Of a stretch of DNA of 64,000 nt, positions 1 to 64,000 are shown piece by piece (position 1 is the stretch's first letter; each line of letters opens with the position of its first letter). Source of the DNA: Rhizobium sp. WSM4643 (GTDB lineage Bacteria; Pseudomonadota; Alphaproteobacteria; Rhizobiales; Rhizobiaceae); contig NZ_CP104040.1 in NCBI RefSeq assembly GCF_025152745.1, positions 2,542,001 to 2,606,000 of the forward strand, read 5' to 3'. Below the pieces are notes generated by a model that saw only the letters and a program-made list of their open reading frames with translations, did not search any database and was not told the DNA's origin. The position numbers were made by a program, and so were the translations under genes.

Positions 1-300
1 CACCCACCTGCTCGGAGCCGCCGATCTCGGCCATGATCCAGTCTCGAAACGCCTTGATCTTGCGCTGCTGGATCGCCGGGCGGATGGACCAGGAAGTACC
101 GGGAGGAACATGTCAGCGCCCGTCTGAAAGGCCTGACCAGTCGGCCCGCGGCAAGGTCGGCGGCGACGAGCATCGTGCGCCCCAAAACCACGCCTTCTCC
201 CTGTACTGCGGATTCGAGGCGAAGCTAGCAGAGTCGAAGGTCAGGCCGCTCTTCGGATCGACATCCCTGACAGCCTATGCCGGCTAATGCATCTCGCCCA
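1..300 (-). pseudogene. LysR-family regulator, decayed C-terminal remnant
   Basis: Read on the minus strand, three different frames in succession encode pieces of a GcvA-like LysR effector domain: AVRDVDPKSGLTFDSAS (about 265-215), then ESAVQGEGVVLGRTMLVAAD and LAAGRLVRPF (about 225-120), then IQQRKIKAFRDWIMAEIGG at the window edge. The order and spacing match the last third of a normal LysR protein, but frameshifts and stop codons separate the pieces and no DNA-binding domain follows upstream. The 3' end runs off the window. This is seen directly. That the rest of the gene was lost to deletion or replacement is inference. Confidence 0.72.
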
Positions 301-453
301 AAGTGTGCGGCGGTTTTGGGATCGCGATATGCATCACAGAGAGACTAAAGCGCGGCGCCTTTAATCTCATTGAACTCTTGGCTGGCATTGGCAATTGCAA
401 GACGCACAAGCATACTGCTACCCGGGATGCCCCATTGAAAGTGAGGGTGATCG

Positions 454-885
454 ATGGAGACTGCGGTCAGGAACCTGTTCGCGCGATATCAGCGGTTCTT
501 CAATCGCGCGCTGAATGGTGATGTGGACTTGGATGCGAACGCGTCGTTCTACGCTTCCGCGTTCATCGCAGCCTCGCCCGCCGGGGTCATGGCCGGAAAA
601 AACGACGATCAACTCGGACGGCTCATGGAGCAGGGCTATGAGCGGTACCGAGCGACAGGAACGAAAGAGATGCGGATACGCGATCTCAGGCTCTCCCCGA
701 TCGATGAGTGTCATTGCATGGCTCACGTTGCCTGGACGGGGATCTACTCTCGACGGGATGCGCCGGATATCTCGATAGATTTCGATGTCCATTATCTCGT
801 TCAGAAGCTGAATGGAGAGCCGAAGATATTTGGTTGGGTTTCTGGCGACGAGCAGGCGCTCTTGAAAGAATATGGAATCGTCTGA
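454..885 (+). CDS. NTF2-like (SnoaL/DUF4440-type) hypothetical protein
   Basis: A 143-residue protein with the size and pattern of a small alpha+beta cone-fold (NTF2-like) protein: an N-terminal helix (LFARYQRFFNRALNGDVD), a phenylalanine-rich stretch (ASFYASAFIAASPAGVMAG) and alternating beta strands ending in GEPKIFGWVSGDEQALL. Such proteins often bind or isomerise small polar molecules, but nothing here identifies a substrate. A GTGAGGG sequence lies a few bases before the ATG. It stands alone between the LysR remnant and a convergent MarR gene. The family is assigned by pattern only. Confidence 0.7.
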   Translation: METAVRNLFARYQRFFNRALNGDVDLDANASFYASAFIAASPAGVMAGKNDDQLGRLMEQGYERYRATGTKEMRIRDLRLSPIDECHCMAHVAWTGIYSRRDAPDISIDFDVHYLVQKLNGEPKIFGWVSGDEQALLKEYGIV

Positions 886-990
886 CACAGGGCGTCCGCA
901 ATCGCGCAAAAACAAAAAGTAGACCACCTCCGTGCCACGGAGAACCAGGAGTGATCTAGCCTCCGCAACGACGATACGATCCCTCGCCCG

Positions 991-1425
991 TCAGTGCCCG
1001 CCTTCGGTCTTGGCAAGCAGCCTGGCCAGTTCTTCAAGCTCTCCTGCCGAAAGGTGCCGGAGTTCCACCGGCGGGCGATAATGCTCCGCCAAAAGCTCAT
1101 CCTTGGTGGCTGCGCCCTTCCCGGTCAGTTGTACCAGCTTGACGCGGCGGTCGTGTTCCGGCGTCACGCGTTCGGCAAGGCCCGCTCGCCCCAGCCGATC
1201 GACCAGCCACGTCGCAGTCGAGGCGTCGCATCCCCATTGACGGGCGAGCGCGCTGATCGGCTCCCCCTCGTCGTGCAAGGTGAACAGAGCCCTGGAATCG
1301 TTTGGCGTCAGCCCCCTCGCCTGAAGGCTTTCCAGCCGCTGTGGCGCCGATTTCATCAAGAGATCGAACATCATCCGCCACGCCGAGGCGGCGGCTTTGG
1401 CATGGCGGTCGCAGGCAGAAGGCAT
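991..1425 (-). CDS. MarR-family transcriptional regulator
   Basis: A 144-residue MarR protein. The winged helix is clear: TPNDSRALFTLHDEG, then ISALARQWGCDASTATWLVD as the recognition helix, then AERVTPEHDRRVKLVQLTGKG as the wing with its typical DRR signature. The ATG at 1425 is preferred over a TTG 18 bases upstream because GCGAGGA sits six bases before it. The gene is divergent from a small membrane protein gene. An A/T-rich imperfect palindrome between them is a likely operator, so repression of itself and its neighbour is the natural inference. The ligand is unknown. Confidence 0.9.
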   Translation of the reverse strand: MPSACDRHAKAAASAWRMMFDLLMKSAPQRLESLQARGLTPNDSRALFTLHDEGEPISALARQWGCDASTATWLVDRLGRAGLAERVTPEHDRRVKLVQLTGKGAATKDELLAEHYRPPVELRHLSAGELEELARLLAKTEGGH

Positions 1426-1445
1426 CAAATATCCTCGCAACACAC

Positions 1446-1469
1446 TTGATAAATAGTTTTATTATTCAA
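1446..1469. promoter_or_regulatory. Probable MarR operator, imperfect palindrome
   Basis: TTGATAAATA and TATTATTCAA are inverted arms around a four-base centre (8 of 10 positions match). The site lies in the A/T-rich divergent promoter region between the marR gene and the membrane-protein gene. MarR proteins typically bind palindromes of this size overlapping promoters. Binding is inferred. Confidence 0.5.
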
Positions 1470-1548
1470 ATTATCGTATCGATCAAACCTTATTGGCGAT
1501 TTCCCCCGGAAGGCCCATTGGGCGTCCACCTTGCCAAGGAGCCATGCC

Positions 1549-1917
1549 ATGCGTTCAGCCGTCGCGATCCTCTTCCTAATCGAAACCTGTCTTTATGCCA
1601 TTGCCTCGCTCACCCATGCCGGGTTCGTCCTCGAAGGCCACGAACACCGGCAGGCGATGATTGCCGAAGCGGTGATAACAGCTGCCCTCCTTCTCGGCCT
1701 GATCTCGCTCGGCCTTGACCGATCGTGGAGCCGAACGGCTGCGATCTCGGCCCAGTCCTTCGCCCTCCTCGGCACTCTCATCGGCGCCTTCACCATCGCC
1801 GTCGGCGTCGGCCCGCAAACCACGCTCGATTACATCACCCATGGCGTGATGATCCTGCTCCTCGTCACTGGCCTCGTCTGGCTGGCAAGGAGCCGGAGCG
1901 CCTCTTCTCTCGGATAG
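1549..1917 (+). CDS. Small four-helix membrane protein
   Basis: A 122-residue, strongly hydrophobic protein with about four membrane segments (roughly residues 2-25, 40-60, 68-90 and 97-116) and a short polar tail. Histidine- and glutamate-containing loops (FVLEGHEHRQAM) lie between helices 1 and 2. AAGGAG seven bases before the ATG at 1549 fixes the start. An in-frame TTG at 1531 and an out-of-frame ATG at 1544 are less well placed. I do not recognise a named family. Its divergence from marR suggests induction when the MarR ligand is present. Confidence 0.75.
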   Translation: MRSAVAILFLIETCLYAIASLTHAGFVLEGHEHRQAMIAEAVITAALLLGLISLGLDRSWSRTAAISAQSFALLGTLIGAFTIAVGVGPQTTLDYITHGVMILLLVTGLVWLARSRSASSLG

Positions 1918-1934
1918 GGATCGGGCCACGACGC

Positions 1935-2402
1935 CTATCTCAACGGCAGTTCGAAGCTTCGCTTCAGCGTTTCCATCGGCACGTCGGTCTTGACGCTGAG
2001 GATGCTCGGAATGCGCATCAGGTGATCGGCCTGAAAACGCCAATAGCTATGCAGATTGGCGGTGACGATCCGAAGCACAGCGTCGCATTCCCCTGTCGTC
2101 AGGTAGCATTCCATTACCTCGGGAAACCGCCTGACGGCTTCGGCGAAGCGGAGTGTGACCTCGGCATCCTGGGTCTTAAACCAGACGCGGGCAAAAACCG
2201 TCAGCCCCACCCCGACCTTTGCAGGGTCCAGCACGGCGACGTAGCGATCGATGATCCCAGCCTCTTCCAGCAGCCGGACGCGACGCAGGCACGGTGACGG
2301 CGACAGGCCTACCTCCTTCGCCAGACCGACGTTCGAAATACGCCCGTCACGCTGAAGCACGCGCAGGATATTGCGGTCGATCGGGTCCAGGATGACTGGC
2401 AT
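1935..2402 (-). CDS. Lrp/AsnC-family transcriptional regulator
   Basis: A 155-residue feast/famine regulator. The N-terminal helix-turn-helix reads DPIDRNILRVLQRDGRISNV and VGLAKEVGLSPSPCLRRVR, followed by the RAM effector-binding domain (GVGLTVFARVWFK, VMECYLTTGECDAVLRIV, PSILSVKTDVPMETLK). The ATG at 2402 has GGAG about eight bases upstream, so a longer in-frame extension is unlikely. It is divergent from argG, and AsnC-type proteins commonly control an adjacent amino-acid gene. Control of argG in response to an amino acid such as arginine is therefore inferred. Confidence 0.92.
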   Translation of the reverse strand: MPVILDPIDRNILRVLQRDGRISNVGLAKEVGLSPSPCLRRVRLLEEAGIIDRYVAVLDPAKVGVGLTVFARVWFKTQDAEVTLRFAEAVRRFPEVMECYLTTGECDAVLRIVTANLHSYWRFQADHLMRIPSILSVKTDVPMETLKRSFELPLR

Positions 2403-2526
2403 TTCATAGCTCCGATTCAAACTGTAGTGGCATGATATGCTAAACTTTTGCAATTTCCCGGATGTTTCGCAAGCTCATTGCGCAGGACTTCGCCTATCGT
2501 ACCAGCATCGAGATGGAGATGGGTTG

Positions 2527-3738
2527 ATGACCAAGATAGAGAAAATTGTGCTTTCTTATTCGGGCGGACTGGATACCTCGATCATCCTCAAATGGTTGCA
2601 GGAGACCTACGGATGCGAGGTGGTGACTTTCACCGCCGATCTCGGCCAGGGCGAGGAGTTCGAGCCGGCGCAAGCCAAGGCGGAGATGGCGGGGGTCAGG
2701 GACATCCGCATCGTCGATCTGCGCGAGGAATTCGTCAGCGACTTCGTCTTTCCGATGCTGCGGGCGAACGCGCTCTATGAGGGGCAGTACCTGCTGGGCA
2801 GTTCTATCGCACGGCCGCTGATTGCCAAGCACCTGGTCGGCATAGCCCGGGAAGTCGGCGCGGATGCCATTGCCCACGGTGCGACAGGCAAGGGCAATGA
2901 TCAGCTCCGTTTCGAGCTGGCCGTCAATGCGCTCGACCCGTCGATTAAGGTCATTGCTCCCTGGCGCCAATGGAACATCCGCTCCCGCATGCAGCTTCTG
3001 GAATATGCCGAGAAGCATCGGATCCCGGTGCCGAGCGATAAGCGCGGCGAGGCGCCGTTCTCGATCGACGCCAACCTGCTGCACACCTCGACCGAAGGCA
3101 AGAGTCTCGAAAATCCGGCGGAAGTCGCGCCCGATCATATCTATCAGCGCACGGTCGATCCCGTCGACGCGCCCGATGCCCCCGAGATCATCACCATCGG
3201 TTTCGAGAGGGGTGATCCAGTTTCGGTGAACGGCAAGGCCATGACGCCGGCTGCATTGCTGACCGAGCTCAATGGACTGGGCGGCCGGCATGGTGTCGGG
3301 CGGCTCGATCTCGTTGAAAACCGCTTCATCGGCATGAAGTCGAGGGGAATTTACGAAACGCGGGGAGGGACCATCCTGCTCGCGGCGCATCGCGGCATCG
3401 AATCGATCACGCTCGATCGCGCCGCCGCCCATCTGAAGGACGAGATCATGCCCCGCTACGCCGAGCTGATCTACAACGGCTTCTGGTTCGCTCCCGAGCG
3501 CGAAATGCTGCAAGCCCTGATCGACCAGAGCCAGGCTTTCGTCAGCGGCGAAGTGACACTCAGGCTCTACAAGGGAAGCGCCTCGGTCATCTCCCGCGCC
3601 TCCCCCTGCTCACTCTACTCCGCCGACCTCGTCACCTTTGAAGAAAGCGCAATCGCCTTCGATCATCACGACGCGGAAGGCTTCATCAGGCTCAATGGAT
3701 TACGGCTCAGGAGTTGGGCCGCCCGTAACGGCAGATGA
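2527..3738 (+). CDS. argG: Argininosuccinate synthase
   Basis: A 403-residue cytosolic enzyme that condenses citrulline and aspartate with ATP in arginine biosynthesis. The N-terminal PP-loop ([16 protein letters not shown]), [13 protein letters not shown] and the C-terminal [12 protein letters not shown] and [18 protein letters not shown] segments are intact, and the length is normal for the family. The ATG at 2527 has GGAG at 2515-2518. The divergent AsnC regulator and the surrounding non-housekeeping genes suggest an accessory copy; that a chromosomal argG exists elsewhere is inference. Confidence 0.95.
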
Positions 3739-4069
3739 CCGCCCGATCTTACGTTAGCCAGCGCACTTAACGCTCAAGGCGCTCCCAACGCCTTTCCCCG
3801 GCAACTTCGACCGCGGAAACCGACGAAACGAGCCCGTTCGGATCTTGAGGGATAGGTCAATGCCACATTGACGGCATATTCCCTCGCGGCTGGCCGAAGC
3901 GGTCAAGGCATCCATGGAGATGCCCCGGATCTAATTTCAAACGATTTTAAAATAGCCGCTCCGAAAGCTAATCGATTTTAATTTTATCGTTAAATTTTTC
4001 TTGTTGCAGCGCAAAAGAATTTAGACATTAATTTATGCGGATGCTCAGTTTATTCGTTGGAGAACTCGC
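3739..4069. other. Intergenic region, no convincing gene
   Basis: There is no coding-like frame. An inverted pair AAGGCG/CGCCTT at about 3775-3800 follows argG and could help end its transcript. GTCAATG and CATTGAC form a perfect short palindrome near 3860. From about 3940 to 4050 the sequence becomes unusually A/T-rich for this window, which suggests a promoter for the small frame that follows. Confidence 0.5.
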
Positions 4070-4243
4070 ATGACTGTGACATTTCCGCTAACCGAGAAGC
4101 GCGACGCCGAGACATTGCTGAAACACCTGACGTCGCACAATCTCAGCATTCCGGGAAACTGCGTCGTGTCGCTCAAGGCGCACGTTGCCCAGGTCTCATC
4201 TCCTCATACGACCGCACTCGGCACCGCCCGTACCGCCTGGTAG
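4070..4243 (+). CDS. Possible 57-residue hypothetical protein
   Basis: A short frame starting MTVTFPLTEKRDAETLL and ending TARTAW. GGAG at 4059-4062 is seven bases before the ATG, and an A/T-rich stretch lies upstream. The first 40 residues have a soluble, helix-forming composition. The product resembles nothing I can name. It could be a real small protein or the 5' end of a truncated gene, since another frame stays open past its stop. Evidence is limited to the ribosome-binding site and composition. Confidence 0.35.
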   Translation: MTVTFPLTEKRDAETLLKHLTSHNLSIPGNCVVSLKAHVAQVSSPHTTALGTARTAW

Positions 4244-4332
4244 GAATTGAACGTCCCGGCATCGCCGTCCACAATAGGATCCAAGTGATCCTGGCTGGAT
4301 CGCCTATGCGAGATGGATAAAGCCGGCGCGTG

Positions 4333-4923
4333 TTATCTCGCGGCAGGCAGCCCCATGCCCACGAGCTTCAGGATATCCTCGACCTTGGCGTCGGGGTCGG
4401 CACCGGGTTCGACCTGACCGTCGATCATCAGCAAGGCAAGACCATGCGTCAGCGACCAGAGAAAGAGCGCGGCGTTCGGCACGTCTCCGGGTGTCAGCCG
4501 CTTTTCGAGGTCGTCCTTCATCTGCCGATAGACCTCAATCCGCAGGGCGCGTATCGCCTCGTTTCCTTTGGAATAGGCCTGAAAGCCCTCCCCGAACATC
4601 AGCCGGTAGAGACCGGGATTCGCGCGAGCAAAGGCGACATAGGCGATGCCGCCGGCGAGCAGATGACGCCGAGGACCGGCTAGCGCCGCATCGATGCCTT
4701 CGCTCAGCTCGGCAAACCCTTGTTCGGCGAGTGCCGCCGCGATGGCGTCCAAGCTGTTGAAATAATGGTATGCCGCCGGAGCCGAGACGCCGGCGCGGCG
4801 GCCGATCTCACGCATGCTCAGCGCCGCCGGGCCTCGCTCCTCCAGCAGCGCCCTCGCCACGGACAGCAGTGTGGGGCGCAAATTGCCGTGATGATAGCGG
4901 GGCGATCCGTCGTATGTGGCCAT
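4333..4923 (-). CDS. TetR-family transcriptional regulator
   Basis: A 196-residue TetR/AcrR repressor. The N-terminal helix-turn-helix is complete (ALSMREIGRRAGVSAPAAYH, then YFNSLDAIAAALAEQGF), followed by an all-helical ligand domain with the FARANPGLYRLMFGEGF motif typical of the WHG/TetR_C_13 group. It is divergent from a methyltransferase gene, with an inverted-repeat-like sequence between them, so it probably represses itself and that gene. The inducer is unknown. No strong ribosome-binding site is visible before the ATG. Confidence 0.9.
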   Translation of the reverse strand: MATYDGSPRYHHGNLRPTLLSVARALLEERGPAALSMREIGRRAGVSAPAAYHYFNSLDAIAAALAEQGFAELSEGIDAALAGPRRHLLAGGIAYVAFARANPGLYRLMFGEGFQAYSKGNEAIRALRIEVYRQMKDDLEKRLTPGDVPNAALFLWSLTHGLALLMIDGQVEPGADPDAKVEDILKLVGMGLPAAR

Positions 4924-4936
4924 GTCTCGATCTAAT

Positions 4937-4952
4937 CTTTACAGTGTTAAAA
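4937..4952. promoter_or_regulatory. Candidate TetR operator
   Basis: TTTACAGTGTTAAA lies just upstream of the tetR start, in the short divergent intergenic region. It has TTTA/TAAA outer halves and a partly symmetric centre, like many TetR-family operators. The symmetry is imperfect and the assignment is inferred from position. Confidence 0.35.
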
Positions 4953-5055
4953 TCATGCTCTAGTCTTCCCGTAGTGACAAGGTATCCGCCGCGGTTCGGG
5001 TGCCGGCAAGCTTCCCGCCGGCGCCAGCAGCAGATTTACAGAGAAAGAGGCCTTC

Positions 5056-5886
5056 ATGCGAGCATCCGAACCAAGCCGCACCGCGATGGGTGCGGCAGCC
5101 TATCGAGCAGCACATCAGAGCGCGGATGGCGGCGCCATCTTCTTGGACCCCTATGCCCGCCGCATCCTCGGCGAGGCGGGCTGCGCCGAGGCAGATTTGA
5201 AAGCCCAGGACCCCGCCACGCGATCCTTTCGCCTGTTCATGGCGGCGCGAAGCCGATATGCCGAAGACTGCCCTGGCCTCTCCGTCGCAAGGGGCGTCAG
5301 GCAAGCCGTCGTCCTCGGCGCCGGGCTCGACACCTTTGCATTGCGCAATCCCCATGCCGGCCTGAAAGTCTTCGAAGTCGATCATCCCGCCACGCAGAGC
5401 TGGAAGCAGATGCGGCTCAGCGAGATCGGACTGACGCAAAGCCTGCCGACATTCGTTCCTGTCGATTTCGAACATGAGGATTTGAAAACGCGTCTCGTCG
5501 ATTCCGGCTTCGAGCCCGAGGCACCGTCCTTCTTCATCTGGCTTGGCGTCGTGCCATATCTCACGGAGGCGTCGGTCTTTGCCTTGCTACGCTTCGTCGC
5601 CGGCCTGCCGAGCGCATCCATCGTCTTCGACTACAGCGAACCCCTCGAAAACTATTCGCCCGAACGCCGCGCCCGCGCCGCGGAAATGGGCGCGCGCACA
5701 GCCGCAGCCGGCGAGCCGTGGCTGACGCACTTCGATCCCGAGGATCTTGCGAACCGATTGCTGAGCCTGGGCTTTACATCCCTGGCAGATATCGGCCCGA
5801 CCGAAATGGCAAGACGCTTCTTCGGCCTGCCCCGGGATGCGCCGGACCGCGGCGCCGGTCCCCACGTCATATTCGCCGGCAAATAG
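5056..5886 (+). CDS. Class I SAM-dependent methyltransferase (LCM/TIGR00027-like)
   Basis: A 276-residue enzyme of the leucine-carboxyl-methyltransferase-like group. The N-terminal part carries ATRSFRLFMAARSRYAEDC, the AdoMet-binding motif I is AVVLGAGLDTFALRNP, and VFEVDHPATQSWKQMRL, VPVDFEHEDL and PSFFIWLGVVPYLTEASVFA follow in the normal order. Members O-methylate small molecules or carry unknown substrates; nothing here defines the acceptor. The gene is divergent from the TetR repressor at 4333 and is probably its target. It has an AGAGGC-type ribosome-binding site. Confidence 0.85.
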   Translation: MRASEPSRTAMGAAAYRAAHQSADGGAIFLDPYARRILGEAGCAEADLKAQDPATRSFRLFMAARSRYAEDCPGLSVARGVRQAVVLGAGLDTFALRNPHAGLKVFEVDHPATQSWKQMRLSEIGLTQSLPTFVPVDFEHEDLKTRLVDSGFEPEAPSFFIWLGVVPYLTEASVFALLRFVAGLPSASIVFDYSEPLENYSPERRARAAEMGARTAAAGEPWLTHFDPEDLANRLLSLGFTSLADIGPTEMARRFFGLPRDAPDRGAGPHVIFAGK

Positions 5887-5927
5887 GAAAATCCCCGAGA
5901 CGTCGAGTTGCGGCAATCGAGCTGACC

Positions 5928-6311
5928 TCAGCTATTGTAGACGATAGCAATCTTGTTTCCGGTGGGGTCGCGCACGTAGGCGGAATACCAGTTCGGCCCG
6001 TAGTGCGGACGTAAACCAGGTGCGCCCTCGTCCGTTCCGCCGTTCGTCATGGCAGCATCGTAAAACGCATCCACCTCGGCGCGGGACTTGGCCATGAATG
6101 CGACCATCGAGCCATTTCCGGCGCTCGCCGGTTCGCCGTTGAACGGTTCGCAAACCCATAGAACGAAACCGTCACCCTTCCCGCCTTCGGAATAGGCGCT
6201 CCATCCGGGAAATTCCCGATGTTTGCTCCAACCGATCGTTGCCAGGGTCGCATCATAAAAACCATTCGATTTGACGGAATCGAGTGCACCGACGGTTGCG
6301 TAGACGCTCAT
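5928..6311 (-). CDS. VOC (glyoxalase/bleomycin-resistance) family protein
   Basis: A 127-residue VOC-fold protein: MSVYATVGALDSVKSNGFYD at the N terminus, a central GKGDGFVLWVCEPFNG strand, and YGPNWYSAYVRDPTGNKIAI at the C terminus, the usual closing beta-alpha motif before a metal-ligand-like position. A GGGAAG ribosome-binding site lies just before the ATG at 6311; an upstream in-frame extension lacks one. The substrate is unknown. It is convergent with the methyltransferase gene. Confidence 0.85.
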   Translation of the reverse strand: MSVYATVGALDSVKSNGFYDATLATIGWSKHREFPGWSAYSEGGKGDGFVLWVCEPFNGEPASAGNGSMVAFMAKSRAEVDAFYDAAMTNGGTDEGAPGLRPHYGPNWYSAYVRDPTGNKIAIVYNS

Positions 6312-6527
6312 GATCTTCCCTTCTGCTGCTCCAAGATCGGAAGAATTCATACCGCAAGCATGCGAACGCAACAAGAACAGTTGGCCGCATTTTCCGCAGA
6401 AGGTCAGCGACCAATCGCAACGGACGGTTATTGCCGTGTCTGCAAAAATTCCTATTCTGGGCAGCGCCGCTGGCGACAAAAACCTGAGGCTTCATGGCTA
6501 TTTGCGACAGGAAATTTGGATCACATC

Positions 6528-7442
6528 ATGACGACTCTGAGCCGCCCCGATCTCAGCGATATCCACCGTGGCGACTGGGTGGATCGCCGGCTGCCCATCG
6601 CATGGCGGCCATATGCGCGGTTGGCGCGGCTGGATCGCCCGGTCGGAATATGGCTGACGCTCTTCCCGTGCTGGGCCGCCCTTATCCAGGCATCACACGG
6701 TCACCCGGATCTCAGGCAATTGGCAATCTTCTCTCTCGGCGCTCTTCTGATGAGAAGCGCTGGGTCCACGGTCAACGACATCGCCGATCGGAAGTTTGAC
6801 GGCCATGTCGAGCGGACCCGCTTTCGACCTCTGGCAAGTGGAGAGATCGTCACGCGACAGGCCTTTATCTTCCTGACCGTTGAACTCGCACTGGCGGCTT
6901 CGCTTCTGTTTTTCCTGACGCCCCACACGCGCCTCATCGCGATATGTGTCCTGCCGCTTGTCTTCGTCTATCCACTCTGCAAGCGTTTCACTCACTGGCC
7001 CCAGGCCGTCCTGGGCGCGGCGTTCAACTGGGGGATCCTGATGGCATGGGCCGAGGCTGCCGGACATATCCCGGTGGGCGCCCTGCTGATGTGGGCCGGG
7101 GCCATCGCCTGGCAGATCGGCTATGATACGATCTATGCCTATGTCGATCTGAAGGACGACACCCGTCTTGGCCTGAAATCGACGGCAATCCTGTTCGGCC
7201 GGCACGGCCAGACCTTGATCGGCCTGTTTTATGCCCTGGCGGTCGGCGCGTGGTCGCTCGGAGGCTGGCTGTTGGAAATGTCGCCGCCTTATACGATCGG
7301 AATGCTGGTGATCGCCGTCCATCTTGCCTGGCAGACCTGGCGGATCGATCTTGCCCGCCCGGAGGTGAACTATCGCCTGTTCCTGGCGAATATCCTGACC
7401 GGGGTGTTGCTCGCCTGCACGACTTTGTCAGGCACATGGTAG
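6528..7442 (+). CDS. ubiA: 4-hydroxybenzoate polyprenyltransferase-like (UbiA family)
   Basis: A 304-residue integral membrane prenyltransferase that would attach a polyprenyl chain to 4-hydroxybenzoate in ubiquinone synthesis. Both aspartate-rich motifs are present: NDIADRKFDGHVERTR at about residues 80-95, and YVDLKDDTRLGLKSTAILFG at about 200-220. Around them lie about eight membrane helices. The length is normal. Another ubiquinone-type gene, coq7-like, lies 1.9 kb downstream on the other strand. As a probable second copy, its substrate could differ from that of the housekeeping enzyme; this is inference. Confidence 0.88.
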   Translation: MTTLSRPDLSDIHRGDWVDRRLPIAWRPYARLARLDRPVGIWLTLFPCWAALIQASHGHPDLRQLAIFSLGALLMRSAGSTVNDIADRKFDGHVERTRFRPLASGEIVTRQAFIFLTVELALAASLLFFLTPHTRLIAICVLPLVFVYPLCKRFTHWPQAVLGAAFNWGILMAWAEAAGHIPVGALLMWAGAIAWQIGYDTIYAYVDLKDDTRLGLKSTAILFGRHGQTLIGLFYALAVGAWSLGGWLLEMSPPYTIGMLVIAVHLAWQTWRIDLARPEVNYRLFLANILTGVLLACTTLSGTW

Positions 7443-7463
7443 GCAGCTCGAGGACGTGACACC

Positions 7464-8240
7464 ATGATCCATCTCAAACACGGCATATTCGCCGCGGCCA
7501 TCATGCTGGCAGCAACGATGACATCCCTGCATCAGGCGCATGCGCAACCATGCGAGCAGGAAGGCTTCGAAGAAGCGAAATACGTCGTCTGCACGTTGGA
7601 GCCGGGCAAAGCCGACTTGCGATTGTTCTGGAAAAACGCCGAAGGCGCGCCGTACCGCACTTTTTCAAGCCTTGCCCAAGCCGTTCGCGCCGAGGGGCGA
7701 ACGCTGGCCTTGGCCGTCAACGCCGGGATGTACCAGGCCGATTTTTCGCCGATGGGACTTTATGTCGAGAACGGCAGGGAATTGCAGCCCGCCAATACGA
7801 CAAAGGCCGAAAGCTCCGCCGGTCAGGTGCCGAATTTCTACAAGAAGCCGAACGGCGTGTTCTTTCTGGGTGAGGCAGGTGCCGGGATACTGCCGAGCGA
7901 TGAATTTCTGAAGCGTCGGCCCAAGATGCGGTTCGCCACGCAATCCGGCCCGATGCTTGTCATCGCCAACAAGCTGAACCCGATCTTCATCGTCGGCTCG
8001 ACGGACCGAACCCGCCGCAGCGGTGTCGGCGTCTGCGAGCATGGCACGGTTCGTTTCGCGATCAGCGAAGACGGCGTGAATTTCCACGATTTCGCACGGC
8101 TCTTCCGCGACCACCTGAAATGCCCCGATGCCTTGTTTCTCGATGGCGGACGCGGTGTCGGACTTTACAATCCGGCAATAGGCCGCAACGACCGATCCTG
8201 GCACGGCGGCTACGGCCCCATTTTCGGGCTTGTCGAGTAG
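7464..8240 (+). CDS. Exported phosphodiester glycosidase-family (DUF2233) protein
   Basis: A 258-residue secreted protein. A Sec signal peptide (MIHLKHGIFAAAIMLAATM and on to AHA) is cleaved after about residue 27. The rest matches the DUF2233/NAGPA fold: LAVNAGMYQADFSPMGLYVENG, KKPNGVFFLGEAG, ATQSGPMLVIANKL, RRSGVGVCEHGTVRFAIS and CPDALFLDGGRGVGLYNP. Known relatives hydrolyse phosphodiester-linked sugars; the bacterial substrates are mostly undefined. It starts 21 bases after ubiA on the same strand, so co-transcription is likely. Confidence 0.88.
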   Translation: MIHLKHGIFAAAIMLAATMTSLHQAHAQPCEQEGFEEAKYVVCTLEPGKADLRLFWKNAEGAPYRTFSSLAQAVRAEGRTLALAVNAGMYQADFSPMGLYVENGRELQPANTTKAESSAGQVPNFYKKPNGVFFLGEAGAGILPSDEFLKRRPKMRFATQSGPMLVIANKLNPIFIVGSTDRTRRSGVGVCEHGTVRFAISEDGVNFHDFARLFRDHLKCPDALFLDGGRGVGLYNPAIGRNDRSWHGGYGPIFGLVE

Positions 8241-8268
8241 CGCACCGGGGCAGGTGCCCACGATCCCG

Positions 8269-9114
8269 TCAGCCGGCCTTTGCATTTGGCCGGACGTCGA
8301 TATCGACCATGACCCCGTAGTGATCGCTTGGCCATATTCCATCCACCGGCCGATCGAGGACGCATTCGGCCGACTGGATCTCTGCCCGACCCTTGGGATG
8401 CGCATCCCACGATCCGACCAGCACGTAGTCAAATCGTCGATGATAGTTTCTCTGTCCGATGATCCGTTCGGCGCCAGCCATGGCGTTCGGGTTGACGCCG
8501 GTCCAGGTCTTGCCGGTCCCGATACCGGCTATTTCCCAGGCATCGTAATAGCAGACGCTTCTTCCCTCGAGTGACTGTCGCCCGGTCAGGAACCGTATAG
8601 ATGCGGCATCCGGTTCTGCATTGAGGTCGCCGGCAATCAAGGTCGGCAGGACCTGCCGATGCCTAGCGTCGAGATCGCTGATCGCAACTGCATGACGCTC
8701 GCGCGCAACCTCGGCAGCCGGGCGCCAGGCCGCAGTCGTCGCAATGAAGAGCAGGCTGCCAACATCCCCAAGATTCACGACAGCGGCAAGGGTCGCCCAG
8801 GGCACATCAGGCGCCTGTGGCATTCTTGGATCGAGCACCTCGACAACCCTATGCGGCCAGCGGGTCGCGATCGCCGTGCCGCCATATCTGTCGGAATAAG
8901 CCGGCTGGAAAGCCTGCACGTCCTGTTGGTGCGTAATGTGCACCTCGAGCCCGTCGACGATGGTATCGAGGCTCGCCTTCTCGCGCGTTTGAATGACCTC
9001 CTGCAATGCCAGAAGATCGGGCTTCAGACGGCGAAGCTCCTGATTGATAATCTGATGCCGCCGGCTGTCGCCCTCGACATTCCAGACATTGAACGTGATC
9101 ACCCGCACGTGCAT
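8269..9114 (-). CDS. Endonuclease/exonuclease/phosphatase (EEP) family hydrolase
   Basis: A 281-residue metal-dependent phosphodiesterase fold. The catalytic blocks are all visible: VRVITFNVWN, LLALQEVIQTR (metal-binding Glu), TLIAGDLNAEPDA (Asp/Asn pair), FDYVLVGS, and the C-terminal WPSDHYGVMVDI (catalytic Asp-His). It has no signal peptide, so a cytoplasmic role is likely. Substrates in this superfamily range from DNA to sphingomyelin and inositol phosphates and cannot be told from sequence alone. The ATG at 9114 aligns with the family start; a GTG 18 bases upstream is an alternative. Confidence 0.9.
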   Translation of the reverse strand: MHVRVITFNVWNVEGDSRRHQIINQELRRLKPDLLALQEVIQTREKASLDTIVDGLEVHITHQQDVQAFQPAYSDRYGGTAIATRWPHRVVEVLDPRMPQAPDVPWATLAAVVNLGDVGSLLFIATTAAWRPAAEVARERHAVAISDLDARHRQVLPTLIAGDLNAEPDAASIRFLTGRQSLEGRSVCYYDAWEIAGIGTGKTWTGVNPNAMAGAERIIGQRNYHRRFDYVLVGSWDAHPKGRAEIQSAECVLDRPVDGIWPSDHYGVMVDIDVRPNAKAG

Positions 9115-9177
9115 GGCTTTGGACCTGCTCACTTGGAATGCGAGTCAAAGCAGCGGAAGGCGCATATGTTCCCTCCA

Positions 9178-9243
9178 CTGCATAATTCTTGAAATCGGAA
9201 TCGATTGAAGGATAAAATTATCCAGCAATTCAAAGCGCTACAT
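9178..9243 (-). repeat. Dispersed palindromic intergenic repeat, copy 1
   Basis: On the minus strand this reads CTTTGAATTGCTGGATAATT, then a TCCTT/AAGGA-type inverted arm around CGATTCCGAT, ending in ATTATGCAG. It shares this core with the sequences at 33451, 37493 and 43163. It lies downstream of the coq7-like gene and could fold into a hairpin. Confidence 0.75.
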
Positions 9244-9290
9244 CCAAGGGCTGCCCCCGACAGCGGCAAGCCGTCGTCTTCACAGCAAGA

Positions 9291-9887
9291 CTAGCCCCTC
9301 CCCGCACGCGCAATTTCGGCGCGCATCCAGCTCGAATCTCCCCAGGTGGAGAGCCAGATCATCAGGTCGGTCAGGGCGCCGACGATGGGCAGGAGCAGGG
9401 CGTGGCTGAGGCCCCGCCCTTTCTGGCTGCTTTCGGCCGTCCTGAGATGCGCCAGTTCCTGTCCCTGGATCGACGCGATGAGGGCGTGAAGCTCGGGATC
9501 GCGCTTTGCAAGGAAAGCCAACTGGTCTTCGAGATGGCAATGGACCGTGCTTTCGACTGCCTCGGTGCAAATCCAGATCATGTTGCGCCCGGCAAGCGCC
9601 GTCAGGAAGCCGAGCACAGAACCGCCGAGGCTCCAGAATGCTATGACACGGCAGGGTTTGGCGCTCCTTGCAGGCATCGCCTCGCGAAACAGGCGGCAAT
9701 GGTCGATCTCGTCCCGACGCATCTCTTCAAGCGCCGGCACGATGTCGGGAAACAGCCGCCGGGCCACCAGGATCTGGGCGCCATAGATCCTGATAGCGCC
9801 GAACTCGCCCGCATGGTTGACCTTCAGAATGCGACGGATGGTGACATCGGGGTCGCGCCTGCCCGACCTGCTCGACGAATTGATCAT
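9291..9887 (-). CDS. Coq7-like demethoxyubiquinone hydroxylase (ferritin-like di-iron)
   Basis: A 198-residue protein of the COQ7 family, which hydroxylates demethoxyubiquinol late in ubiquinone synthesis. The four-helix di-iron ligands are visible in order: LKVNHAGEFGAIRIYGAQ, LEEMRRDEIDHCRLF (E..H), CTEAVESTVHCHLEDQ and IQGQELAHLRTAE (E..H). A hydrophobic stretch (VIAFWSLGGSVLGFLTALAG) fits interfacial membrane contact. GCAGGG precedes the ATG by about five bases. With ubiA 1.9 kb away, this suggests an accessory quinone function. Confidence 0.87.
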   Translation of the reverse strand: MINSSSRSGRRDPDVTIRRILKVNHAGEFGAIRIYGAQILVARRLFPDIVPALEEMRRDEIDHCRLFREAMPARSAKPCRVIAFWSLGGSVLGFLTALAGRNMIWICTEAVESTVHCHLEDQLAFLAKRDPELHALIASIQGQELAHLRTAESSQKGRGLSHALLLPIVGALTDLMIWLSTWGDSSWMRAEIARAGRG

Positions 9888-10000
9888 GACTACCCTGCCC
9901 CGGTTCCCTTGCGGGCAATAGGCAGGACGGCCGCCGTGGCCGTCAAGGGGTGCGGCGACGGAGAAGGTCCCGGTCTCCTACGCTTTGAGCGCCGGCCTGC

Positions 10001-10642
10001 TCAGTCTGCCGCGGCAAAATGGGCGATCTGGTCGGCATGCGCCTTTGCGAAAGATGGGCGGGCCGTGGCGCGCGCGACATAATCACGGCAGGCGGGATAT
10101 TCCGCCAACCCGTCGAACCGGTTGATGAGGCGCAGCACATCGGCCATGAGGATATCGGCGACGGAGAAGGTGCCCGCCAGCCATTCGCGCCCTGCCAGGA
10201 CCGGCTCCATGTGCTTCAGCCGGTGGTCCTTGAGAAACGAGTCCATGAGCCCATATGCCGGCGCATCACCCGTGATGCCGGAGAAGATCAGTATCGACCA
10301 GGGCAGGCTTGCCGCCTCGACGGAATTCAGCGCCGCAAACAGCCATTCCAAAACTTCGGCGCGACCGCGCGGATCGGCGGGCATCAGCGCGTCGCTGCGA
10401 TTGCCGAGATGGAGCAGGATGGCGCCGCTCTCGAAAATCGAGATGTCGCCATCGGTCAACCACGGCACCTGGCCGAAGGGCTGGTGCGCGAAATGCTCGG
10501 GCTTGCGACCGCGAAACGGCACGCTCTCGACACGATAAGGCAGGCCGCTCTCTTCCAGCGCTCAACGCACACGCAGGTCACGCACATAACCCCTGGGAGG
10601 CTCGGGGACCCAGTCGAAGGTGGTGAGGGTAAGGTCGCCCAT
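10001..10642 (-). pseudogene. Glutathione S-transferase gene with in-frame TGA
   Basis: From the ATG at 10642 the frame encodes MGDLTLTTFDWVPEPPRGYV, then RDLRVR, a TGA at codon 27 (10562-10564), then ALEESGLPYRVESVPFRG and a complete remainder: FGQVPWLTDGDISIFESGAI (the conserved cis-Pro and ES glutathione-site motifs) and the all-helical C-terminal domain with AGTFSVADILMADVLRLI. GST relatives carry a tryptophan at the stop position (RWALEE), so one TGG-to-TGA change broke an otherwise intact gene. Translation from an internal start would lose the thioredoxin-fold N terminus. A sequencing error cannot be excluded. Confidence 0.85.
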
Positions 10643-10730
10643 CCGGCATCTCCATTTTTTGTTTCACGGAAAAAGGACGGACGAACGACCCGCGTTCCGA
10701 CATCACCGACAAATTCTTTCAGTCAGATGG

Positions 10731-12611
10731 TCAGGTCGCCGGCGAGGCCGGCAAGGGCTCATCGATGTCTTCGGGAATGAAACCGCCGGTCTGGCGTTTC
10801 CACAGGCGCGCGAACAAGCCGTCGCGTTCGACCAGTTCATCCGGCCTGCCCTCTTCCACGATGCGCCCGCGATCGAGTACGACGATCCGGTCCATCCTGG
10901 CGATGGTCGACAGGCGATGTGCAATGGCGATCACCGTCTTTCCCTCCATGACGAGGTTCAGCCTTTCCTGGATGGCGGCTTCGGATTCGCTGTCGAGGGC
11001 GGAGGTCGCTTCGTCGAGCACCAGGATCGGCGCGTCCTTCAGGAGAACGCGGGCAATGGCCACGCGCTGACGCTGGCCGCCGGAGAGCTTGATGCCGCGG
11101 TCGCCGACGAAGGCGTCATAGCCCCTGCGGCCTTCGCCGTCGGAAAGATCGGCGATGAAGGCATCGGCGCTTGCCATCTTCGCTACCGCTTCGATCTCGT
11201 CCTTCGTCGCTTCCGGCCGGCCGTAGCGGATATTATCGCCGACCGAACGGTGCAGCAGCGCGACGTCCTGCGCGATGACCCCAATGGCGCGGCGAAGGCT
11301 TGCCTGCGTGATCTCGCGGATGTCCTGCCCATCGATCAAGATCGCACCATCCTCTATGTCGTAAAAACGCAGCAGCAGACTCACCAGCGTCGTCTTGCCG
11401 GCACCGGAGAGGCCGACGAGCCCCACCTTTTCGCCGGGCCGAACGGTCAGCGACAGGTCATCGATGACAGGCTTGCCCGACTTGTAGGCGAAGCGGAGGT
11501 TCTCGAAACGGATCTCCCCGCGGCTGACCGTCAGTTCAGCCGCATCCGGCCGGTCTGTGATGGTAGGCGGCGTTGTCATGACCGGCATCGCATCCTTGAT
11601 CGTGCCGAGCGCGCGGAAGACCTGCTGTCCCATCTGCAGGAATGTGAAGGACCCTGCCGAGAGGCGTTGAAGGATGTAAACCGTTGCGGCGAAATCGCCC
11701 ACGGTCAGGAATCGGTCAAACAGCCCCCAGAAGCTAATGCCGAGCATGACGAGCCAGAGCACCATGTTGAGGCTGATGACGACGAGTTCGGTTGTCCGGT
11801 AGATCCGCTGCTCGTGATGAAGCGTATCGACCCCGTTGGACATGATCTTTCTCAGCGCACCCGCCTCGCTATCTTCTGCGGCGAACTGCTTGACCATCTG
11901 GATGTTGCCGTAGATGTCCGTCAGGGCACCGGAGATGAGGCTGTTCTGCTTTGCAGAGCGGCGGGCACGCTCCGTGAAATCAGGAACGACCTTGATCGTA
12001 AAGAGCACGTTGAAAGCAACCCAGACGATGACTGGCAGCGCAAGCTGCCAGGAGAGCGCGAGCAGAAGAACAATGGAGCCGATGATCTGAAGCAGGAAGC
12101 GGGGTGCCGTCTGGAACGCGATCAGGATCTGTTGCTGAACGGCACTGGCGACCTGGCCGAGCCGGGATGCGACCTGGCCGGCGAAAAGATCATGGAAGAA
12201 GGCGAGGTCCTGCCGCTCGACCGCCTTGTGCCCCTGCCATTGAATCGCAACGGGCAGGCTGATGCCGATCGTATGCGAGTTGAGAATATTGGTGATGTAG
12301 AAAAGAACGGGCATCACGGGAAAAAGCAGAAAGGCGAGGACTGCCAGCAGCCGGAATTTACTGTCGACGAAGAGCTCCACGCCTTGTGTCGTCACTCCGT
12401 CGACAATCACCGAAAGACCCCAGATGATCGTAAGGTTGATGACTTCGATGGCCATCGAGGTCAGCGCCATGGTAATGATGACGCCCCGAAACATCGCGAT
12501 GAAGTGCAAAAGAACCGCGACAGGTCCCTTGGCGGGCATCGGCCGGTAGGGGATGTCGAGCGGCCGGATCAAGGTTTCGAAGGGACGGTAAATCGCATCT
12601 GAAATCGACAT
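10731..12611 (-). CDS. ABC transporter, fused permease and ATPase (exporter type)
   Basis: A 626-residue half-transporter of the MsbA/ABCB type in the inner membrane. Residues about 35-330 carry six transmembrane helices. The nucleotide-binding domain spans about 365-605, with Walker A (GLSGAGKTTL, about 400), the Q-loop (IGVIAQDVALLH), the signature LSGGQRQR (about 509), Walker B (ILVLDEATSALD, about 530) and the switch histidine (VIAIAHRLSTI). It probably works as a homodimer. No substrate can be read from the sequence. It lies beside the broken GST gene but is transcribed separately from it by about 90 bases. Confidence 0.93.
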   Translation of the reverse strand: MSISDAIYRPFETLIRPLDIPYRPMPAKGPVAVLLHFIAMFRGVIITMALTSMAIEVINLTIIWGLSVIVDGVTTQGVELFVDSKFRLLAVLAFLLFPVMPVLFYITNILNSHTIGISLPVAIQWQGHKAVERQDLAFFHDLFAGQVASRLGQVASAVQQQILIAFQTAPRFLLQIIGSIVLLLALSWQLALPVIVWVAFNVLFTIKVVPDFTERARRSAKQNSLISGALTDIYGNIQMVKQFAAEDSEAGALRKIMSNGVDTLHHEQRIYRTTELVVISLNMVLWLVMLGISFWGLFDRFLTVGDFAATVYILQRLSAGSFTFLQMGQQVFRALGTIKDAMPVMTTPPTITDRPDAAELTVSRGEIRFENLRFAYKSGKPVIDDLSLTVRPGEKVGLVGLSGAGKTTLVSLLLRFYDIEDGAILIDGQDIREITQASLRRAIGVIAQDVALLHRSVGDNIRYGRPEATKDEIEAVAKMASADAFIADLSDGEGRRGYDAFVGDRGIKLSGGQRQRVAIARVLLKDAPILVLDEATSALDSESEAAIQERLNLVMEGKTVIAIAHRLSTIARMDRIVVLDRGRIVEEGRPDELVERDGLFARLWKRQTGGFIPEDIDEPLPASPAT

Positions 12612-12849
12612 GGGCCACTCGGATCAAAATCGGGAGGAGGCGCGGACTCAGCTACGCTGGGTCGCAGAAAACCATCTTCACGCCGCAATCTCAATTAGAA
12701 ATTTCAAAAAGCCTTACAAGCCTCACGTATCGCGAACGCCGGTTAGGAAGCCAGAGAAGCAAGCTGAGCCGGAAAGCGCCAATTGCGGTCATCGCGCGAG
12801 TGGGGCAGGATGCCGGACTTGAAGGGGGAACAGGATTGAATCGACGCTC

Positions 12850-13251
12850 ATGCTGACGGGCTCATGTCATTGCGGCAAGGCAAGCTGGACACTCGAAGGT
12901 GATCCGGGCTCGATCACCGCCTGCAACTGCACGCTTTGCCGCCGCTACGGCACGCTGTGGGCTTATGACTACGAAGGAGAGCGCATCGCACTCGCCGGTG
13001 AGACCGCCTCTTACACCCGCGCCGACAAAGGCGAACCGTCTCTCGAAATCTTGTTCTGCCCATCCTGCGCCTGTGTCTTGAGCTGGCGCGGCCTGCGGCT
13101 TGGAAAGGATGGCCGCCGGCGCATTGCCGTCAACATGCGGCTTGCGCCGCCGGATCTCGTTCAGGACCTGCCTATCGATCATTTCGACGGCCTGGACACG
13201 TTTGAAGACCTTCCGTCCAAGGGGCGCTGCGTGCGCGATCTCTGGTTCTGA
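12850..13251 (+). CDS. GFA-family (CENP-V/glutathione-dependent formaldehyde-activating) protein
   Basis: A 133-residue zinc protein of the GFA fold. The cysteine pattern is complete: GSCHCGKASW, ITACNCTLCRRYGTLW and EILFCPSCACVLSWRG, giving two zinc sites. The best-studied member was described as helping glutathione react with formaldehyde, but most family members have no proven activity. The C terminus (IDHFDGLDTFEDLPSKG) is typical of a proteobacterial subgroup. It stands alone on the plus strand and converges with a PhnB-like gene. Confidence 0.88.
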   Translation: MLTGSCHCGKASWTLEGDPGSITACNCTLCRRYGTLWAYDYEGERIALAGETASYTRADKGEPSLEILFCPSCACVLSWRGLRLGKDGRRRIAVNMRLAPPDLVQDLPIDHFDGLDTFEDLPSKGRCVRDLWF

Positions 13252-13315
13252 GCCGATTGCGAGTATCGACACGCGACCGGACCCCGCCAGATGCGAGACC
13301 CTGCGCAAGGCCACC

Positions 13316-13789
13316 TCAGCCGCGCCGGGCCGCCTCGATCGCCGCAATGTCGATCTTCCTCATGGTCATCATCGCGTCAAAAGCACGCTTTGCCTGGCCA
13401 CCGCCTGCCGAAAGGGCTTCTGAGAGCACGCGCGGCGTAATCTGCCAGGACACGCCCCACTTATCCTTGCACCAGCCGCACTCACTTTCCTGACCGCCAT
13501 TGCCGACGATCGCGTTCCAATAGCGGTCGGTTTCTTCCTGAGTGTCCGTTGCGATCTGAAAGGAGAAGGCTTCGTTGTGTTTGATCGCGGGACCGCCGTT
13601 CAGGCCGATGCAGGGAATACCCGCAACGGTGAATTCAACAACCAGGACGTCTCCCTGCTTGCCCTCAGGATAATCTCCCGGTGCACGAATGACAGCACGC
13701 ACGGCGCTGTCGGGAAAAGTCGAGGCATAGAAGCGGGCGGCGGCCTCAGCGTCTTTGTCGTACCATACGCAGATCGTGTTCTTTGCCAT
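13316..13789 (-). CDS. PhnB-like VOC superfamily protein
   Basis: A 157-residue protein of the PhnB/3-dmu-9 3-mt group of the VOC superfamily: TICVWYDKDAEAAARFYAST, VLVVEFTVAGIPCIGLNGGP, HNEAFSFQIATDTQEETDRY and CGWCKDKWGVSWQITPRVLS, which is the standard order. An AAAGGA site lies seven bases before the ATG at 13789. Despite the family's historical name, these proteins are not known to be ubiquinone methyltransferases. The function is unknown. Confidence 0.87.
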   Translation of the reverse strand: MAKNTICVWYDKDAEAAARFYASTFPDSAVRAVIRAPGDYPEGKQGDVLVVEFTVAGIPCIGLNGGPAIKHNEAFSFQIATDTQEETDRYWNAIVGNGGQESECGWCKDKWGVSWQITPRVLSEALSAGGGQAKRAFDAMMTMRKIDIAAIEAARRG

Positions 13790-13978
13790 TGCGCGGTCCT
13801 TTCGCACTTCGTTTCGCATTTCCCGGTGAAATAAGAAGCAAACCGTCTTTCTCCAGCCCATGGAAGCGATTTCACGCGGACGATTGCCGAGCGCTGCTAA
13901 ATGATCGGGGTCCCGGGGTGACCTTTGCCACTGTTCGGATTCAATGCGTGGACTTCGGGACAAGCGCGTATGAGGCGA

Positions 13979-14006
13979 TTGCGGAACCGCTGGTGCGGTT
14001 CCGCAA
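13979..14006. terminator. Perfect 12-bp stem-loop downstream of the nitrilase gene
   Basis: Twelve bases (13979-13990) pair perfectly with 13995-14006 around a TGGT loop. It lies about 60 bases after the stop of the minus-strand nitrilase-like gene. A second, weaker hairpin (CCTGCA/TGCAGG, about 14020-14040) lies between them. There is no U-tract, so this is either a Rho-assisted 3' end or an RNA-stabilising structure. Confidence 0.5.
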
Positions 14007-14064
14007 GTGCATATAGCGTCACCTGCATTCACTTTGCAGGGCATACCGCGAACGCGACGCAGCT

Positions 14065-15069
14065 CTAAAACCTATCCCGCCCGTCGCTGCGAGGGTCGCC
14101 GTCAACCCGATGCGGTTCGTAGAGGCCGCTCCGCGCCTTGCGCCGCCACCGCCGAGAAAGATCGCCGGGATTGTCGTCGATATCGGCAATCGATATCGCA
14201 GCCGTTTCATCCGCAGGGCATTGCGCTGCCCACCGGCCGCCGGGCGCGACTATCACGGAAGACGCCGGATCAGCCTGACCGGGATGGGCAAGGATCGAGA
14301 AGCTGACCCAGTAGCTGTTGCTTGCCGCATGCCCCTGTGCCTCGGCAGCAAAGGACGGCTCGTTGGCCGGCGAGCCGCCTGTCGTCGAGAACAGCACACA
14401 GTGGACGTCGAGCCGCTCATATTCGCTGAAAATCTCCGGATAGTGGCATTCCATGCCAAGCGCACAGCCGAAACGGATGCCGTCGACCTCGAAGGTCACG
14501 GGGATCGAACCCGGCGTGTACATGAAGGAGATCTTGGTGTTCGACAGCAGGCGCTCATCGTAACGCGTCACCAGTTCGCCGCGGTCTGAGACGACATACA
14601 GGCTGTTGTGCGGCCGGTGCGGCGCCGTCAGCGGATGCACCGAGCCGATGATCGTCCAGAGGCCGAGCTCGCGCGCCAGCTTGCGCGTTGCATCCAGCTC
14701 CTCACGCAACACGGCCCATTCGAACCGCCGCCAATCGGAGGGCCCGATCTCCCTCGGCCCGATTTCCGACATGATGCGCTTGTTCGGCGATGATGTCGTC
14801 CCTTCGGGAAAGTGGATGAGCCGTGCCCCCGCCTCTCGCGCCCGCCGCATCAGCAGGCGCATCTCCTGTCCGCTCTGGCGAAGCTTGTCGGCATCGCGTG
14901 GATCGTCTGCATGGGTGGTCTGGGCCACGGCGAGACGCAAGCGTCTTGCCTCAGGCAGTGCATCGTTCGCCGACCTGGGAAGAACATGCATGCGGGCGGT
15001 GGTGTAGGATTCACCCGTCTTGGCGGCGCGCGCACGCACCCGCCGCTTGAATTTTCCATTCTCAGTCAT
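14065..15069 (-). CDS. Carbon-nitrogen hydrolase (nitrilase superfamily) with extra N-terminal motif
   Basis: A 334-residue protein. From about residue 43 it matches the nitrilase fold: LRLAVAQTTHADD, LIHFPEGTTSS (catalytic Glu), LWTIIGSVHPL, YDERLLSNTKISFMYTPGS (Lys region) and FGCALGMECHYPEIFSEYE (nucleophile Cys). This suggests an amidase or nitrilase acting on an unknown C-N bond. The first about 30 residues (KFKRRVRARAAKTGESYTTA) are a separate basic module that I recall at the N terminus of unrelated bacterial proteins. GAGG seven bases before the ATG at 15069 supports including it. Confidence 0.85.
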   Translation of the reverse strand: MTENGKFKRRVRARAAKTGESYTTARMHVLPRSANDALPEARRLRLAVAQTTHADDPRDADKLRQSGQEMRLLMRRAREAGARLIHFPEGTTSSPNKRIMSEIGPREIGPSDWRRFEWAVLREELDATRKLARELGLWTIIGSVHPLTAPHRPHNSLYVVSDRGELVTRYDERLLSNTKISFMYTPGSIPVTFEVDGIRFGCALGMECHYPEIFSEYERLDVHCVLFSTTGGSPANEPSFAAEAQGHAASNSYWVSFSILAHPGQADPASSVIVAPGGRWAAQCPADETAAISIADIDDNPGDLSRRWRRKARSGLYEPHRVDGDPRSDGRDRF

Positions 15070-15292
15070 ATCAGGGCCTCTCACGTTCCGGACATCGTTC
15101 CCCAGCAACAGGCCCGAAACATCAGGACCAAGGTTCACGACCCGAGACAAAAGTCCCTTTGCCTCCGGTTGAAGACCCTGCTTGGGAAGGTCCTGGGAGG
15201 TTCGGCGTTAGGCCACGCCGACACAAAGATGCCGAGGCGACCGCGATTCGTCAATTCGGAGAATGGCCGGGATCGGCTGCCGAGCACCTACT

Positions 15293-15658
15293 TCAAGCGG
15301 GCTGACCTTGATCCACCCGCCACGGCGGATCGAGGCGGTTCGAACCGGCGAAATAAAGAATGATGCGGTTGCCGCCGGGGTCGAACAGCTCGGCCTCGCG
15401 CCAGAGCCAACTCTTGTCCTCCGGTCCGGTGACGAAACAAAGACCGGCTTCGCCGAGACTGCCAACCGTCTCGTCCAGCTTCTCGCACTCGAAATACACC
15501 GTGGTTCCGCCACCGCCGCCTTCGCCCTGATGCAGGGAGAAGGTACTGTCCCCATAGCGAGGACGAGCGTCGACGACCGGACTGAGACCGAGAGCGCAGT
15601 AGAAGTTCCAGCCCGCATCGAGGTCAGGCATCGTCACGGTTACCTGGTTCAGGCGCAT
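15293..15658 (-). CDS. VOC (glyoxalase-like) family protein
   Basis: A 121-residue VOC protein: MRLNQVTVTMPDLDAGWNFY, ALGLSPVVDARPRYGDSTF, a glycine run (GEGGGGGTTVYFECEKLDE), and the closing AELFDPGGNRIILYFAG. GGAG lies seven bases before the ATG. The N-terminal QVTV and the late ILY strand have the normal positions but few metal-binding histidines, so a binding or resistance role is as likely as an enzyme. It sits upstream of the nitrilase gene on the same strand with a gap of more than 200 bases. Confidence 0.85.
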   Translation of the reverse strand: MRLNQVTVTMPDLDAGWNFYCALGLSPVVDARPRYGDSTFSLHQGEGGGGGTTVYFECEKLDETVGSLGEAGLCFVTGPEDKSWLWREAELFDPGGNRIILYFAGSNRLDPPWRVDQGQPA

Positions 15659-15850
15659 GATCTATCTCCTCGGCTGAGTTCGCCCAAACGGCGTGGCGGC
15701 TTGGCACCACGACATTCATAAAAACAAAGACCTGAAGCCGTCGCATGAATCAAATTCTAAGCGAACAGTTTTAGTGTCATCGATACAAAACTCGTGACAG
15801 ACTATGCAAGCCACGCACACGCCGGCGCACCGATCGAGAGGGCCGAAGCC

Positions 15851-16066
15851 ATGCACAAATTCACCGTATCAATCACCCGGGAGATTGAGGCCGACACCGC
15901 CGAGGAGGCCGCCTTGCTCATGTACCAGGAACTATCAAGGGAACCGCCCCCCGACCGCTACTGGGTCGTCGACGAGACGAACGCTGCCACAGAGGTGAAG
16001 CTGGACCGGGAAAAGGCCGACGAATTCGCCACCATCGATCACACCGCCGATCCCGGCAACTGGTAA
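15851..16066 (+). CDS. 71-residue conserved-type hypothetical protein
   Basis: A small acidic protein: an N-terminal strand (MHKFTVSITREIEADTAEEA), a helix (LLMYQELSRE), and a C-terminal acidic segment ending TADPGNW. GAGAGGG is placed for the ATG at 15851; a GTG 57 bases upstream has no ribosome-binding site. The beta-alpha-beta pattern resembles small regulatory proteins. I do not recognise a family. It lies 150 bases upstream of dapB on the same strand. Confidence 0.6.
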   Translation: MHKFTVSITREIEADTAEEAALLMYQELSREPPPDRYWVVDETNAATEVKLDREKADEFATIDHTADPGNW

Positions 16067-16216
16067 GCGGCAGACGACCAGAGGGACCACAGGGACCATA
16101 GGAGATACGGTTTTGCGCCGGGAGCGGAATGCAGTAGTTGCAGGTCGCCTTCTCCGGCGCGAATACTGGATGCAAATAACCGTTCAGCCGGAAATATCGC
16201 GAGCCAAGGAAAGACC

Positions 16217-16987
16217 GTGACCTCACCAATCAAAATAGCCGTCGCCGGCGCGAATGGCCGCATGGGGCGCGCCATCTTGCCGCTGCTGGCGGCCGATCCG
16301 GCTTTTGCGTTCGTCGGCGGCATCGGCCGTGAGGGCTCCACTGACGCCGGGCTGATCGACCGTTCGACCGCGATTAAGGCGGCCGACGTGATCCTGGATT
16401 TCACGACGGGAGGTGCGGCCGCCGAACTTGCCGGCTTGTGCGCTTGGGCCGGCGGACCGGCCCTGGTGATCGGGGCGACGGGTTTCGAGCCGGATGAGTT
16501 CCAACGGATCGCAGAGGCCGCCCGCAGAATTCCGATCCTGCGCTCCGGCAACTTCTCCATCGGTGTCAACATGCTGGTCGGCCTCGTCGCCCAGGCAGCG
16601 CGCGCCCTTCCCGCGCATGGCTGGGATATCGAAATCCTCGAAGCCCATCACAACAGGAAGATCGACGCGCCGTCCGGCACGGCGCTGATGCTCGGCGAAG
16701 CCGCCGCCGAGGGCCGCGGCGTTTCCCTCGCATCCGTCGAGCGGCGCGGGCGTGACGGCATCACCGGCGAGCGGCCGCCCGGCGAAATCGGCTTCGCCGT
16801 GTTGCGCGCCGGCGGGCTGGTCGGAGAACACAGCGTCCTGTTTGCCGCCGCCGAGGAGGTCGTGACGCTCTCCCATTCGGCTCTCGACCGCGGCATGTTC
16901 GCCCGCGGCGCACTTGCCGCCGCCCGCTGGATCGCCGGGCGCGAGCCCGGCGAATACGCCATGGGGGATGTGCTGGGTCTGGCTTGA
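16217..16987 (+). CDS. dapB: 4-hydroxy-tetrahydrodipicolinate reductase
   Basis: A 256-residue NAD(P)H-dependent reductase of the lysine/diaminopimelate pathway. The Rossmann motif [14 protein letters not shown] is at residues 8-21, DVILDFTTG follows, and the catalytic block [20 protein letters not shown] holds the His-His pair and substrate lysine. The C-terminal [20 protein letters not shown] and [15 protein letters not shown] blocks are normal. It starts with GTG, supported by AAGGAAAG upstream. No other lysine gene is nearby, so this is probably a second copy. Confidence 0.92.
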
Positions 16988-17002
16988 ATAAGGAAAACAG
17001 GC

Positions 17003-17923
17003 TCACAGCATATCGAGGATTGCCGAGGCGACGACGACTTCGGTTCCAGCCAGGCCGACGGAGCAAAACAAGGTCGTATCGCCAGGCGATCCTCGCCCCA
17101 CCACTTTCCCGGCCATGATATCGGCAAGGTCGGCCATGCGGTCTTCATTGCCGGAGCCGGCCAGGAAAAAGGGCGAAGCATAGGCGCGCGTCTGTTCGGG
17201 AGAGTCCGTTGCGATCACGGCTGCGGCATCGGCGATATCCAGGCCGAGTTCGTATCCCTCACGCGTTTTCGGGCCGACGGTGCTGACGTGCACGCCGGGC
17301 TTCAAATCCCTGGCATGAATGACGGGCAATCGGCTCGTCGTCGCACAGATGACAATGTCGGCATCATTGACGGCTTCAGAGGCGCTGCCGGCAGGCTCCA
17401 CCTCAATACCCAAGGCGTGCTGCATCTCAGTTGCAAAGGCGGCGCGATTCCTCTCGTCGCGGCTATAGACGCGGGCGCGGTTCAGTTTTCGAACGGCGGC
17501 CGCTGCGGCAAGCTGGGTTCGTGCTTGCGCTCCGCTTCCAAGGATCCCGACGATCCTGGCATCAGGCGCGCTGAGATGCCGAATGGCAAGACCGCCGACC
17601 GCACCGGTTCTGAGGTTGCCGAGACGCTCTCCGAGAATAATGCCCTTCAGCCTGGCGTCGTCGGCCGACCACACCGCGACGATCTGCGAATGCTCCGCCC
17701 CGTCGAATGTTTCATAGACCCGGAAGCCCGCGAGCGGTTTGTCGCCGAGGATGCCGCCGACGGTGAAGACGAGATCACCTCGATCGGGAAACGAGACATG
17801 GTGCCGGGGCGGAGAGATCAGTCGATCGCCGGCTCTCGCGAGAAAAGCGGTCTCGAGCGCATCGATCGCGACCGCCATCAGCGTGCTGCCGACCAGATCC
17901 TCGTCTTTCAGAATTTTCGTCAC
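17003..17923 (-). CDS. Ornithine cyclodeaminase/mu-crystallin family protein
   Basis: A 306-residue NAD(P)-dependent protein of the OCD/mu-crystallin family. It shows GNLRTGAVGGLAIRHLS, the Rossmann motif IVGILGSGAQARTQLAA, VYSRDERNRAAFATEMQ, DIVICATTSRLPVI and HVSTVGPKTREGYEL. Relatives act as ornithine cyclodeaminase, alanine dehydrogenase or ketimine reductase; the sequence does not separate these. The GTG start at 17923 is chosen for GGAGG seven bases upstream. It converges with dapB with a gap of only 15 bases. A ketimine-type substrate related to dapB is speculation. Confidence 0.88.
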   Translation of the reverse strand: MTKILKDEDLVGSTLMAVAIDALETAFLARAGDRLISPPRHHVSFPDRGDLVFTVGGILGDKPLAGFRVYETFDGAEHSQIVAVWSADDARLKGIILGERLGNLRTGAVGGLAIRHLSAPDARIVGILGSGAQARTQLAAAAAVRKLNRARVYSRDERNRAAFATEMQHALGIEVEPAGSASEAVNDADIVICATTSRLPVIHARDLKPGVHVSTVGPKTREGYELGLDIADAAAVIATDSPEQTRAYASPFFLAGSGNEDRMADLADIMAGKVVGRGSPGDTTLFCSVGLAGTEVVVASAILDML

Positions 17924-18019
17924 GGCCAAACCTCCAGCCCATGCCGGCATGCTGCAATCCCAACCCCGCTTGAGGTCAATAGGTCAGACGAACGGATACG
18001 GGCTGATATTCGGTGGGAG

Positions 18020-18526
18020 TTAACCGACTAGACGGCGAGCCATCATGACGTCGTCGATCTCCCTGCCCTCTTCCAGAACCCCGCCGGGAATCCGGCCGAT
18101 CTCTGAGAAGCCTTGCCGCTGATAGAAGCGTATTGCCGCCGGGTTCTCCGCGCTGACGAAGAGTTCGAGCTGCAGGATGCCGAGATCGCGCGCATGATCG
18201 GCCACCGCGCTGAGCAGCTTGCCCGCAAGGCCCGTTCCGCGCAGGCTCCTTCTGACGTAAACCATGATGATCGTCGCGCGATGGGCCATTTTGCTCGATC
18301 GTTGCCGAAGCAGGCCCGTTATGCCAACGGGTTCGCCATCCTGAAAGGCGATGAAAACCGGCTCAGTCAAGCGATTGCGCCACTCCTCGAGAGAAAGAGC
18401 CGCCCAGTCTTCGTAGCGGCTTGCAAAGAGGGACGGTTCGGCGCGAAGCGCTTCCAGGCGGATACGCCGGAAGGCCTCCACTTCGTCTGCCTGGATATGT
18501 CTGATCGTCGTGCCGCTTCCATCCAT
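18020..18526 (-). CDS. GNAT-family N-acetyltransferase
   Basis: A 168-residue acetyltransferase. The AcCoA-binding motif A is IIMVYVRRSLRGTGLAGKLL (R..G.G pattern), preceded by VFIAFQDGEPVGITGLL and followed by LGILQLELFVSAENPAAIRF and YQRQGFSEIGRIPGG. CAGGAGG lies five bases before the ATG at 18526. The acceptor is unknown. The gene is followed at its 5' side by the octapeptide-repeat gene with no obvious operon link. Confidence 0.9.
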   Translation of the reverse strand: MDGSGTTIRHIQADEVEAFRRIRLEALRAEPSLFASRYEDWAALSLEEWRNRLTEPVFIAFQDGEPVGITGLLRQRSSKMAHRATIIMVYVRRSLRGTGLAGKLLSAVADHARDLGILQLELFVSAENPAAIRFYQRQGFSEIGRIPGGVLEEGREIDDVMMARRLVG

Positions 18527-18660
18527 CGGGACCTCCTGCAAGATGAGAGGTACTCTCAATACAGATGGCCGCAGCCGTCAACCGGTGTCAGCAAGTCTCG
18601 TCCTTCGGCCTATGCTTAGAGTTATGAGATCGAATAGAAATCCATCATCTCAAGCGCCGA

Positions 18661-19017
18661 TCACTGCGCCGGACTGCCGAGCCGGCCGCCCTTCCGGACG
18701 ACCGGTTCATTGCTCGGGCCGACCACCGATTGATCGGTCGGCCTCGCAGCCGGTTCGCCGGTTGGCCCGACCACCGGTTCACGGGCTGGCCCGTCGACCG
18801 GTTGGCCAGTGGATCGGACGACCAAGGGATCGACTGGTTGGACGGCGGCAACTGGCTCATCAGTTGGTTCGGCCACCGATTGATCGGTCGGCTTGTCGAT
18901 CTTGAACCGCACAACTTCGCCGATGGTGAAGACAAGAACTATCCCGACCAACGTGCATGTCAGCGCGTAGAGAAGGAAATATTTCAGTGCATATCCCTCG
19001 CTGTTTGGCAGCACCAA
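18661..19017 (-). CDS. Membrane-anchored protein with octapeptide repeats
   Basis: A 118-residue frame. The N terminus holds one transmembrane segment (YFLLYALTCTLVGIVLVFTI), then a basic stretch (RFKIDK), then about eight tandem octapeptides of the form P-T-x-[EQ]-[PS]-V-x-x (PTDQSVAE, PTDEPVAA, PAREPVVG, PTGEPAAR, PTDQSVVG, PSNEPVVR). The tail would be extended and extracytoplasmic or cytoplasmic depending on topology. The start is uncertain: a TTG at 19017 lacks a ribosome-binding site, while GAGGG precedes a CTG about 33 bases downstream. The function is unknown. The repeats are also visible as 24-base DNA repeats. Confidence 0.55.
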   Translation of the reverse strand: MVLPNSEGYALKYFLLYALTCTLVGIVLVFTIGEVVRFKIDKPTDQSVAEPTDEPVAAVQPVDPLVVRSTGQPVDGPAREPVVGPTGEPAARPTDQSVVGPSNEPVVRKGGRLGSPAQ

Positions 19018-19305
19018 CTTGACAATGGTGCAAATGATATTTCCGCATTATTGAACGATACTTGCGACGAAGGCAATCATTTTTCAACAAGAGCCCCAAA
19101 TTTTGAAAAATGGACAGCACTGAATAAGGTAATTATTGTATATAGTTAGCAAGCCTCTCCCCGATGCTCAAATTGTCTTGAGGGTCTGGCAAGGACGAGG
19201 AACAGCCAGGGGCAAAGACAGCGTCGGCGATATGGGCTAGCATGGCGCCAGCAGCCTGCTTTTTGAGGGCGGTCCTTTAGGATCGGCGGCGGCAGGGGGA
19301 TCCGC

Positions 19306-20709
19306 ATGTCGGCAATCGCATCTCTGTTTCAGGAGGCCGCCCGCCTTGCCGCCGCGTTCCGGCAGGCAGCGCCCGCCCGCCATATGCCCACCCATGACTA
19401 CGCAGCCTCGCTTGCCTGTTTCGACGAGCCGCTGCCGGCGGCCGGTTCCGATATGCTTGATGTCATCAGGCGCCTCTCGGATGGCGCAGAACCTGGGCTG
19501 CATGCAACCACAGGGCCGCGCTTTTTCGGCTGGGTCATCGGCGGCTCCCATCCGGTCGGCGTCGCCGCCGATTTCCTCACCAGCGCCTGGGGCCAGAATG
19601 CCGGAAACCATGTCGTCGCACCGGCCGCGGCGGCTGTCGAGACCGTCGCGGCGAGATGGCTTCTCGATCTCCTGAAGCTGCCGGCGGAAAGCTCGGTCGG
19701 CTTCGTCACCGGAGCGACGGTGGCGAACTTCACCTGCCTTGCCGCCGCACGCGGCGAGGTGCTGCGCCAGGTGGGCTGGGATGCCGATGCAAAGGGCCTG
19801 TTCGGTGCGCCTGAGATTACCGTGCTCATCGGCGACGACGCCCACACCACCGTCTTCTCCGCGCTTCAGTTCCTTGGCCTCGGGCATGATCGCGTGCTGC
19901 GCCTGCCCACCGACGTGTTGGGCCGGATCGACCCGACGGCATTCCTGGGGGCGCTCGATTCCGTCGCCGGTCCCTTGATCGCCGTTCTTCAAGCTGGGCA
20001 AATCAATACCGGCGCTTTCGACGACTTTGGCAAGATCATCCCGCCGCTGAAGGCGAAAGACGCCTGGGTGCACGTTGATGGCGCCTTTGGCCTGTGGGCG
20101 CAGGCTTCAGCGAAGACCAGCCACCTTAGCCGCGGCATCGAAGCGGCCGACAACTGGGCGACCGACGGCCACAAGTGGCTACAGACGCCCTATGATTGCG
20201 GCTATGCGATCGTCCGCAACGAGCTCGCCCATCGCCGCGCCATGACGATCGCCGCGAGCTATCTGCCGCTCGCCGGCGAAGGGGAACGCGATCCCTCACA
20301 CTACGTGCCCGAGCTTTCGAGAAGGGCGCGCGGCTTTGCCACTTGGGCGATGCTGAAACATCTCGGCCGTGACGGCATCGCCACCCTCATCGACCAGTGC
20401 TGCGCCTCAGCGCGGCTGATGGCCGATCTCCTGTCGCAGCAACCGGGCATCGCCATTCTGAACGACGTCGCGCTGAACCAACTCGTCATCCGCTTCGGCG
20501 CCGACCTGCCCTCCGAAGAAGGCGACACATTGACCCGAAAGACGATCGAAAAGATCCAGGCGGACGGCATGATCTTCGCCAGCGGCGCCAAATGGCGCGG
20601 CCGCGACGTGCTCCGCCTCTCCGTCACCAATTTCCAAACGACGTCAGATGAGGCGCAACGCGCCGCAGAAAGCATCATCGCTGCGTTCAAGAGCGTCAGC
20701 CGGGGGTGA
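19306..20709 (+). CDS. PLP-dependent group II decarboxylase-like protein
   Basis: A 467-residue cytosolic PLP enzyme of the glutamate/aromatic amino-acid/diaminobutyrate decarboxylase family. It shows TTGPRFFGWVIGGSHPVGVA, SVGFVTGATVANFTCLAAAR, IGDDAHTTVFSALQFLGLG (stacking His), WVHVDGAFGLWAQ (PLP-ring Asp) and ATDGHKWLQTPYDCG (Schiff-base Lys). The C-terminal small domain is complete. The substrate cannot be assigned; relatives with this sequence style are often annotated only as aspartate aminotransferase-fold decarboxylases. GGGGG precedes the ATG by six bases. Confidence 0.9.
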   Translation: MSAIASLFQEAARLAAAFRQAAPARHMPTHDYAASLACFDEPLPAAGSDMLDVIRRLSDGAEPGLHATTGPRFFGWVIGGSHPVGVAADFLTSAWGQNAGNHVVAPAAAAVETVAARWLLDLLKLPAESSVGFVTGATVANFTCLAAARGEVLRQVGWDADAKGLFGAPEITVLIGDDAHTTVFSALQFLGLGHDRVLRLPTDVLGRIDPTAFLGALDSVAGPLIAVLQAGQINTGAFDDFGKIIPPLKAKDAWVHVDGAFGLWAQASAKTSHLSRGIEAADNWATDGHKWLQTPYDCGYAIVRNELAHRRAMTIAASYLPLAGEGERDPSHYVPELSRRARGFATWAMLKHLGRDGIATLIDQCCASARLMADLLSQQPGIAILNDVALNQLVIRFGADLPSEEGDTLTRKTIEKIQADGMIFASGAKWRGRDVLRLSVTNFQTTSDEAQRAAESIIAAFKSVSRG

Positions 20710-20786
20710 CACACCAACTCCCTTGGTTCGCCCGGGCGCGGAATTGTGCTATCGCGGGGCTCGCTCACTCCAAGAGAGATCGAAAC

Positions 20787-21107
20787 GTGAAAAACGTCCT
20801 GTTCGTCTGCAGTCAGAACAAGCTTCGCAGCCCGACGGCCGAACAGGTCTTCGCGAGCTGGCCTGATATCGAAGTCTCCTCGGCAGGCACCAACAACGAT
20901 GCCGAAAACCCGCTGTCGACAGAACTGATCGAATGGGCTGATATCGTCTTCGTCATGGAGAAGGCACACCGTGCGAAAGTCCAGGGCAAGTACAGGTCAG
21001 CTCTCAAGGACAAGCGGTTGATCTGCCTTCATATTCCTGATGACTACGATTTCATGGATCCTTCGCTCGTTCGGCTGTTGAAGGCGAAGGTACCTCGGCA
21101 TCTCTAG
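20787..21107 (+). CDS. Low-molecular-weight protein-tyrosine-phosphatase-like protein
   Basis: A 106-residue protein starting with GTG. The phosphate-binding loop C-x5-R is VCSQNKLRSPTAEQ at residues 8-14, followed by VSSAGTNNDAENPLS and IVFVMEKAHRAKVQGKY. It is shorter than classical LMW-PTPs (about 150), lacks the C-terminal DPY-type general-acid loop in its usual place, and ends at DDYDFMDPSLVRLLKAKV, which may supply the acid (DYDFMDP). This is a recognised short subfamily. It follows the decarboxylase by 77 bases. Activity is inferred. Confidence 0.85.
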   Translation: MKNVLFVCSQNKLRSPTAEQVFASWPDIEVSSAGTNNDAENPLSTELIEWADIVFVMEKAHRAKVQGKYRSALKDKRLICLHIPDDYDFMDPSLVRLLKAKVPRHL

Positions 21108-21380
21108 GTTCGACGGTCTCGATCCGAGTCATCTTGGCGACGTCCTTCCCAATTTCGGCAACGAACCTTCCGTTTACGCTGCCCATGACCTTATATTTCT
21201 GCCATCAGCGGCAGATGCCGGCAGAAAGGCAGGAACCGAGCGCGATGCCAAAATGCCCTGAAGAAAGTCATCAGAGCACCTATTGTCGGTCGAATCGTCC
21301 ACTTCGACTACCGCAAACCACTGCTTTGAGGTGGTGCCAACTGCCTTCATCAAACAGCCCGTCCCTTTATCATCGATTTC
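21108..21380. other. Intergenic region, nothing identified
   Basis: Non-coding in both directions as far as I can see. No strong hairpin, repeat or promoter motif stands out between the phosphatase gene and the convergent hypothetical gene. Confidence 0.4.
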
Positions 21381-21974
21381 TCATGCCTCGCGATTAGAGA
21401 GAACGTGGCTTCTGATCATGTGAATCGAGATATTCAGCAATTTCACCCCGACGCGTCCCCGCCCATTCCCATGACCAAATACATCTGCAAGTAAATGATC
21501 ATAAGCTTCCAGTAGAGAGAGCCACAATTCGTCACTACCCACCTCTTGCTTCAGCTCTTCACCTTTCTGAAGGGCCTCCCAATATTCCATGACAAGATAA
21601 ACGATCTTAGGATCACGCTCCGCCAGTTCAACCAATTGCCGCAACATCGCGGCAGTTCCCTGTTCAAAGCGCGTTTCACCGGACGCTTTGTCGCGATACG
21701 GGAGATCGACCAAAAGTTCTTCGTCGGGCGCAACCTCATAATGGGCCAATTTTTCTGGTGCGCATTCGGGCGGCACATATATTGCGAAGCAGTTGTCTTG
21801 ATTGTCGTTGAGCTTGAGAAACGCGTCGCGCATAAAACTTGGCAGTTTCTCCACTTCTTCGGGCGCGATTTCTTGCAGCCGGGCGAACCAGGCTCGGAAG
21901 TCTCGACTGTGCCACAAAACTTTCAATTCGCTCTGCTGTTCATGTGAAAGAGCAGTCACAATCCTTTCCTCCAT
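21381..21974 (-). CDS. Hypothetical protein, 197 residues
   Basis: A soluble, mostly helical acidic protein with a low histidine and high glutamate content (APEEVEKLPSFMRDAFLKLN, EQGTAAMLRQLVELAERDPK, EYWEALQKGEELKQEVGSDE, LLEAYDHLLADVFGHGNGRG). No signal peptide, membrane segment or catalytic motif is visible. Local base composition is more A/T-rich than that of its neighbours, which may indicate recent transfer. I do not recognise a family. It lies alone on the minus strand with no co-directional neighbour close by. Confidence 0.7.
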   Translation of the reverse strand: MEERIVTALSHEQQSELKVLWHSRDFRAWFARLQEIAPEEVEKLPSFMRDAFLKLNDNQDNCFAIYVPPECAPEKLAHYEVAPDEELLVDLPYRDKASGETRFEQGTAAMLRQLVELAERDPKIVYLVMEYWEALQKGEELKQEVGSDELWLSLLEAYDHLLADVFGHGNGRGRVGVKLLNISIHMIRSHVLSNREA

Positions 21975-22161
21975 TTCTCCACGTGGCTCAAACTTGCATT
22001 ACTCCGCGCCTGGGAAAAGAGCTATGTCGAGGCGCATCACCGCCTTCGCCGGCCGTGAGCGCTCCGAAGTGTAAAGGCCTCGCTTCCGTCGTTGACGCGG
22101 ACGCGGCAATGGATGCTCAATCCGACGTTCTGTACCGGGCGATTAGCGTTCCCGAATGTCC

Positions 22162-22188
22162 AGGCAGGCAGCATTGCCTGCCTCCTTT
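22162..22188 (+). terminator. Intrinsic-terminator-like hairpin
   Basis: A nine-base perfect stem (AGGCAGGCA with TGCCTGCCT) around a GCAT loop is followed by CCTTTTC on the plus strand. It lies between the hypothetical gene at 21381-21974 and the broken methyltransferase gene. No plus-strand gene directly precedes it, so it may end a leader or an unrecognised transcript. Confidence 0.45.
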
Positions 22189-22261
22189 TCGCCCGTCTTC
22201 CCATTGCCATAGGCTGCGGTTATAGCTCCCCGCCCATCCCGATCGAGCAAGGAGGAAAGCC

Positions 22262-23047
22262 ATGAACGCCAATGATGTCGCCGCCCATTGGGAGAGCAAT
22301 GCCGAGACCTGGACGATCTATAGCCGCGCCGGCTATGACAAATATCGCGACGCGCTGAACACCCCGGCCTTTCTTGACATGCTGCCGCCGGTGGCGGGCC
22401 TTGCTGGGCTCGACCTTGGTTGCGGCGAAGGTTCCAATACCCGTGCCGTCGCCCGCCTCGGCGCCCGCATGACCGGTCTCGACATCGCCCCGACCTTCAT
22501 TCGCTATGCCCGCGAGACCGAGACGCAAGCGCCGCTCGGCATCGACTACGTGCTCGGCGACGGCCAGAGCATCGATTTCCCGGAAGCGAGCTTCGACTTC
22601 GTCACCGCCTTCATGTCGATGATGGACATGGCCGACTAGCGCCAAGCGCTGAAGGGCATCCACCGCGTCCTGAAGCCGGGCGGCTTCCTGCAATTTTCGA
22701 TCCTGCATCCCTGTTTCGTGCCGCCGACGCGCCGCAATATTCGCAATGAGGCCGGCCAGCCTGTCGCGGTTGAGATCGCCGATTATTTCGACGAGCGCGA
22801 CGGCCGGATTGATCGCTGGATTTTCTCCTCCATACCGCAAGCGGAACGGGCGACGCTGACGCCGTTTGCCATTCCGCGTTTTCACCGGACGCTGTCGACC
22901 TGGGTGTCGATGATCGTCGAAGCGGGACTGACGATCGAAGCTTTCGGCGAGCCCATGGCGTCAGTCGAGGTGGCGCTCGCCGAGCCAATGGTTGCCGATA
23001 CCCGCATCGCGCCGATCTTCCTCCACGTCAGGGCGCGCAAGGCCTGA
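22262..23047 (+). pseudogene. Class I methyltransferase gene with in-frame TAG
   Basis: The 262-codon frame encodes a UbiE-like AdoMet methyltransferase: LAGLDLGCGEGSNTRAVARL (motif I, about residue 50), RMTGLDIAPTFIRYARE, SFDFVTAFMSMMDMAD, then TAG at codon 126 (22637-22639), then RQALKGIHRVLKPGGFLQFS in the same frame and an intact C-terminal half ending FLHVRARKA. Relatives carry an uninterrupted DQ-type sequence here, so a CAG-to-TAG change is likely. AAGGAGG precedes the ATG. Without read-through only a non-functional AdoMet-binding fragment is made. Confidence 0.85.
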
Positions 23048-23239
23048 AACCCACTTGTCCAGGAAAGCCCGAAACATCAGCTGCAAAAACTGCCTGCCTC
23101 TTTTATGAAAGTTACCCCTTTAAAACCTCTCAGCCAACGATAAGATATTGAATTCAATTCTCTTTTTCTGACAAGAGGTTTTCAAGGAGTGATACTTCGC
23201 CTTTTTCGGAAGCGATGCCTGCTCACGTTCCTTACGGCA

Positions 23240-23662
23240 TCATCGTCGCACCGCGACGACCGAACTGGCACGATATCTGGACAGTTGGACCCGGTTGGAT
23301 TGGTTGCCGCCGAACAAGTAGACGTACTGCCGGCCCGGGTCGATGTGATCGAACAGGCTCACATGAAAGCGCCGGCCGGTGCGGATCACCACGACATCCC
23401 CTCGCCTGGCGGAGCGGACGCCGACCGGTTGGCCGAACGTCCTCCAGGACGCTGCCATGTTGGGGTTGGGCGGCGGCTGTCGCGAAGATCGCTTGGCGAC
23501 AAAGGCTAGAAATGCGCCGCACCACGATACCCGGCGCGGATTGATGCCGAGGAAGGAGATGGAGCGTTCATGCATGCTTTTGTATCGGGATGCCGTGCCG
23601 AGCATGTCCGCCTCACAGGGCACGGCAAGCGCCGTGAGGACGATGACGAGAATAACCTTCAT
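23240..23662 (-). CDS. Exported TIGR02594/NlpC-P60-like (CHAP-type) protein
   Basis: A 140-residue protein with a Sec signal peptide (MKVILVIVLTALAVPCEA, cleavage near residue 18). The mature part has SWCGAFLAFVAKRSS (candidate catalytic Cys with preceding Trp), PNMAASWRTFGQPV, RRGDVVVIRTGRRFHVSLFD (candidate catalytic His) and YVYLFGGNQSNRVQLSRY, the order seen in TIGR02594 proteins related to peptidoglycan amidohydrolases. A role in the cell wall is inferred. The preferred start is the ATG at 23662, which places the signal peptide at the N terminus. Confidence 0.83.
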   Translation of the reverse strand: MKVILVIVLTALAVPCEADMLGTASRYKSMHERSISFLGINPRRVSWCGAFLAFVAKRSSRQPPPNPNMAASWRTFGQPVGVRSARRGDVVVIRTGRRFHVSLFDHIDPGRQYVYLFGGNQSNRVQLSRYRASSVVAVRR

Positions 23663-24168
23663 AGTTACCCACCATTGTTTGTATAATGTTGAAAATCCGA
23701 AATGTGGCGAAGAATAAAACAGGCGGGGCAACGTAGATGCGAATTATGGCGTGAATTAGAAACAACTGATACTGGCATTTTGGCGGCAGAAATTTGTCCG
23801 AAGCGAGGCGCAGGAACGCCGCCTGTGAGCCTCACCTTGCGGCAGAAGGCGACGATCGAAAAACCCGCAAACATATGTTTTGCAAGCACGAAAGGCTGGA
23901 ACTTCACCATCCGAACCAGTTTCATTCCGAGGAGATCGACCGCGCCCGCAAGTACTTGAACGACAAGACCATTCGTCCAGAGTCGACGGTTGGGCATGAC
24001 CTTGGCTCGTCACCTATATGAGCTATATTTCAGGAGATCATTTGTAATACTTCGACGCGATGGGAAATACATTGCGCCTCGCTCCATTCACCAGCAAAGG
24101 CCGGTGGTCGCGCTCTGCCGGTTTCGAACATGCACGACCTTGGATCGCCGACGGGCGGCGCAAGCGTC
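23663..24168. other. Long intergenic region with one weak short frame
   Basis: No convincing gene. A plus-strand frame from TTG 23794 to 24021 (75 codons, ending MFCKHERLELHHPNQFHSEE and a charged tail) has a protein-like composition but no ribosome-binding site, so I leave it uncalled. The stretch is A/T-rich near 23680-23760, which fits a promoter region. Confidence 0.4.
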
Positions 24169-25344
24169 TCAACCCTGCGGTTGCACCGGTTCGGGATGCC
24201 CTGTGACCGGCGCGGAAGCAGCGGCAAGCGCCTTGGTGACCAGGAGTGCGGCACCGATAACCGGGACAACCATCCAGTACGAAAAGCGGATGCCGAAATG
24301 TTCGGCAACAAGGCCGAGCAGCGGCGGCCCTGCGAAAAACACGAGAAACGTCGTCTGCGCCAGCGCCGCTACATTAACCGGTGCGGGGCGATCCGTGCGC
24401 CGGGCCGCAGCCGAGATGGCAAGCGGATAGACCGAAGAGCAGCCGATACCCGTCAGGCCGAAGCCAGCGAGCGCAACAACAGGGTGTGTCGCCGTCGCAA
24501 CCATGACGAGACCGATGGCCGCGATCCCAAGGAGAGTGATTGCGACCGGCCGCGGATTGAAGCGGTCGATGACAGGGTCCATGCCGAGCCGCCCGATGGC
24601 GATGAACGAGGAGAAAATGGTCACGCTGAGCCCGCCGACGAAGGGTTCGACCGCAAATACGTCGCGCATATAGATCGCCGACCAATCGACGCTTGCGCCT
24701 TCGGCGAGAAGCGGAGCTGCGGCGACAAGGCAAAGGGGGAGCAGTTCGATCGTCGGAAAAGCGATGATCGGAGTATCTCCGAGGTGAGCGTCCTGCCGCC
24801 GAGGCGCATTCTCGATCCCGGAGAAAACGATCGACCCGGCAATCAAGACGGTCACGAGGGTGATGAAGCTATGCAGTTCGACGGAGACGGCAGCCTGCCG
24901 CAAGCCGGCGGCAACAAGGGCGGTGATGCAGAAGCCGAGGCTCCACATGCCGTGAGCCCGGCTCATGATGCGGTACCCAAGCCGCGCCTCGTGGCGATCG
25001 GTTTCGATATTGGCGTTGATCTCGAATGCTCCGGTGAAAACGCCGGCAATGAAGAACAATGGCACCGCTAGAAGAGCTGATGGCATCCAGGGGATCAGCG
25101 CCAAAAACAGCGACGCACCGAAGACGGTGACGAAGGCCATCGTGCGCGCACCGAACCTCTCGATGAAGCTCACCGAGAACGTCAAGCCGCAGAGAACCCC
25201 GGAGGACAGGACGGCGAGCAGAAGGCCAAGCTCCCCTTCGGTCAGGCTGAACTTGAGCTGAAGGTCGGGCAGCCGCGAAACAAACGCCCCCAGGGAAAGG
25301 GCCACGGCAAACTGAATGAAGAAAATGCGATGGTGCGGCTTCAT
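24169..25344 (-). CDS. Major facilitator superfamily transporter
   Basis: A 391-residue inner-membrane transporter with about 12 helices. Motifs: FVSRLPDLQLKFSLTEGELG at the N terminus, GARTMAFVTVFGASLFLALI, a loop-8/9 repeat (GRLGMDPVIDRFNPRPVAIT) and GFGLTGIGCSSVYPLAISAA near helix 10. The pattern resembles YbjJ-like or fucose-permease-like MFS proteins. The substrate is unknown. The ATG at 25344 is followed by a typical MKPHHRIFFIQFAVAL start, although no strong ribosome-binding site is seen. Confidence 0.9.
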   Translation of the reverse strand: MKPHHRIFFIQFAVALSLGAFVSRLPDLQLKFSLTEGELGLLLAVLSSGVLCGLTFSVSFIERFGARTMAFVTVFGASLFLALIPWMPSALLAVPLFFIAGVFTGAFEINANIETDRHEARLGYRIMSRAHGMWSLGFCITALVAAGLRQAAVSVELHSFITLVTVLIAGSIVFSGIENAPRRQDAHLGDTPIIAFPTIELLPLCLVAAAPLLAEGASVDWSAIYMRDVFAVEPFVGGLSVTIFSSFIAIGRLGMDPVIDRFNPRPVAITLLGIAAIGLVMVATATHPVVALAGFGLTGIGCSSVYPLAISAAARRTDRPAPVNVAALAQTTFLVFFAGPPLLGLVAEHFGIRFSYWMVVPVIGAALLVTKALAAASAPVTGHPEPVQPQG

Positions 25345-25462
25345 CTCGGGGACTCTGCTCCGATTGGGGCGGGATTGAAGCCCAGGCATCCGACGGCATA
25401 GCTAAACAGTCCGACGAAATGGCGACTGGCTCGGACACCCGCGATCTCGGAATTATCGACCA

Positions 25463-25491
25463 CCATTGCTGACAGCCTCTGTCAGCAATGG
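25463..25491. repeat. Perfect 12-bp inverted repeat (stem-loop)
   Basis: CCATTGCTGACA at 25463-25474 pairs perfectly with 25480-25491 around a GCCTC loop. It lies in the 344-base gap between the lysR stop (25689) and the MFS gene start (25344), both on the minus strand. It could end the lysR transcript or serve as an operator for the MFS promoter. There is no U-tract. Confidence 0.6.
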
Positions 25492-25688
25492 TTCAGCCGC
25501 CGGTAATTTCACAGTGGTTGGCAGCCGCTCACGACTGATGTCCGCTTATTGGCGCCATCAGCGATCATCATTCGGCGCTGCCGAGCAGTAATTCTCGCTC
25601 CCTGCATCACCGGGAAGCTGCACTGAACAAGATCGCTGATCACATCTGCGGAATGGGAACGAAGCGCTTGCTTTGGCGGGCCACGCAC

Positions 25689-26588
25689 TCAGTTCATTGA
25701 GTGGAAGGTCTCAAAAATCAGCGCCCTCAGCCAGCGATGCACGGGATCTGCGTCCATGCGGGGGTGCCACGCCTGCACGATGTTGAAACCCGACACGGGC
25801 ACGGGCAGGTCAAAGGTTTCGATATGGCTTATCGCGGCGGACTTGCAATATGACTTCGGAATCGAGCCGATCAAGTCGGATGCTGCCGCGACGGCTATCA
25901 CCGCCGGAAAGCTTGGCACGATCAGTCTGACATCACGGACATGGCCCAATTCGGCGAGCGCCCTGTCGATCGGACCGGCAAAATCCGCTTGCGTCGAGAA
26001 GAGCACATGGCCCCAGGCAGCATAACGCTCCGCCGTTATCCGATCTGCATCGAAGATCGGGTGCCCTAGCCTTGCGAGACCGACATACCGATCCTCGAAA
26101 AGGGTTTGGCAACGCAATTCCCCGCTGTCTCGCGGGAGGACACCGATGTCCAAATCTATGGCTGCGTCCCTCAATGCCTGAACGTCTTTGTTCGATCTCG
26201 GCGCAAAGCGAAGCCTTATCCCCGGGGCAGCGTTCGTCACGGCGGCGCTGAGACCCGCGGCGTAGAGAAGCACGAATGCCTCATTGGCACGGATGGTGAA
26301 ATGGCGGCGCACCTCCCGGATCTCCACGGTCGACGGCGGACTAAGCACGGCTTGCACAGCTTCTTTCAACAAATGTACCTCGGCGCCAATCGCCAGGGCA
26401 TGGGGCGTCGCAACCATGCCGCGCCCGGCCGGAACAAGGATCGGATCACCCAGCGCAGTCCTCAACCGTGACAGCGTCCGGCTCATGGCGGACGTGCTGA
26501 GGCCAAGCCGACGAGCGGCGGCCGATACGCTCTGCTCGCGCAGCAACGCATCCAGTGCCACCAAGAGGTTGAGATCGAGATCAGACAT
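25689..26588 (-). CDS. LysR-family transcriptional regulator
   Basis: A 299-residue LysR regulator. The helix-turn-helix is LNLLVALDALLREQSVSAAA, RRLGLSTSAMSRTLSRLRTA and LGDPILVPAGRGMVATPHAL, typical of the NodD/LinR-like group. The effector domain (HFTIRANEAFVLLYAAGL and DLDIGVLPRDSGELRCQTLF) is complete. It is divergent from an EmrB-type efflux gene, with a strong inverted repeat between them, so it probably controls that pump in response to a transported or related compound. Confidence 0.92.
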   Translation of the reverse strand: MSDLDLNLLVALDALLREQSVSAAARRLGLSTSAMSRTLSRLRTALGDPILVPAGRGMVATPHALAIGAEVHLLKEAVQAVLSPPSTVEIREVRRHFTIRANEAFVLLYAAGLSAAVTNAAPGIRLRFAPRSNKDVQALRDAAIDLDIGVLPRDSGELRCQTLFEDRYVGLARLGHPIFDADRITAERYAAWGHVLFSTQADFAGPIDRALAELGHVRDVRLIVPSFPAVIAVAAASDLIGSIPKSYCKSAAISHIETFDLPVPVSGFNIVQAWHPRMDADPVHRWLRALIFETFHSMN

Positions 26589-26618
26589 GGCTGAAATCTA
26601 TTCAGGCATGGCGCAATA

Positions 26619-26644
26619 CGCAACGGTCAATTGATTTCGTTGCG
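26619..26644. promoter_or_regulatory. Probable LysR operator between lysR and the efflux gene
   Basis: CGCAACG and CGTTGCG form a perfect inverted repeat separated by 12 bases, about 30 bases upstream of the lysR start and 65 bases upstream of the transporter ATG. LysR regulators bind interrupted dyads in such divergent promoters. The dyad is seen; binding is inferred. Confidence 0.55.
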
Positions 26645-26707
26645 CCTGGCGCGGGCAATCAGCAGAGCCTAAGTAGTCGACCTTCCACCAAACATCGAGG
26701 AGTTCTC

Positions 26708-28096
26708 ATGTCCCTCACCTACGCCGCACCAGTTTCTCAAGACGGCCTGACGTCGCCTCGACGCTACCTGGCTATTGCCATGTTGCTTCTTACGCTTGTT
26801 CTTGTCGTTTTGGACGGAGCTATTGCCAATGTCGCCTTACCCTCGATTGCGGTCTCGCTGCAGGCGGAGGCGGGTAGCACCGTATGGGTCGTCTCGGCCT
26901 ATCAGCTGGCCGTGCTCGTCGCCATTCTACCATGTGGTGCGCTGGGTGAAATCTACGGCGCGCGGCGGGTCTTCCTGATCGGCGTCGCGCTGTTCACCGC
27001 GGCTTCCGCGGCCTGCGCCTTCGCGGGCGACCTTCCCTTGCTGATCCTTGCTCGTTTCGCGCAGGGCTTGGGAGGTGGCGCGATCATGGCGCTTGCCATG
27101 ATGAACCTGCGCTCGGCGGTGCCGCAGCATATGCTGGGTCCGATCATCGGCATCAATGCCATGGTCATCGCCATTTCTTCCGCTGCCGGCCCCGGCATTG
27201 CCGGCGCCATTCTTTCCGTTACGACCTGGCCCTGGCTGTTTGCAGTCAATATACCACTCGGCGCCATCGTTCTGCTCGGCGGCGGTCAGCTCGGGCAAAT
27301 TCAGGGCGCGAAGCGAAAGCTGAACGCGAAGGCGATGCTGGCCAACACTCTGATGTTCATCCTATTCTTCTGCGGCGCCGACCGGATAGCGATCGCGCCG
27401 ATAAGCGGTGCCGTCCTCATTATCGCCTCGCTAGCCTGCCTTTTCGTCCTGCTGCGCCTTGAACGGAACAGTGACGCACCAATCGTTCCCACGGACCTGC
27501 TGGCGGAACCGGCATTCCGCGTCGCGGTTATCGCCTCGGTATCCTGTTTCTGCGGCCAGATGCTGAGCTACATCGCGCTGCCCTTTTACCTTCAACACAC
27601 GCTGCACATGACGCCGGTTCTGGCCGGTCTATACATGATGCCCTGGCCTGCTGCGACTGCGATCATCGCGCCCATTTCCGGACGTTTGGCAAACCGCGTC
27701 AAGACGGCATGGCTTTGCGCCATCGGCGGCGCGCTGCTCGCCCTGGGCCTCCTGGTGGTCGGATTCACCCCGCCCGACCCGAGAGGTATCGCGTTTCTCG
27801 TCGGCACCGTGATCGCCGGCCTCGGTTTCGGACTGTTCCAAACGCCGAACAACCGAATTCTCCTTCTATCGGCGCCGAAAGCCAGAAGCGGCGCCGCCGG
27901 CGCCATGCAAGGCACCGCGCGGCTTCTCGGCCAAACCCTGGGTGGGATCTGCATGTCGATCATCTTCGCAACATTGCCGTTGTCGAGCGCGCTCGAATTT
28001 GCGATCGTCACTGCAGGCGGCTGCGCGGCAATAGCGAGCCTGGTCAGCCTGAGCCGGGCTCGCTACGAAGTGGCGAGACAGCCTGGAGCGACTTGA
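26708..28096 (+). CDS. MFS efflux transporter, DHA2 (EmrB/QacA) type
   Basis: A 462-residue inner-membrane drug:H+ antiporter with about 14 helices. Motif D1 is LDGAIANVALPSIAVSLQAE, motif A is LGEIYGARRVFLIGVALFTA, motif B follows (LLILARFAQGLGGGAIMALA), and motif C-like glycine/proline sequence is in helix 5 (ISSAAGPGIAGAILS). GAGG lies before the ATG at 26708. It is divergent from the LysR gene and probably controlled by it. Substrates could be plant or microbial small molecules; this is inference. Confidence 0.92.
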   Translation: MSLTYAAPVSQDGLTSPRRYLAIAMLLLTLVLVVLDGAIANVALPSIAVSLQAEAGSTVWVVSAYQLAVLVAILPCGALGEIYGARRVFLIGVALFTAASAACAFAGDLPLLILARFAQGLGGGAIMALAMMNLRSAVPQHMLGPIIGINAMVIAISSAAGPGIAGAILSVTTWPWLFAVNIPLGAIVLLGGGQLGQIQGAKRKLNAKAMLANTLMFILFFCGADRIAIAPISGAVLIIASLACLFVLLRLERNSDAPIVPTDLLAEPAFRVAVIASVSCFCGQMLSYIALPFYLQHTLHMTPVLAGLYMMPWPAATAIIAPISGRLANRVKTAWLCAIGGALLALGLLVVGFTPPDPRGIAFLVGTVIAGLGFGLFQTPNNRILLLSAPKARSGAAGAMQGTARLLGQTLGGICMSIIFATLPLSSALEFAIVTAGGCAAIASLVSLSRARYEVARQPGAT

Positions 28097-28222
28097 ACAG
28101 GCGGCTCGTGGTCGTTCGGGTGAAAGAGGGCGCTGCCGCACACGCTGCCACATCAAACTTGTATCAATGGGGAGCGCGACAGGTGGTCGAATTTGCCCGC
28201 TCCCCGAATTGAACACGCCACG

Positions 28223-29500
28223 CTAGGCCGGCTGAAGGAGGATGTGTCGCTTCCTGCCGACTGACAGCCGGATCACGCCGTCCTGGACGTCGGAGTCGCC
28301 AAGCCGCGTTGTCTCGTCTTTCACGCTGCCGCCGTTCACCCGCACACCGCCGCCGACGATCAATCGACGTGCTTCGCTTTTCGACCTGGCGAGCCCGGCA
28401 ACGACCATAGCGTCGACCAACGGAAAATCACCGCGAAGGCTATCCGGGAGATTGATTGTCGGAAGACCCGTCGGCACCTCGCCTGCTTCGAAGGTGCGCC
28501 GGGAGGTTTCGGAAGCTTGCGCTGCCGCATCTGCCCCGTGGCACAGGCTCGTGATCTGGTCGGCAAGGATCTTTTTCGCTTCGTTGATCTCGGAATCCCG
28601 AAGCACTTCGAGGCGTGCAATTTCACTTAAGGGCAACTCAGTGAACAGCCTGAGAAAACGACCCACGTCGACATCTGCCGCATTTCTCCAGAATTGCCAG
28701 AACTCATAAGGCGACAACCGATCGGCGTTCAGCCAAACCGCGCCCGAAACGCTCTTGCCCATCTTCGCACCCGACGACGTCGTCAGCAGCGGGGCAGTCA
28801 ATCCAAACAGCGCTCGCCCGCCAATCCGCCGTCCAAATTCGACGCCGCTGACGATATTGCCCCACTGGTCGGAGCCACCCAGTTGAAGCAGGCAGCCGCG
28901 GCTTTCCGCGAGGACATGGAAGTCGTAAGCCTGCATGACCATGTAGTTGAATTCCAGCAATGACAGCGATTGCTCTCGTTCCAACCGTTGGCGCACGCTC
29001 TCCGATGTGAGCATCCGATTGACTGAAAAATGCGGTCCGATATCGCGCAGGAAATCGAGATAGTTGAGCCCGCCCAACCAGTCGGCATTATTGACCATGA
29101 CAGCATCGGTCGGGCCGTCCCCGAACGCGAGGAAGCGCTCGAAGACCCTCCGGATGCCGATCAAGTTTTTCATGATCTGCTCTTGGCTGAGAAAAGGACG
29201 CGACGTGTCGCGGAAACTCGGATCGCCCAGGCGGCTTGTCGCACCGCCGAGCAAAGCGATGGGTTTGTTACCCGTCTTCTGGAACCACCGCAGCATCATG
29301 ATCGGAATGAGATGGCCGACATGCAAGCTGTCGGCGGTGAGATCGAAGCCGCTATAGGCCGTGCCGGCTCCTGAACAAAGCCAGCTGTCGAGCGCTTCCA
29401 AGTCGGTGCATTGATGCAGGAAGCCGCGCTCGCTCAGAGTGCGAAGAAAGTCGGATCTGGGTCCGGTGGGCTGAGAGGATGGTGTCACGAGGGTCTCCAT
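28223..29500 (-). CDS. tyrS: Tyrosyl-tRNA synthetase
   Basis: A 425-residue class I aminoacyl-tRNA synthetase. The catalytic core shows [20 protein letters not shown] (HIGH-type), [36 protein letters not shown] and the KMSKS-type [12 protein letters not shown]-terminal S4 RNA-binding domain follows ([20 protein letters not shown]). All parts are intact. The ATG at 29500 has no clear ribosome-binding site, whereas GGAG lies six bases before a GTG at 29485, which may be the true start. It is probably a second copy, and relatives of this kind can protect against synthetase inhibitors; that is inference. Confidence 0.93.
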
Positions 29501-29831
29501 TTGAGCCGATGAGGCCGGAGACCATCTGTTGACACACGTGCCGCCGACCGTGCGGCGTCTCGAGTGTCAGGAATATGACCTTGCGCCGCTCTATGGGAGC
29601 AGCGTGTAATAGAAGCTCGATAGGTTCAGGGTGCAGGTCATGCATCCATATTTACCATGCGACAGCGCAATCACAAGGGGATATGAATTGACGAGGCTGA
29701 ACGGATCGCAACGACGGCCTCCGATCCCCGCATCAGCCCCTCGCAAAAAATCGCACCCGCATCAATTTGCTTGCCGTTCTGCAATGCGGCATATGTTTGT
29801 GCTCATAGGCAAGTCGCATGAGCGGGGTACG

Positions 29832-31733
29832 ATGACGTCGACGCATATGGATAAGACGGGGGATGGCGTCGGCCGGAAGGGCTTTGTCGGGCTGGTCATC
29901 GGCGCGGTCGGCGTTGTCTATGGCGATATCGGCACCAGCCCGCTCTATGCCTTCCGCGAGGCGCTCCGGCCCTTTGCCGCCGATGGCGTGCATGAGGCAG
30001 AGGTCATCGGCCTGATTTCGCTGATGGTCTGGACGCTGACGATCATCGTGACCTTCAAATATGTGCTCTTCCTTCTCAGGGCAGACAATGACGGCGAAGG
30101 CGGCACGCTTTCACTTCTCGCCCTCCTGATGAAGAAAATGGGACGAAACGTGCCGGTGCTCTTCTTCGCCGGCCTGATCGGCGCCGCCCTGTTCATCGGC
30201 GATGCGATGATCACGCCTGCTTTATCGGTCATGTCGGCGCTCGAAGGCCTGAAATTGATCACGCCCGCCTTTGCCGAATACGTCCCGCCTTTGTCGGCGG
30301 CGATCATGATTATTCTCTTTGCCGTCCAATCGAGGGGAACGGCCGCCGTCTCAATGTTTTTCGGGCCGATAACAGTGTTGTGGTTTCTGTCCATGGCGGC
30401 GGGTGGCCTGCTCCATATCGGTGACGACTGGCGGATTCTGGGCGCGCTCAATCCGGTCAATGCATTCCTGTTCCTCACCCATGCCGGCCTTGTCGGCCTC
30501 ATCGTGCTCGGCGCCGTCTTTCTGACGGTGACGGGTGCGGAGGCGCTCTATGCCGATCTCGGGCATTTCGGGCGCCGCCCGATCCAGATGGCATGGTTCG
30601 TTCTGGTCTTTCCGGCACTGCTCTTGAACTATCTCGGCCAGGGCGCACTGGTTCTCGCCCATCCGGAGGCCGCCATCAATCCGTTCTTTCTGATGTATCC
30701 TGACTGGGCCTTGCTGCCGATAGTTCTCCTGGCGACGATGGCAACGATCATCGCCAGCCAAGCTGTGATAACAGGCGCATTTTCGCTGGCCCGCCAGGCC
30801 GTTCACCTCGGCTTCCTGCCGAGGCTCAGGATCAAGTTCACCTCGGAGACCAACACTGGCCAGATCTATGTGCCGAGCGTCAATCTTCTCCTTCTGATCG
30901 GCGTGCTGATGCTGATCTTTTCTTTCGGCGATTCCGAGTCGCTGGCGACGGCCTACGGTATCTCGGTGACCGGCGCCATGGTGATCACGACGATGCTGGC
31001 CTTCCAGTTTCTCCGAGCCGCCTGGGAATACTCCCTTGTCCTTGCCGCAGGCGCACTGCTGCCGCTATTCATCATCGAAGTGGTATTCCTGGCGGCCAAT
31101 CTGTTGAAAATTCACGATGGCGGCTGGGTTCCGGTCGCCCTTGCCTTGGCAATCATGATCCTGATGTGGACATGGACCCGAGGCCAAGCCTATCTGAAGA
31201 GACTGCGGGCCAACAATGAGATCCCGCTCGATTCCTTCATCAGGTCGATCGAGCGAAAGTCGGACCATTCGCCGGTCACCGTTCCTGGAACGGCAGTGTT
31301 CCTGACCAGCGTTCCGGACCGGACACCGAATGTCCTGCTCCACAATCTCAAGCACAACCACGTGCTCCACGAACAGAATGTTATTCTGACCGTCTGGACC
31401 GAGGACGAACCTTATGTTTCCAACAGCCGCCGCATCAAGATCAGCCAGCTCTCGCCGCGCTTTGTGCGCCTCGACATCACTTTTGGCTTCATGGACGACC
31501 CCGATGTCACCAGGGCATTGGCTCTATGCCGCGAGGGCGGCTTCAAGTTCGAGATCATGAGAACCTCCTTTTATCTCGGCCGCCGGAACCTCGTCAGGAC
31601 GCCGAACACCGGGCTGCCCGGCTGGCAGGAGCGCATATTCATGGCGCTGGAGGGCTTGGCGATCGATCCCTCCGATTATTTCAATCTGCCGTCCAACCGC
31701 GTCGTCGAACTCGGCGAGCAGATCGCCATTTAG
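29832..31733 (+). CDS. kup: KUP-family potassium uptake protein
   Basis: A 633-residue K+:H+ symporter. About 12 transmembrane helices occupy residues 20-450, starting with the family signature [58 protein letters not shown] and [19 protein letters not shown] are conserved. A cytoplasmic C-terminal domain of about 180 residues follows ([20 protein letters not shown]). The length is normal. The ATG at 29832 is chosen to match the family N terminus. It is convergent with a CPA1 antiporter, so two monovalent-cation transporters sit side by side. Confidence 0.94.
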
Positions 31734-31826
31734 GGCAGGACGCCGCGCGGCCTCGTCGTCCGGACCGCGCTTGTGTCAGCCTCGATATCGCAATGCGTTG
31801 AAGCCGAAGGCGCGAGGCGCTGAACC

Positions 31827-33410
31827 TCACGCCTTGGCCGAGATCGCACTCAGCTCCTCGAGATCGAGATCCCGTTCCAGCTCCAGCAGCGTCTCATCGT
31901 CGATCTCGCCGGCGCGATGGAGGCGTATGATTTCCCGACGCCCGATGGCAACCGCTTCGAGAACGACGTCGAAATGCGCATGCAGCGCCGGTATGTATTG
32001 CTCGGTTTTCTCGGCGTAGTCGATGATCGACGTGGCGCGGCGCTGGTAGCGCTCCAGCAATTGCGGGTGGATGAGTTTTCCTTCCGCGTCATAGGCCAAG
32101 CTCTGGACGATGCCGAACTGCGCCTGCGCCATGGCGGCTTCGGCCTGGCTCATCGTCAGGCGCGCATGTTCCGACTCCGGCTCCACCAGCCGCGCCCAGG
32201 CAATCACCCGCCCCAATGTCGTACCCTGGATGAGCACGGTGCCGAGAATGACCGCGAAGGAGGTGGCGAGGATGAAGTCGCGGCCCGGGAACCCCTCGGG
32301 CAAGCTCAGCGCCAAAGCGAGCGTCACCACACCGCGCACGCCCGCCCAACTGAGCACGGCAGCGCCGCCGACGCCAAGCGGTTGGGCCCGTGCGAAGCCC
32401 AGCGAAGCACAGAACCTGACGACGAAATCGCAGGCAAAGACCCAGGCAAACCGCGCCAGAACGAGTGCGACGAGGATCGCCAGCATCGGTAGCCCCATCG
32501 TCGCGATTACGGTGGCAAAGCCGCCGCCGCGTTCGACGACATCCCGCAGCGACAGCCCGATCAGGATGAAGACCGCCGCTTCCATCAGGAAGATCATCAC
32601 CGTCCAGAACGAGACGCCGCGCACGCGCATTGCGGCTGATAGCACGGTGTGCTGATGCCAGCTCATGATGAGGCCCGCGGTCACGGTGGCGATGACGCCC
32701 GAAACATGCAGCTGTTCTCCGGCGAGATAGGCAATCCAGCAAAGCAGCACCGAGGCCGCGATGACGAGATATTCGTCGCCGAGGCGCCGGACAAGCTTGA
32801 ACCACGCCATTCCCACCACGATGCCGATGACGGCGCCGCCGAGCGCCAGCACGAGGAAACTGCCGGCCGCCTCCGTCGCGCTGAAGGCTCCGGTTGCGGC
32901 AGCGGCAACGGCAAAACGGAAGAGCACCAGGCCGCTCGCATCATTGAGCAGGCTCTCGCCTTCCAGCAGAATCTGAAGCCGCCGCGGCAGCCTGACGCGC
33001 TGCAGCACGGCACGCGCCGCAACTGCATCCGGCGGCGCAACGATCGCGCCGAGGGCTGCGCAAGCTGCCCAGGGAATCGATGGAAAGATGAGATGGGCGA
33101 CGACGGCGATGACCGCGCAGGTGAAGAACACCGCGCCGACGGCAAGCGAGGTGATGCCGATCACATGCCGCCGCAACCGCGCCGCCGCAATGGACCAGGC
33201 CCCGTCCATCAACAACGGCGGCAGGAAGATGACGAGCACCAGCTCCGGATCGACTGATATCGCCGGCAACCCCGGTACAAAGGCCAGCAAGGCGCCCCCA
33301 GTCAGCAGCGCGACGGACGGCGGCAGTCCGAGCCGGTGGGCAACATAGTGCAGCGCGATGATCGCCAGAAACATCGCGATGACGAGCTCGAATAAGTGGG
33401 TTGGTTCCAT
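31827..33410 (-). CDS. Na+/H+ antiporter, CPA1 (NhaP) family
   Basis: A 527-residue inner-membrane cation:proton antiporter with about 12-13 helices in residues 1-400. The ion-binding helix is LLEGESLLNDASGLVLFRFA (Asn-Asp pair), preceded by AALGAIVAPPDAVAARAVLQ and followed by SWAGVRGVVTLALALSLPEG. A cytoplasmic tail of about 120 residues is rich in Glu and Arg and could form a coiled coil (IGRREIIRLHRAGEIDDETL). It would export Na+ or K+ in exchange for protons. A dispersed repeat copy lies just upstream of its start. Confidence 0.93.
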   Translation of the reverse strand: MEPTHLFELVIAMFLAIIALHYVAHRLGLPPSVALLTGGALLAFVPGLPAISVDPELVLVIFLPPLLMDGAWSIAAARLRRHVIGITSLAVGAVFFTCAVIAVVAHLIFPSIPWAACAALGAIVAPPDAVAARAVLQRVRLPRRLQILLEGESLLNDASGLVLFRFAVAAAATGAFSATEAAGSFLVLALGGAVIGIVVGMAWFKLVRRLGDEYLVIAASVLLCWIAYLAGEQLHVSGVIATVTAGLIMSWHQHTVLSAAMRVRGVSFWTVMIFLMEAAVFILIGLSLRDVVERGGGFATVIATMGLPMLAILVALVLARFAWVFACDFVVRFCASLGFARAQPLGVGGAAVLSWAGVRGVVTLALALSLPEGFPGRDFILATSFAVILGTVLIQGTTLGRVIAWARLVEPESEHARLTMSQAEAAMAQAQFGIVQSLAYDAEGKLIHPQLLERYQRRATSIIDYAEKTEQYIPALHAHFDVVLEAVAIGRREIIRLHRAGEIDDETLLELERDLDLEELSAISAKA

Positions 33411-33450
33411 GTGCCCCTGCCCCGGCTCAGCAACGAATTTCGGATACCTT

Positions 33451-33508
33451 CTGCATAATTCAAATCTGGAGTCGTTTCAAAGAATTATATAACAATTCAA
33501 AGCGTTAC
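33451..33508 (-). repeat. Dispersed palindromic intergenic repeat, copy 2
   Basis: On the minus strand it reads CGCTTTGAATTGTTATATAA, then a diverged arm, ending AATTATGCAG. It is the most diverged of the four copies in this window but keeps both ends of the element. It lies 40 bases upstream of the CPA1 antiporter start. Confidence 0.6.
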
Positions 33509-33749
33509 CCTGCATTTTCGCGACGAACCCCAGTGCACAGCTTAGAGCAACTCTTCCATGTGCCAGCATCGGAAGAATACGCCTTCTCGTCAATGCGCGG
33601 GACGGAATCTCCGCTTCTGGACCGCAGCCCTACTGTCTCGGCAGACATCTGACGCCGATGATCGCGTTGCCATCGATCATTGCCTGGATTTAATTGGAGT
33701 TTGCTGCGCATCCTCCTTAAATCCAGCGTCTTGAGGCAAAGGAAGACAG
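33509..33749. other. Intergenic region, nothing identified
   Basis: There is no gene in this divergent gap between the antiporter and the dioxygenase. A GAGGCAAAGGAAGACAG stretch just before 33750 provides the ribosome-binding site of the dioxygenase gene. Confidence 0.4.
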
Positions 33750-34523
33750 ATGAAAAGGCGGACCCTTGTGCTTGGCGGTGCGGCCATTGTCGCATCATCC
33801 GTGGCTGCGGCAATCTGGCCGCGGCGGCATATCGCTGTTGCCGCCAGGACATTCGAATGGAAGGGAACCGATTTCGTAAGCGGCGGCACGAAATCGGTTA
33901 TCTTGGAAAAGCTGCCCGAGCCGCTCTTCCGTAGCCGTCCGAATTGCGTCGTCACCGTCGCCCAGACCCTTGGCCCCTGCCATGTCAACAATGTCCCGGC
34001 CCGACAGGACGTCTCGGAAGGAAAGACCGGGCTGCCTTTGCGGCTCGACGTCCGCATCGTTCATGCCGCCGATTGCCGGCCGATCGAAAATGCCGATATC
34101 GAAATCTGGCATACCGATCATCGCGGCATCTATTCCGGCCGCGAGGCTGCGGAGATGTGCACTTTCGGCGATGCCGAGGCGATCAGCGGGCTCGCCTTCC
34201 GCGGCCGCCAGCTGACGGATGCCAAGGGGCAGGCAAGCTTTTTGACGGCCTATCCCGGATGGTACAAGGGCCGCACGCCGCATGTTCATTGCCGTATCCT
34301 CGTCGACGGCAAGGAGCTACTCGTCAGTCAGATCTATTTCGACGATGCGCTGAGCGACATCATCTATGGCGAGCATCCTGACTATCTCGGGCGCCCTGCC
34401 CGCGATACGCGCAACGACGAGGACGGCATCATCCCCGAAGACGCCGCCGATCACATCTTCGATTTCGAGAAGCTCGATGGCGGCGTGCTGTCCGCCACCA
34501 TCACCATCGGTCTTTCTGCCTGA
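33750..34523 (+). CDS. Tat-exported intradiol ring-cleavage dioxygenase-like protein
   Basis: A 257-residue protein with a twin-arginine-like N terminus (MKRRTLVLGGAAIVASSVAA). The mature part has the intradiol dioxygenase fold: VTVAQTLGPCHVNNV, IEIWHTDHRGIYSG (candidate Tyr iron ligand), GWYKGRTPHVHCRILVDG (Tyr, Arg and the H-x-H iron ligands) and LLVSQIYFDDALSD. Cytoplasmic relatives cleave catechol or protocatechuate; exported ones act on unknown aromatics. It stands alone on the plus strand. Confidence 0.88.
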   Translation: MKRRTLVLGGAAIVASSVAAAIWPRRHIAVAARTFEWKGTDFVSGGTKSVILEKLPEPLFRSRPNCVVTVAQTLGPCHVNNVPARQDVSEGKTGLPLRLDVRIVHAADCRPIENADIEIWHTDHRGIYSGREAAEMCTFGDAEAISGLAFRGRQLTDAKGQASFLTAYPGWYKGRTPHVHCRILVDGKELLVSQIYFDDALSDIIYGEHPDYLGRPARDTRNDEDGIIPEDAADHIFDFEKLDGGVLSATITIGLSA

Positions 34524-34657
34524 GCGCAGGTAACCTGGGGAATGCATGGCCGGAGCTGTAGATCGCCATCCGCGAAGGTCCGTATTGCAACTTCGCCAAG
34601 ACAAGATAATCGGGATACTATGCTTCCCGGTTCAGACCAGAGTGTTGAGGATGGAGG

Positions 34658-35221
34658 ATGAGGATGCGAGGTTTTGGGTTTGTTGCGCTCTTCAACCTCG
34701 GAGCCATGCTGGCAGCCGGGCCGACCAGTGCATGTATTGATATTGCCTCCATGGACCTTCACGATGTTTCATATGCAGACGTCGTGGTCGTTGGTCGCGT
34801 GACGAAATACACGTTGGTTCTCGACCCCGAGGCGAGGAAACGACATCAGGAATTCCTTGCCCACAGTAGTGGCAAAGTCCGGGAACTTCTCGGGAACGCG
34901 AATAGTTTTATGACTGACTATGCGCGCTTGGAGATCGTGGTCGAGGAAGTTCTGCGTGGCACGGCGCCTCATACCCTCACCGTGACCTGGGATAACACCG
35001 CATTCAGCGAGATCATGCCGCCTACCTCCTACCTTATAGCCTTGCGCAGTTCAGGCTCACCGCTGCCGCCACTTCGAGGTCCCACCGCCACTATTCTTCC
35101 GGACCCGGATCCGGCTTCCCTGTCTGTCCTGCGGGCGCCGTGTTCCGCTTCGTTCTTTTTCGAAAACACCAGCAGTGATGCAGGTATTGTTCGGCAAATA
35201 TTGAACTCAGGGCCCAAATGA
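34658..35221 (+). CDS. Exported hypothetical protein, 187 residues
   Basis: A Sec signal peptide (MRMRGFGFVALFNLGAMLAA, cleavage after GPTSA) is followed by a secreted domain beginning at a cysteine: CIDIASMDLHDVSYADVVVV, GRVTKYTLVLDP, YARLEIVVEEVLRGTAPHTL, TVTWDNTAFSE and SYLIALRSSGSPLPPLRG. The beta-rich pattern resembles extracytoplasmic proteins that precede a VXXVLKG-type domain. I do not recognise a named family. Several ATGs lie in a row, and GGAGG is next to the first. It is 134 bases downstream of the dioxygenase on the same strand. Confidence 0.72.
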   Translation: MRMRGFGFVALFNLGAMLAAGPTSACIDIASMDLHDVSYADVVVVGRVTKYTLVLDPEARKRHQEFLAHSSGKVRELLGNANSFMTDYARLEIVVEEVLRGTAPHTLTVTWDNTAFSEIMPPTSYLIALRSSGSPLPPLRGPTATILPDPDPASLSVLRAPCSASFFFENTSSDAGIVRQILNSGPK

Positions 35222-35408
35222 ATCTTTTGAGGCGATGACGAGCTTGCTGGAACTCGAGTTCGTCCTGGATGGCGGCAATGTCAATGCCGCTCGTGCGCGT
35301 CGGTTGCCGCCCGCCTGCACCTCGGCGGCCATTTCGAGCACTGGCGGTGCGAGGCAGAAGCTTTCGCTCTCTACCTGATAGAACTGGGACGAGCTCTATG
35401 ACCGCCGC

Positions 35409-36185
35409 CTATATGCCCGCATACCATTCGTAACCGCGATCCTCCCAGAAGCCGCCATTGCCGCCGTAGAGCTGGCCGAGATCGGCGACGGCTTCGATGC
35501 CGGTCAGGTATTTTGCCTGCTTGTAGCCGAGCTGACGCTCGACCCGGAGCCTGAGCGGCGCGCCGTGGGCGACTTCGAGATCGCGGCCGTTCATGCTGTG
35601 GGCAAGGATCGTTTGAGGGTGGAACGCATCGACGAGATCGATGCTTTCGTAATACCAGCCGCTGCCGTCGAGCGTCTTTTCGTATTCGTCGGCGCAGTGG
35701 AAGACGATGTAGCGGGCTTCGGGTTTCAGGCCCGCCGCCTGCAGCAGCGCGCCGAGCGGCACGCCGGTCCATTTGCCGATCGCGCTCCAGCCCTCGACGC
35801 AGTCATGCCTGGTGATCTGCGTGCGGGCCGGCAGGGCTTTCAGCTCCGCCAGCGACAGCTGCATCGGCCTGTCGACCAGCCCGCCGATCTCGAGCTTCCA
35901 GCTCGAAAACCGCTGGTTCATCCAGTCACTATACCGGGCATTGTCCGGCATGCTCGTGCCATTGGCGCGGAAGGTCGGCGAGATATCGGCTTCCGTGAAT
36001 TCGCGGGCGAGCGCGTCATCGCCAAGCAAGAAGCGCTGCGTCTTCATGCTGAAGCCTTCGGCGATCTTCAGAACCGATTTCGTTCGATCGTTTTCGACGA
36101 GGGCATCGCAGCCGGCAAGCCCCAGCGCCGATGCCGTCATGGTTGCGCCGATCAGGAAGCGACGCCTTGTAATGATGCGGCTCAT
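35409..36185 (-). CDS. yedY1: YedY-like molybdopterin oxidoreductase (methionine sulfoxide reductase type)
   Basis: A 258-residue periplasmic Moco enzyme of the sulfite-oxidase fold. The N terminus has a Tat motif (SRIITRRRFLIGA) and a lipobox-like LAGC. RHDCVEGWSAIGKWTGVPLG contains the cysteine that binds the Mo cofactor, and IVFHCADEYEKTLDGS, PQTILAHSMNGRDLEVAHGA and PLRLRVERQLGYKQAKYLTG complete the domain. It overlaps the cytochrome b gene by four bases (ATGA). By context it would reduce oxidised methionine in the MXKDX peptide, as YedY1 does in Azospira; the substrate is inferred. Confidence 0.88.
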   Translation of the reverse strand: MSRIITRRRFLIGATMTASALGLAGCDALVENDRTKSVLKIAEGFSMKTQRFLLGDDALAREFTEADISPTFRANGTSMPDNARYSDWMNQRFSSWKLEIGGLVDRPMQLSLAELKALPARTQITRHDCVEGWSAIGKWTGVPLGALLQAAGLKPEARYIVFHCADEYEKTLDGSGWYYESIDLVDAFHPQTILAHSMNGRDLEVAHGAPLRLRVERQLGYKQAKYLTGIEAVADLGQLYGGNGGFWEDRGYEWYAGI

Positions 36186-37024
36186 GACTTTCCTCCCTGC
36201 CCGATGTCGTAATAGCCTGTGATCATCGAACGCAGATTGTTGAACACGCCCGAGACCAGCACCATCGCCACATGCACGGCGACGAAGGCGACGAGCGAGA
36301 AAGCGGTCAGGAAATGCAGCGTGCGGGCCGATTGCCGGCCGCCGAACAGATCGAGCAGCCAGGGCGCGACCGCATTGAAGCCCGGCGACATGGTAAGGCC
36401 TGTCCCGATCATCAGTGGCAGCAGCACGAAGATCACGGCGACATAGGCGAGTTTCTGCAGCGTATTATAATGGCGTGCCTCGGCGCCCTTGGGAAAGCGC
36501 AGCCGGGCATGACTGACGATCTCATGGCCGAGATGCGAAGGCTTCAGTTCTTCGACCGCCGGCAGCAGATCGCGTCGGAAATGCCGGCTGACAAAACCGT
36601 AGGCAAGATAGATGAAGCCGTTGATGACCAACAGCCAGGCAAAGAAGAAATGCCAGCGCCGGCCCGATGCCAGATCCTGATAGCTCGGCAAGGTCAGCCA
36701 GTTCGGAAAACCGCGCACTGCAGCCTCGCCGTCGACATTCGAAACCCCGAGAACGCCCGTCGTGTCGAAGCTCAATCCACCCACGCGCGTCACCCCCTTC
36801 AGCGCATCGCCTTCCTGCTCCGCCTCCATGGAAATGAAGGATGGATCGTCATCAGCGCCGTACTGCCCCCAATAGAGCGCCGGGTGGGCATTGAATATCT
36901 GCAGGCCGCTGAACAGCAGCACCGTCATGCACAGCACGTTCACCCAATGCGACAGGCGCACCAGCAGGCCATGGCGGTAGAAGAGCGTAGATCCGCTCGC
37001 CGTGCCGGCATCGGTCGTGGCCAT
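36182..37024 (-). CDS. yedZ1: Membrane cytochrome b561-type subunit, YedZ1-like
   Basis: A 280-residue di-heme b-type cytochrome. FYRHGLLVRLSHWVNVLCMT holds the first heme-ligand His, WHFFFAWLLVINGFIYLAYG another, and TLHFLTAFSLVAFVAVHVAM the C-terminal pair; there are four main helices. A periplasmic loop after helix 1 holds WGQYGADDDPSF. GGAGG lies seven bases before the ATG at 37024. It passes electrons from the quinone pool to the Moco protein encoded by the overlapping gene. The pairing and the MXKDX gene upstream identify it as the YedZ1 type rather than the YedZ/MsrQ type. Confidence 0.88.
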   Translation of the reverse strand: MATTDAGTASGSTLFYRHGLLVRLSHWVNVLCMTVLLFSGLQIFNAHPALYWGQYGADDDPSFISMEAEQEGDALKGVTRVGGLSFDTTGVLGVSNVDGEAAVRGFPNWLTLPSYQDLASGRRWHFFFAWLLVINGFIYLAYGFVSRHFRRDLLPAVEELKPSHLGHEIVSHARLRFPKGAEARHYNTLQKLAYVAVIFVLLPLMIGTGLTMSPGFNAVAPWLLDLFGGRQSARTLHFLTAFSLVAFVAVHVAMVLVSGVFNNLRSMITGYYDIGQGGKS

Positions 37025-37067
37025 TATAGTTCCTCCAAATCGACATGAAAGGCCTGACAAAAGAAGA

Positions 37068-37101
37068 CGCGGCCGCCGGCGATAAAGTTTCAGCGGCCGC
37101 G
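37068..37101 (-). terminator. Intercistronic hairpin between the peptide and cytochrome genes
   Basis: CGCGGCCGC at 37068-37076 pairs with GCGGCCGCG at 37093-37101. It lies directly after the MXKDX stop and before the cytochrome ribosome-binding site. A strong intercistronic stem can cause partial termination or protect the upstream mRNA, allowing much more peptide than reductase to be made. The stem is seen; the effect is inferred. Confidence 0.55.
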
Positions 37102-37108
37102 GCTAAAC

Positions 37109-37378
37109 TTACTTCATCGCGTCGCAGGCCTTCATCATCGTGTCCTTCTTCATCATGTCCTTCTCCATGCCGGCATTGTGCATGCAGTCGGCCTTGGTGC
37201 TGCCGGTCGCCATTGCGTCTTTCGACATTGCATCCTTGGACATGGCGTCCTTCGACATCGCATCGGTCTTCATGCTGTCTTTCTTCATGGCATCGCTGCT
37301 CTGGGCGCTGGCCGCGCCGGCAAGCGACAGGCCGATGACGAAGCTGCAGGCGGCAAGGCTGGAAAGGATCTTGGTCAT
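37109..37378 (-). CDS. mrpX: Methionine-rich MXKDX-repeat periplasmic peptide (MrpX-like)
   Basis: An 89-residue protein. A 25-residue Sec signal peptide (MTKILSSLAACSFVIGLSLA, then GAASA) leaves a mature peptide of 64 residues with 13 methionines and many lysine-aspartate pairs: DAMKKDSMKTDAMSKDAMSK, then further DAMSKDAM units, then GMEKDMMKKDTMMKACDAMK. It matches the pentapeptide MXKDX repeat family (TIGR02953). GAGGAG lies six bases before the ATG. In Azospira an equivalent peptide is a sacrificial scavenger of hypochlorous acid, regenerated by YedY1/YedZ1. The same role here is inferred from gene order. Confidence 0.9.
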   Translation of the reverse strand: MTKILSSLAACSFVIGLSLAGAASAQSSDAMKKDSMKTDAMSKDAMSKDAMSKDAMATGSTKADCMHNAGMEKDMMKKDTMMKACDAMK

Positions 37379-37440
37379 GAGGGTCTCCTCGGATCGATTG
37401 ACATGCCCGCCGGCACCCGCCGACGACTCACAGTCCTGAA

Positions 37441-37466
37441 TTCGATCTCCTTGCGAAGACGGTTAC
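37441..37466 (-). promoter_or_regulatory. SigF-type ECF promoter for the mrpX operon
   Basis: On the minus strand GTAACC (37466-37461) and CGAA (37444-37441) are separated by exactly 16 bases. This agrees with the GTAACC-N16-CGAA element that I recall for the SigF/NrsF family in Caulobacter. It leaves a leader of about 55 bases before the mrpX ATG. Confidence 0.72.
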
Positions 37467-37492
37467 AGCCTCACGCTTATGTGATAGCGCTA

Positions 37493-37550
37493 CAGCGCCG
37501 CGCGCCTTTTGGAGACGCGCAAAGGACGCTGTACACTTTGAATTGCTGCA
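37493..37550 (+). repeat. Dispersed palindromic intergenic repeat, copy 3 (first half only)
   Basis: CAGCGCCGCGCG, AGACGCGCAAAGGACGCTGT and ACTTTGAATTGCTGCA match the first half of the element at 43163 almost base for base. The second hairpin is missing. It lies between the two divergent SigF-type promoters, so it separates rather than disrupts them. Confidence 0.75.
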
Positions 37551-37571
37551 GGAACATTTTTGAACCTGCCT

Positions 37572-37596
37572 GTAACCAAAGCGTCATCCACCCGAA
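37572..37596 (+). promoter_or_regulatory. SigF-type ECF promoter for the sigma-factor operon
   Basis: GTAACC (37572-37577) and CGAA (37593-37596) are separated by 15 bases, one less than in the divergent partner. CGAA is only 16 bases from the sigma-factor ATG, so the transcript would have almost no leader. It indicates autoregulation of the sigma factor. Inferred from motif match. Confidence 0.6.
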
Positions 37597-37612
37597 TGAT
37601 ATTGCAGACGAC

Positions 37613-38161
37613 ATGACGAGCACCCATTCGGAACAAGCACTGAAGATGCTGATGCTTCTTTCCCTCGATGGGGACGAGATAGCCTATCGGCGTCTGCTCG
37701 TGACATTGCGAACCCTGCTCGTCGGTTATTACGGCGGGCGGATCGGCACTTCCGCGAAGTCCGACACGGAAGATCTCGTGCAGGAGACGTTGCTGGCGCT
37801 GCATTCGCGCCGGGCGACCTATGACAGGGAGCGGCCCTTCACCGCGTGGTTCTTCTCGATTGCCCGCTACAAGCTGATCGACCACCACCGAAAGCATGGC
37901 GGCCGGTACAAGGCGGAAATAGAACTGGACGAAGAGATCGAAGACGACTTCAGGGAGGATGCGATTGCAGCGCGCATGGATGTCGAACGGCTGTTGAACG
38001 GCCTGCCGCAGCACCAGCAGGAGTTGATCCGGCAGATCAAGCTCGAGGGGCAGTCGGTGGCCGACACGGCAATCCGCACCGGACAGTCGGAATCGGCGGT
38101 CAAGGTCGGCGTTCACAGGGGCATCAAGGCGCTGGCGGCAAGATTGCGAGGTGGAATGTGA
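37613..38161 (+). CDS. sigF: ECF RNA polymerase sigma factor, SigF/NrsF group
   Basis: A 182-residue ECF sigma factor. Region 2 contains SDTEDLVQETLLALHSRRAT and YDRERPFTAWFFSIARYKLI, followed by DHHRKHGGRYKAEIELDEEI. Region 4 contains LNGLPQHQQELIRQIKLEGQ and TAIRTGQSESAVKVGVHRGI. It has no ribosome-binding site of normal strength, which fits the very short leader predicted from its promoter. The anti-sigma gene overlaps its stop by four bases. It should activate itself and the divergent mrpX-yedZ1-yedY1 operon when NrsF releases it. Confidence 0.9.
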   Translation: MTSTHSEQALKMLMLLSLDGDEIAYRRLLVTLRTLLVGYYGGRIGTSAKSDTEDLVQETLLALHSRRATYDRERPFTAWFFSIARYKLIDHHRKHGGRYKAEIELDEEIEDDFREDAIAARMDVERLLNGLPQHQQELIRQIKLEGQSVADTAIRTGQSESAVKVGVHRGIKALAARLRGGM

Positions 38162-38802
38162 GAGAAACTGAGGACGTGATCGACAGCCTTGTCCGGGATC
38201 TGAAGCCGGTACCGACGCATGCGCTCGAACGCCGCTTCGCGCTCGCCATCCTGCCGGCCTTAGCAGTCTCGCTGCTGCTGATGCTTATGGTCGTCGGCCT
38301 TCGCACCGATATGGCTCAGGCTCTGATGCTGCCGGTCTTTTGGATCAAGTCCGCCTACAATGCCTTGCTCGCAATCGCCGCCTTCGCGGCCGTTTACCGC
38401 CTGTCCCGGCCGGATGGCTCGGAAGGCCGCTTTTTCGGCATTGCCGCGGCCATCATACTCGCTCTCGCCGTCATGGCGGTCATCCAGCTCGCTTTGTCGC
38501 CGGCCGCAAGTTACACCGTTCTGGTGCTCGGCTCCTCCGCCCTGCATTGCCCGCTGCTGATCTTTGCCTTTGCCACGCCGATCCTGATTGCAAATACCTG
38601 GGTTCTCCGTGGCGGCGCGCCGAGCAACCTCGGCATTACAGGCTTCATCGCCGGCATTGCCGCCGGCGCATCCGGCGCCTGGGTCTATTCCTGGTTTTGT
38701 ACGGAAAACGGCCTGCCCTTCGTCACCCTCTGGTATTCGCTCGGCATCCTCTTGACCGGTGCAATCGGCGCCCTCCTCGGGCCTCGCCTCCTGCGCTGGT
38801 AG
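38158..38802 (+). CDS. nrsF: NrsF-type membrane anti-sigma factor (DUF1109)
   Basis: A 214-residue inner-membrane protein with about six helices, starting with GTG in a GTGA overlap with the sigma-factor gene and preceded by GAGGTGG. The N-terminal cytoplasmic segment is DSLVRDLKPVPTHALERRFA, and helices follow from about residue 27. Two cysteines at residues 131 (SSALHCPLLIF) and 181 (YSWFCTENGLPF) are placed at membrane borders, as expected for the conserved pair in this family that senses oxidants or metals. It would hold SigF inactive until oxidised. Family is clear; the signal is inferred. Confidence 0.9.
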   Translation: MRETEDVIDSLVRDLKPVPTHALERRFALAILPALAVSLLLMLMVVGLRTDMAQALMLPVFWIKSAYNALLAIAAFAAVYRLSRPDGSEGRFFGIAAAIILALAVMAVIQLALSPAASYTVLVLGSSALHCPLLIFAFATPILIANTWVLRGGAPSNLGITGFIAGIAAGASGAWVYSWFCTENGLPFVTLWYSLGILLTGAIGALLGPRLLRW

Positions 38803-38985
38803 CACCGGCCGTAGGATTGCTGTGCCGATTGTCCCGCAATGCCGAGTTCGGTCGAAGACGCCCAGCACCGCGACGCTAATCCTTCATCCGGCATGAAACC
38901 AGATGCAGCATTCCTGCGTACTACTCTGGGGATGGGTCTTGCGTACCCCCTGAATGGGAAAAGACAGGCGGCGAGGAATGACGGC

Positions 38986-39267
38986 ATGGTCAGGAAAGAA
39001 GGCGTAGCCCATATCACCCGGCAAGCCGCGGAACAGGGGCTGGCCAGGCTGATGATGAGGCTGCCTGCGACGCGGGCGACGATCAGAACAGCCGCGGCGA
39101 GCCAGCCCCATTTTTACGAATTATGCGGCGCCTACGGCGAAGCCTGCGCCGTCCTCGATCGCATGCGCCGGGATAGATCGGCCGATCCCGCAATCATCAC
39201 CGAATACGAGATCATCTGCGCGGAAATCGAAGTCGACGTCATCAGGATCCTGCTCGGCGATCAATGA
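38986..39267 (+). CDS. Hypothetical protein, 93 residues
   Basis: A small helical, basic-then-acidic protein (MVRKEGVAHITRQAAEQGLA, RLMMRLPATRATIRTAAASQ, HFYELCGAYGEACAVLDRMR, IITEYEIICAEIEVDVIRIL). The two cysteines in the HFYELCGAYGEACA segment are six residues apart. GAGGA precedes the ATG by about eight bases; a longer in-frame start at 38839 has no ribosome-binding site. I do not recognise the family. It lies 183 bases after nrsF and is probably a separate transcript. Confidence 0.6.
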   Translation: MVRKEGVAHITRQAAEQGLARLMMRLPATRATIRTAAASQPHFYELCGAYGEACAVLDRMRRDRSADPAIITEYEIICAEIEVDVIRILLGDQ

Positions 39268-39314
39268 GACTTCGCAAGTGCTGGGCGGACTGCCGCCGCG
39301 ATGATGCAACGCCA

Positions 39315-40808
39315 TCAGCTCAGCAAATCATTCACATGGATGGAGACGCTCAGCGTATCCGTGTCAAAATGCAGCGAAGTCCCATCGGAGATCTTGTAGT
39401 GGAAGGTGTCGCTCACGTCTCCGCTGAGCCCGGCGAGTTTCGCCGCGTCGGCCGTATAGGTGTAATCGCCGTCACTGTCGACATGGATGGTGCCGTATTT
39501 GCCGGTCAGCGTCACGCCGTCCTTGTCGACGAATTCGCCCTCGAAGCGGCGAAGCAGCAGGGTTCCGTTGGCCGAGCTGTCGTTTTCGAGGAGATTGCCG
39601 TAATGGGCGGCGTCCAGATCGGAGGCGATTTTCAGGCTGTCATGGGTTGCGACAAGCGCAGGCGCCGTGTCCGTGTGCGTCACATCGCCGACCGCGAGAC
39701 TATCGCTGCTCGCAAGCATCGTCGCCTGGGCCTCGTCGAGCGTCGTGTTGTTGCTGACGGGAAAAGTGTTCGCGGCGATGATGGTGGGGGAGATGCTGTA
39801 GGGCGTGACATCGCTGGCGATGACATTGTCGTGGAACGAGCCGGATGCCGGCCTGTCGACCTTCAGCGCCGCTGAGGACAGGTCATCGAAAACGTTGCCG
39901 TAGATATTGATATCTTCGCGAACGTAAGTGGGGGTGCCGACAGCGCTGATCGCCACGCCCCATACGCCGTCATGGATGTAATTGCCCGAGATATCGTAAT
40001 CCCGCGTGTCGCCCTGGTCGCCGAGGCCGATAGCGTAGGACCAGCTATAGCCGCCATAACCTGAAATATCGTTGTCGTGAATAGCGACGTTGGTGCCGGC
40101 TTGTGCGCCGATCCCGAAGCCGCCACCGATAATCGCGTTGTCCTCGACCAGGACATTGACAGGCCGAACGAGCGCGATGACGCCTTTCGGCGTCGCTGCA
40201 CCCGTCTGGTCGAGGTAATTGCCGCTGATCACGATGTTGCTGCTGTCGTTCATCTGCACGGCATCTGCGGCGGTGCCGTGAGCGTTGGTGACGGTGTTGT
40301 TGAGAAAATTGACGCCGTTGATCTTCTCGATCCAGACGCCGTCGCCGTTGACGTCGTTGATCGTGCTGTTTTCGATGGTGATGTTCGAGCCGGTCCTGAA
40401 CGTGACGGAACCTGACTTGCCCGCCAAACCGGTATGATCGACCTCGACGTTGCGCACGGTCCAGTTCGAAACATATCCGCCATAGATGGCTGCCCCGCCT
40501 GTGTCCGATATCTTGATATTCTCGATGACGATGTTCGATGCATAAAGGCTGTGAATACCATCGCCGGGGCTATGGATGACTGGCGCATCGCCGACCCCGT
40601 AGCTGCCGATGGTGATCGGGGCACTCACTGTGCCGGAATATTTCAGATCGAGCTGGTCATTGAACACGCTTCCGGCGGCAAGCAGCACGCTGTCGCCCGG
40701 CTGCAGCTTCAAGCTTTCCACCGCCGAGAACGACGAAAACGGCGTGTCCTCGCTCGTTCCGCTGTTGCCGTTGGAGCCTATCGCCGGATTCACATAATAG
40801 ATCGTCAT
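39315..40808 (-). CDS. Right-handed beta-helix protein with VCBS-like tail, paralog 1
   Basis: A 497-residue protein without an N-terminal signal peptide. Residues 1-50 read MTIYYVNPAIGSNGNSGTSE, a short lead-in typical of polysaccharide-active beta-helices. Residues about 60-380 form repeated parallel-beta-helix turns (NIVIENIKISDTGGAAIYGG, NITIENSTINDVNGDGVWIE, NIVISGNYLDQTG). The last about 100 residues are a cadherin/VCBS-like domain (NLLENDSSANGTLLLRRFEG, GTIHVDSDGDYTYTADAAKL) ending DLLS. The lack of a signal and the C-terminal repeat domain fit type I (PrsDE-like) export. Substrate unknown; a polysaccharide is likely. Confidence 0.85.
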   Translation of the reverse strand: MTIYYVNPAIGSNGNSGTSEDTPFSSFSAVESLKLQPGDSVLLAAGSVFNDQLDLKYSGTVSAPITIGSYGVGDAPVIHSPGDGIHSLYASNIVIENIKISDTGGAAIYGGYVSNWTVRNVEVDHTGLAGKSGSVTFRTGSNITIENSTINDVNGDGVWIEKINGVNFLNNTVTNAHGTAADAVQMNDSSNIVISGNYLDQTGAATPKGVIALVRPVNVLVEDNAIIGGGFGIGAQAGTNVAIHDNDISGYGGYSWSYAIGLGDQGDTRDYDISGNYIHDGVWGVAISAVGTPTYVREDINIYGNVFDDLSSAALKVDRPASGSFHDNVIASDVTPYSISPTIIAANTFPVSNNTTLDEAQATMLASSDSLAVGDVTHTDTAPALVATHDSLKIASDLDAAHYGNLLENDSSANGTLLLRRFEGEFVDKDGVTLTGKYGTIHVDSDGDYTYTADAAKLAGLSGDVSDTFHYKISDGTSLHFDTDTLSVSIHVNDLLS

Positions 40809-41244
40809 ATCGCCTTGTTCTCGAATTGCCGCGCAGCCGTCTGGATCAGCTGCGACACGTGGATCGGATGTGGTCGGGGCTAAAGGCCGTGGCCTTCGAG
40901 TTGCCTTCACGACGGTCGGCAGACCCTGTGGGCCTGCCTTGGTCCCGAGAACGCCTGGCGGAGGCGGTATCCTAAAAATGACAACTTATACGGAAAAAAT
41001 CTACCAAAAAGCGACCGAAAGGTGAATAAACGGTAATCGTCCTCCTTGGCGACGTATGGTCGCAGGAGTGTAGACGTTCTGTTTCAGGTCAGTCGCCAGC
41101 CGGAAAGGTTGAGGCCGCTTGCAGCCCCTTACCCTCACCCGGCGACAGCCGGATGAGGGACGCTGTGAAGCCATTTGGTGGCGAGAGCAACGCCTCCCCG
41201 GAAGGAAGGTCTCCGGGCGTAGCGCCGCTCCCGGCACGCTCACC
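40809..41244. other. Intergenic region with terminator-like hairpins
   Basis: No gene. CCCTCA..CCGGC at 41132-41143 pairs with GCCGG..TGAGGG at 41148-41159 to form a strong imperfect stem downstream of paralog 2 (minus strand). The segment at about 40975-41035 (ACAACTT then GCGACCGAAAGGTGAATAAA) resembles the upstream region of paralog 2 at about 42910-42955, so the two genes share promoter sequence. Confidence 0.5.
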
Positions 41245-42732
41245 TCAGCTCAGCAAGCCATCCAGGTGGATGAAGACGGTCAACGTATCCCCGTCGCTAT
41301 GATGCGAGCTTCCATCGTTGATCCCATAGGTGAAGGACTCGCTTACATGTCCGCTATGGTCAGGGAGTTTCGTTTCATCGAGCATGTAGGCGTAGTTGCC
41401 TTCCCGGTCCACATGGATGTCGCCGTATTCCCCGGTCAGCGTCAGGCCGTGCTTGCCGACGGTTTCGTCCCCGAAGCGCCGAAGCACCAGGGTGTCATTG
41501 TCCGAGCTGTCGTTTTCGAGGAGATTGCCATGATGGGCAGCGCCCGTATCGGTCAGGATCTTCAAATTGTCATGGACAGCGACGACTGCCGGATCCGCAG
41601 CCGACTCCGTCGCTGCAGCGGTCTTGGCAACCGGGCTCGCCAGCGCCGTCTCGACATTGGCGACCGTATGGTTGTTGCTGACGGAGAAGGTGTGCGCGCC
41701 GACGATATCAGGCGATATGCTGGTGGCCTTGACGCCGCTCTCGATGGTATTGTTGGAAAAGGAGCCGGATGCGGGCCTGTCGACATTCAACGCCGCCTGT
41801 GAGAGGTCGTCGAAGACATTGTCGTGGACCTTGATATTCGTGCGGTCATAGCTCGGGCTGCCGGCAGCGGAGATGACCACGCCCCGGGCGCCGTCATGGA
41901 TGTGGTTGCCCGCGATATCGTAGTCTCTCGTATCGCCCTTGTCGCCGAGACCGACGGCAAAGGACCAGCTGTAGCCGTGAAAACCCGATATGTCGTTGTC
42001 GCGGATGGCAACATTCTTGCCGGCCTGCGCGCTGATGCCGAAGCCGCCGCCGGTAAGCACATTATCCTCGACCACGGCATTCACCGGCCTGACGAGAGCG
42101 ATAACGCCCTTCGGGCTATCGGCATGCGTCTGGTCGAGATGATTGCCCTTGATCAGAATGTCGCTGCTGTCGTTCATCTGCACGGCATCGGCCGTCGTCC
42201 CATGGGCGTTGGTCACGGTATTGTTGAGAAGCTTGATGCCGTTGACCTTTTCGATCCAGAAGCCGTCACCTCTGACGTCCGAAATCTTGCTGTCTTCGAC
42301 CGTGATGTTTTTGCTGCTCCGAAAGGTCACGGCACCGGCGTTTTCCGACAATCCAGTCTTGGCGATCTCGACGTCGCGGACCGTCCAGTTCGTGACACTG
42401 CCGCCATAGATGCCAGCACCTGCTGTATTCGATATCTTCAGGTTCTCGATGACGATGTTTGAGGCATAGAGACTGTGGATGCCGTCGCCGCTGCTGTGGA
42501 TGACGGGCGCAGCGCCCGTCCCGTAACTGCCGATCTTGATCGGCGCATTCTCGCTGCCGGAATATTTGATATCGAACTGCTCGTTGAACACACTTCCCTT
42601 GGCAAGAAGCACGCTGTCGCCGGGTTTCAGTTTCAAGGATTCCACTTTGGACAAAGTCGCAAAAGCCGAGTTCTGGCCCGTTCCACCGTTGCGGTCGGAA
42701 CCAGTCGCTGAGTTCACATAGTAGACTGTCAT
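41245..42732 (-). CDS. Right-handed beta-helix protein with VCBS-like tail, paralog 2
   Basis: A 495-residue tandem paralog of the next gene downstream, with the same start (MTVYYVNSATGSDRNGGTGQ), the same beta-helix turns (NIVIENLKISNTAGAGIYGG, NITVEDSKISDVRGDGFWIE, NNTVTNAHGTTADAVQMNDS) and the same VCBS-like tail (NLLENDSSDNDTLVLRRFGD, GDIHVDREGNYAYMLDETKL) ending DGLLS. Divergence is spread across the protein, with short stretches identical. No signal peptide. A surface or secreted role on polysaccharide is inferred. Confidence 0.85.
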   Translation of the reverse strand: MTVYYVNSATGSDRNGGTGQNSAFATLSKVESLKLKPGDSVLLAKGSVFNEQFDIKYSGSENAPIKIGSYGTGAAPVIHSSGDGIHSLYASNIVIENLKISNTAGAGIYGGSVTNWTVRDVEIAKTGLSENAGAVTFRSSKNITVEDSKISDVRGDGFWIEKVNGIKLLNNTVTNAHGTTADAVQMNDSSDILIKGNHLDQTHADSPKGVIALVRPVNAVVEDNVLTGGGFGISAQAGKNVAIRDNDISGFHGYSWSFAVGLGDKGDTRDYDIAGNHIHDGARGVVISAAGSPSYDRTNIKVHDNVFDDLSQAALNVDRPASGSFSNNTIESGVKATSISPDIVGAHTFSVSNNHTVANVETALASPVAKTAAATESAADPAVVAVHDNLKILTDTGAAHHGNLLENDSSDNDTLVLRRFGDETVGKHGLTLTGEYGDIHVDREGNYAYMLDETKLPDHSGHVSESFTYGINDGSSHHSDGDTLTVFIHLDGLLS

Positions 42733-43011
42733 ATCGCCATGTTGCCCTGTTCGTCGGATCGCTAATGTCGCCGCCGGGACCGCCCAGGATCGGCTGATCG
42801 CATGCGGCGGGGGCAACCGGCCACGGCAAAAAGGCGATAAGATGTTGTCAATGGGGCAATGCGCGCCTCGCGGACCTTATTCCACAGGCAATGGCCTGGT
42901 GTGACGAAAGTTACAACTTTGGCCGAGAAATCGGCGACTTAGAGATGAATAAATCGCTGCGTGTTTGCGCGAGGTGTACGTCGCCTTCTGTCTGCGCGTC
43001 ATGTGATTCGT

Positions 43012-43074
43012 GCCTTCGCTTGCGCTCAGGGGGAGGAGCGCCAGCGACGAACGCCTTGAGCGCAAGCGAAAGGC
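43012..43074. repeat. Long imperfect inverted repeat
   Basis: Left arm 43012-43028 (GCCTTCGCTTGCGCTCA) pairs with 43057-43074 with a single-base bulge, around a loop of 28 bases. It lies about 280 bases upstream of the paralog 2 start and 180 bases downstream of the EamA gene stop. A terminator, a small-RNA stem or a repeat-element end are all possible. Confidence 0.55.
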
Positions 43075-43162
43075 GCACTCCAAGGTGAAACCCTACCCCC
43101 TCGCCCTCAAAGCCGAGGTCAGCGGCAACCATGTCGCAGCGATGGGGAGACCTCAGGCCCTC

Positions 43163-43262
43163 CAGCGCCGCGCGTCTTTTCAGACGCGCAAAGGACGCTG
43201 TAGCACTTTGAATTGCTGCATAATTTTATCCTTAAATCGATCCCGATTTAAGGAATTATGCA
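43163..43262 (+). repeat. Dispersed palindromic intergenic repeat, copy 4 (complete)
   Basis: A two-hairpin element. The first hairpin is CAGCGCCGCGCGTC with GACGCGCAAAGGACGCTG. The linker is TAGCACTTTGAATTG. The second is CTGCATAATT..CCTTAAATCG with CGATTTAAGG..AATTATGCAG. It overlaps the end of the EamA gene and supplies its last codons and stop (TAA at 43256-43258 on the minus strand). It matches an intergenic repeat that I recall in many copies in Rhizobium genomes. Confidence 0.82.
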
Positions 43263-44227
43263 GTAGCCGCTTCGGCCTTGATCTTCGGCTTCAGCAGGAT
43301 GATGAGAAGCAAGCCGGCGATGATGAGTGCCGCGCCTTCGAGGTGATAGCGTTGCAACTGCTCGCCAAGGATCAGATAGGCGAGCACGGCGATGAAGATG
43401 GTCTGAATGTAGAGGAGGACGCCAGCCCGAGCCGCCCCCAGCGCCTCGATGCTACGATTGAAGAGGTAGTACATGACCGCCCCGCCAGGGATCGCAACAT
43501 AGGCGAGCGCGATAAGCCCGCTGCCGTTGAGCGTCGAGCGTTCGTCTGAGAATAGCTCGGACAGGTAGAAGGGCAGCGCCGTCAGCACCGCCGCACCGAG
43601 CAGCAGCACCAGGAGCGCAAGGCGATTCATATCGAATTTCGCGCGGCGGAGCAGGACGGTATAGAGACTGAAACAGAACGCGCCGGCGACGATCCACAGT
43701 TCACCCGGGTTGAAGTCGAGCCGCATCAGCGCGGCCGGACTACCCTTGATGATGATGACCACGATTCCGAGAAAGGCCAAGATCGATCCGATCACCTGCC
43801 AGCGTCCCATCGGCTCGGCCAGCATCAAGCGGGCAAGGATCATGGTGATGATCGGGATCAGGGCAATGATGATGCCGGCAGTGGTGGCATCGGCATGTTC
43901 GAGGCCGACAAAAATCATGCCCTGGCAGATCGCCAGTCCCACGCCGCCAATCACAAGCAGTTCGAGGGCGCGAGCCCGCACCAGCGCGACCATGTCGCCG
44001 AAATGCCGGCGCACGATCGGCATCAGGATCGCGAAGGCGATCAGCACGCGCCAGAAGCAGAGCGCCCAAGGCGGCATCTCCGAAGAAACCCATTTCGCGG
44101 CGATATAGACGCCGGCCGACAGCAGCCAGCAGAGAATGCCCACGGAATAGCCGGCGGCAAGCGAATTGTCTGCCGCCTGTTCCGTCCCAACCGTGTCGCG
44201 ATGGACCGCCAAGACATTCATTGCCAT
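43256..44227 (-). CDS. EamA/DMT-family transporter
   Basis: A 323-residue inner-membrane protein with ten helices arranged as two EamA repeats: WLLSAGVYIAAKWVSSEMPP and MIFVGLEHADATTAGIIIAL in the first half, WIVAGAFCFSLYTVLLRRAK and AYVAIPGGAVMYYLFNRSIE in the second. The N-terminal 20 residues are polar and cytoplasmic. These are drug/metabolite exporters with unknown cargo in this case. Its final residues (TA and stop) lie inside a dispersed repeat, so the original C terminus may have been replaced. Confidence 0.9.
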   Translation of the reverse strand: MAMNVLAVHRDTVGTEQAADNSLAAGYSVGILCWLLSAGVYIAAKWVSSEMPPWALCFWRVLIAFAILMPIVRRHFGDMVALVRARALELLVIGGVGLAICQGMIFVGLEHADATTAGIIIALIPIITMILARLMLAEPMGRWQVIGSILAFLGIVVIIIKGSPAALMRLDFNPGELWIVAGAFCFSLYTVLLRRAKFDMNRLALLVLLLGAAVLTALPFYLSELFSDERSTLNGSGLIALAYVAIPGGAVMYYLFNRSIEALGAARAGVLLYIQTIFIAVLAYLILGEQLQRYHLEGAALIIAGLLLIILLKPKIKAEAATA

Positions 44228-44365
44228 GGCCTAGTTATGCCATAGTTTCCGCGGGCTGCACAGATGAGGCGGCGGCGCTCCGCCTGTAGCGGATGTCTCC
44301 CTCGGGCCGATCAGGGCGGTCGCCGCGATGGCGTGACCCGCCCGGAAGGTTTAGACAACCAGCCT

Positions 44366-45565
44366 CTATCCCCTCGCCCGCAATGCCGAGGTCAGCGGCA
44401 ACCTTGTCGCGGCAAGCGCCGGCAACGCTCCGCCGATGATGCCGATGGCAAGCCCCAGCAGCCCGGCGGTGAGCGCGACGTCGGTGGTGACGTCGAGCTG
44501 GAAGGCCATCTTCGTGTTGTTGGCGCCCATCGTGCTGGCTTGCCAGCCGTTGAAGGCGAGCCATGAGGCGAGGATGCCGAGAGCGGCCCCCACGACCGAG
44601 AGAGCCACGGCCTCGACCCAGGTGGCAATAAAGGCCGGCAGGCGGCCGAAGCCGAGCAGGCGCAGCGTTGAGATTTCGACGGTGCGGTCGGAGACCGAAC
44701 TCATCATCGTATTCAGCGCGCCAGCGGTGGCGCCGACCGCCATCAAAAGCGCCAGCGGCCAGCCGAACAGGCGGATGAGGCTCGCGGTGCGCTCGGATTG
44801 CGCGGCATAGAGATCGGCCTCGGAGACGGCGGTGAGCGGGGCGCCGGGAATTGCGGAAAGATGCTCCTGCAGCACCGGCAATCCGCCTGCCCCCGCAAGC
44901 CGTACGCGCAGGCTCTGCACCTGTCCCTGCCGGTCGAAGGCCGATTGCACCGCCTCCAGATCCGCCCAGATCTCGGATTCGAAGGCGCTGCCGCCTGACG
45001 TGAAATGCCCTGTCACCGTCCAGTCCATCGCGCCGAGCTGTACTTTGTCGCCGACGGCGAAGCCGGAGAATTCATCGGCGATGCGGCCGCCGACGACGAT
45101 TTCGCGCGCGCCCGGCGAAAACAGCCGCCCTTGGGAGAGCGTGGCGCGGTCGCGCAAGCCGGGGCCGGCCAGATCCATGCCCCGCAGCGACAGTGTCTGC
45201 TCAGCGCCGTCGCTGGCCCTGACGACATCGACGGGAACGATGATCTCGCGCGACAGCGCCAGTTCGCCGGCATTCCGCGCCACGCCGATCCCGCCGGTTG
45301 CGGCGGTCAGGCTGCGGATCGCTTCGGCCGGCACATCCGAGCCGGTCTCCTGGTTGGTGCCGCCGCCGAGAATGACGGCGATGCCAGGCGAACCCGTGCC
45401 TTGGAGGGCTGCCTCAAAGCCCCTGGCCATGGCGAGAAAACCCGCAAGCACCGCCACCACTAGGGCCACCGACAACACCATCGACAACGAGATCCACAGC
45501 CGCCGCGGCAGGCTGCCGAGATTGACTCTGATCATGAGAAAGATCTGCTTGAGCGCTGATGACAT
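44366..45565 (-). CDS. ABC transporter permease, FtsX/MacB type, second subunit
   Basis: A 399-residue permease with an N-terminal helix (LWISLSMVLSVALVVAVLAG), a large periplasmic domain (EAIRSLTAATGGIGVARNAG, SQGRLFSPGAREIVVGGRIA) and three C-terminal helices with the FtsX signature (STLRLLGFGRLPAFIATWVE). It lies four bases after the first permease gene. With the ATPase and adaptor genes it forms a MacB-like efflux or lipoprotein-handling complex. The ATG at 45565 is preferred over an upstream in-frame start because it keeps normal operon spacing. Confidence 0.9.
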   Translation of the reverse strand: MSSALKQIFLMIRVNLGSLPRRLWISLSMVLSVALVVAVLAGFLAMARGFEAALQGTGSPGIAVILGGGTNQETGSDVPAEAIRSLTAATGGIGVARNAGELALSREIIVPVDVVRASDGAEQTLSLRGMDLAGPGLRDRATLSQGRLFSPGAREIVVGGRIADEFSGFAVGDKVQLGAMDWTVTGHFTSGGSAFESEIWADLEAVQSAFDRQGQVQSLRVRLAGAGGLPVLQEHLSAIPGAPLTAVSEADLYAAQSERTASLIRLFGWPLALLMAVGATAGALNTMMSSVSDRTVEISTLRLLGFGRLPAFIATWVEAVALSVVGAALGILASWLAFNGWQASTMGANNTKMAFQLDVTTDVALTAGLLGLAIGIIGGALPALAATRLPLTSALRARG

Positions 45566-45569
45566 TGGA

Positions 45570-46709
45570 CTATCTCGATCTGAAGGCGTTGACGATGGGC
45601 AGGCGCATTGCATTGGCGGCGGGCAACAGCCCGGTCAGGAGGCCGAGACCGGCGATGATGGCGACGGATTTCAGCAGCGCGGACCAGGTGAAGGCGAGGC
45701 CGAATTCCGGCCCGGCAAACAGCGTCGCGAGCTTGGCGAGAACGAGCCCGCCAGCCCCGCCGACGGCGAAGACGAACAGTGTCTCGCCGAGGATCAGTGC
45801 CATAATCCGCCGGCTGGAAAAGCCGAGCACCTTCATGAGGCCGATCTCGAAGCTGCGCTCCCTCACGGCAAAGAGCATGGTGTTGACCACAATCATCAGG
45901 ATGGTCACGAAGGCGGCGCCAACGACGAGGCTGACGATCAGGCCGATATCGGCGAACTGCCGCAAGAAAGCCTCGAGGAACTGCTTTTCCGATAGAGTGC
46001 GCGTCGGTGCCGCCGAATTGGCAAACAGCGCGTCGATCCTTGCCGCCAGCACGCCGGATGAAACGCCCGGTCGCGGTCGCACCACGAAGCCATCGACTGT
46101 ATCCTTGCCGCGCGCGCGCGCCGCATTGACGGCATCATAGCGGGCGATCATGAAATAGGTGTCGGTGCTGGCGTCGGCCCCTTCGAAGATGCCGGCGATC
46201 TCAAAACTCCAGTTGCGGCTGCCGTCTTCCCGTGTCAGGTGGCTGGTGATCCCGATGCGCTGGCCGACCGACCAGCCCTGCGCCTCCGCCAGCGCCCGGC
46301 CGACCAGCACCCGGTCACGGCCCTCTTCCAGCGCTGATATCAGTTGCGGCGTCAGCCCGAGCTCGTCGCCATTGGCTGCGGCGATCAATCGTGGATCGAC
46401 CGCGCTCGTCATCACGACATTCTTCTCGACATCGACGAAGCCCCGCATGCGCGTCATGTAGGCGACGGCGGCGACATCGCTATCGGCGGCGATCCTGTTG
46501 AGATAGCCAAGCGGCAGCGGCTGCGCCCGCCCCGATCTGTTGAAGACGCCGAGCAGCGTATCGCTCGCCCCGGCCGCCCCTTGCGAGCCGCTGAGGAAGC
46601 TCGCCGTCAGCCCATAGATCAGGAAAGCGACGCCGACCGAGAACATCAGAAGCGTGGCCCTGAGCGGCTTGCGCCATGCATTGCGGCGCATCAGCTGGAA
46701 GAAGGTCAT
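45570..46709 (-). CDS. ABC transporter permease, FtsX/MacB type, first subunit
   Basis: A 379-residue permease with the same architecture: MTFFQLMRRNAWRKPLRATL and the first helix (LLMFSVGVAFLIYGLTASFL), a periplasmic domain (GLTPQLISALEEGRDRVLVG), and the C-terminal FtsX block (FEIGLMKVLGFSSRRIMALI). It overlaps the ATPase gene by four bases, so translation is coupled. Together with the second permease it forms the heterodimeric membrane part. Confidence 0.91.
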   Translation of the reverse strand: MTFFQLMRRNAWRKPLRATLLMFSVGVAFLIYGLTASFLSGSQGAAGASDTLLGVFNRSGRAQPLPLGYLNRIAADSDVAAVAYMTRMRGFVDVEKNVVMTSAVDPRLIAAANGDELGLTPQLISALEEGRDRVLVGRALAEAQGWSVGQRIGITSHLTREDGSRNWSFEIAGIFEGADASTDTYFMIARYDAVNAARARGKDTVDGFVVRPRPGVSSGVLAARIDALFANSAAPTRTLSEKQFLEAFLRQFADIGLIVSLVVGAAFVTILMIVVNTMLFAVRERSFEIGLMKVLGFSSRRIMALILGETLFVFAVGGAGGLVLAKLATLFAGPEFGLAFTWSALLKSVAIIAGLGLLTGLLPAANAMRLPIVNAFRSR

Positions 46710-47410
46710 TGGGCCAACCTTTCCTGCTCGACGAATTCGCCCTTGTTGAGATGCAGCGTGCGCCGGGCGAAGGAGGCAGCCTCGGGATCATGCGTGACCA
46801 TGATGATGGTCTTCTGAAGCTCGCGATTGAGAAAGCCCAGCATATCGAGGATATCGTTGGCCGATTTCCGGTCGAGATCGCCGGTCGGTTCGTCGCAGAG
46901 CAAGAGTTCGGGATCGCCGACGATGGCGCGGGCGATGCCGACGCGCTGCTGCTGCCCGCCGGACATGCTGAATGGAAACTGCCGCTGCCGCCCCGAAAGC
47001 CCGACGAGATCCATGACGGTTTCGACCCGCGCCCGCCGCTCCTTCCGCTTGAGCGGCTTCAACAGCAGCGGCAACTCGATATTCTCGCCCGCATTCAGCA
47101 TCGGCAGCAGATTGTAGAATTGGAAGACGATGCCCATGCTGTGTGCCCGCCAGGCGGCTCTGGCGCCTTCGCCCATCTGCTCGAGATGGCTGCGGCCGAC
47201 CCTGATCTCCCCTGCGTCGGGGCTATCGATGCCGCCGAGCATGTTGAGCAGTGTCGATTTCCCCGAGCCTGACGGGCCCATGACGGCGACGAAATCGCCG
47301 CGTGCTATCGAAAGGTCGAGTCCGGAAAAGATCGGGATCGTTTCCGCGCCGATCTTGAATGCCTTCCTGACGCCGCGAAGCGCGATATAGGGTTCTTGAG
47401 TGTCGGTCAT
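46706..47410 (-). CDS. ABC transporter ATP-binding protein, MacB/LolD type
   Basis: A 234-residue ATPase. Walker A is AVMGPSGSGKSTLLNMLGGI, the Q-loop is SMGIVFQFYNLLPMLNAGEN, the signature is SGGQQQRVGIARAIVGDPEL and Walker B is LLLCDEPTGDLDRKSANDIL. The closing TIIMVTHDPEAASFARRTLH is also present. GDLD is the hallmark of the MacB/LolD/FtsE group. AAGGAG precedes the ATG, which overlaps the adaptor stop by four bases. It powers the two permeases encoded downstream. Confidence 0.94.
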   Translation of the reverse strand: MTDTQEPYIALRGVRKAFKIGAETIPIFSGLDLSIARGDFVAVMGPSGSGKSTLLNMLGGIDSPDAGEIRVGRSHLEQMGEGARAAWRAHSMGIVFQFYNLLPMLNAGENIELPLLLKPLKRKERRARVETVMDLVGLSGRQRQFPFSMSGGQQQRVGIARAIVGDPELLLCDEPTGDLDRKSANDILDMLGFLNRELQKTIIMVTHDPEAASFARRTLHLNKGEFVEQERLAQ

Positions 47411-48618
47411 CGCTTTGCTCCTTGCTGATGGTCTGTGGTATCCCCGGCCTGCGGCCGAAAGGTCTTAGGTCCGCCCGTCTGTGCGCCGGTGCCCGGGGGA
47501 TGAGAGGCTGTGGGAACAGACGTTGCGGTCTTACCCACCACAAGGCGGATGCGCGCGGCCATGGCGGGGCGCATGTCTGACGGCGGCGAGGAGAGTGTCA
47601 GGCGAAGCGTCGCCGTCCCCTTCTCCCGCGAAATCATCGGCGCGATCTTCGATACTTCCACCGCAAAGGGCCGGTCGGGAAAGCCGTCGAGCACCGCCTC
47701 GCCACGCAAGCCTGGCCGCATCAACGCGATATTCGCCTCGGCCACATCGGCATCGATGACCATGGTGGCCATGTCGGCAATCGCAAGCAGGCTTTCATTT
47801 TCCCGCACGCTGTCCTCGCGCGACAGCACGGTGTCGCCGACGTGCGCGGTCAGCCGCGTGACGGTGCCTGATATCGGCGCCCGGATGGTCAGTGCTTCCA
47901 CTTGCTCGCGCGCCCTGTCGATATCGAGATCGGCCTTGGCCACGTCCTGCCGTGCCTGCAGGACGGCATTTTCGGCAGTGTCGAACGCCGTCTTCGCCTC
48001 CTCCAACGTCTGCGCCGAGATCGCATCGCGCCCGGCAAGCCGCTCGGTGCGCGTGAGGGAAGACCGCGCCTGCGCCAATTCAATAGTCTTCGCCGTCAGC
48101 GCCAGCTCCGCCGATTGCCGGGCGATCTCGGCGCCTTGAAGCGCAAAGCGGGCGCCGGCATCATCGAGCCGCACCAGCACCTGCCCCGATACGACCCTGT
48201 CGCCCGCCTCAACCTCGACGGCAGCGATCCGACCTTCATATTTGGAGAAGACGGTGGCGATATCGGGGACCACGACGTAGCCGGAGCCGGTGACTTCCCG
48301 GGACGGCAATGCTCTGTTCGCCGGGGTATTGGAAGGCAGAGGCCGAATCGGACCGGCGGAGGGCACGTCTGTTCCATCGATGGATATTGCGACCTCGTCC
48401 TTGTCTATGAGACCCGCAAGCATGCGCTCCAGCGTATCGGGCCGATGGACAAACGCCACTGCCAGCGATGCGGTCGCGGCAAGGCCCAGCATTGCTCCGG
48501 GGATCACATGCCGCCGGACACGGGGCTCCGGCGGCTCTGTCTTGAACGGCGCAGGCTCGATCGAAAGTGATCTCAGCTTGGCGGCAAGGACTCGATCATG
48601 TTCTGATGTCGTGTTCAT
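47407..48618 (-). CDS. Membrane fusion (HlyD/MacA-type) adaptor protein
   Basis: A 403-residue periplasmic adaptor with one N-terminal membrane anchor (VIPGAMLGLAATASLAVAFV, about residues 38-57). It has a biotinyl-lipoyl half (KYEGRIAAVEVEAGDRVVSG), a helical hairpin (LTAKTIELAQARSSLTRTER and AENAVLQARQDVAKADLDID), a second lipoyl half (APISGTVTRLTAHVGDTVLS) and a beta-barrel domain. It is the first gene of the four-gene operon and would link the transporter to an outer-membrane channel, which is not encoded here. Confidence 0.9.
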   Translation of the reverse strand: MNTTSEHDRVLAAKLRSLSIEPAPFKTEPPEPRVRRHVIPGAMLGLAATASLAVAFVHRPDTLERMLAGLIDKDEVAISIDGTDVPSAGPIRPLPSNTPANRALPSREVTGSGYVVVPDIATVFSKYEGRIAAVEVEAGDRVVSGQVLVRLDDAGARFALQGAEIARQSAELALTAKTIELAQARSSLTRTERLAGRDAISAQTLEEAKTAFDTAENAVLQARQDVAKADLDIDRAREQVEALTIRAPISGTVTRLTAHVGDTVLSREDSVRENESLLAIADMATMVIDADVAEANIALMRPGLRGEAVLDGFPDRPFAVEVSKIAPMISREKGTATLRLTLSSPPSDMRPAMAARIRLVVGKTATSVPTASHPPGTGAQTGGPKTFRPQAGDTTDHQQGAKR

Positions 48619-48822
48619 GATGCAAGCATCGCAGCTTCGACCGGGATCGCGACCTCGAACACGTTCCAGGCAGTTCTCGATCGCGATTTTGTACGCGGTG
48701 GCGCTAACCGAAAGCTCTGAGAACGCCACCTCTCCTCCGTAATTCCTGGGTGCGCGTCACAGGAATCTAGCCATGGCGCGTCCGCGCCGTGAATGACTCT
48801 TACCCAAACAGGAACGTCTTTT

Positions 48823-48870
48823 GCGCCCAAAGGCTTGGGCGCACTGGATCCCTGTGACGAGCACAGGGAT
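48823..48870. terminator. Two tandem perfect hairpins
   Basis: GCGCCCAA/TTGGGCGC (48823-48830 with 48835-48842) and ATCCCTGTG/CACAGGGAT (48848-48856 with 48862-48870) form adjacent perfect stems. They lie between the ADP-ribosylglycohydrolase stop and the adaptor start, both on the minus strand. The second hairpin resembles a repeat common in rhizobial intergenic DNA. Rho-assisted termination of the upstream gene is the likely effect. Confidence 0.55.
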
Positions 48871-49041
48871 GAGGGAGATCGGGGGAACAATCCGGCCAAA
48901 TTTTCTGTCAGCGCACTGGAGAAAGGGCTTCAAGTACCCCGCTGCGGCTCGTTCCCGGAGAGAAGAGATATCTGGTAAAGTCGTGCCCACCAACGGCAGC
49001 TTATGGGCCTGAGCAGATAGTCAGTGGCGTTGCTAACCAGC

Positions 49042-49986
49042 TCACTTCAACAATTGGCTGGCCAGCTCAATGCAATCAACCGGCCAATAGAGTTCCGGCC
49101 TCGGATGCGCGACCTTCGGATTTCCCTCGTCAGGTCGGCAGGAAAGTATCGCTTCACGCCATTGGGCTGGAATTGCGCGCTCTCCATGAATGGCGCCGAG
49201 CAGCGCTCCGGAAATCGCCGCATTTGTATCGGTATCACCACCACATGAGACGGTATTCACGACGCCGTCCTCCAGGGAATTCGAATGCAGCAACTGAAAA
49301 ATGGCATTCTGAAACGCGATCAGAACCCAGCCTTGCTGATTCAGGAAGTCTTTTGGCGGTCCCTTTTCGGCGTCGGCGATTGCATCATGGATGCTGGAAG
49401 CGACGCCAAGCTCATCGGACCATTTCCGGATCGCCTCATAGACCTCTCGAGGCGCCGGACCTCTAGCAATTGCGTAAGACAGCGCGCGGGCAAAGAGACT
49501 GTTGATATGCCGGCACACGAGATTTGGATGTGTGATGATGGCATCCTGTTCCGCCCATAACCCAACCTGTTCGGTTGGGAACTGAGATCCAAAAATGCCG
49601 AGAGGCGACACGCGCATCAGCGCGCCATTGGCCTGGCTTTGATGGTTGGGCTCGTAACGGATTCCGTTGTAAACAGTCGTGCCGATATCGAAAGGTTTGG
49701 AAGCCAGCCAAGCTTCATAGGCCTGCCGCGCAGAGTTCTGAACATAGGTTCCTTCCGCGACAATCGATCTGGCCAAAGCCAGCGCCATCTCGGAGTCATC
49801 GGTTGGTTGACCGGCAATGGTGTTCCATGTGCCGCCATCATGAATTTCGCGAACACCATTGGGATATTTCCGGCTTATTTCCTGGGGCGTCTGAAACTCC
49901 ACAAGCGAGCCAAGTGCATCTCCCGCCAGTTGACCGAGAATACAGCCGATGGCCCGGGACGTCGTTGTATTATCTATGATTTTCAT
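49042..49986 (-). CDS. ADP-ribosylglycohydrolase family protein
   Basis: A 314-residue, all-helical Mg-dependent hydrolase of the DraG/ARH family. The metal-binding blocks are visible: GQLAGDALGSLVEFQTP, GQPTDDSEMALALARSIV (TDD motif), RVSPLGIFG and SCGGDTDTNAAISGALLGAI (second metal motif). It would remove ADP-ribose from a protein, nucleic acid or small molecule; the target is unknown. No ADP-ribosyltransferase gene is nearby. GAGG lies four bases before the ATG. Confidence 0.93.
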   Translation of the reverse strand: MKIIDNTTTSRAIGCILGQLAGDALGSLVEFQTPQEISRKYPNGVREIHDGGTWNTIAGQPTDDSEMALALARSIVAEGTYVQNSARQAYEAWLASKPFDIGTTVYNGIRYEPNHQSQANGALMRVSPLGIFGSQFPTEQVGLWAEQDAIITHPNLVCRHINSLFARALSYAIARGPAPREVYEAIRKWSDELGVASSIHDAIADAEKGPPKDFLNQQGWVLIAFQNAIFQLLHSNSLEDGVVNTVSCGGDTDTNAAISGALLGAIHGERAIPAQWREAILSCRPDEGNPKVAHPRPELYWPVDCIELASQLLK

Positions 49987-50066
49987 TCAGCCTCGGGGCG
50001 AACAGGGAAGCGCCTTTGATGCGATTATCGTGTTGAAAACTTCCGCAAATACGAGGCGGCATCGCT

Positions 50067-50411
50067 TTAGCGCCCGTAATAGGCCTTATATGCTGGAGAG
50101 GATGCAAAGACAGTCCCGTAATCCGGGTAGGCGATGCCCAAGAAAACGACTTGTATTTCTTCCATAGTTTTGTGGAAATCTTCAATACAGACGCCTGCGC
50201 ATTGGATCATGCCGAATTCTGCCGAGCGCGCGGAAAGTGGCGCCTCCTTGTCGAACTCATTGTCATCACCGTCGATCACGTAGGGGTGGAGGCGCGGGTC
50301 ATAGTCCGGCGTCGCCTCAAATAGTCCTGCCGCAACGCCCATCGGCGGATCGGCCGCCTCGAGATTGCCGTGCCCGATCACGATCCCCTTGTGCAGTATC
50401 TCGACTTTCAT
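50067..50411 (-). CDS. Hypothetical protein, 114 residues
   Basis: A soluble acidic protein (MKVEILHKGIVIGHGNLEAA, GVAAGLFEATPDYDPRLHPY, IDGDDNEFDKEAPLSARSAE, MIQCAGVCIEDFHKTMEEIQ, VVFLGIAYPDYGTVFASSPA) with a start like a beta-rich domain and no signal or membrane segment. I do not recognise a family. It lies 80 bases upstream of the ADP-ribosylglycohydrolase gene on the same strand, so the two may be co-transcribed and functionally linked. Confidence 0.68.
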   Translation of the reverse strand: MKVEILHKGIVIGHGNLEAADPPMGVAAGLFEATPDYDPRLHPYVIDGDDNEFDKEAPLSARSAEFGMIQCAGVCIEDFHKTMEEIQVVFLGIAYPDYGTVFASSPAYKAYYGR

Positions 50412-50524
50412 GGCCGCGCTCTAAACTCCGTGGCATAAATCTTCGATTCAGATTGTTCATCAGTATGATTATGTTGCCAATAGCGGAAGCGGCTTGGTGC
50501 TTGCAGATTTGCGGATAAAGCCCC

Positions 50525-51538
50525 TCACCGCTCTGCCTTCTTCTCCCGCCAGGCAACCGGCGTCATATCCGTCACTCGGCGGAATTCGCGGTTGAAATTG
50601 GACTTGGTCTGGAAGCCGACCTCGAACATCACCTCGGTCACCGATTTCTGGGTCACGGCAAGCAGCCGGCAGGCCTCGCCGATCCTGTAGTCATTGACAT
50701 ATTGCGAGACGTTCTTGTCCATCGCCCGGTTGATTGCCGCCGAGATCTGGCGGGCGGGAATTCCGGCCTTGCGGGCCAGGCGGTCGAGATTGAGATTGGC
50801 GTCGCGATAGAGCCTCTTTGCCTCCATCAGCGCATCAACCATGGCGATCGTCTCTTTATCCTCGGCCGTTTCGGGCTTCAGCGCCGCCTCCGCCGTCTCG
50901 GCGGGCGCCCGGCTTCGGCTGGCGGCGGCTGCCGCGATGCCGAGGATGCCGAGGACGGCGAGATTGCTGAGGCTGATCAGCGTCAGCGCATGCTCGCCAT
51001 GCGCCCATGTGAAATCGAAAAAGACGAAGATATCAACCGAGGCCGAGAGGCACAGCGCCGCCGCCGCGAAGATGATTGCCCGATAGGCCGGCACCGCTCC
51101 CTCGAAGGGCGCAAGCCGAAGCGCATCCGCGCCCGGCCGCATCAGAAGCAGGATCGCCAGGGCATAACCGACGAAAACAAGCACCAGCGCGAGATCGATC
51201 ACATCCCGCCAGACCACCATCAACAAGAGGATGACGGCAGCGGGCACGGCATGCAGCGTAATCCGCGCCGGCAGCGACCGCCGGCTCGTCCTCACCAGAC
51301 TGGAAACCCCGGCATAGGCAAGCGGCGGCACCATCGCCGCGGTGACCGGCGCGATCACGCTCACCGCCTGCACCCCGTAGCCCCAGCGCAGGCCGGAGAG
51401 GACGGATTGCAGCACGGCAAGCAGGATCAGTGCCAGAAACGGCCGATTGGGCTGCGCCTCCTCGTCGCGCCTGAGAACGGTGACGAAGAGGATGAGCAGC
51501 AGAAGAGCAACGACGAAGGGAAGCGGAATGAACAGCAT
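50525..51538 (-). CDS. Membrane-anchored AraC-family regulator
   Basis: A 337-residue protein that joins about seven N-terminal transmembrane helices (residues 1-210: FIPLPFVVALLLLILFVTVL, VISVIAPVTAAMVPPLAYAG and on) to a C-terminal AraC DNA-binding domain (DANLNLDRLARKAGIPARQI, YRIGEACRLLAVTQKSVTEV, FEVGFQTKSNFNREFRRVTD). This arrangement suggests direct signal reception in the membrane. Its targets are unknown. Nothing co-directional precedes it closely. Confidence 0.9.
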   Translation of the reverse strand: MLFIPLPFVVALLLLILFVTVLRRDEEAQPNRPFLALILLAVLQSVLSGLRWGYGVQAVSVIAPVTAAMVPPLAYAGVSSLVRTSRRSLPARITLHAVPAAVILLLMVVWRDVIDLALVLVFVGYALAILLLMRPGADALRLAPFEGAVPAYRAIIFAAAALCLSASVDIFVFFDFTWAHGEHALTLISLSNLAVLGILGIAAAAASRSRAPAETAEAALKPETAEDKETIAMVDALMEAKRLYRDANLNLDRLARKAGIPARQISAAINRAMDKNVSQYVNDYRIGEACRLLAVTQKSVTEVMFEVGFQTKSNFNREFRRVTDMTPVAWREKKAER

Positions 51539-51697
51539 GGCCTGACAGGATCGGAGTGGAAAACAGTTGGCCATCATTGCCGAGATCCTCACCCGGCGCG
51601 ACCTCCATCATGTTTTAGGACGCTTTTTAGGCAGGGATTTTTTGTGAACGGCATGCCGTGCCACCCTCACCGGCCCTCGGGTCGCCAGCCACAAGTC

Positions 51698-51826
51698 TCA
51701 ATCGCCGATCGGGTCGGTATGATTGTCTTCCAGCCAATCCGACAGGCTGTCGAGATCGGCAACATCGCAAGTCCGGGTGATCAGCGCGGGCAGGACCGTC
51801 TGCGCCGGGTCTTTCGGAAAGTTGCT
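51698..51826 (-). pseudogene. Possible C-terminal remnant of an unknown gene
   Basis: A 43-codon minus-strand stretch without a start: NFPKDPAQTVLPALITRTCD followed by VADLDSLSDWLEDNHTDPIG and D-stop. Codon use is strongly of the local type (CTG, GCG, ATC, GAC), and the helix-like acidic ending is protein-like. A TAG lies directly upstream. The unrelated epimerase ends 13 bases away, suggesting it replaced the rest of an older gene. No family is recognised. Confidence 0.3.
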
Positions 51827-51839
51827 CTACGAGGACCTG

Positions 51840-52820
51840 CTAGCCGAGAGCGCTTTGCGCAGCGCAAATCCGATCGACCAAAGCATCGAGATCGCCCTTT
51901 GGCGGGCGGTTCTTGGCCAGGCGCTGCTTGAGATGCATGATCGGCTCCGCCAGAATTTCATCAAGGCTCTCGGCACACGTGAAATCGCCCGCCACGCTTT
52001 TGACCTTTGAATTGTCAAAGATCGCCGACCATGCCTTGTCGCCGAGCAACGGACCAACCCATTCCGGATTGTACTTGATCAAGGTGTCCGTCGGGACGTG
52101 GACGATCCTGGCCTCGACGCCTAACAATCTGGCGATCGTCTTTTGAATATCGTTCCAGATGTGGGCGCGGTCGGAGGTGATGTGGAAGATCTCGTTCAAC
52201 GCCGCCGTTTTGCCGAAAAGCCCGACGAAGGGCACTGCGAAATCAACCGAGCGTGTCAGCGTCCAGGGTGTATGGCCATCGCCCGCCACGATGGTGGGCT
52301 CGCCATCCAGCATGCGTCTCGCCATGACATCGCTATCGCCCATCATGATGGGCAGGCCGGTGCGAACGGTGTGACTGGGACGGACGATGGTCCAGGCGAG
52401 ATTCTCGGAATTCTTGAGCAGCATCTCGCAGGCAATCTTGTCCTGGCTATAGCGCCAATAGGGGTTGATCGCCGGTGTCTGCTCGGTAATCACATAATGG
52501 CGCGGCGGCTTTTCATAGACCGAGGCCGAAGAGATGAAGATGTACTGGCCGCAGTGCCCCGCAAACACATCGATGTCACGCGCGATCTGATCGGGTGTAA
52601 AGGCAATGAACTGGCACACGACGTCGTAATTGGCCTTGGCCAAGTCCGCATAGGCCGGTGCCGCGAGGTCGCCGACAATCGCGGTAACCCCCGCAGGCAA
52701 TGGGTCGCCTCTCAAGCTGCGGTTATAGACGCTGACATGGTGGCCCTGAGCCACAGCGCGCTCGACGCATGGATATGAAATCTGGCCGGTACCGCCAACG
52801 AAAAGAATTCTCAAAGCCAT
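51840..52820 (-). CDS. NAD-dependent epimerase/dehydratase (atypical SDR)
   Basis: A 326-residue extended/atypical SDR. The cofactor motif is RILFVGGTGQISYPCVERAV (GGTGxI), followed by TAIVGDLAAPAYADLAKANY, YIFISSASVYEKPP (active-site Ser-Tyr region), NPYWRYSQDKIACEMLL (YxxxK-like) and TIVRPSHTVRTGLP. GAGG lies eight bases before the ATG. The substrate is probably a nucleotide sugar or related carbonyl; not determinable. It lies alone on the minus strand. Confidence 0.9.
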   Translation of the reverse strand: MALRILFVGGTGQISYPCVERAVAQGHHVSVYNRSLRGDPLPAGVTAIVGDLAAPAYADLAKANYDVVCQFIAFTPDQIARDIDVFAGHCGQYIFISSASVYEKPPRHYVITEQTPAINPYWRYSQDKIACEMLLKNSENLAWTIVRPSHTVRTGLPIMMGDSDVMARRMLDGEPTIVAGDGHTPWTLTRSVDFAVPFVGLFGKTAALNEIFHITSDRAHIWNDIQKTIARLLGVEARIVHVPTDTLIKYNPEWVGPLLGDKAWSAIFDNSKVKSVAGDFTCAESLDEILAEPIMHLKQRLAKNRPPKGDLDALVDRICAAQSALG

Positions 52821-53084
52821 ATGAAAGACCTCGGGGTCGGATGTGACGGGATATGCGGTCAGTCTTCATAGCGCGAAAGAAATTGGTCGTCTCCCGCAAA
52901 AGCACGTGCACCGGCTCACGTCGTTTGGCCGACCAGCCCACTTAACCAACCTCGTGATATTCCGCATATCCCGATCGGTCGACGTCAGGTTCGGCCGCAA
53001 CAGCATTGCCGATACCGCAAAGATCGCTATCTCAAGCCTATCGCGCCGCTTCTGTTTGAGATCAGTACAAGACGGAGGTTCTCT

Positions 53085-53261
53085 TTGAAGGATTATCTGC
53101 CCTATGCAGCCGGGGCGCTGGCAGGACTATTGGTCGCCTTCCCCCTGTCTGGCCTGTTGGCGCTGACGGAGACACCGCAGCTCATGCTTTTCGCATTGCT
53201 GCCGGCCATCGGCGGCGCGGTCGTTGAACGCGTTTGCCGTCGCCGGCCCAACAATTCTTGA
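53085..53261 (+). CDS. Small two-helix membrane protein, 58 residues, TTG start
   Basis: A short gene read from the gap: MKDYLPYAAGALAGLLVAFP, then LSGLLALTETPQLMLFALLP, then AIGGAVVERVCRRRPNNS. It has two predicted membrane helices (about 5-25 and 33-48) and a basic tail. The start codon is TTG, supported by a perfect GGAGG at 53074-53078 six bases upstream. The VOC gene begins eight bases after its stop, so the two form one transcript. No family is recognised. Confidence 0.65.
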   Translation: MKDYLPYAAGALAGLLVAFPLSGLLALTETPQLMLFALLPAIGGAVVERVCRRRPNNS

Positions 53262-53269
53262 AGGATTCC

Positions 53270-53644
53270 ATGGCAAGGCTGAAAGAAATCGTCATCGATT
53301 GCGACATTCCCTCGCGCGTCGCCCGGTTCTGGGCGGAGGCGCTCGATGGCTACGACGTGATGCCATACGACGACGAAGAACTGGCCCGCCTGGCCGCTCT
53401 CGGATTGACACCCGAGACTGACCCGACCGTGATGGTCGAAGGTCCTGGAGCCCGCCTTTGCTTCCACCTTCGTCAGGGGGAGCGCCCGGCCCGCAACCGC
53501 CTGCATCTCGATATTGCCACCCCCGATCGGGCCAGCGAGGTAGAACGGCTTTTATCCCTCGGAGCGAGCTTCGCCCGGGAAGCAGATGGCTACACGGTCT
53601 TGAATGATCCCGAAGGCAACAATTTCTGCGTGGCGTCCGAATAA
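53270..53644 (+). CDS. VOC (glyoxalase-like) family protein
   Basis: A 124-residue VOC protein: MARLKEIVIDCDIPSRVARF, WAEALDGYDVMPYDDEELAR, PGARLCFHLRQGERPARNRL, HLDIATPDRASEVERLLSLG and VLNDPEGNNFCVASE. The RNRLHLDIATPDR and NDPEGNNFCV blocks identify the glyoxalase_6 type often found next to regulators of secondary metabolism. AAGGA lies four bases before the ATG. It is translated just after the small membrane protein. Confidence 0.88.
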   Translation: MARLKEIVIDCDIPSRVARFWAEALDGYDVMPYDDEELARLAALGLTPETDPTVMVEGPGARLCFHLRQGERPARNRLHLDIATPDRASEVERLLSLGASFAREADGYTVLNDPEGNNFCVASE

Positions 53645-53684
53645 TCCGTTCCGGGCCGACCGGATCTCCCGCGGAATATCTGGA

Positions 53685-54266
53685 TCACACACGATTCAGG
53701 AACTCGATCACGCGGAGGGTGAGCAGCGCGGTCGCATCCGCATCATAGGACGGCAGCGAGCTGTCGGCAAAGTAGTGCTGATCACCGGGGTACAGGAAAA
53801 GCTCCGCGTCTTCGACCGTCTCCACGATCTCGCGGGCGGCATCGATGTCGCCCTCGCCGACGAAAATCGGGTCGTTGTCCATGCCGTGAATCTGCACCGC
53901 GACACCACCCGGCCAGGGTCCGAAGGCCCACTCGCCGCTGATCGGCAGGCAGGAATAAAAGAGCAGAGCCCCGCGGGCGCCCGGCCGTGTCTGCGCCAGC
54001 TTCTGCGCCGGCAGCACACCGAAGGAGAACCCGGCATAGACGAGCCCGGCAGGCAATTCGTCGGCGAGGCGCGCGCCGCGCTCCCGCATGGCGTCGAATC
54101 CGATCTCGCAGATATAGGCGATCCCCGATTCGATGCTTGGGAATGTGCGCCCGTCAAACAGATCAGGCGTGTGCACGATGTGACCGGCTGCCCTGATATC
54201 GTCGGCAAACGAGCGCACACCCGGAGTCAGCCCCTGTGCGTGATGGAACAACAGGATCTCAGCCAT
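53685..54266 (-). CDS. Dienelactone hydrolase family protein
   Basis: A 193-residue alpha/beta hydrolase. MAEILLFHHAQGLTPGVRSF begins the fold, LVYAGFSFGVLPAQKLAQ sits at the nucleophile elbow, but the usual nucleophile Cys/Ser is represented by G-F-S-F-G, so Ser is the candidate. DQHYFADSSLPSYDADATAL carries the catalytic His region, and GEWAFGPWPGGVAVQIHGMD the Asp region. GGAGG lies six bases before the ATG. Part of its sequence, including the leader, reappears as fragments at 56.85 and 57.7 kb. Confidence 0.88.
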   Translation of the reverse strand: MAEILLFHHAQGLTPGVRSFADDIRAAGHIVHTPDLFDGRTFPSIESGIAYICEIGFDAMRERGARLADELPAGLVYAGFSFGVLPAQKLAQTRPGARGALLFYSCLPISGEWAFGPWPGGVAVQIHGMDNDPIFVGEGDIDAAREIVETVEDAELFLYPGDQHYFADSSLPSYDADATALLTLRVIEFLNRV

Positions 54267-54468
54267 ACGGAGCCTCCGGGCGGGACGGTCGGGCGCATCG
54301 CCACTCTACAGCGTCGCCGCCTTGCCGGGAAGAGTGCGGATACGTTGCGAAGCAACGTCTGCAAACCCGCCGAAAACCGATAGCGGGAAACCTCCGTGAC
54401 GCTCTACCGGACTGATAAGGCTGAAGAACCTTTCCGAGACCTGCACATCGATTGCTCCATTCATAGTT

Positions 54469-55989
54469 TCAGGTTTTGCCGAACCACCGCGATGCAGCCT
54501 GCGCGGCTTCCTCATTGTCAGGCACAGCCTCACCAGCCCACGCCACAAAGCCGTCGGGGCGAACGAGCAGCGCGCTCAGCCCCATCCGATCCCTCGCATC
54601 GCCTGCAACATAGGTGATCCCATTCCAGCGGCCTGCCAGTGCTTGCAGCGGTGCGCCGGCGTCAAAGCCCAAAAGCAGGCCCTTGCCCTCCCTGAGATGA
54701 TCGCCGAGCTTCCTTCCGTCGGCCAGCTCGAAGTCCGGAGCGCTGCGGCCGACCAGCGGGTGACTGCCGCCGAGATCGTAGCGGAGAGACACACCCCAGA
54801 CGCGCTCGGCGAAGTATGTCGCGCCGTCGCGCGTGTCGATCAGATCGCGGATGATGGCTTCGAGCGCGCGCGAACTCCGGCTTGGCCGCATCAGCGCGAC
54901 CTGGGCGCGCGACCAGTCGAGAACCTGGGCTCCAACTGGATGCCGTTCGCAGAAGTAGCTGTCGAGCAGGCCCTCCGGCGCATCGCCGCGGATCGTCGCT
55001 GCAAGCTTCCATCCAAGATTCATCGCGTCGCCGAGCCCGAGGTTCAGGCCCTGGCCGCCCAAGGGGGAATGGATGTGCGCGGCGTCGCCCGCAAGCAGCA
55101 CCCTGCCCTTGCGGTAAGCCGTCGCCTGATAGGCGCGATCCGTCCAGGTGGTGGCAAGCTCGAGGCCCGTCAGCGTGACATCGGTGCCGGAGATATGCCG
55201 CAACACCTGCTGCACATGCTCCGGCGTGATCGGCTGCGTTCGGTGAAACGCGCCGCCATCGAAATCGACCATCGCGATCGTGCCGGGCTTTTGGTAGGTA
55301 TACATCCCCGTCGGCGTGTAGTGGCGGCCCGGGGCGAGTTTCTCCGGATCGGCCATCTCGAGTAGAACGGAATAGCCGGTGAACTCGGGATCGGTGCCAA
55401 CGAATTCAAAGCCGCCTGCCCTGCGCACCATGCTGCGCCCGCCGTCACAGCCGATGAGCCACCGTCCGCGAAAGCTCTCACCACCGCCGCGAACGGTCAC
55501 GCCTTCATCCGACTGGTCGAAACCGTCGACACCGAGCCCGCGCCGGATCTCCACACCCATCGCGCTTGCGCGCGCGGCCAGGATGGATTCAAGGCGCTCC
55601 ATCTCGACCGCCATGCTGGTGCCGGCCGGACCTGGCAGACGATAGGGCCACTTCGAGGTGTCGATGGTGTCGTGGAAGAACTGAATGCCGGCGAAATGGC
55701 CGCCCGGGCGGCGCGGCTGTTGCATCCAATGCGCTGAAGTCGATTGATCTTTTTCGCGCTGCGGCGCCAAGATGTCATCCAGCAACCCGCGACGGTAGAA
55801 GGCTTCGATGGTCGGCGCGGAAAGGCCGCGCATGCCGAACGGCAGCCTTTTCAACGGCGAACGCGGGTCCTCGGCCTGCTCCAGCACCAACACCGAGAGG
55901 CCGGCCAGTTGCAGTTCGCAGGCGAGAAACAGACCGACAGGGCCGGCACCAGCAATCACAACATCATGAATCATGAGAAAATCGCGCAT
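54469..55989 (-). CDS. FAD-dependent aromatic hydroxylase (PheA/TfdB type)
   Basis: A 506-residue flavoprotein monooxygenase. The FAD-binding Rossmann motif is HDVVIAGAGPVGLFLACELQ, the DG motif is RWLIGCDGGRSMVRRAGGFE, and the GD motif is RVLLAGDAAHIHSPLGGQGL. A C-terminal thioredoxin-like domain (SHPLVGRSAPDFELADGRKL) is typical of phenol or polyketide hydroxylases. AAAGGAG is six bases before the ATG at 55989, which adds MRDFL before the family core. It would hydroxylate an aromatic substrate using NAD(P)H and O2. Confidence 0.92.
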   Translation of the reverse strand: MRDFLMIHDVVIAGAGPVGLFLACELQLAGLSVLVLEQAEDPRSPLKRLPFGMRGLSAPTIEAFYRRGLLDDILAPQREKDQSTSAHWMQQPRRPGGHFAGIQFFHDTIDTSKWPYRLPGPAGTSMAVEMERLESILAARASAMGVEIRRGLGVDGFDQSDEGVTVRGGGESFRGRWLIGCDGGRSMVRRAGGFEFVGTDPEFTGYSVLLEMADPEKLAPGRHYTPTGMYTYQKPGTIAMVDFDGGAFHRTQPITPEHVQQVLRHISGTDVTLTGLELATTWTDRAYQATAYRKGRVLLAGDAAHIHSPLGGQGLNLGLGDAMNLGWKLAATIRGDAPEGLLDSYFCERHPVGAQVLDWSRAQVALMRPSRSSRALEAIIRDLIDTRDGATYFAERVWGVSLRYDLGGSHPLVGRSAPDFELADGRKLGDHLREGKGLLLGFDAGAPLQALAGRWNGITYVAGDARDRMGLSALLVRPDGFVAWAGEAVPDNEEAAQAASRWFGKT

Positions 55990-56266
55990 GAACTACTCCT
56001 TTATGGTCGTTCGACCGGAGCAGTTCGTCGTTTCGAGAACCACACGGACGAACGGTGGGACGCTTGAGCAGCGTCCGTGTTCGTCGTGGAGAACTCATGC
56101 ACGAGGCAAGGAACAGAGCTTTCGTTTCCGAAAGGACTTGGGCCAACCACACCAAGTCATGCCTTTTCCGACATCGGCAACATAGCCGCCGGGCGATCGA
56201 TCGGCAACAGAAGATATGCCTTTCTGAGGAAGGTTGGGGTAGAGCGTCAGTGCACGCCCGCGTGGC
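55990..56266. other. Intergenic region with a small hairpin
   Basis: No gene. GGACGCT/AGCGTCC (56058-56064 with 56070-56076) forms a perfect seven-base stem around TGAGC, about 70 bases upstream of the hydroxylase start and so within its likely promoter region. It could be an operator. No other structure stands out. Confidence 0.45.
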
Positions 56267-56692
56267 CTAAAAGCGGAGCTCTAAACCTTCGACAGGGTCT
56301 TTGGTGAAATCGGAATATCGTATCCAGCGAGGAACGACCTTAAACAACACGGCGCCCTTCTCGACAAACTCTCGCTCGACTGGAACGCTTTCAAGATGCG
56401 CCTTCTGGTATTCCTGCACGTCGGAGGCGGAAACCTTCATGGCATCGCCCTCATATTGCACCGTGATGTTCTTGTCCCAACCGACGACAAGTGCGACGCT
56501 TCCTCTATCCGACAGGTTTTCGAACTTGCGCGTCTGTTCGAAGGTATCGAACACGATTTCGAGGTTGTCACGCACCGAAAAGTCAATGACCGCAGCTTCA
56601 GGCTTGCCGTCCGCATGCGATGTCGCGATCACAGCCAGGGTGTGCCGGCGCAAGAACTCCAAGATCACTTTCTTGCCCTGAGCGTTATCCAT
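56267..56692 (-). CDS. Pyridoxamine 5'-phosphate oxidase-fold flavin-binding protein
   Basis: A 141-residue split-barrel protein: KVILEFLRRHTLAVIATSHA, DGKPEAAVIDFSVRDNLEIV, FDTFEQTRKFENLSDRGSVA, LVVGWDKNITVQYEGDAMKV, and a C-terminal PRWIRYSDFTKDPVEGLEL. The set of FMN-contacting beta strands is normal for the general PNPOx-like family, whose members bind FMN, F420 or heme. Function is unknown. The ATG at 56692 matches the family start; upstream in-frame ATGs lack a ribosome-binding site. Confidence 0.86.
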   Translation of the reverse strand: MDNAQGKKVILEFLRRHTLAVIATSHADGKPEAAVIDFSVRDNLEIVFDTFEQTRKFENLSDRGSVALVVGWDKNITVQYEGDAMKVSASDVQEYQKAHLESVPVEREFVEKGAVLFKVVPRWIRYSDFTKDPVEGLELRF

Positions 56693-56845
56693 GGCTGAAA
56701 TCCCCGAGGTGACGTAGAGGGGTATCGAGAGCATGCGAACTCGATGCATGCTCATATCTGAAGCCTGACACAGCGCCGGAGCGAGTCAAGATGTGACGTC
56801 GGCTTCCCCTTCAGCCTGGAGGGTCGCGTATTCGTAGCCGCTCAG

Positions 56846-56905
56846 AGCGAACGAGAACCGGCATAGACTATGCCCGGCAGGCAGTTCGTCGCCGACAATG
56901 TCCAC
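56846..56905 (-). pseudogene. Internal fragment of a dienelactone hydrolase gene
   Basis: On the minus strand GDELPAGH, then a one-base shift, then YAG/RFSFAL corresponds to residues about 68-85 of the intact hydrolase at 53685 (ADELPAGLVYAGFSFGV). At the DNA level 56860-56890 aligns with 54030-54060. The frame is broken and the flanks are unrelated. Confidence 0.55.
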
Positions 56906-56986
56906 CTCGCCGCGGAAACGGTCACCTTCTGCTTGCCGGACGCAATTGATCTCCTCTACATAGGCAGGAAAAAGAGGAGGCCGAGC

Positions 56987-57622
56987 ATGCATTCCATCGA
57001 ACACCCCGGCAAGACGATCGGCGATTTCTGCCGGCCGGATCAAATGGCTCTCGTCGTCTATGACATGCAGATCGGCATCATGCGGCAAATGCCTGACGGG
57101 GCCGGCATCACCACCCGTGTCCTGTCGGTTCTGACCGCCGCGCGGGCATCGAACTTTCCCGTCATCTTCATGCGGCACATGTCGATGCCGCTCGCTCTGA
57201 TGGGCGCCTTCCAGCGCCGTCAGGCCATGGCCTGGCAAAGGATCGACGATCCGGCCGCCATCAAGCCCTGGTTTCTCAGAGGAAGCGAAGGCTTCGAGAT
57301 CGTCCCCGAACTTCAGCCGCGCTACGACGAGGCGGTGATCGACAAGATTACCTTTTCGGCTTTCGAAGGCACGCCTTTGTCGATCATTCTGCGCGATCTG
57401 GGTCTGACCAGCTTCGCCATTTGCGGTGTCGCCACCGAAATCGGCATCGAGCCGACGGTTCGCCACGGTGCCGACCTCGGGCTCGTGCCGCTCGTCATCA
57501 GCGACGCCTGCGGCGCCGGGCATGCCGAGGCCGCCGAGCGCTCATTCGCCAACATGGCCTTCATGGGAGATGCGCTGATCTGCCAGTCGGCCGATTTCAT
57601 CGCGGCAGCCCGGCAGAGCTGA
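56987..57622 (+). CDS. Isochorismatase-like (cysteine hydrolase) family protein lacking the usual Cys
   Basis: A 211-residue protein of the isochorismatase/nicotinamidase fold. The triad Asp is in ALVVYDMQIGIM and the Lys in AVIDKITFSAFEGTPL, but the segment that normally reads T-x-x-C is CGVATEIGIEPTVRHGADLG, with Gly in place of the nucleophile and a Cys displaced seven residues upstream. AGAGGAGG lies six bases before the ATG. It lies between two fragments of a minus-strand hydrolase gene, so it was inserted there. Activity is doubtful or altered. Confidence 0.88.
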   Translation: MHSIEHPGKTIGDFCRPDQMALVVYDMQIGIMRQMPDGAGITTRVLSVLTAARASNFPVIFMRHMSMPLALMGAFQRRQAMAWQRIDDPAAIKPWFLRGSEGFEIVPELQPRYDEAVIDKITFSAFEGTPLSIILRDLGLTSFAICGVATEIGIEPTVRHGADLGLVPLVISDACGAGHAEAAERSFANMAFMGDALICQSADFIAAARQS

Positions 57623-57639
57623 CGCTCTCTCGACCTGCC

Positions 57640-57717
57640 GTGTGAGGCTTCGCGGCGAACGCGCGCGCACCCTTGGGTCAGCCCCTGTGTGTGATGAAAC
57701 AACAAGACCCCAGCCAT
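57640..57717 (-). pseudogene. N-terminal fragment of a dienelactone hydrolase gene
   Basis: MAGVLLFHHTQGLTQG matches MAEILLFHHAQGLTPG of the gene at 53685-54266, and the identity continues into the leader (CAGCCATACGGAGCC in both). The similarity fades after about 25 codons, near the stop of the inserted cysteine-hydrolase gene. With the fragment at 56846 it marks the ends of a disrupted paralog. Confidence 0.68.
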
Positions 57718-57754
57718 ACGGAGCCGCCGGCGCCCTCGCCTCACCGAGAAGACG

Positions 57755-58540
57755 TCAATCGCGGGCGAGGCCGTCGATCGCCCTCGCCAATTTCACGAGA
57801 TCTGCGGCGTAGAACCCGGCGGCGTTGAGACAATTCGTCTCGAGCAGCTTCAGCCCCTCCTCGGTCCGACAGATATCAATGACATAGGCTTGGGAGTAGC
57901 CGGGGTTGATATCAACCATGCGCTGCCCGAAATCCAGCGCATCAGCATCGATCTCGTGGCGGTGGACGACACGCGATCCGTCTTTGTAGAGCGAATAGGT
58001 GACGATCTGGCCGTCGACCACCCAGAGACGCCATTCGCTGCTGATGCGGACAGGCTCGGTCAGCATCAGCAGCGTGTCGTGACGAAGCGATCCGTTCGGG
58101 ATTTCATCTTCGTCGAGCGCCAGTACCGTTTCCGCCATACGGATGATCTCGCCAGTCGATTTGACATTTCCGGGCTCCTCCTTGCTGTCGTCGACCGGGC
58201 GCAGGAACCAGTCCCTTCCGTCATCCGCCAGACACCGAGGGACATCCCGGAGTGTCAGGAACAGCGCATCAGCGCCGTTGAGAAGGTAAGGATGCCACAC
58301 CTGTTCGTGAACGAAAGGACGCAGCTTGAAGACACCCGGCCGGTAACCGTTCGCCTCGGCGTTCTTCCACAGCGTGTAGGAGCCAAACATGATCACCGAA
58401 CCCGGATCAGCGACGACCGGCTCAGGGATGAGCTCGCCGACGAACGGTACGACCTTGTGCCATGTGTAGGAGATTCCGAGCTGGTCGAGCGCATCGGCCA
58501 GCTTGTTGGTATCTTCGAACTGCTGGAGAAGCCACTGCAT
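57755..58540 (-). CDS. ATP-grasp domain protein (DUF4343-like)
   Basis: A 261-residue protein of the short ATP-grasp type: MQWLLQQFEDTNKLADALDQ, VIMFGSYTLWKNAEANGYRP, GRDWFLRPVDDSKEEPGNV, SSEWRLWVVDGQIVTYSLYK and GYSQAYVIDICRTEEGLKLL, ending with ETNCLNAAGFY, where the E-x-N metal-binding pair fits the ATP-grasp core. Relatives ligate carboxylates to amines or thiols, or are uncharacterised. It starts 75 bases after the amine oxidase and is the last gene of that operon. Its ribosome-binding site lies in an inverted repeat. Confidence 0.85.
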   Translation of the reverse strand: MQWLLQQFEDTNKLADALDQLGISYTWHKVVPFVGELIPEPVVADPGSVIMFGSYTLWKNAEANGYRPGVFKLRPFVHEQVWHPYLLNGADALFLTLRDVPRCLADDGRDWFLRPVDDSKEEPGNVKSTGEIIRMAETVLALDEDEIPNGSLRHDTLLMLTEPVRISSEWRLWVVDGQIVTYSLYKDGSRVVHRHEIDADALDFGQRMVDINPGYSQAYVIDICRTEEGLKLLETNCLNAAGFYAADLVKLARAIDGLARD

Positions 58541-58541
58541 T

Positions 58542-58601
58542 CTGTTCCCTGCCTTTCTTACAATCCGTCGGACTACCAGAAAGCTATTTAAAAGGGAACA
58601 G
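58542..58601 (-). promoter_or_regulatory. Inverted repeat that can hide the ATP-grasp ribosome-binding site
   Basis: On the minus strand CTGTTCCCT (58601-58593) can pair perfectly with AGGGAACAG (58550-58542), which contains the ribosome-binding site directly before the ATG at 58540. About 42 bases separate the arms. Pairing would block translation initiation. The repeat is seen; regulation is inferred. Confidence 0.5.
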
Positions 58602-58615
58602 CCGCAGCATTGCAG

Positions 58616-60604
58616 CTATGCGTGGCAGCAGGAACCATTTCCGGTGCCATCGGCCGAACGTTGCAGGCGATTGTCGACACTCTGGCTGTTTCCTTCCGGC
58701 GGCAGGTCCATGGCGATGTTGGATGCGAAGAAGCCGTTCGGTTTCAGCGTGAAGCCGGCATATTCCACGGGCATGATCGGAAAATCCTCGGGCTTGCAGA
58801 CATGGGTATGGCCGAAGGAATGCCAGAGCACGATATCGGCATTCTCGATTTCGCGGTTCTGCTTGACGTAACTCGGCAGGCCGTCGCCGCCGGCATGCAC
58901 GTTCGGATAATCGCCGCTCGCATATTTTTCCTTGGCATCGAAGGCCGTGACCCAGATGTGTTTCTTGGCGAAACCGCCGCGCTGGGCAACGGTCGAATCC
59001 GGCTGGGCAAGCATGACCGGCGACGGCATGACGACAATCTTGTAGCCCGGCGCCTTGCCGACGCTGTTCTCTATGTTGGTGTTGGAGACTTTCCAGTAAC
59101 GGCCGGTCTCGCCATTGGCGAGTGCAGGCGAATCGAGTTCGCGCTTCAGTACACGGCTCCTGGTATCGAAGACATTGCCATAGGGATTGTCCTCACCCCA
59201 GGGACGCGGCGCGAACTCATGCTCGGTCACGGTATTGTCGCCGCCGTCGACATCCATGTGCAGGCGCGCATTGAAGAAATGCTGGTGCGTCGGACCGCCG
59301 AGATTGTCATCGACCATGCCGCCCCATGGATAGGTTTCTCCGGTCGCGACCGCCGCCGTCTGGATGATGCCGGTGAGCTTGGCTTCGAGCTGGATCGCGC
59401 CGTCCTGGTAGAGATACCAGTAAAAGCCGTAATCATAATTGCCGACGGTTGCGAAGAAGGAGATGACGAGGCGGCGCGAACGGCGCACTTCGAAAACACC
59501 GTTGCGGAATTCGTAATGCTTCCAGAGGATGCCGTAATCCTCCTCATGCATGCAGATGGCATTCTTCATGATGAAAGGCTGGCCGAAATCGTCCGCCGCC
59601 GGCACGTCGAAATAGTGAATATGGCCGAGGCAGTCGCAGCCGAGTTCGAGACAATTGGCCAGGCGTCCGAGACCATATTCGCCGGCATCGAAGGCGCTCT
59701 TCCAATAGTGGTTCGCTGTCGGATCGGCATAGGGCACGACCATTTCGGTGATACTGGCGCGAAAGACGACGGGTCTCAGCCTGCCCTGATCCCTGATGCC
59801 GAGTTCATGGAGAACGAGGCCCTCGCGCGGGGTGAAACCGACACGGAAACTCCAGTTCTGCCATTCGACTTTCCAGCCGTCGACAGTAAAGCTCGGCCCT
59901 TGCGGCTGAACGATATACAGCGGCGTGAGATCGGGCCGCGGTTCCGGGAAGGTTTCGCGGCCATAATTGCGCTTCTTCCTCGGAACCGGAATGATCTTCT
60001 CATCGTCGACGAGATCGACCACTCGGTTGGTGATCAGATCGACCACCGCCACCACGCCCTCGATCGGATGCGCGTAGCCGTTGTCACGGATATCCTCGCG
60101 CCAGTACGACACAGCGCGGACGATGCGCTTTCCCCTCTCGAATTCGCGGCCAAAATAGCCCGAGGAAAAAGGATCGATCTGGATGAGCGGAATATCCTCG
60201 TCGGTAATGCCGCGCTTCTTGACGGCAGCGATCCAGCGCGGATCGGATTTGACGGTGCCTTCAACGGTTTCGAACTCGCACAGCATGACCGGCGGCTGGC
60301 CATAAGGCAATTCATCGAGAGGCAGCCGGATATAGGAGGACACCGTGCCGGCAGTCAGGTCTACGATGCCCTCGAACGTTTCGCCATTGCTGATATCCAA
60401 CGCCAGCATGAAGGCGAGGCGCGGCAGCCTGTCGCCCAAGCGATGGGCGGCAAGATCCGCCTTGGTCGGCTCCTCCAGCCGGGTTATCGGAAAGCGGAAG
60501 GTGGGTGCGAGTGTCTGCGTATCCTTGAGTATGGCAACGGCAGAAGCGATCTCGTCGAGGCTCAGAGGATCGAGCGGATGGGTGACTGCGACAACGGCGT
60601 CCAT
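58616..60604 (-). CDS. Copper-containing primary amine oxidase
   Basis: A 662-residue oxidase that converts primary amines to aldehyde, ammonia and H2O2. The TPQ cofactor tyrosine is in VGNYDYGFYWYLYQDG (N-Y-D-Y motif), the copper-ligand pair is in PTHQHFFNARLHMDVDGGDN (H-x-H), a third ligand is in LWHSFGHTHVCKPED, and the proton-acceptor Asp is in YFDVPAADDFGQPF or the adjacent segment. The length is normal and there is no signal peptide. AAAGAGG lies seven bases before the ATG. It is in an operon with an APC permease, a small membrane protein and an ATP-grasp gene. Confidence 0.93.
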   Translation of the reverse strand: MDAVVAVTHPLDPLSLDEIASAVAILKDTQTLAPTFRFPITRLEEPTKADLAAHRLGDRLPRLAFMLALDISNGETFEGIVDLTAGTVSSYIRLPLDELPYGQPPVMLCEFETVEGTVKSDPRWIAAVKKRGITDEDIPLIQIDPFSSGYFGREFERGKRIVRAVSYWREDIRDNGYAHPIEGVVAVVDLITNRVVDLVDDEKIIPVPRKKRNYGRETFPEPRPDLTPLYIVQPQGPSFTVDGWKVEWQNWSFRVGFTPREGLVLHELGIRDQGRLRPVVFRASITEMVVPYADPTANHYWKSAFDAGEYGLGRLANCLELGCDCLGHIHYFDVPAADDFGQPFIMKNAICMHEEDYGILWKHYEFRNGVFEVRRSRRLVISFFATVGNYDYGFYWYLYQDGAIQLEAKLTGIIQTAAVATGETYPWGGMVDDNLGGPTHQHFFNARLHMDVDGGDNTVTEHEFAPRPWGEDNPYGNVFDTRSRVLKRELDSPALANGETGRYWKVSNTNIENSVGKAPGYKIVVMPSPVMLAQPDSTVAQRGGFAKKHIWVTAFDAKEKYASGDYPNVHAGGDGLPSYVKQNREIENADIVLWHSFGHTHVCKPEDFPIMPVEYAGFTLKPNGFFASNIAMDLPPEGNSQSVDNRLQRSADGTGNGSCCHA

Positions 60605-60680
60605 GGATATACCTCTTTGGTTTTGGGCCTCTTGGTTTCGGAAGAGACGACGCACCATGGCGCGTCGCTAGCTGCGGTGA
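60605..60680. other. Short gap between the small membrane gene and the amine oxidase
   Basis: A 76-base gap, with GAAGAGACGACGCACCATGG-like sequence on the plus strand and no hairpin of note. It carries the amine oxidase ribosome-binding site. Confidence 0.4.
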
Positions 60681-60854
60681 TCAGGATCGACCGGAGCAGA
60701 TCTGCGTCTCGATCATCATCGTGCCTCGATGAATGCAGAACACTGAGCAGAAGGCGTGCGCCTCAATGGCAACCAGCAATGTTGCGCCGGCAAGGCTCGC
60801 GACCGCGAGAACGAGAAGGCGATCGACGGGTGCAAGTTCGAAAACGGCACTCAT
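60681..60854 (-). CDS. Overlapping 57-residue single-helix membrane protein
   Basis: Found by reading the gap between permease and amine oxidase. MSAVFELAPVDRLLVLAVAS, LAGATLLVAIEAHAFCSVFC, then IHRGTMMIETQICSGRS. One membrane helix (about residues 11-30) is followed by a tail with Cys, His and Met. The ATG overlaps the permease stop (ATGA) and GGAAAGG precedes it, so translation is coupled. The Cys/His/Met content would suit metal binding or partnership with the copper enzyme, but this is speculation. Confidence 0.7.
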   Translation of the reverse strand: MSAVFELAPVDRLLVLAVASLAGATLLVAIEAHAFCSVFCIHRGTMMIETQICSGRS

Positions 60855-62302
60855 TCGAAGACCTTTCCAAGGGAGGCGTAGAGAGCGGGCTTGGATCTCT
60901 TGATCTGGACCGCAAACAGCGCGCCAAGAATGCCCACCAGCACCATGGCATAGGGGAAAGCCTTGACGATCGGGCTTTCACTGCCGGAAAGGAGTGAAAG
61001 ATTGGAACTGACCAGCACCAGCGAACCAACGAGGCCGAGCAGCGCCAGCGCCGGAGCGATCATCGTGGTCCAGGCGCTATATCCGTTCGGCGTCTTGCGG
61101 AAGAACATGACGATCGCGACGGAGACCAGCACCTGCACCAGCAAGATACCGATACCTGCAAGCGCTGCCATCCACGAGAACACGACAGTGTAGGGGTCGG
61201 CGCCGAAGATGACGAATAGGGCAAGGACGATGGCCGCGATCAGACTTTGCAGCAGACCCGCAGTATAGGGTGAGCCATGCTTGCCGTGAACCTTGCCGAG
61301 CACCTGTGCGGCCAGGCCTTCACGGCCCAGGGCGAAGAAGTAGCGGTTGAGCGTATTGTGGAAGGACAGAATGCAGGCAAACAGGCTGGTGATCAGCAAC
61401 ACGTTCATCACCTGGCTCGACCATGCGCCGAGCACGGAATTGGCGGCGGCGAAGTAGAAGCTGTCAAGGCCGGCAGCAGCAGTGGCCTGCACCTTGCTTG
61501 GACCGTAGAATTGCACGATTGCCCAGGTGGAGAAGGCATAGAAGAGTGTGATGAGCAGCACCGCGACATAGGTGGCACGGGGAATGGTCTTTTCCGGATT
61601 TTCGGCTTCCTCGCCAAAAATGGCCGTAGCTTCGAAGCCGATGAACGAACCGATGACGAAGACCAGCGCCGCACCAAGGCCGGGCGCGAAGACCGACGAT
61701 GGCATGAAGGAGGAGAAGCTGATGCCTTCCGGTCCGCCACCTGAAAAGACGATCGCAAGATCCAGAACCAGCAATATGGCGATTTCAGCAATCATGCAGA
61801 CGCCGAGGATCGCGCCTGAGAAGGCGATGTTGCGCTGACCGCAGACCAGCACGACGACCAGTGCTGTGAAAGCCCAAGCCCACCAGGGCAGGACCAAACC
61901 GAGGGGCGCTATGGCATTGGCCATGAAGAAACCGAACAGGCCGTAGATGGCGATCTGAACCGCGCTATAGGTGACCAGCGCCATGAAGGCGCCACCCACG
62001 CCAGCCGGCTTGCCGATGCCATGGGTGATATAGGTGTAGAAAGCGCCTGCCCCGCCTACATGCCGGCTCATGGCGGTGAAGCCGACCGAGAAGAGCAGGT
62101 AAAGCAGGCCGGCGAGCACGAAAGCGCCGGGGACGCCGGCGCCATTGCCAAAAGCAAAGGCAGCCGGCGAAGCGCCGACGACGGCCGTGAGCGGCGCGGC
62201 CGCGGCAACGACGAAGAACACGATGTGGGCGAGGCCGACCGAGTTCCTGGCCAGACGACGCTCCGGCGATAATGGTGCGGGCATGCTTGCTTCCAGTGTC
62301 AT
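60851..62302 (-). CDS. APC-family amino acid/amine permease
   Basis: A 483-residue inner-membrane transporter with 12 helices. NSVGLAHIVFFVVAAAAPLT and VVGASPAAFAFGNGAGVPGA form the N-terminal half with the unwound helix-1 glycine motif. GGAGAFYTYITHGIGKPAGV, GFEATAIFGEEAENPEKTIP (the family signature) and ALGREGLAAQVLGKVHGKHG follow. AGAGGGG lies before the ATG at 62302; the long upstream open frame has no start. It is the first gene of the amine operon and would import the amine that the oxidase attacks. Confidence 0.92.
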   Translation of the reverse strand: MTLEASMPAPLSPERRLARNSVGLAHIVFFVVAAAAPLTAVVGASPAAFAFGNGAGVPGAFVLAGLLYLLFSVGFTAMSRHVGGAGAFYTYITHGIGKPAGVGGAFMALVTYSAVQIAIYGLFGFFMANAIAPLGLVLPWWAWAFTALVVVLVCGQRNIAFSGAILGVCMIAEIAILLVLDLAIVFSGGGPEGISFSSFMPSSVFAPGLGAALVFVIGSFIGFEATAIFGEEAENPEKTIPRATYVAVLLITLFYAFSTWAIVQFYGPSKVQATAAAGLDSFYFAAANSVLGAWSSQVMNVLLITSLFACILSFHNTLNRYFFALGREGLAAQVLGKVHGKHGSPYTAGLLQSLIAAIVLALFVIFGADPYTVVFSWMAALAGIGILLVQVLVSVAIVMFFRKTPNGYSAWTTMIAPALALLGLVGSLVLVSSNLSLLSGSESPIVKAFPYAMVLVGILGALFAVQIKRSKPALYASLGKVFE

Positions 62303-62423
62303 GGAGAACCCCTCTTTGCTTGTTTGTTGCCAAGAAGGTAAGCGCGGCGATCTGGCCCCGAAATTGCAGTTTATGCCAATGAATCGATAATTCGCGCCAC
62401 GACGGTCACCGGAGACGCTGAAA
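62303..62423. other. Divergent promoter region of the amine operon and its regulator
   Basis: A 121-base gap between the APC permease (minus) and araC (plus). It contains a GCAGTTTATGCCAATGAATC stretch but no strong dyad. Both promoters should lie here, with the AraC site near the permease side. Confidence 0.45.
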
Positions 62424-63461
62424 ATGGCAGTTGCATCGCATTTGATCAGCCGCATGCCCACAGTTGCTTCAATTCGAGCCTCCGTCTTGATCCCGCTGGT
62501 GCAACAAATCGATAAAAGATCCGGGAAAACCGACCTCCTTCTCGCTTCGCACGGCATTTTGCGCTCGCAATTGGACGATCCCTACGCTGTCCTGCCCATG
62601 GCGCGTTATGTCGCGCTGTTCGAGGAGGCCGCGACGATAACCGGCGAACCGGCACTGGGAGCTCGCATGGGCACCGGGTTCAAGCCCGCCGACATCGGCC
62701 CCATCGGCATGCTCTTTGCGCTCTCGCCGACCATTCGCAGCGCTTTCGAACGGCTGTCGAAATATGTGAACGCGGTACAAGGCGCGACCAGTTCCGGCGT
62801 GTTCGAGGAAAATGGCGATTTTGTCTGGAGCTACCGGATCGTCGATCCAGCGATGTGGCCGCGCCGGCAGGACAGCGAATTCACGATCGCCGCCTCCTGT
62901 CAACTCGTCCGCTCGTGCTTCCGCCGTGGCTGGCGGCCGATCGAAATCCAACTCGAGCATCACGCCCCTCGCGACGCCGGTGTGCTGGAACGCATCTGTG
63001 GCGCGCGCATCCTGTTTGCCCAATCCGGCAACCGGATCGTCATGAACAGGGCGGAGGCTGATCGTGTGCACCGTGCGGAAGACAAAAGCCTGGTCGAGAT
63101 CCTGGAGCGGCATATCGGCGATCTGGTCAACGAGCCAGCGGCCGGCGATATCGTCACGGAAAAGGTCCAGGCTCTGATCGGCATCTATCTCGGCCGCAAG
63201 CCGGTGACGGTCGCAACCCTTGCCGCCGAACTGAAGATGTCGCCGCGAAGCCTGCAGCGCCGGCTGTCGGAGGAAGGCGTGTCGCTTCGCGATCTCGTTC
63301 GCCAGCACCGCCAGACACTTGCCGCCCACTATCTCGGCGACCGACATGCCGCACCGATGTCCGAGATTGCCAGTGTGCTGGGTTATGCAGACAACACGGT
63401 GCTATGGCGTGCACTGCGATCCTGGGAAAAGAAGGGGAACGACCCATCTTCGACAGGTTGA
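62424..63461 (+). CDS. AraC-family regulator of the amine operon
   Basis: A 345-residue AraC regulator of the type with an N-terminal Arabinose_bd domain (VLIPLVQQIDKRSGKTDLLL, PMARYVALFEEAATITGEPA, LGARMGTGFKPADIGPIGML) and a C-terminal double helix-turn-helix (KPVTVATLAAELKMSPRSLQ, RRLSEEGVSLRDLVRQHRQT, MSEIASVLGYADNTVLWRAL). GGAG lies nine bases before the ATG. Its divergence from the permease-amine oxidase operon suggests it activates that operon in response to an amine. Confidence 0.92.
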   Translation: MAVASHLISRMPTVASIRASVLIPLVQQIDKRSGKTDLLLASHGILRSQLDDPYAVLPMARYVALFEEAATITGEPALGARMGTGFKPADIGPIGMLFALSPTIRSAFERLSKYVNAVQGATSSGVFEENGDFVWSYRIVDPAMWPRRQDSEFTIAASCQLVRSCFRRGWRPIEIQLEHHAPRDAGVLERICGARILFAQSGNRIVMNRAEADRVHRAEDKSLVEILERHIGDLVNEPAAGDIVTEKVQALIGIYLGRKPVTVATLAAELKMSPRSLQRRLSEEGVSLRDLVRQHRQTLAAHYLGDRHAAPMSEIASVLGYADNTVLWRALRSWEKKGNDPSSTG

Positions 63462-63653
63462 TCGAAGAAGCATGGCAACGGAGATCGCCCGATAGCTGCC
63501 CACGCCAGATCGCGGCATTCTCCAACGCGCCTCATCCTTGTACGTTGCGATCCAAAGGATCGCCTCGAAGGACACGCCGCAGCGCCGCTTCTTGCGCCAT
63601 TGCATCTAACGCCGGAACACCTGCCTCGTCCTTCGAGGCCCCTTCGGGGCACC
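63462..63653. other. Intergenic region with palindromes
   Basis: No gene. GCGATCC/GGATCGC around AAA (about 63547-63563) is a perfect seven-base hairpin. Together with the larger palindrome at 63624-63664 it probably terminates transcription from both sides. Confidence 0.5.
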
Positions 63654-63664
63654 TCAGGATGAGG
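63624..63664. repeat. Nested palindrome overlapping the end of the substrate-binding gene
   Basis: Outer arms CCTCGTCC and GGATGAGG enclose GAGG..CCTC, which encloses GCCCC-TTC-GGGGC. The right half overlaps the stop of the minus-strand gene that begins at 63654. I recall this type of palindrome as a frequent intergenic element in rhizobial genomes. It is likely a bidirectional terminator. Confidence 0.6.
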
Positions 63665-64000
63665 CTCTCTTGAGCGTTGCGCCTGCCCGGTGACGGCGCT
63701 CGACGCCCTTTGCCGCCAGGATGTCGTCGACGGCGGTTGACGTCAGAAATTCCGACAGTTGCTCGGCAGCGTCTGCGTCGGTTGAATCAGCGCTGATGCC
63801 GATGGCGAAGTCGATGTAACTTTGGAGTTCTGCCGGAAATTGACCCACAAGCATGACCTCGGGAGCAGCGGCGAGAATCGACGTCACGGGAACGACGCCC
63901 AACTCGGCCTCGCCACGGCCGATGGCCGCCGCTGTCTGCCCTCCTGATATGGCCACCAGCTTGGGCTTCACCTCATCGGCAATTCCCAGGCTTTCCAGCA
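63654..64000 (-). CDS. Substrate-binding protein (ModA-like), C-terminal part
   Basis: The last 115 codons of a gene that continues past the right edge. LVAISGGQTAAAIGRGEAEL, GVVPVTSILAAAPEVMLVGQ, FPAELQSYIDFAIGISADST and AEQLSEFLTSTAVDDILAAK match the second lobe of molybdate/tungstate-type periplasmic binding proteins (ModA-like), a group that also includes binding proteins for unknown solutes. The 5' part, including any signal peptide, is missing. Its last codons lie in a palindromic repeat. Confidence 0.8.
   Translation of the reverse strand, partial: LESLGIADEVKPKLVAISGGQTAAAIGRGEAELGVVPVTSILAAAPEVMLVGQFPAELQSYIDFAIGISADSTDADAAEQLSEFLTSTAVDDILAAKGVERRHRAGATLKRASS

Follow-up and report, generated by a model that had tools for sequence, protein, structure and literature searches.

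A candidate ECF16-controlled oxidant-defence cassette with a methionine-rich peptide, a b-type cytochrome and a predicted molybdenum lipoprotein in Rhizobium sp. WSM4643

In Azospira suillum, the SigF/NrsF/MrpX/YedYZ system is described as detoxifying hypochlorite by methionine cycling, as related in the available text of PMC4623255 and PMC8315932. In Brucella melitensis, HOCl induces bcrXQP under the control of BcrS/AbcS through a TGTAAC/GCGAAA promoter; deletion of bcrXQP lowers HOCl survival at 1.5 h, and the sigma deletion differs from the wild type only at 4.5 h. The Brucella mutants survived H2O2 like the wild type, with data not shown there, and reduction of the oxidised peptide by the enzyme is put forward as a proposal (available sections of PMC8315932). 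Several ECF16 relatives have also been described. The accessible portions of the reports state that Caulobacter SigF is dichromate-responsive and controls DUF2282/DUF692 genes, and that the NrsF cysteines equivalent to those discussed below were mutated (PMC3511200); that Bradyrhizobium EcfF responds to H2O2 and the equivalent cysteines of OsrA matter (PMC3420878); and that S. meliloti rpoE7 (ECF16) and target fusions gave no response to H2O2, Cd or chromate, the ECF mutants being symbiotically normal (PMC6180224).

The window in this study, namely the whole 64,000-nucleotide stretch of Rhizobium sp. WSM4643 DNA, contains at 35409–38802 a five-gene cassette in which a sigma/anti-sigma operon is divergent from an operon for a peptide, a cytochrome and a molybdenum (Mo) cofactor enzyme (Table 1). 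The five genes named for this place by the original prediction were borne out by open reading frames (ORFs) and family profile searches, the starts of the sigma factor and NrsF being chosen inside longer mechanical ORFs with family length as the guide. No tRNA was found within the window, and no Rfam match above the gathering score was obtained across 34000–40000. Conservation was counted over 51 named cassette loci as the reference set, and some alignments comprised 52 cassette rows. Since all five genes in identical arrangement were present in 50 of the 51 named loci, coincidence was rejected as the origin of the cassette; in the exception, L036, NrsF was not found and the SigF match was split in two pieces. 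A reactive-chlorine-defence type of cassette, with a gene set on which work in other bacteria already exists, is thereby placed in a group of named genomes from Rhizobium, Neorhizobium, Agrobacterium and relatives.

Table 1. Features of the cassette, with positions in the window and the basis of each call.
Feature	Position	Strand	Basis
Mo-cofactor enzyme, 258 aa	35409..36185	-	PF00174 127 bits
b-type cytochrome, 280 aa	36182..37024	-	PF01292 88 bits
Hairpin straight after peptide stop codon, ahead of cytochrome gene	37068..37101	-	Fold of intergenic gap
MxKDx methionine-rich peptide, 89 aa, signal-like N-terminus	37109..37378	-	TIGR02953 75.8 bits, cut-off 41
ECF16-type promoter motif TGTAACC-N16-CGAA, peptide operon	37441..37467	-	Motif search
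ECF16-type promoter motif TGTAACC-N15-CGAA, sigma operon	37571..37596	+	Motif search
ECF sigma factor (SigF/BcrS-like), 182 aa	37613..38161	+	PF04542 and PF08281 over cut-off
NrsF-type anti-sigma factor, 214 aa, from a chosen GTG start	38158..38802	+	PF06532 222.8 bits, full length

The sigF and NrsF genes overlap by 4 nt, and the pair shows the marks of ECF16: a PF06532 protein beside an ECF sigma factor, two conserved cysteines and the GTAAC/CGAA motif. The translation of NrsF has exactly the two cysteines expected, Cys131 and Cys181, and both were present in 51 of 51 cassette rows. The six helices attributed to it hold by family membership only, whereas the hydropathy scan gave four strong hydrophobic segments. 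With 146.4 bits on NF042994 (AntiSigF_NrsF), below the required 300, the protein is judged from its sequence to be a relative and not the same equivalog.

Two promoter motifs (GTAAC-N15/16-CGAA) stand back to back between the operons, and the motif ahead of the sigma operon predicts an autoregulatory GTAAC/CGAA promoter. The motif was found on both sides in 49 of the 51 named cassette loci, as compared with 1/51 for the reversed-motif control; on the peptide side alone it was present in 49/51, and on the sigma side in 51/51 with CG[AT]A and in 32/51 with CGAA only. The genome-wide search for TGTAACC-CGAA gave, for the motif by itself, no enrichment (9 matches vs 11 reversed controls), which counts against the proposed switch, and no regulon, and the seven matches outside the window were without a convincing target gene as judged by eye. 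At one motif match, in L001, a transporter-like ORF begins 35 bases past the motif start.

Given cleavage after ASA at residue 25, a site set by motif alone without a signal-peptide program, the predicted mature peptide has 64 residues with 13 Met and 2 Cys, in agreement with the length and Met count first proposed. The probability of at least 13 Met in such a peptide is 6e-9 at an assumed 2.5% Met. All 52 cassette rows have Cys65 and Cys85, and 50 of them have His67. Weak TIGR02953 matches are not all Met peptides, because the G127/L132 match resembles a DUF2282-type precursor and adjoins an MbnB-like gene.

The 87-nt gap that follows the peptide gene folds into a hairpin with an 11-bp stem (-31.0 kcal/mol, z -2.3 vs shuffles), sequence shuffles and random stretches being used as the controls. 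Stems of at least 8 bp followed the peptide gene in 45 of 51 loci vs 132 of 1020 random stretches, and the other six have shorter stems within the 60 nt examined; three of these, L055, L056 and L058, form a long stem in a 75-nt fold. The role of this hairpin could be that of a terminator, an attenuator or a 3' stabiliser.

The Mo enzyme gene overlaps the cytochrome gene by 4 nt, and its product carries a Tat-like signal (RRRFL), the lipobox LAGC at residues 23–26 (Cys26) followed by Asp27, and the active-site motif CVEGW, which supplies Cys129 and Glu131; its AlphaFold model was set aside at a mean pLDDT of 47.7. The lipobox was thus found in the Tat signal as first noticed, and it is not a peculiarity of this strain. 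All 52 cassette rows had the pattern L-x-G-C, as did 29 of 30 rows of a second, peptide-free operon type, the remaining one having ISGC; a stricter pattern was present in 47/51 and 29/30, respectively. All 29 later-fetched loci, which include 5 repeats of named records and 14 from outside the class, also had a lipobox (L-x-G-C in 28). Since it was present in every peptide-linked relative checked, the lipobox looks like a family trait, and its conservation predicts the Mo enzyme to be a lipoprotein.

The cytochrome gene has an ATG start with GGAGG upstream, and a 292-aa form from a TTG start is also open. Hydropathy indicated four hydrophobic segments with a long loop separating the first two, and His 18, 26, 125, 148, 172, 237 and 251 were invariant among 26 aligned cytochromes. 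For the AlphaFold model (pLDDT 70.2), the best Foldseek matches were 1kqf_C (formate dehydrogenase N) and 4gd3_A (hydrogenase-1 cytochrome b), with probability 1.0 and weak E values of 0.014 and 0.024, respectively. A sequence profile of the 26 cytochromes had no match among solved structures, and neither MsrQ model, NF003831 or PF01794, matched the cytochrome at E 0.01. The comparison with YedZ made in the original prediction is therefore right for the b-type character (PF01292) but not for the E. coli type of MsrQ/YedZ, the nearest proteins being FdnI/HyaC.

The cassette enzyme pair was rejected as MsrPQ, as the Mo enzyme obtained 99.3 bits on the MsrP model NF003767 vs a cut-off of 207, the cytochrome is of PF01292, and a separate MsrPQ exists elsewhere in the genome (MsrP 488.9 bits on the MsrP model; MsrQ 152.4 bits, cut-off 130). 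Therefore, results on MsrPQ are not transferable to the cassette enzymes without a test, and a score at half the MsrP cut-off counts against a sulfoxide-reductase mechanism. The genome further contains a second cytochrome/Mo-enzyme operon without the Met peptide, whose enzyme is 67% and cytochrome 58% identical to those of the window; this operon type was seen in 26 of the 30 loci checked. The system is thus fairly called complete at the level of the locus, but the genome holds these additional pairs. Because a paralogous pair occurs in a peptide-free operon, the substrate of the Mo enzyme need not be the peptide.

The association of the peptide with the enzyme pair extends across the phylum: among 15 out-of-class loci whose peptide exceeds the family cut-off, 14 also hold the cytochrome and the Mo enzyme within the fetched 5.4–8.5 kb. 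It could be argued that the pair performs general envelope-protein repair like MsrPQ, with the peptide serving apart from it as a sacrificial scavenger, co-regulated with the pair but not specially recycled. The close paralogue without a peptide would fit such a division, as would L106 and L129, which have the peptide and the sigma pair and no enzymes in the fetched 6.5 kb; these two loci, and the 11 of 25 family loci with a peptide match and no partner, count against peptide-enzyme recycling. We nevertheless regard this explanation as unlikely, because the genome is already equipped with MsrPQ and the out-of-class association holds despite very divergent pairs, their enzymes being 34–38% identical to those of the window in 12 loci and 53% in two.

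DUF2282 precursors are bufferins. Copper buffering was considered as the main function of the peptide, in which Cys65, Cys85, His67 and the regular Met would bind Cu(I) and the regulator would sense metal or metal-driven oxidation. The Cys/His/Met conservation in the cassette rows agrees with this idea, as do the dichromate response and DUF2282/DUF692 targets of Caulobacter SigF (PMC3511200, available part) and the kinship of DUF2282/DUF692-type operons with copper-binding bufferins (PMC12452194, available part). In addition, the genome has two MbnB/TglH/ChrH genes, and in one of their operons a DUF2282-like gene, the precursor being named by eye, is preceded at about 50 nt by an ECF16-like motif. 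However, metal storage would hardly call for a Mo enzyme and a b-type cytochrome, the Brucella data, as far as available, favour HOCl (PMC8315932), and the peptide Cys are not general, being two at other positions in L068 and L079 and absent from L171 and L176 in the predicted mature part; copper buffering is therefore improbable. Still less credible is a sulfite dehydrogenase or small-molecule sulfoxide reductase with a purely regulatory link to the peptide, since, although the enzyme is of the sulfite-oxidase fold family and matched the SorA, SoxC and SorT models far below their cut-offs, its best solved-structure match is 1xdq, with Cys and Glu aligned and kept (CVEGW/CVEAW), and its best NCBIfam match is MsrP, though under the cut-off.

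We consider it likely that the locus is an ECF16-switched periplasmic oxidant-defence operon in which the peptide is recycled by the Mo enzyme and the cytochrome. An oxidant, most likely HOCl or other reactive chlorine species, would alter NrsF at the conserved cysteines, and the altered NrsF would release the sigma factor, which may then transcribe its own operon and the divergent peptide operon from the two GTAAC/CGAA promoters. Once secreted, the Met-rich peptide would take oxidation in place of envelope proteins, and the hairpin probably allows an excess of peptide over the enzymes. The Mo enzyme, as a membrane-tethered Tat lipoprotein, would reduce the peptide's methionine sulfoxide, and perhaps that of other proteins, with electrons from quinol via the FdnI-like b-type cytochrome.

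The genes, the predicted promoter motifs and lipobox, the hairpin and their conservation are established here at the level of sequence, and HOCl induction, sigma control and HOCl protection are shown for Brucella in the available account (PMC8315932). From these we infer sulfoxide reduction, the peptide as substrate, the electron path and the stoichiometry, and that the mechanism holds in Rhizobium sp. WSM4643. The late effect of the Brucella sigma deletion in that account counts against the mechanism (PMC8315932), and the H2O2 and dichromate sensing reported for Bradyrhizobium and Caulobacter counts against a chlorine cue. The suggested role in the plant oxidative burst found no support, given the H2O2 survival in the Brucella report (PMC8315932) and the negative S. 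meliloti data (PMC6180224), both as available, although the reported response of Bradyrhizobium EcfF to H2O2 counts against dismissing it.

As a tentative extension, the peptide-linked pair may form a family of its own, separate from MsrPQ, comprising a short Tat-lipoprotein Mo reductase and a formate-dehydrogenase-gamma-like quinol cytochrome specialised for a repetitive Met peptide. The hairpin would set the peptide excess, the two invariant peptide Cys would add thiol-based sensing or buffering as a second role of the alphaproteobacterial cassette, and the sister operon of these genomes would use the same pair for a different secreted protein that replaces the peptide.

Compared with known systems, Bradyrhizobium EcfF-OsrA shares the ECF16 pair, the conserved Cys129/179 and methionine sulfoxide reductases in the regulon, but it is H2O2-inducible, and the regulon table in the available text, which names no Mo enzyme, has entries annotated as peptide methionine sulfoxide reductases. 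Caulobacter SigF-NrsF and S. meliloti RpoE7 (ECF16) resemble the locus in sigma/anti-sigma type, conserved cysteines and GTAAC-CGAA promoters, whereas their reported targets, in the portions available, are DUF692/DUF2063 operons, to which Caulobacter adds the YedY-like gene CC2748, with no Met-peptide operon among them. MsrPQ (YedYZ) is similar in its sulfite-oxidase fold Mo enzyme with a Tat-like signal and CVExW and its adjoining membrane haem protein; the window enzyme differs in being shorter, in its lipobox and in its score (99 bits vs 488.9 for the genome's own MsrP), and the cytochrome in being of PF01292 where the MsrQ type, a ferric-reductase-like haem protein, is PF01794. Azospira suillum has the same functional gene set by description (PMC4623255, PMC8315932, available parts), and the gene content is that of bcrXQP/MrpX-YedYZ, with promoter control indicated by motif only. 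Accordingly, the gene set supports the SigF/NrsF/MrpX/YedY1/YedZ1 kind that had been proposed, and the nearer experimental counterpart is Brucella bcrS-abcS/bcrXQP. The latter agrees in the five gene kinds, the divergent layout, the order X-Q-P, the MxKDx peptide, the NrsF-family anti-sigma factor with Cys129/179 and the TGTAAC-CGAA promoters; its cytochrome is named an MsrQ homologue vs PF01292 here, which, compared by description, may be naming only (available text of PMC8315932). The gene set, matching that of Brucella, makes the locus a further example of an already studied kind of cassette.

The original prediction had placed five genes in the cassette, and the sequence check found all of them at the predicted positions (Table). 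The Mo enzyme gene shares 4 nt with the cytochrome gene, and at the chosen starts sigF and nrsF share 4 nt too. The two cysteines of NrsF, at 131 and 181, agree with the prediction, as does the Met-rich peptide, whose predicted mature part has 64 residues with 13 Met and 2 Cys. Among the best 80 of 578 relatives in the Mo enzyme search, 51 carried the cytochrome, Met peptide and sigma factor beside the Mo enzyme in the window's arrangement (cassette loci), with Mo enzyme identities of at least 77%; the closest named loci were those of R. laguerreae, R. ruizarguesonis and R. johnstonii (98%), which places the source genome in the Rhizobium leguminosarum group. NrsF was found in 50 of the 51, L036 being the exception. 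Across 150 genomes of the order, NrsF was found in 48, and the Mo enzyme query had matches in 128, mostly at the wider-family level.

Features of the cassette and of related loci (L, compared locus; C1 and C3, contigs of the source genome G000; window, C1:2542001-2606000)
Feature	Location	Content
Five-gene cassette	window 35409-38802	
Mo enzyme		PF00174 match
Cytochrome		PF01292 match
Met peptide		TIGR02953 match
Sigma factor SigF		sigma regions 2 and 4 matched
Anti-sigma factor NrsF		PF06532 match
Promoter motif, peptide side		TGTAACC-N16-CGAA
Promoter motif, sigma side		TGTAACC-N15-CGAA
PF00775 (Dioxygenase_C) protein	window 33750-34523	signal-like N-terminus
Two similar adjoining right-handed beta-helix proteins	window 39315-40910 and 41245-42816 (-)	C-terminal Ig-like domain
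MsrPQ operon	L093 641-2316 (near C1:1548123)	MsrP 488.9 bits; MsrQ 152.4 bits (cut-off 130)
Second-type operon	L099 3373-5737 (G000:C3 ~450.4-452.7 kb)	208-residue protein, cytochrome (58%), Mo enzyme (67%) with lipobox
SigF-NrsF locus on C3	L099 7447-9552	tandem second NrsF gene
SigF-NrsF locus on C3	L100 3588-4777	
MbnB/TglH/ChrH (DUF692) gene and DUF2282-like precursor gene	L103 1450-2802 (G000:C1 ~797 kb)	precursor named by eye

In the peptide, Cys65 and Cys85 were kept in all 52 cassette rows and His67 in 50. Trp, Tyr and Phe were absent from every mature peptide in the 52 rows scored for them (the window, the 50 loci L009-L058 and L079, with L067 and L068 left out). The two peptides examined from outside the class (L171 and L176) consist of MSKDA/S-type repeats with no Cys in the predicted mature part. 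In overlapping samples, TIGR02953 hits with E no higher than 0.001 came from 19 of 150 genomes of the order, 26 of 199 of the family and 54 of 398 of the phylum; the numbers of genomes with a hit above the model's cut-off were 12, 14 and 35, respectively. The 26 family genomes provided 25 loci besides the window. Enzyme, cytochrome, sigma factor and NrsF lay near the peptide in seven (L105, L107, L108, L110, L111, L112 and L113), and all but NrsF in L109; L116 and L117 are variants whose sigma pair is closer to that of C3, and L118 has only the enzyme and cytochrome. The sigma pair stands near the peptide without the enzymes in L129, whose peptide is an Ala-rich DAM repeat, and in L106 (genome G336), where no cytochrome or Mo enzyme matched within 6.5 kb. 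In L123, the start of a sigma gene lies at a contig end and the 3 kb downstream of the peptide hold no enzymes; the remaining 11 loci showed no cassette partners near the peptide. Outside the class, cytochrome and enzyme were nearby in 14 of 15 loci whose peptide exceeded the family cut-off (PF01292 and PF00174 in both loci tested by Pfam, L171 and L176), with SigF and NrsF too in L176 and L179, and the sigma factor only in L181. That the pairing persists in such distant lineages suggests that peptide and enzymes are functionally linked.

The 234 bases between the peptide gene and sigF contain two opposed motifs. In the cassette loci, which are related and hence not independent, GTAAC-N14..18-CG[AT]A was found on the peptide side in 49/51, on the sigma side in 51/51 and on both in 49/51, whereas a search of both strands for the reversed motif gave 1/51. 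With CGAA only, the counts were 49, 32 and 32 of 51; the widening to CG[AT]A was chosen after the remaining 19 of the 51 loci were found to read CGTA. Genome-wide, the motif was no commoner than its reverse (9 vs 11), and therefore its evidential weight rests on position and conservation. CGTA fits the Bradyrhizobium consensus (PMC3420878), and both the Caulobacter GTAACC-N16-CGAA (PMC3511200) and the Brucella promoter (PMC8315932) resemble the window-type motif. A PF06532 search of the genome found four NrsF genes, the window's and three on C3, the latter with two sigma factors, both preceded by GTAACG-N-CGAA about 40 nt upstream. The DUF692 gene and DUF2282-like precursor gene of L103 are arranged like a bufferin operon; by hand count, an ECF16-like motif, GTAACG-N-GCGAA, precedes the precursor gene by about 50 nt.

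A G+C-rich stem is predicted directly 3' of the stop codon of the peptide gene. A stem of at least 8 bp was predicted within the first 60 nt in 45 of 51 loci, compared with 132 of 1020 stretches drawn at random from these loci and 14 of 51 regions downstream of the Mo enzyme gene; it is kept although the 5' arms of the longest stems comprise 33 distinct sequences. Since the whole-gap dinucleotide-shuffle z was below -2 in 36 of 52, part of this effect is composition. The hairpin may be a device giving the peptide in excess over the enzyme.

The other 29 of the best 80 of 578 relatives have enzymes 66-71% identical to the window's, and no window-like sigma or anti-sigma matched in the DNA compared. 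Together with the genome's own copy, L099 on C3 (probably a plasmid), they form a second set of 30. In 26 of these, the cytochrome and enzyme are preceded by a gene for a 208-residue protein, which has a signal-like N-terminus and matched no Pfam family above cut-off, accompanied in 24 by a TetR gene. L068 and L079 have a Met peptide in its place, L082 has neither, and L072 is cut off. The L099 operon adjoins a TetR gene and has no Met peptide.

The Mo enzyme carries a lipobox, L-x-G-C, in all 52 cassette rows (51 loci and the window), followed by Asp in 51. The second-type rows have it in 29 of 30 (ISGC in the remaining one), and the 29 later loci with a Mo enzyme match all have a lipobox (28 L-x-G-C, one LSAC); 24 of these are new, since L105, L107, L109, L110 and L112 repeat named loci, and 14 come from outside the class. 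Because it recurs in all three groups, the predicted lipid anchor is probably shared by the entire Mo enzyme family. In E. coli, Asp after the lipobox Cys retains lipoproteins in the inner membrane; outside the class, Ser, Asn or Thr often stands at this position.

Identification of the enzyme pair as MsrPQ was considered and rejected. The best alignment of the Mo enzyme, Cys and Glu included, was with 1xdq (E. coli YedY, under the entry title 'Bacterial Sulfite Oxidase'); Cys129 and Glu131 occur in 82/82 rows and CVEGW in 29/29 Mo enzymes from later loci. Against the MsrP model, with its cut-off of 207 bits, the enzyme scored 99, and profile searches gave the cytochrome no MsrQ or PF01794 match, but PF01292 instead. 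The genome has its own MsrPQ operon, in which both genes exceed the NCBIfam cut-offs. Judged by these profiles, the window pair is not MsrPQ. The AlphaFold model of the cytochrome (pLDDT 70, pTM 0.64) gave no Foldseek match with E under 0.001, the closest, with weak E-values, being 1kqf_C (formate dehydrogenase N, 0.014) and 4gd3_A (hydrogenase-1 cytochrome b, 0.024).

In the known counterpart, bcrS-abcS/bcrXQP of Brucella melitensis, HOCl is reported to induce bcrXQP and deletion of bcrXQP to lower survival under HOCl; reduction of the oxidised peptide by the enzyme is a proposal there (PMC8315932). The cassette is real, well conserved and of a kind already described, to which the window adds another member; what it contributes is mostly the separation from MsrPQ, together with the lipobox, the hairpin and the sister operon.
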